25,159 nt of DNA from a virus. A program made the position numbers and the translations under genes. The DNA is taken from the IMG/VR virus record IMGVR_UViG_3300009185_000094, positions 1-25,159 of that record; one strand, given 5' to 3'. The notes under the pieces are model-generated. The model saw only the letters and a list, made by a program, of their open reading frames with translations, was not told where the DNA came from and ran no database searches. Positions 1 to 25,159 of this stretch are shown here, piece after piece (the first letter of the stretch is position 1; every line of letters begins with the position of its first letter).

Positions 1-158
1 ATCAGCCGTGGTTCAACATCAAGCCCGTACGCTCGAGCTCTGTTCTCACGGTCCAATTGACGCTGGTAAACCGTGTTTGCTTCGGTGCACAGTTGACACC
101 TGCAGCGATCTTGCACGTATTTCACTCGGGTTCCGTGTTCCCGTTTGCCCGCGGTCAC
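1..158 (-). CDS. Small CRCxxC-motif protein, partial (runs off left edge)
   Basis: Open reading frame on the minus strand that starts at GTG (156-158), three bases after the stop of the preceding gene, and stays open to the window edge. A GAGG sequence lies about 8 bases upstream of the GTG. The visible 52 residues include HGTR, then a tyrosine, then CRCxxC, then a spaced Y-x-R. Almost the same pattern (CGT, Y, CRCxxC, Y-x-R) forms the C-terminal tail of the WhiB protein at 2367-2750. Three clustered cysteines followed by basic residues suggest a small metal-binding, nucleic-acid-associated module, but that is inference. I recognise the pattern as recurrent in actinobacterial and actinophage proteins and know of no assigned function. 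The C-terminus lies outside the window, so length and any fused domain are unknown. Confidence 0.6.
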   Translation of the reverse strand, partial: MTAGKREHGTRVKYVQDRCRCQLCTEANTVYQRQLDRENRARAYGLDVEPRL

Positions 159-161
159 GGT

Positions 162-344
162 TCAGCCTCGGTCCACTATTTGCACCATTGATGCTGACAT
201 CAGCATGCGTGCCTGACGCATTGCGTCACCGTGCGATGGGTGTCCTCCTGGTAGGCGGATTCGGTCTGCGCCGCATGACAGGTCAATGACCCATGCGTTC
301 ATGCGTTTGTCGAACCTGACCAGCCAGTGTGGTTGTTCTGCCAT
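162..344 (-). CDS. Small hypothetical protein (60 aa)
   Basis: I chose the ATG at 342-344 because a purine-rich GGGGGC lies a few bases upstream; an upstream extension to 398 would begin inside the hairpin that separates this gene from its neighbour. The 60-residue product begins MAEQPHWLVRFD, contains a short aromatic segment (NAWVIDLS) and has no transmembrane helix or cysteine cluster. The pattern looks like a small beta-rich accessory protein. It sits between the OB-like protein gene and the left-edge CRCxxC gene, with only 3 bases to the latter, so those two are probably co-translated. I do not recognise a family. Confidence 0.5.
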   Translation of the reverse strand: MAEQPHWLVRFDKRMNAWVIDLSCGADRIRLPGGHPSHGDAMRQARMLMSASMVQIVDRG

Positions 345-366
345 TGTTGCCCCCGTTGGGTTGGTG

Positions 367-410
367 GATGGCAGCACCGGGCAGCAACTGCTGGACACGG
401 TGCTGCCATC
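367..410 (-). terminator. Strong hairpin downstream of the OB-like protein gene
   Basis: A perfect 13-base inverted repeat, GATGGCAGCACCG at 367-379 and CGGTGCTGCCATC at 398-410, with an 18-base loop. On the minus strand it begins three bases after the stop codon of the gene ending at 414. No T-tract follows, so it is not a textbook intrinsic terminator. It could be a U-less actinobacterial-type terminator, an attenuator, or a barrier protecting upstream mRNA from 3' decay. The hairpin is seen directly; its role is inferred. Confidence 0.5.
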
Positions 411-413
411 AGA

Positions 414-848
414 TCAGATGATGTCTTCGATGGTTGCTGCAGGCTTCGAAGCGTCGATCTTCGCTACGAACTGGTGTGCCCCGTTGAACCCGCGTGTCGT
501 CGGTTCAGCATCTTCCTTGCGTTGCATGGTGAGCACCGAACCGGTCAGGTCTTGGCCGGCACCGATCCCAGCTTTCGCCAGAGCGTCTTTGATGGCGGCG
601 ATCATCGCCCACTTGCCTGCGTAGATTCGTGCCTCTTCGCCTGTGGTGAGATCGATGCCGTCGATGACGAGTTCGGGCATGGGTTGGCCGGCCTTGTTGA
701 GTTGTACTTCGCCGGTCTGGAAGTCGCGCTTTGATCGGGTCTGAATGCCGGTGATCTTCAGCTTCGCTTTGTCACCGACTTCTTCGAACTTGATGGCCGG
801 CACGCTGCTGCTTGAGAACAGCACGCTGTCGATGGTTGGTTCTGTCAT
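414..848 (-). CDS. Possible single-stranded-DNA-binding (OB-fold-like) protein
   Basis: A 144-residue protein whose ATG overlaps the stop of the RecB-like nuclease gene (ATGA, 845-848), so it is translationally coupled to it. The N-terminus is followed by alternating beta-strand patterns (AKLKITGIQ, ELVIDGIDL, EARIYAG), then a helix (WAMIAAIKDALAKAG), a further strand (SVLTMQRK) and an acidic C-terminal end (ATIEDII). A beta-barrel-like N-terminal half with an acidic tail is typical of phage single-strand-binding proteins, and pairing with a RecB/Cas4-like nuclease is common in phage recombination or replication modules. There is no diagnostic signature motif. The role is inferred from fold pattern and context. 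Confidence 0.4.
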   Translation of the reverse strand: MTEPTIDSVLFSSSSVPAIKFEEVGDKAKLKITGIQTRSKRDFQTGEVQLNKAGQPMPELVIDGIDLTTGEEARIYAGKWAMIAAIKDALAKAGIGAGQDLTGSVLTMQRKEDAEPTTRGFNGAHQFVAKIDASKPAATIEDII

Positions 849-2356
849 GGTTGCCCGTCCTTTGGGGTCTTGGGTGTCTTGGTTGTGACGATGGCTACGG
901 TGTCGTAGCCGTACACCAGGTGCGTTGCGCCTGTTCTCAGGTCGTCAGCCGTTGAGATTGTTTGGTGTGCTTCGGTGAGGGTCATGGACCCTACCAGTGC
1001 ACCGATGCTGATGTCAGCGTTCCGTGGTTCGTTGCGTGCCTGCCAGATCGCAGCCTCGAGCACCAGATCATCTAGGTACGGTGCGAGTTCGATCAGTGCG
1101 AGCACGATGGCATGTCTGCGTGCTGATGGGATACCACCGGGCCCTGTCAGGTTGATCGGGTAGTTAGCGGCTTTGCAGGCTTTGACAATGCCAGTGAGCC
1201 ACAGTTGTTCTGCAGCTTCCAGCTGATCGATGCGTCGCTTCGCTTCAGCGATCTGGGTGTCATCAACGGTGCCGACATCGTCGGGTGTTGGCCGGCGCTC
1301 AGGTTTGACCTGTACGGCACTTTGTACGGACGTTTGATCGTCAAGTACTGGTGGGAACAGCGCCATCGCTGACCGTTCGACGTTCGACACCAACCGTTCA
1401 ATGATGGTCTGCTGTTCATCGTCATAGGGTTCGCTTTTGCCTAGCCTCGGGATCTCCTCAGGCCACATGTCTGCGATCAGTTGTCCGTGCCCGTCGGCCA
1501 GCAGCTGCTTGACCCGATCGGTGATCCAGGTGCGCCAGTCGGTATGCACCTCAGCAAGCTTCTCAGCTTTGACATGCACCAATGGTTTGATGGCTGTCAT
1601 CGGTTTGTGCTTACGCATCTCACGCACTTCGATGGCGAGCTCGAGGGCCAGCGCACCAACCTCAAGGTCAAGCCAGTGCAGTTCGCAACTGTTGTTATCA
1701 GGGTTCGCATTGATAATGACGCCTGTGGACTTGGAAACTTCCCACATTGGGGTACGTGCATCACCGTCGTAGAACCAGTCTGCGTTCGCGTAGCACGCCA
1801 ACTGGCATGCAAACCCGACACCACCGTATGACACGCTGCCGGTTTTGATGTCAGCAACGAACAGTTCGGTGCCGTCAGTGACAAGCAGATCGAACGTGCC
1901 GGCCACCTTGTGCTGTTCGTTGATCACGAACCGTTCAGCAGAATCAGGCACCGGGCTCAAACCGCACAGTCGCAGCTGCTCATGCACAGCATGCACAAGT
2001 GGCGCAAAGTTCGGCGGTTCGTATGTGTCATCGAACCAGGAGAGTTCGAGCATCTTATGAATGGCGGTGCCGAGCTCACTGCGAACAGTTGACCCGCCAG
2101 CGCGGGCTGCAGCCTCACACAACCGGTTCAAAGCCTGTTTGTCTTCACGGTCAACGTCACACAGTCTGCCGTACAGATCAGATCGGGCAGCTAAACCCAA
2201 CGCCACCATGCGCTTATCCCAGACACGCAAACCGTGCATGTCTTCGATGGCGTCTTTCATGGATGACGGACGATCATAAGTGACCCCGTCAATCACTGGC
2301 TGTCCGTGCCCGTTGCGCCTGATCGGGTCGAAGTCGATATCGATTGTTGCGCCCAT
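845..2356 (-). CDS. RecB/Cas4-like PD-(D/E)XK exonuclease
   Basis: A 503-residue protein. The nuclease core is near the N-terminus: GTAIHKMLE (H100), then GTFDLL (D156), then the central VADIKTG (D169, K171), then the helix QLACYA (Q185, Y189). This is the order of RecB-family PD-(D/E)XK nucleases, in which the H, D and D-x-K residues bind Mg2+ and the Q-x3-Y helix completes the active site. The family degrades DNA ends and takes part in phage recombination or replication. Residues about 290-503 are helical, with a low-complexity linker near 340-370, and I recognise no domain there. The ATG at 2354-2356 has AAAGGA nine bases upstream. It follows WhiB by 10 bases and overlaps the next gene by 4. 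Fold assignment is firm; the precise role is inferred. Confidence 0.8.
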   Translation of the reverse strand: MGATIDIDFDPIRRNGHGQPVIDGVTYDRPSSMKDAIEDMHGLRVWDKRMVALGLAARSDLYGRLCDVDREDKQALNRLCEAAARAGGSTVRSELGTAIHKMLELSWFDDTYEPPNFAPLVHAVHEQLRLCGLSPVPDSAERFVINEQHKVAGTFDLLVTDGTELFVADIKTGSVSYGGVGFACQLACYANADWFYDGDARTPMWEVSKSTGVIINANPDNNSCELHWLDLEVGALALELAIEVREMRKHKPMTAIKPLVHVKAEKLAEVHTDWRTWITDRVKQLLADGHGQLIADMWPEEIPRLGKSEPYDDEQQTIIERLVSNVERSAMALFPPVLDDQTSVQSAVQVKPERRPTPDDVGTVDDTQIAEAKRRIDQLEAAEQLWLTGIVKACKAANYPINLTGPGGIPSARRHAIVLALIELAPYLDDLVLEAAIWQARNEPRNADISIGALVGSMTLTEAHQTISTADDLRTGATHLVYGYDTVAIVTTKTPKTPKDGQP

Positions 2357-2366
2357 GTGTGATCCT

Positions 2367-2750
2367 TTATTCGGTCAGATTGCCAGTATGCGCACCAGGT
2401 GCGACAGTCGTGCGTACTCGAGCACGTCGGGCACGCTGATACTCCAAGAACACCTCACGGCAGACATCGCACCGGCAGCCGAACTGGTAAGACTTCACAG
2501 TTCCGCACCTGGTCCACTGTGCATCGCTGTCAGGGTTCCGTTCGATCCTGCGTCGCACACCATTCGTACCAGCCCAAATGCCAAACCGTTCGTCGTTCTC
2601 ATCGATGTGCTGCCGGCACTGCTGATACACCGGGCATACACCACAGATGGCGACCGCTTCCCGATACGACTTTGTGTCACCCCGATCAGGGTAAAAGAGA
2701 TCCGTCTTGCCTTTGCATGCTGCGTGATCTGCCCATGATCCCACTGCCAT
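2367..2750 (-). CDS. whiB: WhiB-family [4Fe-4S] transcription factor with CRCxxC tail
   Basis: A 127-residue protein. The chosen ATG (2748-2750) shares bases with the TAA of the preceding gene (TAATG). The WhiB cluster ligands are C12, C36, C39 and C45, in the order C-x23-C-x2-C-x5-C, and the GIWAG turn follows near residues 57-61, then a basic NGVRRR. WhiB proteins hold a [4Fe-4S] cluster and bind the principal sigma factor to alter promoter choice; phage versions can interfere with host WhiB regulation. The C-terminal extension is unusual: from about residue 80 it carries CGT, a tyrosine, then CRCxxC and Y-x-R, matching the small gene at the left edge. This extension is not part of the core WhiB fold. 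Strong evidence for an actinobacterial host. Confidence 0.92.
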   Translation of the reverse strand: MAVGSWADHAACKGKTDLFYPDRGDTKSYREAVAICGVCPVYQQCRQHIDENDERFGIWAGTNGVRRRIERNPDSDAQWTRCGTVKSYQFGCRCDVCREVFLEYQRARRARVRTTVAPGAHTGNLTE

Positions 2751-2917
2751 TATTGCCCCGTTCGTTTGTTTTGCTCGCGTGCGATCTGCACGGCAGCTTT
2801 GATCCACAACATCTTCTGGCGTCTCAGTTCTTTGATCTGCTTCTCCTGGTGTTCCACCAGATCAGACAACCTCAGAACCTCGAGCTCTAACGCTTCAATG
2901 ACTTTGCGGTTCCTCAT
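2750..2917 (-). CDS. Small coiled-coil protein (55 aa)
   Basis: A short gene found by reading the gap between its neighbours. The ATG (2915-2917) overlaps the TGA of the upstream gene (ATGA) and its TAA (2750-2752) overlaps the WhiB ATG (TAATG), so the reading frame is locked between two coupled genes. The 55-residue product starts MRNRKVIEALELEVLRL and is almost entirely charged helix with heptad-like leucines (LELEVLRLSDLVEHQEKQI), then a basic end (RERs and KR near the C-terminus). A coiled-coil dimer or small regulator is likely. I recognise no family. Confidence 0.65.
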   Translation of the reverse strand: MRNRKVIEALELEVLRLSDLVEHQEKQIKELRRQKMLWIKAAVQIAREQNKRTGQ

Positions 2918-3117
2918 GGTGTGACCAGCAATCGCTGCACCATGATGTTCGCCTGGTTGTTCGCAGCTTCGAGCTCGAGCACCCGATCGGTCAACGCACC
3001 GATCAGTTCGGCAGCGTCAAGCATCAACTCTCCAGCATCATTGCCGGCAGCTGCAGCACCCAACTTCACGGTCATCACGACCGCAGCGTTGTTCAGCGCA
3101 TCAGTTTCGTTTGTCAT
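2914..3117 (-). CDS. Small helical protein (67 aa)
   Basis: The ATG at 3115-3117 is preceded by a strong ribosome binding site, GGAGGTGA, with about 3-4 bases between it and the start. The gene overlaps the end of the resolvase-like gene by 17 bases. The product is alanine-, leucine- and glutamate-rich, and predicted to be nearly all helix with a coiled-coil-like segment (AAELIGALTDRVLELEAA). It resembles its downstream neighbour at 2750-2917 in being a short helical protein, and the two could interact, but that is speculation. No family recognised. Confidence 0.6.
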   Translation of the reverse strand: MTNETDALNNAAVVMTVKLGAAAAGNDAGELMLDAAELIGALTDRVLELEAANNQANIMVQRLLVTP

Positions 3118-3451
3118 TGTTCACCTCCATGAGAGTCATAAACGCTTCACCTGACATGATCACGTAGCATTTGCCCGGATCGGTTGTGCCACGCTTTTTT
3201 GCCCACACAATGCCGGCATCACGCCCTGCGTTGTGAGCTTGTTCTTCTACGTCTTGAACCCAGCCGGCCAGATCGAACTTGGCGTGATTCTTGCATTGAA
3301 TCGCCGGCCATTTTGCATCGAACACGAACAGGTCACCCTGGTCTTCGTTCGATCCCGCAGGAATGCGTTGGGTGCGCAGCCCCCGAGCACGTAGGTACTC
3401 GGTGACTGCACGCTCCCACGCTGACCCTTTGGCTTTAGCCGGGTTGGCCAT
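3101..3451 (-). CDS. Holliday-junction-resolvase-like PD-(D/E)XK nuclease
   Basis: The start chosen is the ATG at 3449-3451, which shares its A with the TGA of the preceding gene (TGATG); an upstream ATG at 3478 lies inside that gene. The 116-residue product has KGSAWERAV (E13), then GSNEDQGDLFVF (D40), then AIQCKNH (Q52-x-K54), the arrangement of archaeal Hjc-type resolvases and related restriction-endonuclease-fold enzymes. The glutamate of the E-x-K motif is replaced by Q, as in some members of the superfamily. Such enzymes cut branched DNA before packaging or during recombination. The context (RecB-like and OB-like genes in the same operon) fits DNA processing. Superfamily is clear; exact substrate is inferred. 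Confidence 0.7.
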   Translation of the reverse strand: MANPAKAKGSAWERAVTEYLRARGLRTQRIPAGSNEDQGDLFVFDAKWPAIQCKNHAKFDLAGWVQDVEEQAHNAGRDAGIVWAKKRGTTDPGKCYVIMSGEAFMTLMEVNNDKRN

Positions 3452-3687
3452 CAGTAATCTTTGGCCGCTACGTGCCACCAGAGCGCCATGAGTCCGTACC
3501 CGATGGCGTAGGTACCGACGACCAGTGCGAACCCGAAGATGTCAAGGTTCATGGTGGTTTCAACTAGAGCGCCGGCACCGAACGCTGCGGCAAACACTGC
3601 GACCACTACCGCCCACGCCCACAGGCTTGCTTTGCGTTGTGTGGGTGTGAACGGTCGATGGCATGCGTCGCACCTGGTGTCCATCAT
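3451..3687 (-). CDS. Small membrane protein with CxxC motif (78 aa)
   Basis: Starts MMDTRCDACHRPF, so a CDAC (CxxC) element with a nearby histidine lies at the very N-terminus, followed by a basic stretch (TPTQRK) and two hydrophobic helices, about residues 21-42 and 50-71. By the positive-inside rule, the cysteine-bearing N-terminus would face the cytoplasm. The ATG overlaps the TGA of the helix-turn-helix gene (ATGA). I do not recognise a family. A half zinc-ribbon on a two-pass membrane anchor is compatible with superinfection exclusion or another early membrane function, but there is no direct evidence for either. Confidence 0.6.
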   Translation of the reverse strand: MMDTRCDACHRPFTPTQRKASLWAWAVVVAVFAAAFGAGALVETTMNLDIFGFALVVGTYAIGYGLMALWWHVAAKDY

Positions 3688-4079
3688 CGAACCTCGAGCG
3701 GTTCTACGATGCGTGTCTCACGGCGCATCTCGAGCAGTCCACCGAGCTCGGCGGCGATGACCCGAAACGATTTGCCTGACTGAATCTTTGTGAGTCGCCC
3801 GGACCTGATCCAGTTCCGAATGGTTTGCCCGGTGACGTTGAGTCGTGCAGCTGCTTCAGCGACACTGATCGTGCCGTCAAGGTCAGCGGGGTTGATGTGG
3901 TCATTCATGTGTGTTTGCTCCGTGTTCGTTGGGTGGTTTTGCATGGATTGGAGCTGTTCGAGCTCCGCTACTGCACCTGGCAGTTGTGACCCGATCGGAT
4001 GATCGGGGCTGATGGACAGCTTGAACCTGATGTCCTCGATCCATTCGGTCAGTTCAGCGATGCGATCTGCGGTGCTCAT
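3684..4079 (-). CDS. Helix-turn-helix DNA-binding protein (excisionase/MerR-like), two possible starts
   Basis: First gene after the promoter at 4123-4151. From the ATG at 4079 (GGGAG seven bases upstream) the product is 131 residues: a helical N-terminal part (1-57), then a helix-turn-helix (about 70-96, ISVAEAAARLNVTGQTIRNW) followed by a wing (SGRLTKIQSGKSFRV). This pattern (domain of the helix_turn_helix/excisionase type) is shared by Xis-like recombination directionality factors and MerR-like regulators. A second in-frame ATG at 3908 (M58) also has GGAG at good spacing and would give a 74-residue protein with the DNA-binding domain only. The protein could autoregulate through the repeats at the promoter. 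Which role applies is undecided. Confidence 0.7.
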   Translation of the reverse strand: MSTADRIAELTEWIEDIRFKLSISPDHPIGSQLPGAVAELEQLQSMQNHPTNTEQTHMNDHINPADLDGTISVAEAAARLNVTGQTIRNWIRSGRLTKIQSGKSFRVIAAELGGLLEMRRETRIVEPLEVR

Positions 4080-4116
4080 TTGTTGCTCCCGTGTCGTGGC
4101 CGGCACTGTTGCCGAC

Positions 4117-4144
4117 ATGCAAAGTATGCCCACATTTTGCAAAG
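4117..4144. promoter_or_regulatory. Candidate operator: CTTTGCA/TGCAAA repeats over the promoter
   Basis: Read on the minus strand, CTTTGCA occurs twice 20 bases apart, once in the -35/-10 spacer and once directly after the -10. The inner halves also form an inverted pair (TGCAAA ... TTTGCA). Two such half-sites flanking the -10 element are where a repressor would block RNA polymerase. The binding protein is unknown; the helix-turn-helix product encoded just downstream is the nearest candidate. The repeats are seen; the operator function is inferred. Confidence 0.4.
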
Positions 4145-4151
4145 GTGTCAA
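4123..4151 (-). promoter_or_regulatory. Sigma70-type promoter of the leftward early operon
   Basis: On the minus strand there is a perfect -35 TTGACA (4146-4151), a 17-base spacer, and a -10 CATACT (4123-4128, four of six consensus bases). It lies just downstream of the late-operon terminator and about 44 bases before the ATG at 4079, so it should drive the helix-turn-helix gene and those beyond it. The predicted start is near 4116. A small hairpin, CGGCA-ACAG-TGCCG (4101-4114), would sit at the very 5' end of the transcript. Confidence 0.7.
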
Positions 4152-4160
4152 GGATCGTTT

Positions 4161-4215
4161 GCCTAGAAACGTAAAGAGCCCCAGAACCTTGCCACGTCTG
4201 GCGGTTCTGGGGCTC
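4161..4215 (-). terminator. Rho-independent terminator of the late operon
   Basis: A perfect 13-base inverted repeat (GAGCCCCAGAACC at 4176-4188 and GGTTCTGGGGCTC at 4203-4215) with a 14-base loop. Read leftward the stem is followed directly by TTTACGTTTCT (4175-4165), a T-rich tract. It is about 98 bases beyond the stop of the tail-fibre gene and just before the early promoter, so it should insulate the two operons. Confidence 0.8.
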
Positions 4216-4273
4216 AATGCCGGCTCAGTTGTGAAGGTTCGCAGGTCCGACTTGCCGTCGGGTTTGCGCCAAT

Positions 4274-4297
4274 CAGCGCACAGGGGAAGGTGCGCTG
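4274..4297 (-). terminator. Second hairpin just after the tail-fibre stop
   Basis: An 8-base perfect stem (CAGCGCAC at 4274-4281, GTGCGCTG at 4290-4297) with an 8-base loop, 16 bases past the stop codon at 4314-4316. No T-tract follows. With the hairpin at 4176-4215 it makes a tandem structure at the end of the late transcript. The rest of 4216-4313 shows nothing else I can name. Confidence 0.4.
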
Positions 4298-4313
4298 TCA
4301 TCGAGCCGGTGAA

Positions 4314-6590
4314 CTAGGACACACGACCCCAATAGAGGACGGTCGGTGAACCAAACGAACTGGTCGATGTCGGCAGATCACTTTGGCTTGCAAGGCTGCC
4401 GTTTAACCGTGGTGCCAAAGCCATCACTGTTGTTGTGCCGGTCAGCCCTACAATGTTTCCGGGGGTGGTACCAACACCGATCACAGCAATGGCGTACCTG
4501 TTGCCGGCCACAAGGTCGTAGGTGGCGGGGTAGCCGCCGGTTGTGTCAAACGATCGTGGGTACACGGTGTTGGCAGTGTTGAACGTCGTCGTGGCAGTGC
4601 TGTTTGTTCGTGCTACCAGCGTCGCTGTTGTGCCGTCGAAGGTGTAGAGCCCGAAGCGGCTGAGTGTTAGCCCGGCGCTTACAGTACCGGCGACTGCGTA
4701 ACTGATCTGACTGATCGTCATGTTCGTGGCCGGGGTAAAGAATGAGAAGTACACGGTGCCGGACACGCCAGCAGCAGCGGTAGTGGTCTGGGCGCGTGGC
4801 ACCACATCAAGTGCAGTTGATGACGAGTTCTGCGCGTCACGGTACCGATCGACACTGAGCTTCACGCTGTTTGCTGTGGCAGCGGTCGTGGTTGACGTTG
4901 ACGTTGTCGAGTCGGTCAGCTGCACAACACCGCTAGCTGATGTGCTGGACGCAGTCGCAGCAATCGTCCGGGTCGCTGAATCCCAAGTGACCGGTGCGGT
5001 CGCGCTGATTGAGTTGGTGAGACCCTCAATAGCGGCGATCGGGGACACGCCAGCTAAGGCTTCCCGTGCAGCAAAGTCGCCAAGTGCGACGTGACCAGGG
5101 TTGGATGGGTGCAGGTTGTCAGCAGACCACCCAAATGGATCGCCAGTAGAGCTTGAGTACGAGCCAAACAGGTCGGACCAATCCCAAATAGCGCAGCCGA
5201 GCTCCTCGGCTTTTGCGTACATGGCGGTCACGATCGGTGACCAATACGCATCAGTCTTTGAACCGTTCGTCGGGTTGATCAAGAACGCAAACGATGGCAG
5301 CGTATTTGCCCCACCGTTAGTAGATTGGATGTTTGCAACAAGTGTTGCCATCGCTGTTGCAATGTTTGCCGTTGTTGTGCTGGTTTCGTTAGAGCCAAGA
5401 GCGATCACAACAAGGGACGGGTTCAAGTAGCCGACAGCGGTATTCAGGACTGGTGAGGCTGTTGCATCAGCGATTGTGTAATGGCTGCGCATCATCGCAG
5501 CCCAATCGTTATTGAGCGTTCCGTCGAATGAGTCATTCCAAGTGGCAAAAGCTGACCCGACCTTGCCAGAACACCAGACACGTGTGCCAATGGTTTCGGT
5601 GCCGTCATGGATGAAAGCACCTTCGCAAACAACACTGCCGGTCTTGCCGTCCGACGAGGTCGCTTGAGTGACACGCAAAGTCACGGTGCCACGCGCACCC
5701 CACGCAGCGATAGGGATGGTTTGAGCCACAACAATGTGGCCACCAGCCGGAAGCGATGCGTCATAAGTGTCTTCGGTGCGATCGAACAGCAGAGTGCCAC
5801 CGATGCCGGTGCCTGCATACGCACGAATCCTGATCGCACCATTGTTGTACGGAAACGGAAAGATTTTGACTCGACGGTAGAACACGGTGGCACTGGTGCC
5901 AGTCACCGTCAGTCGCATGTCAGCGCCCGCAGGGATACCCTGGGCGCGACGGCCAAGACCGTAGACCTGTTCTGTTGGTGACCCGGCAGCAGCTGTCCAT
6001 TTCGGGTCAGGTATCAGCCCGTCAAAAGTTGAACAGGGAACGTAAACACCAGTGCGCCCATCAGCGTTTGCGGTTTCAGCAAGCAACGCAGCCAGCCGTC
6101 TGACGTATGTGGTGCCAGCACCCGAAGTGCTTGAGCCGTAACCCTCAGTGATTGAGTCACCGATCACCAGAACATCAGCGGTGCGGCTTGAGGCAGTGCC
6201 AAGCCCGTACAGGTTGCCGTAACGGGCATCAGCGAAGGCTTGCTGCCAGCGGCGCAACGGTTTTGTTGCGGCCTGCCGAGACAGGGTTCGCAGTGAAGTT
6301 GAGTTAGCTGACACGGTCTGTGTGCCCGAGGTGTACACGATCGGGTCGGTGGCGGCTACCACACCGGTCGCACCCGTGTTGCCGGTGTCGCCCTTGTCGC
6401 CCTTCGCGCCAGTGGCACCAGTCGCGCCAGTGGCACCAGTGGCACCTGTTGAGCCTGTGGCCCCCGTGGCACCCTGAGGTCCTGCAACCCCGACCGCGAC
6501 GATCTCAGCTGACGCTTGGGTCAGTTCGATCGGTCGATCATTGCGACGCAACGTCACGTCGGTTTGTGTGATGGTCACATCACGGTTCAC
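4314..6590 (-). CDS. Tail fibre with collagen-like repeat and SGNH/GDSL hydrolase domain
   Basis: A 758-residue protein starting at GTG (6588-6590), which overlaps the upstream stop (GTGA). Residues 1-35 form a short beta-rich head. Residues 37-75 are thirteen G-X-Y triplets, mostly GAT, predicted to form a collagen-like triple helix. An SGNH hydrolase follows: block I VIGDSIT (S146), a glycine- and asparagine-bearing ALGSNE (N401) and the catalytic DNLH (D491, H494). About 200 residues lie between block I and the rest, including a beta-rich insert (about 225-330) that may bind carbohydrate. Residues about 515-758 are beta-rich and Ser/Thr-rich. Such proteins probably bind and deacylate surface polysaccharide during adsorption. 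It is the last gene of the late operon. Catalytic residues are visible; the substrate is unknown. Confidence 0.8.
6366..6482 (-). repeat. Collagen-like G-X-Y coding repeat
   Basis: Thirteen tandem 9-base units encoding Gly-X-Y, with GAT (Gly-Ala-Thr) as the main triplet and a charged AKGDKGD stretch near the end. The near-identical units (plus-strand GGCACCAGT-like) make length variation by slippage likely. In the protein this is the shaft between the fibre head and the hydrolase. Confidence 0.85.
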
Positions 6591-6925
6591 CTGGTCACAT
6601 CCTGGACAACAAACACGGGGCCGGCAAGCAGTGTGGTGACCACACCTGATGCGTTTTCTTGCACGTCGTACACGGCTTGGCCGGCACTTAGGGCTGCGGT
6701 GATGGCGGTGCCCATAGTGCATTGGAAGATCCCGGCGGTGCCGTTCGTGACCGAGCATGTGAACGTGGCAAGCACAGCGGTTGATGCTGCTGTTGCACGA
6801 ATCTGGCTGCTGTAGGTGCGTCCGGTGATGTTCACAGCAACACCCGCATCGTCTTTGACGGTCACGGTTAGTTGTTCGGTGTCACCTGTGCGGATCGTGA
6901 TAGGGAGCTCGGCGGGGCTAGCCAT
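6587..6925 (-). CDS. BppU-N-like baseplate/fibre adaptor
   Basis: A 112-residue protein starting at ATG 6923-6925, overlapping the holin stop by 8 bases; longer upstream starts lie inside the holin gene. Its pattern, an early [15 protein letters not shown], then [11 protein letters not shown], then a mixed strand region and a closing GPVFVVQDV, resembles the N-terminal domain of baseplate upper proteins (BppU_N) found at the head of phage receptor-binding fibres. It directly precedes, and is coupled (GTGA) to, the collagen-SGNH fibre gene, so it may be the adaptor that seats that fibre on the tail. Similarity is by motif only. Confidence 0.55.
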
Positions 6926-7178
6926 TGATCTCACCGTCACCAATCGAAACCCAGTTGCTCGAGACAACTGAGGCGCTGCTGCGATCACCGAACGGTGCTG
7001 AACCCAGCGAGGTGAGGACCGAGAGCACGAACCCACCGGCAGCTGCACCACCAACGGTGCGCCAGTCAGCGGTGAACAGATCAAAGCCGGCAGCTGCACC
7101 GATCGCGACCACAGCGGTCTGCGCTGCGGTTTTGATGGCACGCTCGAACACATCAAGCCAGTACTGTTTGGTAAACAT
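6918..7178 (-). CDS. Holin, r1t type
   Basis: An 86-residue protein starting MFTKQYWLDVFERAIKT. The ATG (7176-7178) shares its A with the TGA of the acidic peptide gene (TGATG), which is why I prefer it to the ATG at 7190. An amphipathic N-terminal segment rich in aromatic and basic residues precedes two hydrophobic segments (about 16-36 and 44-61), and the W-x-x-x-x-E-R-A-x-K-T pattern followed by a glycine-rich helix pair is characteristic of actinophage r1t-family holins. Holins form the membrane lesion that lets the endolysin reach the wall. The endolysin lies four genes upstream. Confidence 0.8.
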   Translation of the reverse strand: MFTKQYWLDVFERAIKTAAQTAVVAIGAAAGFDLFTADWRTVGGAAAGGFVLSVLTSLGSAPFGDRSSASVVSSNWVSIGDGEING

Positions 7179-7306
7179 CAGATCTCCCACTCGGGTTCGG
7201 GTTGTTCCTGGTAGTCGGGGTATTCGTCTTCGTCAGGATTGTACGGTTCGGGTTCTTCCGGTTCAGGTTTGATGATCGTGTCGGGTTCTATTTCAATCAC
7301 TGTCAT
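7178..7306 (-). CDS. Acidic Pro/Glu-rich peptide (42 aa)
   Basis: A 42-residue product starting MTVIEIEPDTIIKPEPEEPE, extremely rich in P, E, D and Y, with no basic residues apart from one lysine. The ATG at 7304-7306 overlaps the end of the preceding gene by 14 bases and its TGA overlaps the holin ATG (TGATG). The upstream in-frame part up to 7402 is shadowed by the neighbouring gene and is not used. It is likely disordered. Its place directly before the holin suggests it may couple or modulate holin translation, but this is inference. No family recognised. Confidence 0.5.
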   Translation of the reverse strand: MTVIEIEPDTIIKPEPEEPEPYNPDEDEYPDYQEQPEPEWEI

Positions 7307-7673
7307 CGTCGTCACCGTCTTCGTCGTCTTCGGTTTCTTCGGGTCGTGGTTGGTGCAGCATTGCCCCGTACAAGCAGTCCAGGTAGCCGATGGCGTCAAC
7401 AACCGAATCGCGTAGCAGTTCCGGTGGGAAGTCCTGGGCCAGCCCGAACGACAGCCGTGAGAGCTTCATGGAAACCATGAACAAAATGCCTTCGACAGCG
7501 GAGAGCTCGACACCTGTGAGCCGCTCGTAGATGTCCGTGCTCAGCGCGTAATCTTCCCACGGTGGACCGTACAGACCACCTCGGGTGTCTGAGCCGGTGC
7601 CGTGCACCAACATGAACGCATCTCGTGCCGGTGAATCCCACTGCGGCAAAGTGTCCTTGATCTTCTTGCTCAT
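7293..7673 (-). CDS. DUF6378-like small phage protein
   Basis: A 126-residue protein. ATG at 7671-7673 with AAGGGGAAAA upstream is a clear start. The core pattern, RGGLYGPPWEDYA ... IYERLTGVELSAVEGILFMVSMKLSRLS ... DSVVDAIGYLDCLYG, matches a family of small phage proteins annotated as DUF6378, with conserved G-P, a leading-helix LSRL and D-x-x-D-x-x-x-Y elements. The all-helical arrangement recalls MazG-like folds, but I see no complete nucleotide-hydrolase signature. The last 20 residues are strongly acidic (EDDEDGDDDDSD). Function is unknown. Confidence 0.55.
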   Translation of the reverse strand: MSKKIKDTLPQWDSPARDAFMLVHGTGSDTRGGLYGPPWEDYALSTDIYERLTGVELSAVEGILFMVSMKLSRLSFGLAQDFPPELLRDSVVDAIGYLDCLYGAMLHQPRPEETEDDEDGDDDDSD

Positions 7674-7685
7674 CGTTTTTTCCCC

Positions 7686-8552
7686 TTAGAACCTTCGAGC
7701 AGTGAACTTCGCGAGCCGCACGCCTTCGTAGCGTCGGCACAGATAATCCAAACTGACAAACATGGGGTCGGCTGATCCGTCGCCGTCCACCTCGTGCAGC
7801 ATGATGAGGCCCCGCCAGTGCGCGTTCCCCTGTGGGCCTTTGTAATCCTCATCGTGCAGATAGCAGGCACCTGCGACCAGACCGAACTGCTGCGCACCGG
7901 TACCAGGTAGGAACCTGACTGCGTAGTCAAGGGTCTGCTGGTGACCCATTACGAACGTGTGCCCGATCTGCTTCAGTCGCCCGGCAGCGTTGCCACCATA
8001 AGGCCGGCCAGACATCGGGTTCGCCCAGAAGTGTGCGTACCACACACCATCGATGCACACCGGTTGCAGGAAGTTATGAACCTGCCAGCCGTGATGCCGG
8101 TAGTTGAGATCATCTAAGGACAGCAACCCCACAAGTTTCGGGTCGTCGTCAGCTGCCCTGGTGATCCTGTGCTCATGGTTGCCTAACGTGATGTGCCGCT
8201 CAGGTAAATACTGTGCGTGCTTCACGGTGCGTTGGTGTGCGTTGTAATCCTCAAGAGGTTTGCACAACACATCGAAAGCACGGTTTGCAGCGTCGATGTC
8301 GGCAACGTACCTGCGACCCTCGAACGATGCTTTGCCAGTGTCATAGCTGCTCAAAGATTCCATGTCAGCGTGATCACCGATGTGAACAATGACATCAGGT
8401 TTGCGGTCCAGAATGTATTGACCAATCCACCCCAAATGATCCATAGGCACCCCTGGCTTAGCTTGGGTGTCAGGGATCATCATGTGTGTACGTGGACTAC
8501 CAGCGTCGCCGGCCACGGTGGTGCACTGATTCGTGCCTGTCGAGTCGTTCAT
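7686..8552 (-). CDS. Calcineurin-like metallophosphoesterase
   Basis: A 288-residue protein. I chose the ATG at 8550-8552 (GGAAAG 12 bases upstream); the longer frame from 8618 begins at TTG. Metal-binding motifs appear in order: MIPDTQ (D28), HIGDHAD (residues 58-63), LGNHEHR (about 123-129) and VMGHQQTLDY, the position of the usual GHxH. In that last motif the second histidine is replaced by glutamine, and nearby histidines (HTFVMGH) may compensate. Members of the family in phages hydrolyse phosphodiesters or phosphomonoesters. The role here, between lysis genes, is unclear and may be nucleotide or cell-wall-phosphate turnover. It overlaps the DUF2746-like gene end by 56 bases. Confidence 0.8.
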   Translation of the reverse strand: MNDSTGTNQCTTVAGDAGSPRTHMMIPDTQAKPGVPMDHLGWIGQYILDRKPDVIVHIGDHADMESLSSYDTGKASFEGRRYVADIDAANRAFDVLCKPLEDYNAHQRTVKHAQYLPERHITLGNHEHRITRAADDDPKLVGLLSLDDLNYRHHGWQVHNFLQPVCIDGVWYAHFWANPMSGRPYGGNAAGRLKQIGHTFVMGHQQTLDYAVRFLPGTGAQQFGLVAGACYLHDEDYKGPQGNAHWRGLIMLHEVDGDGSADPMFVSLDYLCRRYEGVRLAKFTARRF

Positions 8553-8802
8553 CAAGCCGCTCAACTTTCCCGTCAACCCGCTGTATTGACGAATGGATGT
8601 CAAGCAGTCGATCACCAACGTCGGAGATCATCTGCCGCCCTTCAGCGTGCTGACGTGTGTTCTCACGTCGCAGCTTCACCAGCTGCACGATCGCACCAAC
8701 AATGCCGGCAAGCACGATGCTGATAGCAGTCGCGATGCCAAGCCATTCGGCAACCCCGAAGCCCGGTGTGTCAAGAAGCTGTGTGGTCGCTTGGGCGAGC
8801 AT
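8497..8802 (-). CDS. DUF2746-like membrane protein, possible second holin
   Basis: A 101-residue protein with one transmembrane helix (about 18-42, WLGIATAISIVLAGIVGAIV) and a long charged helix with heptad-like spacing (ENTRQHAEGRQMISDVGDRLLDI ... DERLDRHE). This arrangement, including the ENTRQH element, matches a family (DUF2746-like) commonly found beside actinophage endolysins. Topology (short outside N-terminus, cytoplasmic coiled coil) suits a pinholin- or antiholin-like role. ATG at 8800-8802, 6 bases from the amidase stop. Role inferred from position. Confidence 0.6.
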   Translation of the reverse strand: MLAQATTQLLDTPGFGVAEWLGIATAISIVLAGIVGAIVQLVKLRRENTRQHAEGRQMISDVGDRLLDIHSSIQRVDGKVERLDERLDRHESVHHRGRRRW

Positions 8803-8808
8803 GGTTCA

Positions 8809-9633
8809 TCACACGACCCATGCACGCCAGGTGCCGTTGGTGTTTTGGGTGCGGTAGGCGACCTGATTGGTTTCGCTGTTCCACACGCACACCTCGAAGC
8901 GACCGTCTTTGTTTTGTGCTGCGGTGACACCGTCACATGCAAACGGTTGCCCATCGTTCAAAGGAACCCAGCCACCCCAGTTGCCGTTGGGCCGCTGTTG
9001 CCAACGGTGCACCAGCTGGCCAGCGAAGAACCCGAACTGCACAATCCCGCCGTCTTGCTTCGTGACCATCAACATCAGTTGCTTCTTCTTCCTGTTGGCA
9101 CCGGTCAGGCGGCGCATGAACTCTTCGACAGGCCAGTTGGGACCGGGGTCGGTGTGATCGGTTCCGAGGCCGGCAGCGGTGCACAGACCGTGGGTGCTGA
9201 TACCAGGCTTTCCCGCACGTAGGTCGTCCACGTCTAGCCACTGTTGCGGTATTCCGTAACGGTTACAAAGCGAGCCGACTAGGTCAACGATGCGGTCTAG
9301 TTGTTGTTGTGGCCAGCCGTCAGCTAGCCAGTCGGTTTTGTATGCGTAACCTGATTGCTCGATGCCGATAGACGCAGCACCGCCATACCAGTTCGCTGAA
9401 CCAACATGCCAAGCAATGTTAGGTGGTCGAACACCTGACCAAACCGCTTCGGGGTCCACCATGTAATGCGCTGACGCTCGAGGTGACGTTAGGCCTGCGA
9501 ACCATCGTGCGACCTGTTCAGCACGTCCTGGCTCTAATGGGCATTCCATGCTGTGAATGACAATCAGTTTCGGGGTGATGCTGGCAGGTGTCCAATAGCG
9601 TGCCTGTACGAATGGGATCGTGTCTAGGTTCAC
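8809..9633 (-). CDS. Endolysin: N-acetylmuramoyl-L-alanine amidase with propeller-like C-terminus
   Basis: A 274-residue protein starting at GTG (9631-9633), overlapping the previous TGA (GTGA). Residues 1-180 form an Amidase_2 (PGRP-like) domain: IVIHSME (H27), IAWHVG (H76), IGIEQSG (E92), HTDPGPNW (H160, D162), the usual zinc-binding and catalytic positions. The enzyme would cut the amide bond between muramic acid and the peptide stem. Residues about 200-274 contain two W-rich strand repeats (RWQQRPNGNWGGW and RTQNTNGTWRAW), like blades of PLL or tachylectin-type beta-propellers, which suggests a cell-wall-binding region. No signal peptide is seen, so holin-dependent export is expected. Confidence 0.88.
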   Translation of the reverse strand: MNLDTIPFVQARYWTPASITPKLIVIHSMECPLEPGRAEQVARWFAGLTSPRASAHYMVDPEAVWSGVRPPNIAWHVGSANWYGGAASIGIEQSGYAYKTDWLADGWPQQQLDRIVDLVGSLCNRYGIPQQWLDVDDLRAGKPGISTHGLCTAAGLGTDHTDPGPNWPVEEFMRRLTGANRKKKQLMLMVTKQDGGIVQFGFFAGQLVHRWQQRPNGNWGGWVPLNDGQPFACDGVTAAQNKDGRFEVCVWNSETNQVAYRTQNTNGTWRAWVV

Positions 9634-10268
9634 AGCGGGCTGCCTGCGGGCCCGATGTCTTCAACGAAGAAACGGGTAGTGCCAACGGTTGAACCGTAGA
9701 CGTTGACACTGTGGGTTATGCCTTGCATGCGGATTGTGTACACGGCAGATGCAGTGGACTGCACGACAATCGAATTGGAGATCTGGTAGCCAGCGTCGAT
9801 CGTTGAATACACCTGTGCGATACGTCCAACGGTCGCAGCAGCTGTGTTGTCGTAGACCTCGGCAACAAAACCACCACCAGCAGACGTTTCAGCAACATTG
9901 GCAACGAACGTGAACCGCAACCAGCGGTTGCCGATAACGGTTGCACTGGTACGCAAACCGCTGGCAAGTTCGGCCATTGTTGTTGTACGTACACGATCAG
10001 TGGCATCAGATGTTGACGAAAGCAAACCCCACGGTGCGTTCCAGCCCGGACCCTTACGCCAGGAAGTGCCGTTGTATGCATAGAGCCCTTCGGAACTGTC
10101 GTTGCTCGCGATGTAGCAAACCATGCCATCAATCAGGTTGGCGCCACTGATGGCAGCGTCACGTGCTGCTGTCGTGGCGAACACGGTGACGACCTGCGAC
10201 CCGACGTATTCATTCAGGTTCGATGATGTCAGCACATCGTTCGTGTTCCACTTCTTGTAACCACCCAC
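9630..10268 (-). CDS. Minor tail protein
   Basis: A 212-residue protein that starts at GTG (10266-10268), with AAGGGG eight bases upstream. The N-terminal pattern, W.TNDVLTSSNLNEYVG.QVVTVFATTAARDAAI and then LIDGMVCYIAS and WRKGPGWNAPWG, is a recurrent opening of minor tail or fibre proteins in actinophages. The rest is beta-rich without recognisable catalytic residues. It sits between the hub protein and the endolysin, a standard position for tail-tip proteins. Function in detail is unknown. Confidence 0.65.
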   Translation of the reverse strand: MGGYKKWNTNDVLTSSNLNEYVGSQVVTVFATTAARDAAISGANLIDGMVCYIASNDSSEGLYAYNGTSWRKGPGWNAPWGLLSSTSDATDRVRTTTMAELASGLRTSATVIGNRWLRFTFVANVAETSAGGGFVAEVYDNTAAATVGRIAQVYSTIDAGYQISNSIVVQSTASAVYTIRMQGITHSVNVYGSTVGTTRFFVEDIGPAGSPL

Positions 10269-10279
10269 AGCGATACCCC

Positions 10280-12238
10280 TTAGAGAGCTAGACGCGATGT
10301 GTCGAGCACACCGAGCGTTGATGAATCCAACACAAAGCCTTGTGTCGGTTGCGGCCCAAGTTCAAACGACAGCACCATGTTGTCAGTGCCGATCTCACCG
10401 TTGACTGATTGGATCTGCAGGTTCTGCGAGATCGCAGACCCAACACCCTGGGGCCGACGCTTGACCGTGACCCGATCGCCGATCTCAACATCCAACATGG
10501 TCTGAATGTCGGCAGCTGATCGACCTCTAACTGTTCCAGATAAGGAACGGATACGGGTCTGCGGGGTCTTGTACCGGCGCAGCAGATCCTTCGCCAGCTG
10601 CTCCGTGAACGCATCGTCATCGATCTCAAGGTCGGTGACCTCGAGGGTGCGCGGCCAATACGCAGCCTGCGATGTGGCGTCAATCTGTGTAGAACTGCCA
10701 CCGTTCGCACGAGACACAGTGACCTGGTTCGCAATGTCAGCATCGGACTGCTCGATCACGATGTCCTGGTAGCCGAGCTCACTGGTACTGTCACCAAACG
10801 TGGCAGCGGTCGTGGCAGTGTTGAAATCCTGACGGGTGATGAACCGAACCTTGCCGTCAGCGCCGGCCAGCATCATGCCCTGCTCAGCAGCTTCGACTTC
10901 CTGCAATGCCGCCAGAGCGGTCTTGCCCCCAGGAACAAACGGGGCCATCGTTGAAAGCCCGGTTCCTAAGTCACGGCCATCGCTCGGCCAGTCGATCAGG
11001 TCAAGGATTCGGGCTGCCCGAAGATCCGACCGTTCATTGTTTTTGAACGTGCCCGAACCGATCTCATAATGGTTCGTGATCTGCGCCACGGTCAGCGGAG
11101 GGTCCCAGATCAGCAACTCATCAATGGTGCCGACGAACTCCTTACTGCACGCGTAATCGGGCAGCAGATAGTAAGACTTGCCACCGACAGTGCCGTTGGT
11201 CGGATTGACCAGCGAAAGGTTCGCTGCCAAGTTCGACTCAGTCTTCGTGGCCTTGACGCCATCAACCCACAAGCCGCCAGCCGTCAGCCCGATCGTGGCA
11301 ACCACATGATGCGGCCTGCCGTCATTGACCAAGACGCTCGAGGTCCACACGTCGAACGTGTCACCGCCTGATTGGTTGTCGCCAATGCAGAACTGGACAA
11401 CTCCATACCCGAGATAGGAAACCATGCGACCGAAAATGGCGTATTTGCCGACCCCAAAGTTGACCAACCCGTATGACTCAGAGTCTGCCTGTGATGATTG
11501 GAACCAGAACTCAACTGATGCGTCAGCCAGGAAACCTTGCGCCGGGTAGTCGAACAAGTTGGTGCGAAGATCAATGCCTTCAGTGAACTGACCAGCCTGG
11601 TTGCTATCCCCGGCAATCAACCCTGCGACAGTGGAGTTAGACACTCGACTGATGCTGACTGAATCCGCAGCAGACCAAGTCCACTGTGTTTCCAATGAAC
11701 CAGAATCTTTGAGCCGCATGGAAGTGCCATCATTGAAGCGCACCCACACAATTGGATCTTCGGAGTCAATCTTGTCTGCCCACAGTGACGGCAGCGTCAC
11801 GTTGTTGAGCACCTTGAACATGTCTGAGGCGTTGATGGTGACGGTGGCGTCGCCGTAGGTCTCATAGGTCTGGGGCCAGCCGTCGATGTATCCGAAGAAG
11901 ATTGGGGTGGTCTGCGTAATGCTGCTGCCATCAACGTGCGCGAGCTTGATGCGAATGGGACGCAACGGGGTCAAAGCGCCCGCATAGGGCGATGACGCGT
12001 ACAGCGGGTCGAAGCGGCGGTCAGCGTTCGACAGAACAACTGAAGCGGACCCGGTCTGGAACTGGTCAAGTTCGGTGGAACGGCCACGCTGGAAGCTGAG
12101 CCCACGCACATAAGCGGTGACGTCAGTCCAGGTGATGTTTGCTAACAGCCCACCGAACGGCACCGTGTTCGCACCAGCCGTGGTAGAGAACCCAATCTCG
12201 ACGGTGGCGGTGATGTCGTCGAACAGCAGCTGGCTCAT
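10280..12238 (-). CDS. Distal tail/hub protein with LamG-like insert
   Basis: A 652-residue protein; ATG overlaps the tape measure stop (ATGA, 12235-12238). Residues about 1-155 are a beta-rich domain typical of the distal tail/Dit region (GSASVVLSNADRRFDPLY). Residues about 162-393 form a LamG/concanavalin-like lectin fold (SVEFWFQS, VNDGRPHHVVATI, GLWVDGVKA, GTIDELLIWD). Residues 400-652 resemble the hub region that follows in many phages (ARILDLIDWP, EQGMMLAGADGKVRF, LLRRYKTPQTRI). The insert may bind glycans at the cell surface. It is the first gene after the tape measure, consistent with the tail tip. The split between domains is approximate. Confidence 0.75.
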   Translation of the reverse strand: MSQLLFDDITATVEIGFSTTAGANTVPFGGLLANITWTDVTAYVRGLSFQRGRSTELDQFQTGSASVVLSNADRRFDPLYASSPYAGALTPLRPIRIKLAHVDGSSITQTTPIFFGYIDGWPQTYETYGDATVTINASDMFKVLNNVTLPSLWADKIDSEDPIVWVRFNDGTSMRLKDSGSLETQWTWSAADSVSISRVSNSTVAGLIAGDSNQAGQFTEGIDLRTNLFDYPAQGFLADASVEFWFQSSQADSESYGLVNFGVGKYAIFGRMVSYLGYGVVQFCIGDNQSGGDTFDVWTSSVLVNDGRPHHVVATIGLTAGGLWVDGVKATKTESNLAANLSLVNPTNGTVGGKSYYLLPDYACSKEFVGTIDELLIWDPPLTVAQITNHYEIGSGTFKNNERSDLRAARILDLIDWPSDGRDLGTGLSTMAPFVPGGKTALAALQEVEAAEQGMMLAGADGKVRFITRQDFNTATTAATFGDSTSELGYQDIVIEQSDADIANQVTVSRANGGSSTQIDATSQAAYWPRTLEVTDLEIDDDAFTEQLAKDLLRRYKTPQTRIRSLSGTVRGRSAADIQTMLDVEIGDRVTVKRRPQGVGSAISQNLQIQSVNGEIGTDNMVLSFELGPQPTQGFVLDSSTLGVLDTSRLAL

Positions 12239-14058
12239 GCTGCCCGCCAGCCGGTACCTGACCTGCGTTCATACTCACGGATCGTCTCAACAACAGCCTG
12301 CCCGATCGACGCTTTGTCGGCAGTCGGGGACACGGTCATGTTGATGTTGATGACACTGCCGCCACCACCACCGTTGATGCGACCAAGCAGCATTGCCTGC
12401 TGATCTTGGCTGAGAACCATCTCACCGGTCTGCAGCATCATCGGCACGTTCGCACCTGGCATGCCGCCAACGATGCCACCCGAATGCGCCCACTGTGAGA
12501 GCTCAGGAACCTTGAAGGACTTGCCACCAATGCCCGGTACCCAATCGGGAACATCAAACCCGAGGCCACCGACCGTGCCGTTCCAAATGCTGACGACCAT
12601 GTTGAACGCTGCTTTGAACGCACTGATGATCGCGTCTTTGATACCACCGAACACAGAACCGATGCCGTCTTTCAGCCAGTTGAACTTTTCCCACATCCAC
12701 TGGATCGCATCCCAGATCGCATTGAAGGCAGTGATCAGTGCATCTTTGACCATGAAAAAAGCGTTGCGCAACGTTGCCATGATGAACATGACGCCATCAC
12801 GGAACCACTCAAAGTTGTTCCATGCGTAAATGATCGCAGCGACCATCAAACCGATCACGACAATGATCAGCACGATCGGCCAAGTGGCAGCAAGAATGTT
12901 GATGGCCATAAGGACCAGCTGCACATTCACAGCAATCAGAGCGACAACCAATACACCACCGATGATCGCAGCGAGAACCTTCGCTACACCCTCATGTTCC
13001 TGAAAGTACTTCGTCACCTGATCGATCTTCGGGCCGATGAAATCCATGATCTCGCCGACCTTGTCAAACAGCTTTGAGGCGAACGGTTCGAGCGCCATCA
13101 TCACACGGTTCTTCAGCTTGACGAACTTCTCACCGAAGTCCTCGGTGTCAGTCGTCGCCTGCGAGATGGTGTCACCGCCAGCAAGCGACGCTTTCAGATC
13201 GTCGAATGACAGTTTGCCTTCAGCGATCAGCTGGGCCATTTTGCCGCCCGACTTGCCGAACGCATCAAACGCAAGTTGGTTCCGGGTGATCTCATCTGGT
13301 GCGTTCTTGATTGCAGCGAACGTCTCGCCTAGATATGTATTGGCATCTTTGCCAGCAGCAGCTGCGTTCTTCAAACCGCGCTGCAAGGCTGGCATCACAT
13401 CGCCAGCGTCGACGCCGGCCTTGCCCAGCGAGGCCAGGAACGCTGTGGAAGTCTGGAAGTCCATTCCGGCAGCACGCAGGATTGGACCAGAATCAGCCAT
13501 TGCTGTCGCCAGATCCGACACTGACACGCCGGACTGCTGCGACGCTCGATACAGCACATCCAAAGCAGGTGCCTGGTAAGCGGCATTGACCCCGAAGTTC
13601 TGGAAAGCCTTAGACACAGCTTCGACGTTGCCGTTGAGATCCGTGCCAGTCAGGTTCGACAGATCGATCAGGGACTTGGTGACATCTTCAAGCGGCTTGC
13701 CAGTGAGACCCAGCTTGCTGTTCAGAGTGCCGATGACAGCAGCTGCTTCATCGAATGACGTGGCTGTGCTGCCGGCAACGGTACGCAGCGAACCTTTCAG
13801 ACCTTCAAGCTCGGCACCGGTCTTACCAGTGTTCGACCGGATCGAATCATACGCACCATCAAAGGTTTGACCGATAGCAAAAACTGCTGCGGTCGCGACA
13901 CCAGCCGCGCCAAGAACGCCAGCACCAAGAGCGCCGGCAGTCTTCACACCACTCGACAAGCCGGAAGTCACCGACTTGTTCAGCTTGCCCATCTCAGACT
14001 GGGCCTTCTTGATGCCAGCATCATTGAAGGTTGAAAGGACACTGATATTCACAGCCAT
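12235..14058 (-). CDS. Tape measure protein, TP901 type (607 aa)
   Basis: ATG at 14056-14058 with AAAGGA upstream. The N-terminal half has the phage tail tape-measure pattern (MGKLNKSVTSGLSSGVKTAG, then FAIGQTFDGAYDSIRSNTGKTG, TSFDEAAAVIGTL, FGKSGGKMAQLI) of the TP901 core. Hydrophobic helices at about 360-411 form a possible membrane-inserting segment, and the C-terminal part is Gly-rich (INGGGGGSV). It sets tail length. At roughly 1.5 angstrom per residue a 607-residue ruler gives a tail near 90 nm, on the short side for siphoviruses. It is preceded by the frameshifted chaperone gene as is usual. Confidence 0.9.
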   Translation of the reverse strand: MAVNISVLSTFNDAGIKKAQSEMGKLNKSVTSGLSSGVKTAGALGAGVLGAAGVATAAVFAIGQTFDGAYDSIRSNTGKTGAELEGLKGSLRTVAGSTATSFDEAAAVIGTLNSKLGLTGKPLEDVTKSLIDLSNLTGTDLNGNVEAVSKAFQNFGVNAAYQAPALDVLYRASQQSGVSVSDLATAMADSGPILRAAGMDFQTSTAFLASLGKAGVDAGDVMPALQRGLKNAAAAGKDANTYLGETFAAIKNAPDEITRNQLAFDAFGKSGGKMAQLIAEGKLSFDDLKASLAGGDTISQATTDTEDFGEKFVKLKNRVMMALEPFASKLFDKVGEIMDFIGPKIDQVTKYFQEHEGVAKVLAAIIGGVLVVALIAVNVQLVLMAINILAATWPIVLIIVVIGLMVAAIIYAWNNFEWFRDGVMFIMATLRNAFFMVKDALITAFNAIWDAIQWMWEKFNWLKDGIGSVFGGIKDAIISAFKAAFNMVVSIWNGTVGGLGFDVPDWVPGIGGKSFKVPELSQWAHSGGIVGGMPGANVPMMLQTGEMVLSQDQQAMLLGRINGGGGGSVININMTVSPTADKASIGQAVVETIREYERRSGTGWRAA

Positions 14059-14064
14059 CTTTGA

Positions 14065-14694
14065 TCAGTCCTTTGCCGACTTGAGTGCTAGCTCGAGCTT
14101 CGATTCATACAACTTCACGATTGCAACGACATCAGCGGTGATCTGCTTGTCGCCACCAGCGTTACCCCACGCACGCCAAATCAACCGTGGGAACTTGCCG
14201 TGATACAAGGTCAGCGCAGCAATGAACCGCCGGCCTTGTGCAGTCTTGCCACCGCGACGCCCGGCACCTTCGAACGCTGAACCGGCACCGTCTTGGTTGC
14301 GCAGTTCCCATGCTGAGACAACAGCTTCACCAGGTCGGCGACGTCTTCCTTGACCTTGACGAACCACGATGCCTTTGCGGATAGCGCCTTTATCGTAGTT
14401 CGGCAGCGCACCACTCTGATTGCTGGCACCACGACCGCTGCCAGTGCGCCAACCTGACAGCGCAGAGTCAGGGATCATTGACTGTGCATCAGTCACGATC
14501 GGTTTGAGATAGGCACGGATCTCACGATCCATTGCCTTACGCATTCCGGTGCCCTGTTCGTTGTCAAACGCTTTAAGTGCCTTCTTGAAATCGTTGTACC
14601 CCTTGAGGGACGCTTCAAGTTTGACAGCATCACGCGCTGATTCGGGGCCATTCAGAAGAGCTGAAACATCAGATAGTGAAACCTTGCTCGCCAT
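14065..14694 (-). CDS. HK97 gp10-like tail-completion protein
   Basis: A 209-residue basic protein. The N-terminal helix pair (DFKKALKAFDNEQGTGMRKA, then KPIVTDAQSMIPDS) followed by a loop containing an aromatic-glycine GWRTGSGRG and a strand with IVVRQGQGRRRR resembles the gp10-like neck or tail-completion family. ATG at 14692-14694 lies 6 bases after the frameshift product's stop. The usual position for this family is between connectors and major tail protein, but here it lies between tail assembly chaperone and tape measure. Family assignment is by pattern; a minor tail protein of another type is possible. Confidence 0.5.
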   Translation of the reverse strand: MASKVSLSDVSALLNGPESARDAVKLEASLKGYNDFKKALKAFDNEQGTGMRKAMDREIRAYLKPIVTDAQSMIPDSALSGWRTGSGRGASNQSGALPNYDKGAIRKGIVVRQGQGRRRRPGEAVVSAWELRNQDGAGSAFEGAGRRGGKTAQGRRFIAALTLYHGKFPRLIWRAWGNAGGDKQITADVVAIVKLYESKLELALKSAKD

Positions 14695-14700
14695 CGGGGT

Positions 14701-15119
14701 TCACCGCCTTTGTGCTTTCTCAGCTTCACGTGCCTGGTCTTTGAGCACCACGACCATTGCGTTGAATATCTCAGGTGGACACTCGAGCAGGTCAACGGGG
14801 CTGATGCTGGTGGCCACAGCGACCTGGGCCACCAGCAACGTCATGCTGTCCCTAAAGGGACCGCCTGCTCATCTACTGCTTCGATGCCGTCAATCTCGCC
14901 AAGCCACTCATCGAATGGCTTGACGATCTTTCCGGCAATCTGCGAACCACGCCACGCCACGTAGCACAAGGCTTCGTAGCTGGCGTTCTCCGCATTGAAC
15001 AGCTGCGCCATTGACTTCTTGAAATGGCGCTCAACTTCGACGATGGCCTTCGGGCCAATGTTGAGATCATACGAATCGCCGTCAGTTTGAGCGACCCGTA
15101 GACGCATGATCCCGGCCAT
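14701..15119 (-). CDS. Tail assembly chaperone GT fusion made by -1 frameshifting (139 aa)
   Basis: The upstream chaperone gene (14841-15119, 92 aa) ends 3 codons after a slippery heptamer C CCT TTA (14853-14859) in the zero frame. A -1 shift there joins residue 89 to a 50-residue extension beginning RDSM and ending at TGA 14701-14703. The extension contains ATSISPVDLLECPPEIF and a charged C-terminal helix, the pattern of the second half of gpG-gpGT-type chaperones. The 50-residue ORF has its own internal ATG but no obvious ribosome binding site. An 11-bp hairpin (14805-14837) follows 15 bases downstream of the slip site. Both forms are expected, the fusion as the minority. The shift is inferred from sequence, not measured. 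Confidence 0.8.
14805..14837 (-). other. Stem-loop downstream of the frameshift site
   Basis: A perfect 11-base stem (TGCTGGTGGCC at 14805-14815, GGCCACCAGCA at 14827-14837) with an 11-base loop, all within the -1 extension. Measured on the minus strand it begins 15 bases after the heptamer at 14853-14859. That spacer is longer than the usual 5-9 bases, so it could assist, not fully define, the shift. Confidence 0.6.
14841..15119 (-). CDS. Tail assembly chaperone, G form (92 aa)
   Basis: ATG at 15117-15119 shares its A with the TGA of the major tail protein (TGATG). The mostly helical product starts MAGIMRLRV and contains a middle helix (AIVEVERHFKKSMAQLF) and ASYEALCYVAWRG, the typical make-up of siphovirus chaperones that coat the tape measure before tube polymerisation. 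It is placed between major tail and gp10-like protein, as expected. Its last codons contain the frameshift site. Confidence 0.85.
   Translation of the reverse strand: MAGIMRLRVAQTDGDSYDLNIGPKAIVEVERHFKKSMAQLFNAENASYEALCYVAWRGSQIAGKIVKPFDEWLGEIDGIEAVDEQAVPLGTA
14853..14859 (-). other. Slippery heptamer CCCTTTA for -1 frameshifting
   Basis: On the minus strand, CCCTTTA lies in the X_XXY_YYZ register of the chaperone frame (C CCT TTA), so both tRNAs can re-pair after slipping back one base. It lies 9 bases before the zero-frame TGA (14841-14843). Confidence 0.8.
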
Positions 15120-15523
15120 CAGGCAGTGGCCTTCGTGATGGTGCCGTCAACAGGGAACGTCACCGATGCGGTGGCGAGCTCGCCAACCTGAGCATCGAGA
15201 GGCATCCACTCGGTGATGAGGGCGTTGAAGGTGTAGCTCGGGTTTGTGGACGACGCAGCGGTTCCGTTCGGCTTCACAACCACAGCGGTTGTGGACCCAA
15301 CCAGCGGGTACAGGGTGGCTTCGACGGCAGAAGCTGCGAAGTCTTGGTTGAAGTCGATGGCGACGGTGGAGTCCTTGAGGCCGGCGACGCGACGCTTGGC
15401 GGTGTTGCCGAACGTGGTGGTCTCGAGCTCATTGACTGAGGTTGACAGGGTCACCTTTGTGATGTGCGAGGAAAGATCCACGCCACCGATGGTGACAACT
15501 GCGTTAGTGACGACGATAGCCAT
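15119..15523 (-). CDS. Major tail (tube) protein
   Basis: A 134-residue protein with ATG at 15521-15523, GGAGGA ten bases upstream and a TAATG overlap with the preceding stop. The pattern VTIGGVDLSSHITKVTLSTSVNELETTTFGNTAKRRVAGLKDSTVAIDF, then beta-strands, and a C-terminal ASVTFPVDGTITK is typical of the tube protein of actinophages. The strong ribosome binding site fits its high copy number in the virion. It directly precedes the chaperone gene. Confidence 0.88.
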   Translation of the reverse strand: MAIVVTNAVVTIGGVDLSSHITKVTLSTSVNELETTTFGNTAKRRVAGLKDSTVAIDFNQDFAASAVEATLYPLVGSTTAVVVKPNGTAASSTNPSYTFNALITEWMPLDAQVGELATASVTFPVDGTITKATA

Positions 15524-15711
15524 TAGGCTTGATCCTCCGGGGTATCAGCAACAGCGGTGCCGTTGCGCTTGGTTGATGTTTCTTCAAGGTGACCCGCTGC
15601 GATCAGGTGGTCAACATCGACTCCCGCAATCGCAAGGTCTTTGTCGGTCAGGGTTTCCCCTGGCTGACGCTCACAGACCCGATAGGGTCCGATGATCTTG
15701 TATGACGCCAT
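15523..15711 (-). CDS. Small neck-region protein (62 aa)
   Basis: A 62-residue protein with ATG at 15709-15711 and a TAATG overlap with the tail-protein start. It has the pattern YKIIGPYRV, then a LIAAGHLEE element and a hydrophilic C-terminal end. Short proteins with this layout occur between neck and tube genes in actinophages; their function is not established. It follows the terminator gene closely, so is probably co-expressed and possibly a connector subunit. Confidence 0.55.
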   Translation of the reverse strand: MASYKIIGPYRVCERQPGETLTDKDLAIAGVDVDHLIAAGHLEETSTKRNGTAVADTPEDQA

Positions 15712-15720
15712 GATTCGCTC

Positions 15721-16128
15721 CTATGCGTTGACGTAGACGTTGAACTCGACAGACAGATACGCAGCGTCACCCAACGACACAGGTCGCACCGCCAGCATGT
15801 CGTTCACCTTCACGGACTGCGCGACACCCGACAGGGTCTGATCGTCCTCGAGAGCCGCACGCACAGACTGCGCACCATCCCAAGACATCCACGCATCAAG
15901 CGTGCGCTGCGCAGTGCGATCACCCAAACGACCGGCAACCACACTCACCACATACTCAAAGGTGGACAGGCCACCGCGCATCGCCCGGTGATACGTAACC
16001 GACTGCACCTGAATCACAGCGATCGGCGGATTGATCTGCTCAGGCAAATGATCTGCGACGCGCAAGCCCGGTATGGTCTGCAAAGCCTCGGCAAGTTTGT
16101 CCTGGATGTCTAACGCTGTGCCGGCCAT
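15721..16128 (-). CDS. Tail terminator protein
   Basis: A 135-residue protein with ATG at 16126-16128 overlapping the connector stop (TAATG). The opening helix LDIQDKLAEALQTIPGLRV, then PPIAVIQVQSVTYHRAM, a strand-rich core (FEYVVSVVAGR) and a C-terminal strand pair (YLSVEFNVYVNA) match the alpha-beta fold of siphovirus tail terminators, which cap the tube end before attachment to the head. Position between connector and tube gene is standard. Confidence 0.7.
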   Translation of the reverse strand: MAGTALDIQDKLAEALQTIPGLRVADHLPEQINPPIAVIQVQSVTYHRAMRGGLSTFEYVVSVVAGRLGDRTAQRTLDAWMSWDGAQSVRAALEDDQTLSGVAQSVKVNDMLAVRPVSLGDAAYLSVEFNVYVNA

Positions 16129-16727
16129 TAGGCCACCACCAGCACCCGATACGGGGCCAGCATGCGCTGAACGTCAGGGTCGATCGAGCGAACCGTGATC
16201 GCACCGAGGTCACCGAACCCAGCGACACCAAGCAGCGAATCACCACGCTTCACAAGACGACCAGCGAGAATGATGCACGCAGACTGCACCGGTTCAGGCA
16301 CCGCAGGCCAACCCCATTTAGCGGTGACCTGCACACCAGCTGGTGCCATTGCAGTAGGAAGGTAACCGCTGGCAGTGGTGCGAATCATTGTGATCGGCAC
16401 ACCACGCGACACAGCGTTCAAAGGTTCAGCCTGGTAATCAGCTGCAGTCAACGTCTTTGCGTAAGTCGCATCACCTGCGCTGTCAGTTTTGACGACCAGA
16501 CCGGTTGTGCTGCTGATGTCATCAACCACGACACTCGTGGTTTCTGACGCAACAAAGATCCGTGCGGTCGCTGTGCTGTCAGCGTAGAACCGACGGTTGC
16601 AGTAATCGTCGATCACACGTGACGCTTCCTCGATACGTGATTCGAACAGCACGTCATCGACTGTGTCTGTGACCCGCAGCACCGCTTTGAGTTGATCGAG
16701 CGTGCAGTATCCGTTTGTGATTGTCAT
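16128..16727 (-). CDS. Head-tail connector, gp6-like
   Basis: A 199-residue protein with ATG at 16725-16727 and GGAGA eight bases upstream. The N-terminal helical part (CTLDQLKAVLRVTDTVDDVLFESRIEEASRVIDDYCNRRF) and a C-terminal VPEPVQSACIILAGRLVKRGDS helix followed by a basic region are the signature of the HK97 gp6/SPP1 gp15 adaptor family. A beta-rich insert lies between. It docks under the portal ring. It is the first structural gene after the glycosyltransferase/methyltransferase pair. Confidence 0.85.
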   Translation of the reverse strand: MTITNGYCTLDQLKAVLRVTDTVDDVLFESRIEEASRVIDDYCNRRFYADSTATARIFVASETTSVVVDDISSTTGLVVKTDSAGDATYAKTLTAADYQAEPLNAVSRGVPITMIRTTASGYLPTAMAPAGVQVTAKWGWPAVPEPVQSACIILAGRLVKRGDSLLGVAGFGDLGAITVRSIDPDVQRMLAPYRVLVVA

Positions 16728-17291
16728 TCAGATTCTCCAGGCTTGAACGTAAGCGTCAACGATTCGAACAGCACCACGTGATTCAAGGAACTCCGCTACC
16801 CGCCGGCCTTTGCCAGCGTCGGGCAGGTTGTCGTCCACTGCGACGATTGAGCCCGGACGCACCAGGTGCCATGCTGCAGCGATCTCACGCAGGTGATGTT
16901 GTTGTGCTGGCTGAGGGTGTGCAAAGTCAATGTCGAAACTGTCGAGATACAACAGATCCACCGGGGCAGACAGTTTGCGCAGCGTGGTCAGTGAGTCAGC
17001 CGTGACTGCTGTGGTACATGTCAGCCCGAGGTGATCAACTAGTTGTGCGCCGATCGGGTCAATGTCGATGGTGGTGACGTGGCCGGCGAGGGTTCGGGCT
17101 ACCTGATCCCAGACGACCGTTGATTGTCCGTCACCGCACCAGTTGCCTTCTTTGCGAATGCTGCCGGTTTCGACGATGACACAATTTGGGGGCAGCTGGT
17201 TGATGATGGTCCTGAATGGTTCGGATCGTTTGCCGAGCTCAAGCCAGGGGACTTCAATCAGTTCGGCTGTGTCCATTGTTGACCCGTTCAT
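16728..17291 (-). CDS. Class I SAM-dependent methyltransferase
   Basis: A 187-residue protein; starts at ATG 17291 or 17276, both overlapping the glycosyltransferase end. Rossmann-type motif I IVETGSIRKEG, a TTIDIDP acidic end of strand 2, motif DLLYLDSFD (strand 4) and GSIVAVDDN (strand 5) define a class I methyltransferase of the Methyltransf_24-like group. This group often modifies sugars or small O-linked groups. It lies directly downstream of, and overlaps by about 38 bases, a glycosyltransferase gene, so a shared glycan is likely. No DNA-methylase (NPPY or DPPY) motif was seen. Confidence 0.8.
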   Translation of the reverse strand: MNGSTMDTAELIEVPWLELGKRSEPFRTIINQLPPNCVIVETGSIRKEGNWCGDGQSTVVWDQVARTLAGHVTTIDIDPIGAQLVDHLGLTCTTAVTADSLTTLRKLSAPVDLLYLDSFDIDFAHPQPAQQHHLREIAAAWHLVRPGSIVAVDDNLPDAGKGRRVAEFLESRGAVRIVDAYVQAWRI

Positions 17292-18552
17292 CGATGCGGC
17301 TCAGGATCGGTTCCCAGCATTCGGTGAACACCTTGCGGTGTTCGTATTGTTCTGCGTGCTGGCGGGCCTTAGAACGACGCTCAGGGGCCTTAGCGGTGAC
17401 GTATGCATCTTCCAGTTGGTCAACGATGCTGTGCACCAGCGGTGTGCAAAACCATGATGATGACCCGGCATCCCAATACGGTTGCACCGTGGCGAGATAC
17501 CCGAAGTCTGCAACGAGCTCGGGCTGCGCTGAGAAGTCAGACACGATCGACGGAACCCCGCACGCTGCAGCCTCGAGGACCGGAACACCGAACCCTTCAC
17601 CGCGACTGCACAGCAGCTGCACATCGAACGCACCCATGATGGCGGCCAGCACATCAGCTGACAAACCTGCGTAGTAAGCCCACTGGTCAACCCAGATAAC
17701 TCGATCCTCTGGGATACCGCACGCTGTAGCCAACGCTTTGAGATCAATGCCGAGCGAAGCGCCACGTGACTCGGTGTGCATGTACAGCACGACATCTTGA
17801 TGTCGTGACATGAACTCACCCATCGCCAACAGGTTCTCACCGAACGCTTTGCGAATCGGTGCGTGACCTTTGTTTGCGGCGACCATGCCAACAACGAACG
17901 CATCATCAGGAATGTTCAGAATGTCGCGACCGTTTGCACCGTCAACAGTGGCACCTGGCTTGAACGTGTCAGTGTCAACACTGTGCGGTGCGTACTCGGC
18001 TGCGATGCCGGCACGCTCGAGCTGCTCCAAGCCGAACTGTGACATAGCGATCGACATCACCGTGGGACGTTGCGAGAACGCCAAAACTTTCGGTGGTAGC
18101 GGCAGATGATCGACCGGCACCCATGAGGCCACCAGGTCAATGCCATCAATGTTTGCACCGTCATAAACCCAAGTGTCGAACAGGGTTAGGAGAGCTGTTC
18201 GGGCTCCGGTGGTTTCTTGCGCGTGTTTGGTGTGCGCTGTGAGGATGTCGCAGCTGTACGGGTGGTAGCCGTTCGGGAGGACTTCGACGCCTTCCCATGC
18301 GGTGATCCCACCGTAGAGCCCGTAGTTGCTTGAGAACGTGACCGGTCTGCCGGTGGCTTTGATCTGGCGCGTGATGTTCGCGGCTTGGACCCCGTAACCG
18401 GTGCCGGCCCAGGGTGCGTTGCTGTGGACGAGGATTCCGGCTCGAGGATTCTGCACATCTGCGCCAGCACCAACGCTGTTGCTATGTGCGGCGGCAGATC
18501 CGTTGGGATTCCGTTGATCTCGACCAGCATTGCGATTCCTTTTGTTGCCCAT
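17254..18552 (-). CDS. Glycosyltransferase, GT4-like (GT-B fold)
   Basis: A 432-residue protein; ATG at 18550-18552, with GGAGAAAG upstream, chosen over the longer frame from 18639, which runs through the hairpin region. The N-terminal part has VHSNAPWAGTGYGVQAANI and the C-terminal donor-binding lobe holds RGEGFGVPVLEAAACGVP, with the E-x7-E motif at residues 319 and 327, typical of retaining GT4-like enzymes using nucleotide-sugars. A basic, asparagine-rich stretch occupies residues 1-30. Placed between the major capsid protein and the connector, it may glycosylate virion proteins or the host surface. The overlap with the methyltransferase supports co-expression. Confidence 0.85.
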   Translation of the reverse strand: MGNKRNRNAGRDQRNPNGSAAAHSNSVGAGADVQNPRAGILVHSNAPWAGTGYGVQAANITRQIKATGRPVTFSSNYGLYGGITAWEGVEVLPNGYHPYSCDILTAHTKHAQETTGARTALLTLFDTWVYDGANIDGIDLVASWVPVDHLPLPPKVLAFSQRPTVMSIAMSQFGLEQLERAGIAAEYAPHSVDTDTFKPGATVDGANGRDILNIPDDAFVVGMVAANKGHAPIRKAFGENLLAMGEFMSRHQDVVLYMHTESRGASLGIDLKALATACGIPEDRVIWVDQWAYYAGLSADVLAAIMGAFDVQLLCSRGEGFGVPVLEAAACGVPSIVSDFSAQPELVADFGYLATVQPYWDAGSSSWFCTPLVHSIVDQLEDAYVTAKAPERRSKARQHAEQYEHRKVFTECWEPILSRIDERVNNGHSRTD

Positions 18553-18600
18553 GTTCTTTCTCCAGTGTTCCCGTGTTTGCCAGTGGAACTGCCAGGTGGT

Positions 18601-18644
18601 GTGCGTGGGGTGCCGCCCACGGGCAAAGCAGCACCCCAACGCAC
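18601..18644 (-). terminator. Strong hairpin after the major capsid gene
   Basis: Arms 18601-18616 and 18628-18644 pair over 16 base pairs (one G-U pair and one bulged T) with an 11-base loop. It begins 16 bases past the capsid stop codon (18661). No T-tract follows, so it is not a classical intrinsic terminator. It may partly terminate transcription, or stabilise the abundant capsid mRNA and lower expression of the glycosyltransferase/methyltransferase genes downstream. Confidence 0.5.
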
Positions 18645-18660
18645 GACCTGTTACCGGTGG

Positions 18661-19863
18661 TTAGGAAGCGCCACCGATGAAGTGCTTCACAGCAGCGGTG
18701 TCCGGCAAGTTGCCGTCTCCACGCCAGGTGATGCGGAAGGTGATGAGGTCCGACACGAAGCCGACGCTGTCATCGCGTGCGACCTCAATGCCACGGACCT
18801 GACGCACGTAGTACGACGACGCGTCACCGAAGATGACGGACTTCGCCGAGGTGCCGGTTCCGACGACGTCGGGGTTCTCGTACACCGGGAAACCAAGCAG
18901 CGTGTCGGGCTGACCCACCTGAAGGGAGGGCTGCCAGATGTACTGGTTGGTGGTGTCCTTGAGCTTGCGGATCGCAGCGAGGGTCGCTGCACGCATCTGC
19001 CAGGAACCGCCACGGCGACGGTACGGGGAGCCAACGCTGTAGACCAGGTCGATCAGGTTGTCAGCGGTGGGCACGCCGGACACGCCGGTTCCACCAGTGA
19101 CGCCGAGAGTCGAAGCGGCCACGATGCCCTTGGGCTGGGTGGTGCCGGTGCCGGTCGTGAGACCAGCGTTGACGGCGGTGCCCATACCAACAGCGGCCTG
19201 ACGTGCGACGAAGTCAAGCAGGTTGATGCCTGAATCCTCGACGACCTCACGCGAAAGCTGGAGGGTAGCTGCGTACTTGAACGCACCGAGGGTGATGAAC
19301 GCCGAGAACGACGGATCGGACTCGGAGATCGACGAACCTTCAGACGTGATCGCCGGGGCGGTGAAACCAGACTGGCGAGGGATCTGAAGGTTGTTGCCGG
19401 AATCGGTGGTGAGGATGGTGACGACATTGCCGTCAAGCATCGGGCCCTGAAGGACGAGCTGCTCAACCAGACGGTTGTAGAAGTTCGTCGGGACCGGTGC
19501 ACCGGTGCTGCCGGTGGTGACGTCACGAGCTTCGAACGAAGCCATGCGGCGCTCACCAGTGGCGATGCTGCGGATGATCTCAGCGTCGGTCTGGGCTTGC
19601 TTGATCTCTGCAGGGGTGAAGTCCTGCGGAAGTCCGAGAGCGTTGCGGCTCTCAGTGATCGCACGCTCGCGAGCCTCAACCTCAAGGATCTGCTTTGCGC
19701 GGGCATCGTAAGCGTCGATGTCCTGGTTGATACGGTCGAACTGTGCTGATTCCTCAGCACTCAGATCGCGGTTCTCGAGAGTCGCAACGTCGAGCAGGGA
19801 CTTGGCCTGCTCCCACGCACTCGCGCGCTTCTCGGTCAGCCGCTTGACGAGCTCTTCGCTCAT
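18661..19863 (-). CDS. Major capsid protein, HK97 fold
   Basis: A 400-residue protein with ATG at 19861-19863 and a strong AGGAGGA upstream, consistent with high expression. Residues 1-95 form a charged, coiled-coil delta domain (LTEKRASAWEQAKSLL ... DAYDARAKQILEVEARERA) expected to be removed by the prohead protease. The core follows with GAPVPTNFYNRLVEQL, NLQIPRQSGF, SEGSSISESDPSF and a C-terminal FRITWRGDGNLPDTAAVKHF, all usual HK97-fold landmarks. Cleavage probably falls near residues 100-120. It forms the icosahedral shell. Confidence 0.92.
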   Translation of the reverse strand: MSEELVKRLTEKRASAWEQAKSLLDVATLENRDLSAEESAQFDRINQDIDAYDARAKQILEVEARERAITESRNALGLPQDFTPAEIKQAQTDAEIIRSIATGERRMASFEARDVTTGSTGAPVPTNFYNRLVEQLVLQGPMLDGNVVTILTTDSGNNLQIPRQSGFTAPAITSEGSSISESDPSFSAFITLGAFKYAATLQLSREVVEDSGINLLDFVARQAAVGMGTAVNAGLTTGTGTTQPKGIVAASTLGVTGGTGVSGVPTADNLIDLVYSVGSPYRRRGGSWQMRAATLAAIRKLKDTTNQYIWQPSLQVGQPDTLLGFPVYENPDVVGTGTSAKSVIFGDASSYYVRQVRGIEVARDDSVGFVSDLITFRITWRGDGNLPDTAAVKHFIGGAS

Positions 19864-19969
19864 GGCTGTCCTCCTGGGACTAGTTGGAATGGGGGTACTG
19901 CTTTACTGCATTACGGGTGGTGTTCGTGGTGGTGGCAGCCGCAGCTGCTCCGGGCACGGACCCGAGCCG

Positions 19970-21433
19970 TCAATCGACCGAACGCTTCGCGTTCAGTTCG
20001 AGCTTGCGTCGCATCAACGCAACCGGCACACCGGCAGCGGATTCGACAACATCATCAGCGGTGCGAACAGTCGCACCAGCTGTCTCAGGGTATGCAGGGA
20101 AACCCTGCACAATGGAAACCTCGTGAAGCACAACCTCACGCAAAACACGTGAGGTGCCATCAGCAGACCAGCTGTCGCCACCCTGCGGAACACTGAAACC
20201 GAACGACATGCTGTGAACAGTGCCATCAGCGATCAGCGTGGCAAGGTCACGACCAAGCGTTGTGTCAGGAAGTTTTGCGTCAACCCGTAGGCCGCGATCG
20301 TCTTCGGTCAAAGACAGGGTCGCGTTCTTCGTGGTCGCAAGCACCTGGTCGGTGTTGTGATTGTTGAACATGCGGATCTCACGGCCAGAGCTCAAAGAAC
20401 GCTTGAACGCACCAGGTGCGATCTGCTCGATGAACGGCAACGGTTCGCTGTCACTGTTGAACACAGCCGCATAGCCACTGAACTGCATGCCGTCACCAGC
20501 TGCACGAACGTCAAGCGGGCCCACCGTGACCGAACGAAACTCAACGTCACGACCGTTCACTTTGCGTGTCTCGGTTTCGATCGCCGCATACCGCATCGGC
20601 AACGCAGCCTCAGCCATCGGAGCCATCGGAGCCATCGGTTCAGCGACAGCATCAGGGTTCACGAGTGCACCAGGGATGATCCACTTCTTGCAGATCCCGT
20701 TCGGGTCAATATCGCCGGCCACGAGGTGACAGGCACGCGGGCCTTCGTAGTAAACGCAACTCGAGCACACCAAACCATCAGCGGCAAAAGGTGACTCGGC
20801 TACATAGTGGGCACCGTCGGGGCCTGAGCCCTGGTCGTACTGGCCGAACAGTTCAACAACGTCATGTTCGGAATCCATTTGTGCGATCTGATGTGGCGTG
20901 ATCGGGTACATGCCTGCGATCTCACCGTCACGGGTTTCAGCGGTCATCGGTTCGAACTCTCTTTCTAGACTGCTCAGAATCTCAGCAGACCATTGCTGAC
21001 CTGCGTCACCACCCCATAGCGCCCATGCGATACGACCGTTCGACGGATAGCCAGGTTCATCAACCCGGAACCCCTCGGCTTCTTTGTCAACAGCGTGACG
21101 TGCGAAGTACGAAGCCATGCGTTGCACCGTCGAAAGCGACAACGGACGACGGTTCACGATGTCACGCGCTCGAGCAATACCAACCGCTGTGCCACCCCGC
21201 CCGAACTCGGTGCGCCAATCCAACCCCTGCTGCGCTTCGTCAACCATCGGCTGCGTTGGTTCGAAGCTGTCAGGTGCACGATCTTCGTTCATTGTCGCAA
21301 GGTTCAAAGCGGTCAGGTGCGCTTCGGCTTCAGCCATCGTTGGATGACAACCGCCATCAACCATGCCTTCACCAATCTTGACAACAGCCCAACCAGCACA
21401 ACCTTCGATGTCCTGCTCGATTTGGTATGGCAT
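19970..21433 (-). CDS. Prohead protease with iron-sulfur-like cysteine motif (487 aa)
   Basis: ATG overlaps the portal stop (TGATG). Four modules are visible. Residues 1-48 start MPYQIEQDIEGCAGWAVVK. Residues 70-155 carry GLDWRTEFGRGGTAVG, ARARDIV and GRIAWALWGGDAG, a module I recognise from phage proteins. Residues 223-248 carry C223-x2-C226-x8-C235-x12-C248 (CSSC, ACHLVAGDIDPNG, CKK), close to the HiPIP-like C-x2-C-x8-C-x12-C motif. An APM repeat linker leads to residues 300-487, an HK97-type S78 protease: NNHN (H359), SMSFGF (S410) and LHEVSIV (E438). It would cut capsid delta domains. Length (487) greatly exceeds the usual 180-200 residues, so the extra modules are the novelty. Confidence 0.85.
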   Translation of the reverse strand: MPYQIEQDIEGCAGWAVVKIGEGMVDGGCHPTMAEAEAHLTALNLATMNEDRAPDSFEPTQPMVDEAQQGLDWRTEFGRGGTAVGIARARDIVNRRPLSLSTVQRMASYFARHAVDKEAEGFRVDEPGYPSNGRIAWALWGGDAGQQWSAEILSSLEREFEPMTAETRDGEIAGMYPITPHQIAQMDSEHDVVELFGQYDQGSGPDGAHYVAESPFAADGLVCSSCVYYEGPRACHLVAGDIDPNGICKKWIIPGALVNPDAVAEPMAPMAPMAEAALPMRYAAIETETRKVNGRDVEFRSVTVGPLDVRAAGDGMQFSGYAAVFNSDSEPLPFIEQIAPGAFKRSLSSGREIRMFNNHNTDQVLATTKNATLSLTEDDRGLRVDAKLPDTTLGRDLATLIADGTVHSMSFGFSVPQGGDSWSADGTSRVLREVVLHEVSIVQGFPAYPETAGATVRTADDVVESAAGVPVALMRRKLELNAKRSVD

Positions 21434-22599
21434 CAGACTGGCGGCTGGTCGTCGATGCCCATAGGCGGCGGGTCGATACCTGGGCCGGCCATCGGTGAGC
21501 CCGGCAAAGCCATCACGAACTCGTTACCACCAAAGTACGGTTCGAGTCCTTCAACGGCACGTGCTTCGTTCGGGGTTAGGAAACCGTACTGGATGCCGAC
21601 ACCGTGAGCGCGATAGCGGTTCATTTGATCGGCACGCAAGAACCCAGCTGTATCAAACATCAGTTCCTGTGGGGCCGGCATCAGCGACGACAGCGCAGCC
21701 TCGATGCGACGCAACCACGGCAACAGCGTGTACGTCACAAAGTGTTGGCCGGCAGCTTCGTTGTTCGTGTACGTGTTCGACTCGCCACGTGCACCGATCA
21801 TGTAGGCCGGCACCCGGAAGATCCGAGCGACCTGCGCAATCTGGAGCTCACGTGATGCGTTCATCTCCATAGATGCAGCGTCAGCAGTAATGCTGCGCCA
21901 CTTCATGCCGTTGGTCAGAACAGCTGGCCGGCGGCGACGGCGGTTCTGAGTTTCCCACGTAGCCTGCAAAGCCTTTGCCTGATCTGCTGTCAGGTCGCCG
22001 TCAACCTCGAGCACCGATGATGGTGTTGCACCCTCACCGTAGAACTGTGCCAGGTGGCGTTCCATTGACAACGCCAACCCGATGGTCGTCTTCTGCATCT
22101 CGATCGGTGACAAACCAGTTGCAGCCTGCGGTGGTGTCCACCAGCGAATGTGCAGCATTGAGTCCTGTGGGATCGTTCCACCGTTCACGGTGTAATACCG
22201 CTGACGGTTGATCACGTTGACCTGCACGTTGTTCGGGTGCAACGGGGTCAGCGACAACGGCAGTGTGCCGTTCTCACGATCGATGTAGATATACGCGTTG
22301 CCGTGCAAAGCAAGTGACGACACGATCATGTGGATCAACTCGTACTGAGTGACCGTGCTCGAACCCGACAACCACCGGGGCACAGGTCGCGACTCAACAC
22401 GATCACCAACATGACGAACTGACCGGATCGGCAACGACGCCACCGAATCAGCCAACAACGAAACAGCCGCAAAAACAGCGGCAACCTCGAGGGCACTTGT
22501 TTCATTGACAGGCTCACCAGACCAGTTATTGCCAACAATCCACGGTGCAACCTGCAACGGGTCCGGTGGATTCACAGCACGCTTCGCAAACAAACTCAT
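21433..22599 (-). CDS. Portal protein, HK97 type
   Basis: A 388-residue protein; ATG at 22597-22599 overlaps the stop of the small membrane peptide gene (ATGA). Pattern landmarks of HK97-type portals are clear: SALEVAAVFAAVSLLADSVASLP near the N-terminus, LIHMIVSSLALHGNAYIYIDRE, the AAGQHFVTYTLLPWLRRIEAAL helix, and ADQMNRYRAHGVGIQYGFLTPNEARAVEGL. The C-terminus is Pro- and Gly-rich (GSPMAGPGIDPPPMG). It forms the dodecameric DNA gate and motor platform. Its order after terminase and before protease/capsid is canonical. Confidence 0.92.
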   Translation of the reverse strand: MSLFAKRAVNPPDPLQVAPWIVGNNWSGEPVNETSALEVAAVFAAVSLLADSVASLPIRSVRHVGDRVESRPVPRWLSGSSTVTQYELIHMIVSSLALHGNAYIYIDRENGTLPLSLTPLHPNNVQVNVINRQRYYTVNGGTIPQDSMLHIRWWTPPQAATGLSPIEMQKTTIGLALSMERHLAQFYGEGATPSSVLEVDGDLTADQAKALQATWETQNRRRRRPAVLTNGMKWRSITADAASMEMNASRELQIAQVARIFRVPAYMIGARGESNTYTNNEAAGQHFVTYTLLPWLRRIEAALSSLMPAPQELMFDTAGFLRADQMNRYRAHGVGIQYGFLTPNEARAVEGLEPYFGGNEFVMALPGSPMAGPGIDPPPMGIDDQPPV

Positions 22600-22730
22600 C
22601 GGTCAGCCACCAGATAGGACACGGTGACCATGAGCACGCCGGCCACGATCACAGAAACAGGAACGGACAACATCGCAACACCAGCAACAACCAGTGCGCA
22701 ACCAACGATCTCAAACACCGTGGTCAACAT
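22596..22730 (-). CDS. Small membrane peptide (44 aa)
   Basis: The ATG at 22728-22730 lies one base after the terminase stop (TGA at 22732-22734), so the short 44-residue frame is preferred over the longer one that runs into the terminase gene. The product MLTTVFEIVG... is one or two hydrophobic helices (CALVVAGVAMLSVPVSVIVAGVLMVTVSYLV). It overlaps the portal start by 4 bases (ATGA). Its tight placement between terminase and portal argues for a real, translationally coupled gene, but its function is unknown. Confidence 0.55.
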   Translation of the reverse strand: MLTTVFEIVGCALVVAGVAMLSVPVSVIVAGVLMVTVSYLVADR

Positions 22731-22731
22731 G

Positions 22732-24195
22732 TCACGCAACGGACTCACCCCACGGGTCAACGATCGTCGGAACACCCGACGCGAACTCGGCACCAACAAC
22801 ATTCAACAACGCCAACGTGCACGCCACCAACGGGGACACATCAACCGCAGTATCGCGACGATGCCAACCCCAAGCGTCACCAAGTTTGCGGCGCTTCGCA
22901 CCAGCAACAGCACCAGACAACGGTGACTGCTCGATGTGACGCAACTCGCCAGCAACAACCAGATCAAAGAACTTGCCGCAAGCGGTCGCCATCTGCCTGG
23001 TACTGATCTCGTTGACATGCAAACCGAGGCGGCGCAGATCGCCAACCATCGAACCAGCAGCGGACACAGGATCAATCGTGATCGACTTGTACTCACGCAC
23101 CCGATCAGGTGTGAACCAATCCAACACCCACGCAGTACCAGGTCTGTTGCCGATCACCTCGACATGCGCCACACCATCAGCACGCAAACCAGCTGCGCAG
23201 ATCGAAGACATCGACCGTGACGGTGTCACATCCAACGCCAACGAAACCGGACCATCAATGCGCGACCGAACATCAGCACACGCATCCCACAGATCCTGCG
23301 ACAACACCTGCCACGGTGCAGCAGCTGCACGATCCTGACGTTGATTCAAATACGCACGTCGAAACTCAGGTTCACGCATCGACTCAAAATCGGATCGGAT
23401 CGCTTCGATCGGAACCGTCACACCCAAAGCCGGCATGCAATCCCACCACACCGATTCGTCACCGATATCAGCATCATCAGGAGCAGACCATTCAAAGTAA
23501 GCCACAGCTTTCGTGTCGCCGGCCATTGCCCGAAGCCTGCCGTCATCGACCTTGTCGTTCAGATACAGGCTGTCGTTCGTGCCAGCGGTCGAAACAATCC
23601 ACAGCTGCGGTTGCGGCCTGGTAACCATTGCAGGCTTCATGGCCTGCTCGAGCCGGTCATCAGTTAGCGCAAACGCTTCGTCAATGACGCCAAGATCAAG
23701 CTGGGCACCGTGGCCGGCGGTTTCGGTAGTGGCCATCAGCGACCAGATCGAACCGTCACCCCAGCGGATAGCTTCGCTGCCGTTGGTGCGACGCACCTGC
23801 ATCAGTGATGCGAACGGTGAACGCTCGAGCACCGGGACGTGTTCGTCTTCCCACTTCAGCCGGGCGTCTTTGCCGGTCTGTGCCGTGTAGCTGACACGTT
23901 GCACACCGCCCATCGCAACACAGCGGTGCGTCATCGCAGACAGCATCAAAGTCGTTTTGCCTGATTGACGTGGAACTGTCAGCCGGATCTCACGGTAGAC
24001 CAGGCGACCGGTATCAGGATCGAGTTCGTAGGCGACGTCAGCAACGTGACGTTGCCACGGCATCAAAGGGGTGCCGAGAACCTCAGCGATTCTGGCGACC
24101 CGATCACCGAGCGTTGGTCTGTCACTTCTTGGCGTTGACCACCGGGGCAGACAACTGTTCAAGAAGGTTTGCGAATCCGTCCGTGTCGCCGCCAT
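22732..24195 (-). CDS. terL: Terminase large subunit (packaging ATPase/nuclease)
   Basis: A 487-residue protein. ATG 24193-24195 has GGAGAA seven bases upstream, even though it lies inside the small terminase gene (74-base overlap). ATPase motifs: Walker A VPRQSGKT (74-81), Walker B LGVIDEA (168-174), coupling motif STAGT (202-206). RNase-H-like nuclease motifs follow: SLALDVT (D322) and a later SITIDPVSAAGS. A conserved RWSTPRSDRPTLGDR opening is shared with actinophage large terminases. It drives DNA translocation into the prohead and cuts concatemers. Confidence 0.93.
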   Translation of the reverse strand: MAATRTDSQTFLNSCLPRWSTPRSDRPTLGDRVARIAEVLGTPLMPWQRHVADVAYELDPDTGRLVYREIRLTVPRQSGKTTLMLSAMTHRCVAMGGVQRVSYTAQTGKDARLKWEDEHVPVLERSPFASLMQVRRTNGSEAIRWGDGSIWSLMATTETAGHGAQLDLGVIDEAFALTDDRLEQAMKPAMVTRPQPQLWIVSTAGTNDSLYLNDKVDDGRLRAMAGDTKAVAYFEWSAPDDADIGDESVWWDCMPALGVTVPIEAIRSDFESMREPEFRRAYLNQRQDRAAAAPWQVLSQDLWDACADVRSRIDGPVSLALDVTPSRSMSSICAAGLRADGVAHVEVIGNRPGTAWVLDWFTPDRVREYKSITIDPVSAAGSMVGDLRRLGLHVNEISTRQMATACGKFFDLVVAGELRHIEQSPLSGAVAGAKRRKLGDAWGWHRRDTAVDVSPLVACTLALLNVVGAEFASGVPTIVDPWGESVA

Positions 24196-24382
24196 CGCGG
24201 TTCTCCAGTTCAGTCAGCGTTGCCCGTAGTTCACGCGAGATGGCCGCTGTCGCCATACCTGCGCCTGCATCAAGTGACACTGCCAGCACGATCGCCAAGC
24301 GTGCCCTGGCATCAGTGACCGGGCTCACCTCAAGCTGCTTGAGCGTGGACCGGATCGCTTTCTCCATTGGACCTGCAGCCAT
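24122..24382 (-). CDS. terS: Terminase small subunit
   Basis: An 86-residue helical protein, ATG at 24380-24382 with AGGGG upstream. The pattern MEKAIRSTLKQLEVSPVTDARARLAIVLAVSLDAGAG, then ISRELRATLTELE, matches the small, largely helical TerS of actinophages, which recognises the packaging site. No helix-turn-helix signature is obvious, and the protein is short for the role. Its end overlaps terL by 74 bases. It follows the primase-like gene by 12 bases. Confidence 0.65.
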   Translation of the reverse strand: MAAGPMEKAIRSTLKQLEVSPVTDARARLAIVLAVSLDAGAGMATAAISRELRATLTELENRDGGDTDGFANLLEQLSAPVVNAKK

Positions 24383-24394
24383 CGTTGCCCCTGT

Positions 24395-24952
24395 TCAGAC
24401 CGGCAGCGACCCGATCCATTCATCAATGTTCGCAAACGAAGAACCGCACGCACGCCAGCGCCGGCCTGTGACTGTGAGATAACGACCGTTGCCGTACACC
24501 TCGACACCTGTGGTCACTCGGGCTTTGCTGACGGTGCCGAATCCCCAGACATGCAAACCATCACCCGATGGTGACACTTCGATGTATGTGGCCGGAACGG
24601 ACTCGAGCAGAGCAGCTGCCCACGGAAGCGCACGACCACGACCGTCAAGGCAATGATCGAAGTCAACGCACACGATGCCGTCACCGTTGAGAACGAAGCC
24701 GAGCCCGGCACCGATGTTGCTGGTGGCGGCGGCGGTGTAATCGCACCAGGTGTCCGGGTTCGTTGACGATGCGGGTGATCCGTTGCATTGCATTGGCATC
24801 TTGGATGGCATGCGTCGCACCCAGCGTGCACGGTCACGGAGCTCTAGTGCTGGCAGCGCACGATGCGCAGCCACTCGACACTTGCTCGAGCATGTGACCT
24901 GGTCGCCACGTCGAAGTGGCGATAGCTGTGATTGGCAGACCGTGCAGAACAT
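24395..24952 (-). CDS. Small zinc-finger primase-polymerase-like protein (185 aa)
   Basis: Residues 1-30 are a zinc-finger-like cluster: C3-x2-C6 and C21-x3-C25 followed by VAAHR. Residues 75-185 match the bifunctional primase/polymerase (AEP-type) N-terminal domain: VCVDFDHC (D97, D99, H100), IEVSPSGDGLHVWG (S127 to H134), and GVEVYGNGRYLTVTG (E151, R157, T160). The acidic pair binds metal and the S-x-H-type motif handles nucleotide. The protein has only this catalytic core, with no helicase part as in larger phage primases. It lies directly upstream of the terminase genes, a position seen in some actinophages. ATG is at 24950-24952 without a Shine-Dalgarno match. Confidence 0.75.
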   Translation of the reverse strand: MFCTVCQSQLSPLRRGDQVTCSSKCRVAAHRALPALELRDRARWVRRMPSKMPMQCNGSPASSTNPDTWCDYTAAATSNIGAGLGFVLNGDGIVCVDFDHCLDGRGRALPWAAALLESVPATYIEVSPSGDGLHVWGFGTVSKARVTTGVEVYGNGRYLTVTGRRWRACGSSFANIDEWIGSLPV

Positions 24953-24958
24953 GCGACG

Positions 24959-24964
24959 AGCATA
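24959..24964 (-). promoter_or_regulatory. Possible -10 box of a leaderless promoter for the primase gene
   Basis: TATGCT on the minus strand (four of six matches to TATAAT) ends six bases before the primase ATG at 24952. If it is active, transcription would start at or next to the A of the ATG, giving a leaderless mRNA, a common arrangement in actinobacteria, and it would explain the missing ribosome binding site. The -35 region (about 24982-24987, CCGATG) is poor, so confidence is low. Confidence 0.3.
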
Positions 24965-25159
24965 CCATGTAACGCCTGCAGCATCGGTGCGCTGCGGGTT
25001 TGTTCCTGCCTAAAAACGCTCCGCACAGGTTGCGTTCTGAGTGCCTGAAACCCTCGAGGATGCGGAACCGGTCAACCAATCCACAGGAAGGGGAGCACAG
25101 CGGCTATGGTGCGTCTCACGTCCCACCTCCCCCGCACTGCTCGGGGAGGGAAAGTTGAC
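24965..25159. other. Right-edge region without a convincing gene
   Basis: No gene is supported here. A plus-strand frame opens at ATG 25105 after a purine-rich AGGAAGGGGAG, and a minus-strand frame is open from the edge to about 25013; neither shows a recognisable motif. A GC-rich hairpin (CCTCCCC at 25126-25132 and GGGGAGG at 25143-25149, 10-base loop) lies near the edge without a T-tract on either strand. It may be part of a leader, terminator or genome-end region. Confidence 0.3.

Follow-up and report, generated by a model that had tools for sequence, protein, structure and literature searches.

The window, by which we mean the whole 25,159-base virus record that was analysed, carries near its left end two minus-strand genes with the same short cysteine module (Table 1). 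The first, at 3-158, is open at the edge and reads MTAGKRE-HGT-RVK-Y-VQDR-CRCQLC-TEANTVYQRQ; the second, at 2367-2750, encodes a WhiB protein with the tail WTR-CGT-VKS-Y-QFG-CRCDVC-REVFLEYQRARRAR. Common to both is the pattern [H/C]-G-T-x3-Y-x(3-4)-C-R-C-x2-C, after which comes a long basic helix. We call this the HGT-CRC module and define it by H or C and a subsequent C-x-C-x2-C, the first ligand being followed by G and the knuckle preceded by Y, all of which both window copies show. The left protein has three cysteines in all, every one of them in the module, together with one of its two histidines.

Table 1. Features of the window and of module proteins at other loci (L numbers); positions refer to the window unless a locus is given
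Feature	Position	Strand	Evidence and details
Left-edge gene, 5' part	1..158	-	whole gene L009:3001-3612, 203 aa
Left-gene module, H8 to A43	30..137	-	profile E=3.9e-13; proposed metal ligands H8, C19, C21, C24; helices 11-16 and (long) 22-43 (AlphaFold)
Early-region protein (context)	414..848	-	PHROG 1911 E=1.2e-6
Exonuclease gene, between both module genes (context)	845..2356	-	PHROG 466 E=1.8e-48
WhiB-family protein, 127 aa, C-terminal HGT-CRC module	2367..2750	-	Pfam Whib E=4.7e-15
WhiB-tail module, residues 82-115	2406..2507	-	profile E=3.8e-11; proposed metal ligands C82, C92, C94, C97; helices 85-89 and 95-115
WhiB core, Cys 12, 36, 39, 45 and GIWAG turn	2547..2735	-	Pfam alignment and residue inventory
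Integrase with in-domain module	L322:568-1917		module residues 313-345 of 450, between GLRWGEL and HDLRHAH motifs
Five tandem module copies (longest array)	L066:725-1399
Four tandem module copies	L349:3-1451

The two window genes

A module profile of 184 sequences, none of them from the window virus, was run on the six-frame translation of the window. It recovered the left-edge gene and the WhiB tail with the E values given in Table 1, the third-ranked match having E=0.035, which rules out a chance motif. The claim of the preliminary description that the two genes share a cysteine module is thus confirmed by an independent profile, and the outcome that would have spoken against it, two segments from unrelated families, did not occur. 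The description had placed the motif within one operon; it is present in both of these genes, but its occurrence is far wider, in a very large family that is not operon-limited.

The leftward extension needed to complete the first gene is supplied by contig L009 (IMGVR_UViG_3300009068_000653), which shares 3,158 identical bp with the window and extends further left. The complete protein consists of the N-terminal module and two Cro/CI-type helix-turn-helix (HTH) domains. It belongs to PHROG 1590 (unknown function; E=8e-18), the match covering residues 16-192 of 203 and thereby spanning module and HTH, and matched no family in Pfam. The relatives that carry a name are annotated as “HTH DNA binding” or “DNA-binding” and come from the Arthrobacter phages Kukla and Nandita and the Brevibacterium phage AGM16. 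The AlphaFold model (mean pLDDT 93.3) gave only weak Foldseek matches in the PDB, many of them Cro/CI-type HTH regulators and none with E<0.001. In a module-blind test, the HTH domain alone was used as query over 198 genomes, resulting in 11 matches: a module at E<0.01 is present in five (the last cysteine being lost in one), two more have an altered module that is recognisable by eye, and four have none. Because five of the 11 carry the module and four show none, it is common yet not obligatory in this HTH family. An HTH search of five single genomes found nothing.

The second gene encodes a member of the WhiB-like (Wbl) family, whose proteins bind a [4Fe-4S] cluster and region 4 of sigma-A. 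Cys 12, 36, 39 and 45 follow the Wbl spacing C-Xn-C-X2-C-X5-C, and the turn GIWAG differs at one position from the Wbl turn G[V/I]WGG. PHROG 1333 covers both core and tail (E=2.6e-16). In Foldseek, the core of the AlphaFold model (mean pLDDT 83.5 for the protein) has the Wbl fold and matches WhiB3, WhiB1 and WhiB structures with a best E of 2.3e-4, among them complexes of WhiB1 and of WhiB3 with sigma-A region 4 and a Streptomyces WhiB complexed with RNA polymerase. Among the window proteins, Pfam returned only Whib and one sub-threshold chance match.

Elsewhere in the window, the product of the gene at 4314-6758 is long and combines a collagen-like stretch (G-A-T-G-A-T) and a segment resembling lipase/SGNH (GDSITEG), by eye probably a tail or fibre protein, and the gene at 17254-18639 encodes a phage-borne glycosyltransferase (PHROG 2170, E=3.4e-24).

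Conservation and predicted fold of the module

In 31 distinct copies from Actinomycetes, the histidine, the glycine and each of the three cysteines are present in 31 of 31, the tyrosine in 30, the arginine in 29 and the threonine in 27. The cysteines are accordingly invariant in this set, and the lack of conserved cysteines that would have spoken against a shared module did not appear. In 97 copies that were unfixed by the DNA pattern used for searching, the first position is H in 91 and C in two of 93, and the three cysteines are found in 95 of 96, 95 of 97 and 96 of 97, respectively; both sets were collected by profile and are therefore biased toward intact copies. The first ligand even changes between H and C in paralogous nucleases of one phage, Pseudomonas phage vB_PF_Y1-MI, where gp30 has HGT and gp34 has CGT. 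Because of this exchange at the first position and the invariance of the ligands we infer zinc binding, and H or C together with CxCxxC plausibly forms a four-ligand zinc site. Over the 18 residues past the last cysteine, the mean net charge is +3.8, compared with +1.6 for random stretches of the same proteins.

Structure prediction for both window modules, proposed in the preliminary description, resulted in one helix-knuckle-helix layout in both proteins: H/C-G-T, a short helix with the tyrosine, then the CRC knuckle, then a long helix whose first turn contains the last cysteine. The two AlphaFold models are not fully independent because the input alignments held module fragments of other proteins. 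Foldseek against BFVD, which contains separately predicted viral proteins, superimposed 35-38 residues at 0.5-1.0 A (ranks 26, 31 and 32; probability 0.99-1.00; E 0.7-1.0, values that are weak for module-only matches because the module is short) on small proteins of phages, among them ReqiPepy6 gp060 and gp061. These two (BFVD D4P7H1 and D4P7H2) are consecutively numbered Rhodococcus phage genes with the module fold in both. A search of the PDB yielded no solved structure containing the module; the only candidate relative there, PqqB with CRCSIC (E=0.39), was taken as chance.

Distribution and partner proteins

Degenerate DNA patterns for the module were used to search viral contigs and bacterial genomes and identified at least 120 stretches in the former and at least 117 in the latter; a Cys-first pattern identified 49 stretches in viral contigs. 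The module profile is positive in 31 of the 198 sampled genomes of Actinomycetes (about 16%), in two of 185 from the class to which an Acinetobacter genome belongs and in two of 100 from that of an Acidimicrobiales genome; in each of the three counts, one positive is the seed genome, picked for having the module. Further records come from Paracoccus, Chloroflexi and Acidobacteria as well as from phages of Erwinia, Pseudomonas and Salmonella. A search of actinophage genomes had been suggested; with the DNA patterns and the profile together, the module is seen across actinobacteria and their phages. With the module consensus, a short query of low sensitivity, tblastn gave weak matches in tape-measure genes of Streptomyces phages.

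To describe the partners, 138 non-redundant module proteins were scanned by Pfam. The 25 commonest families include HNH (13 proteins), WhiB (11), several HTH families, phage (tyrosine) integrase (5), NUMOD1 (3), GIY-YIG (2) and Endonuclease VII (1). The trait that the partners have in common is DNA binding, known or presumed. The position of the module varies with the host protein and can be N-terminal, C-terminal or internal. In WhiB proteins it follows the core, as in the window, or precedes it (L169, L167). In tyrosine integrases of Actinomycetes (L322, L321, L332, L334 and others) and of phages (L020, L073) it sits within the catalytic domain, ahead of the HxxR motif. Tandem arrays have up to five copies (Table 1), a Chloroflexi protein contains a four-copy array, and some proteins consist of little besides the module; L066 and L054 exemplify arrays and such proteins.

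In Pseudomonas phage vB_PF_Y1-MI (L313), Salmonella phage UAB_1 (L311) and Mycobacterium phage Lukilu (L008), the tRNA genes are interspersed with or flanked by genes for HNH nucleases that carry the module C-terminally, a placement as expected of homing endonucleases. Several Actinomycetes genomes (L324, L326, L330, L331, L333 and similar loci) have a small recurrent protein of about 105 aa whose N-terminal half is HTH-like and which ends in the module.

Proposed role and comparison with known systems

Given the module, its conservation, its partners and its predicted fold, all established here, we consider it probable that it is a portable unit that coordinates a single zinc and presents a basic helix to DNA as an accessory contact. 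The metal would be held within 35-40 residues by [H/C]-x(9-10)-C-x-C-x2-C, and the basic helix, starting just ahead of the last cysteine, would contact DNA in proteins that read, cut or recombine it. In the left gene, the module ahead of two HTH domains would give a phage early regulator a longer operator recognition. In the WhiB protein, where it is placed behind the DNA-reaching segment, the module would hold the DNA upstream of the -35 element with WhiB docked on sigma region 4, in the manner of the WhiB7 AT-hook. Zinc as the metal, the DNA contact and this promoter model are what we infer from the sequences and models. More tentatively, and with somewhat greater doubt than confidence, we suggest that the module may constitute a widespread, undescribed zinc-binding DNA-contact domain of actinobacteria and their phages that transcription factors, homing nucleases and site-specific recombinases have in common and that is located within the catalytic domain of a large group of actinobacterial tyrosine integrases, in which case the arrays may read DNA module-wise.

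The zinc-held helix hairpin might instead dock on a common protein partner (RNA polymerase, a clamp or another copy of the module) and so gather DNA enzymes. This would suit WhiB proteins, which work through a sigma factor, and phages in which several copies are possible, neighbouring genes carrying the module in L106 and L125; small zinc knuckles also often serve as protein contacts. Protein docking nevertheless appears unlikely because the hosts have unrelated protein partners and DNA as their common substrate, because the helix is basic, and because the presence of the module in Erwinia, Pseudomonas and Salmonella phages makes a conserved actinobacterial partner improbable.

Less likely still is that the two window products form an operon-specific pair acting on the same promoter or complex, which would be compatible with the reading of DNA by a zinc module. 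Co-occurrence is not above expectation: WhiB is present in seven of the 23 module-bearing phage loci with a module-HTH gene versus 41 of the 145 without (Fisher p=0.81), in a test that is rough as the loci are of unequal length. Nor are the window modules close relatives. When modules are ranked by similarity, the partner stands 152nd and 139th of 229, and for each window module the closest matches come from the same type of protein in other phages, so that an intragenomic duplication of the module was rejected. What a pair does have in its favour are L106 and its relative L125, in which a WhiB-module gene is directly followed by a module-HTH gene, and L108, in which module, HTH and WhiB are united in a single protein of 337 aa. 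A partnership of the two window genes is possible. The protein of L108 (11294-12304) has an extra C-terminal Cys-rich segment (CPEC...CSEEC). Of the shared functions that the preliminary description had considered, namely metal binding, DNA contact and partner recognition, a metal-binding DNA contact would fit best, while a function special to these two genes is not supported by the similarity ranks and the co-occurrence test.

That the module is a purely structural cap, stabilising a terminus or loop of its host and touching neither DNA nor a partner, is very unlikely: N-terminal, C-terminal and internal placements would agree with it, but tandem arrays and the near-module-only proteins have nothing to cap, and unrelated host proteins share the module. 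Least likely of all is a redox or iron-sulfur sensor, in which iron-sulfur would be bound, or disulfides formed, by the CRCxxC cysteines so that WhiB gains a second sensor, since, although the WhiB fusion is to an iron-sulfur protein and its Cys as first ligand brings the extra cysteines to four, the first position is His in most copies including the left gene, and the module is fused to nucleases and recombinases without known redox role.

The preliminary description knew of no role assigned to the motif, and the family collections agree. Neither Pfam nor NCBIfam has a module model, judging by the scans of the 138 proteins, which cover the 25 commonest families, where such a model would rank first. 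In PHROGs, the module is present only inside larger whole-protein families that neither define nor name it: N-terminal in PHROG 1590 and C-terminal in PHROG 1333 and in PHROG 4234 (HNH endonuclease). No description of the motif was found in the open-access literature. A module carried by about one in six sampled Actinomycetes genomes, and present in phage regulators, nucleases and integrases, is thus without a Pfam or NCBIfam model. If it had a name, numerous “hypothetical” phage genes could be linked to DNA binding, a route of DNA access would suggest itself for phage WhiB proteins without AT-hook, and attention would be drawn to the unexplained insertion within the catalytic domain of a frequent type of integrase. 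Modular DNA recognition could naturally be sought in the tandem arrays.

The closest likeness in kind is to the CapR-type, DUF723 and DUF4379 zinc fingers, small mobile fingers that occur in T5orf172 homing endonucleases, in beads-on-a-string repeats and also in a transcription repressor (PMC10448857, which gives DUF4379 also as DUF4397). The window modules do not belong to these families: CapR has the order CxxC...CxC, whereas the window module has [H/C]...CxCxxC, and no Pfam match to the window modules was obtained. The ICP1 homing endonucleases gp28, gp53, gp59 and gp80 did not match the module profile, and in a C-terminal homology test the T4 Mob homing endonucleases MobC and MobD scored below 0 bits. 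NUMOD domains (Pfam) are likewise mobile DNA-contact modules beside HNH or GIY-YIG nucleases, and some proteins have both; in L350, NUMOD1 at 185-208 is separate from the module at 76-111. In contrast to NUMOD, the window module shows a Cys-His signature and is attached to WhiB, HTH regulators and recombinases as well, and the window proteins are without NUMOD match.

For the WhiB protein, the comparison is with WhiB7, whose C-terminal AT-hook is described as the sole DNA-binding motif so far recognised among Wbl proteins and grips DNA upstream of the -35 element while WhiB7 binds the sigma factor (PMC6282962). Both proteins would accordingly have a C-terminal DNA-contact element behind a sigma-binding WhiB core; the AT-hook, however, is a short basic motif, whereas the module of the window WhiB is predicted to be a folded metal module.
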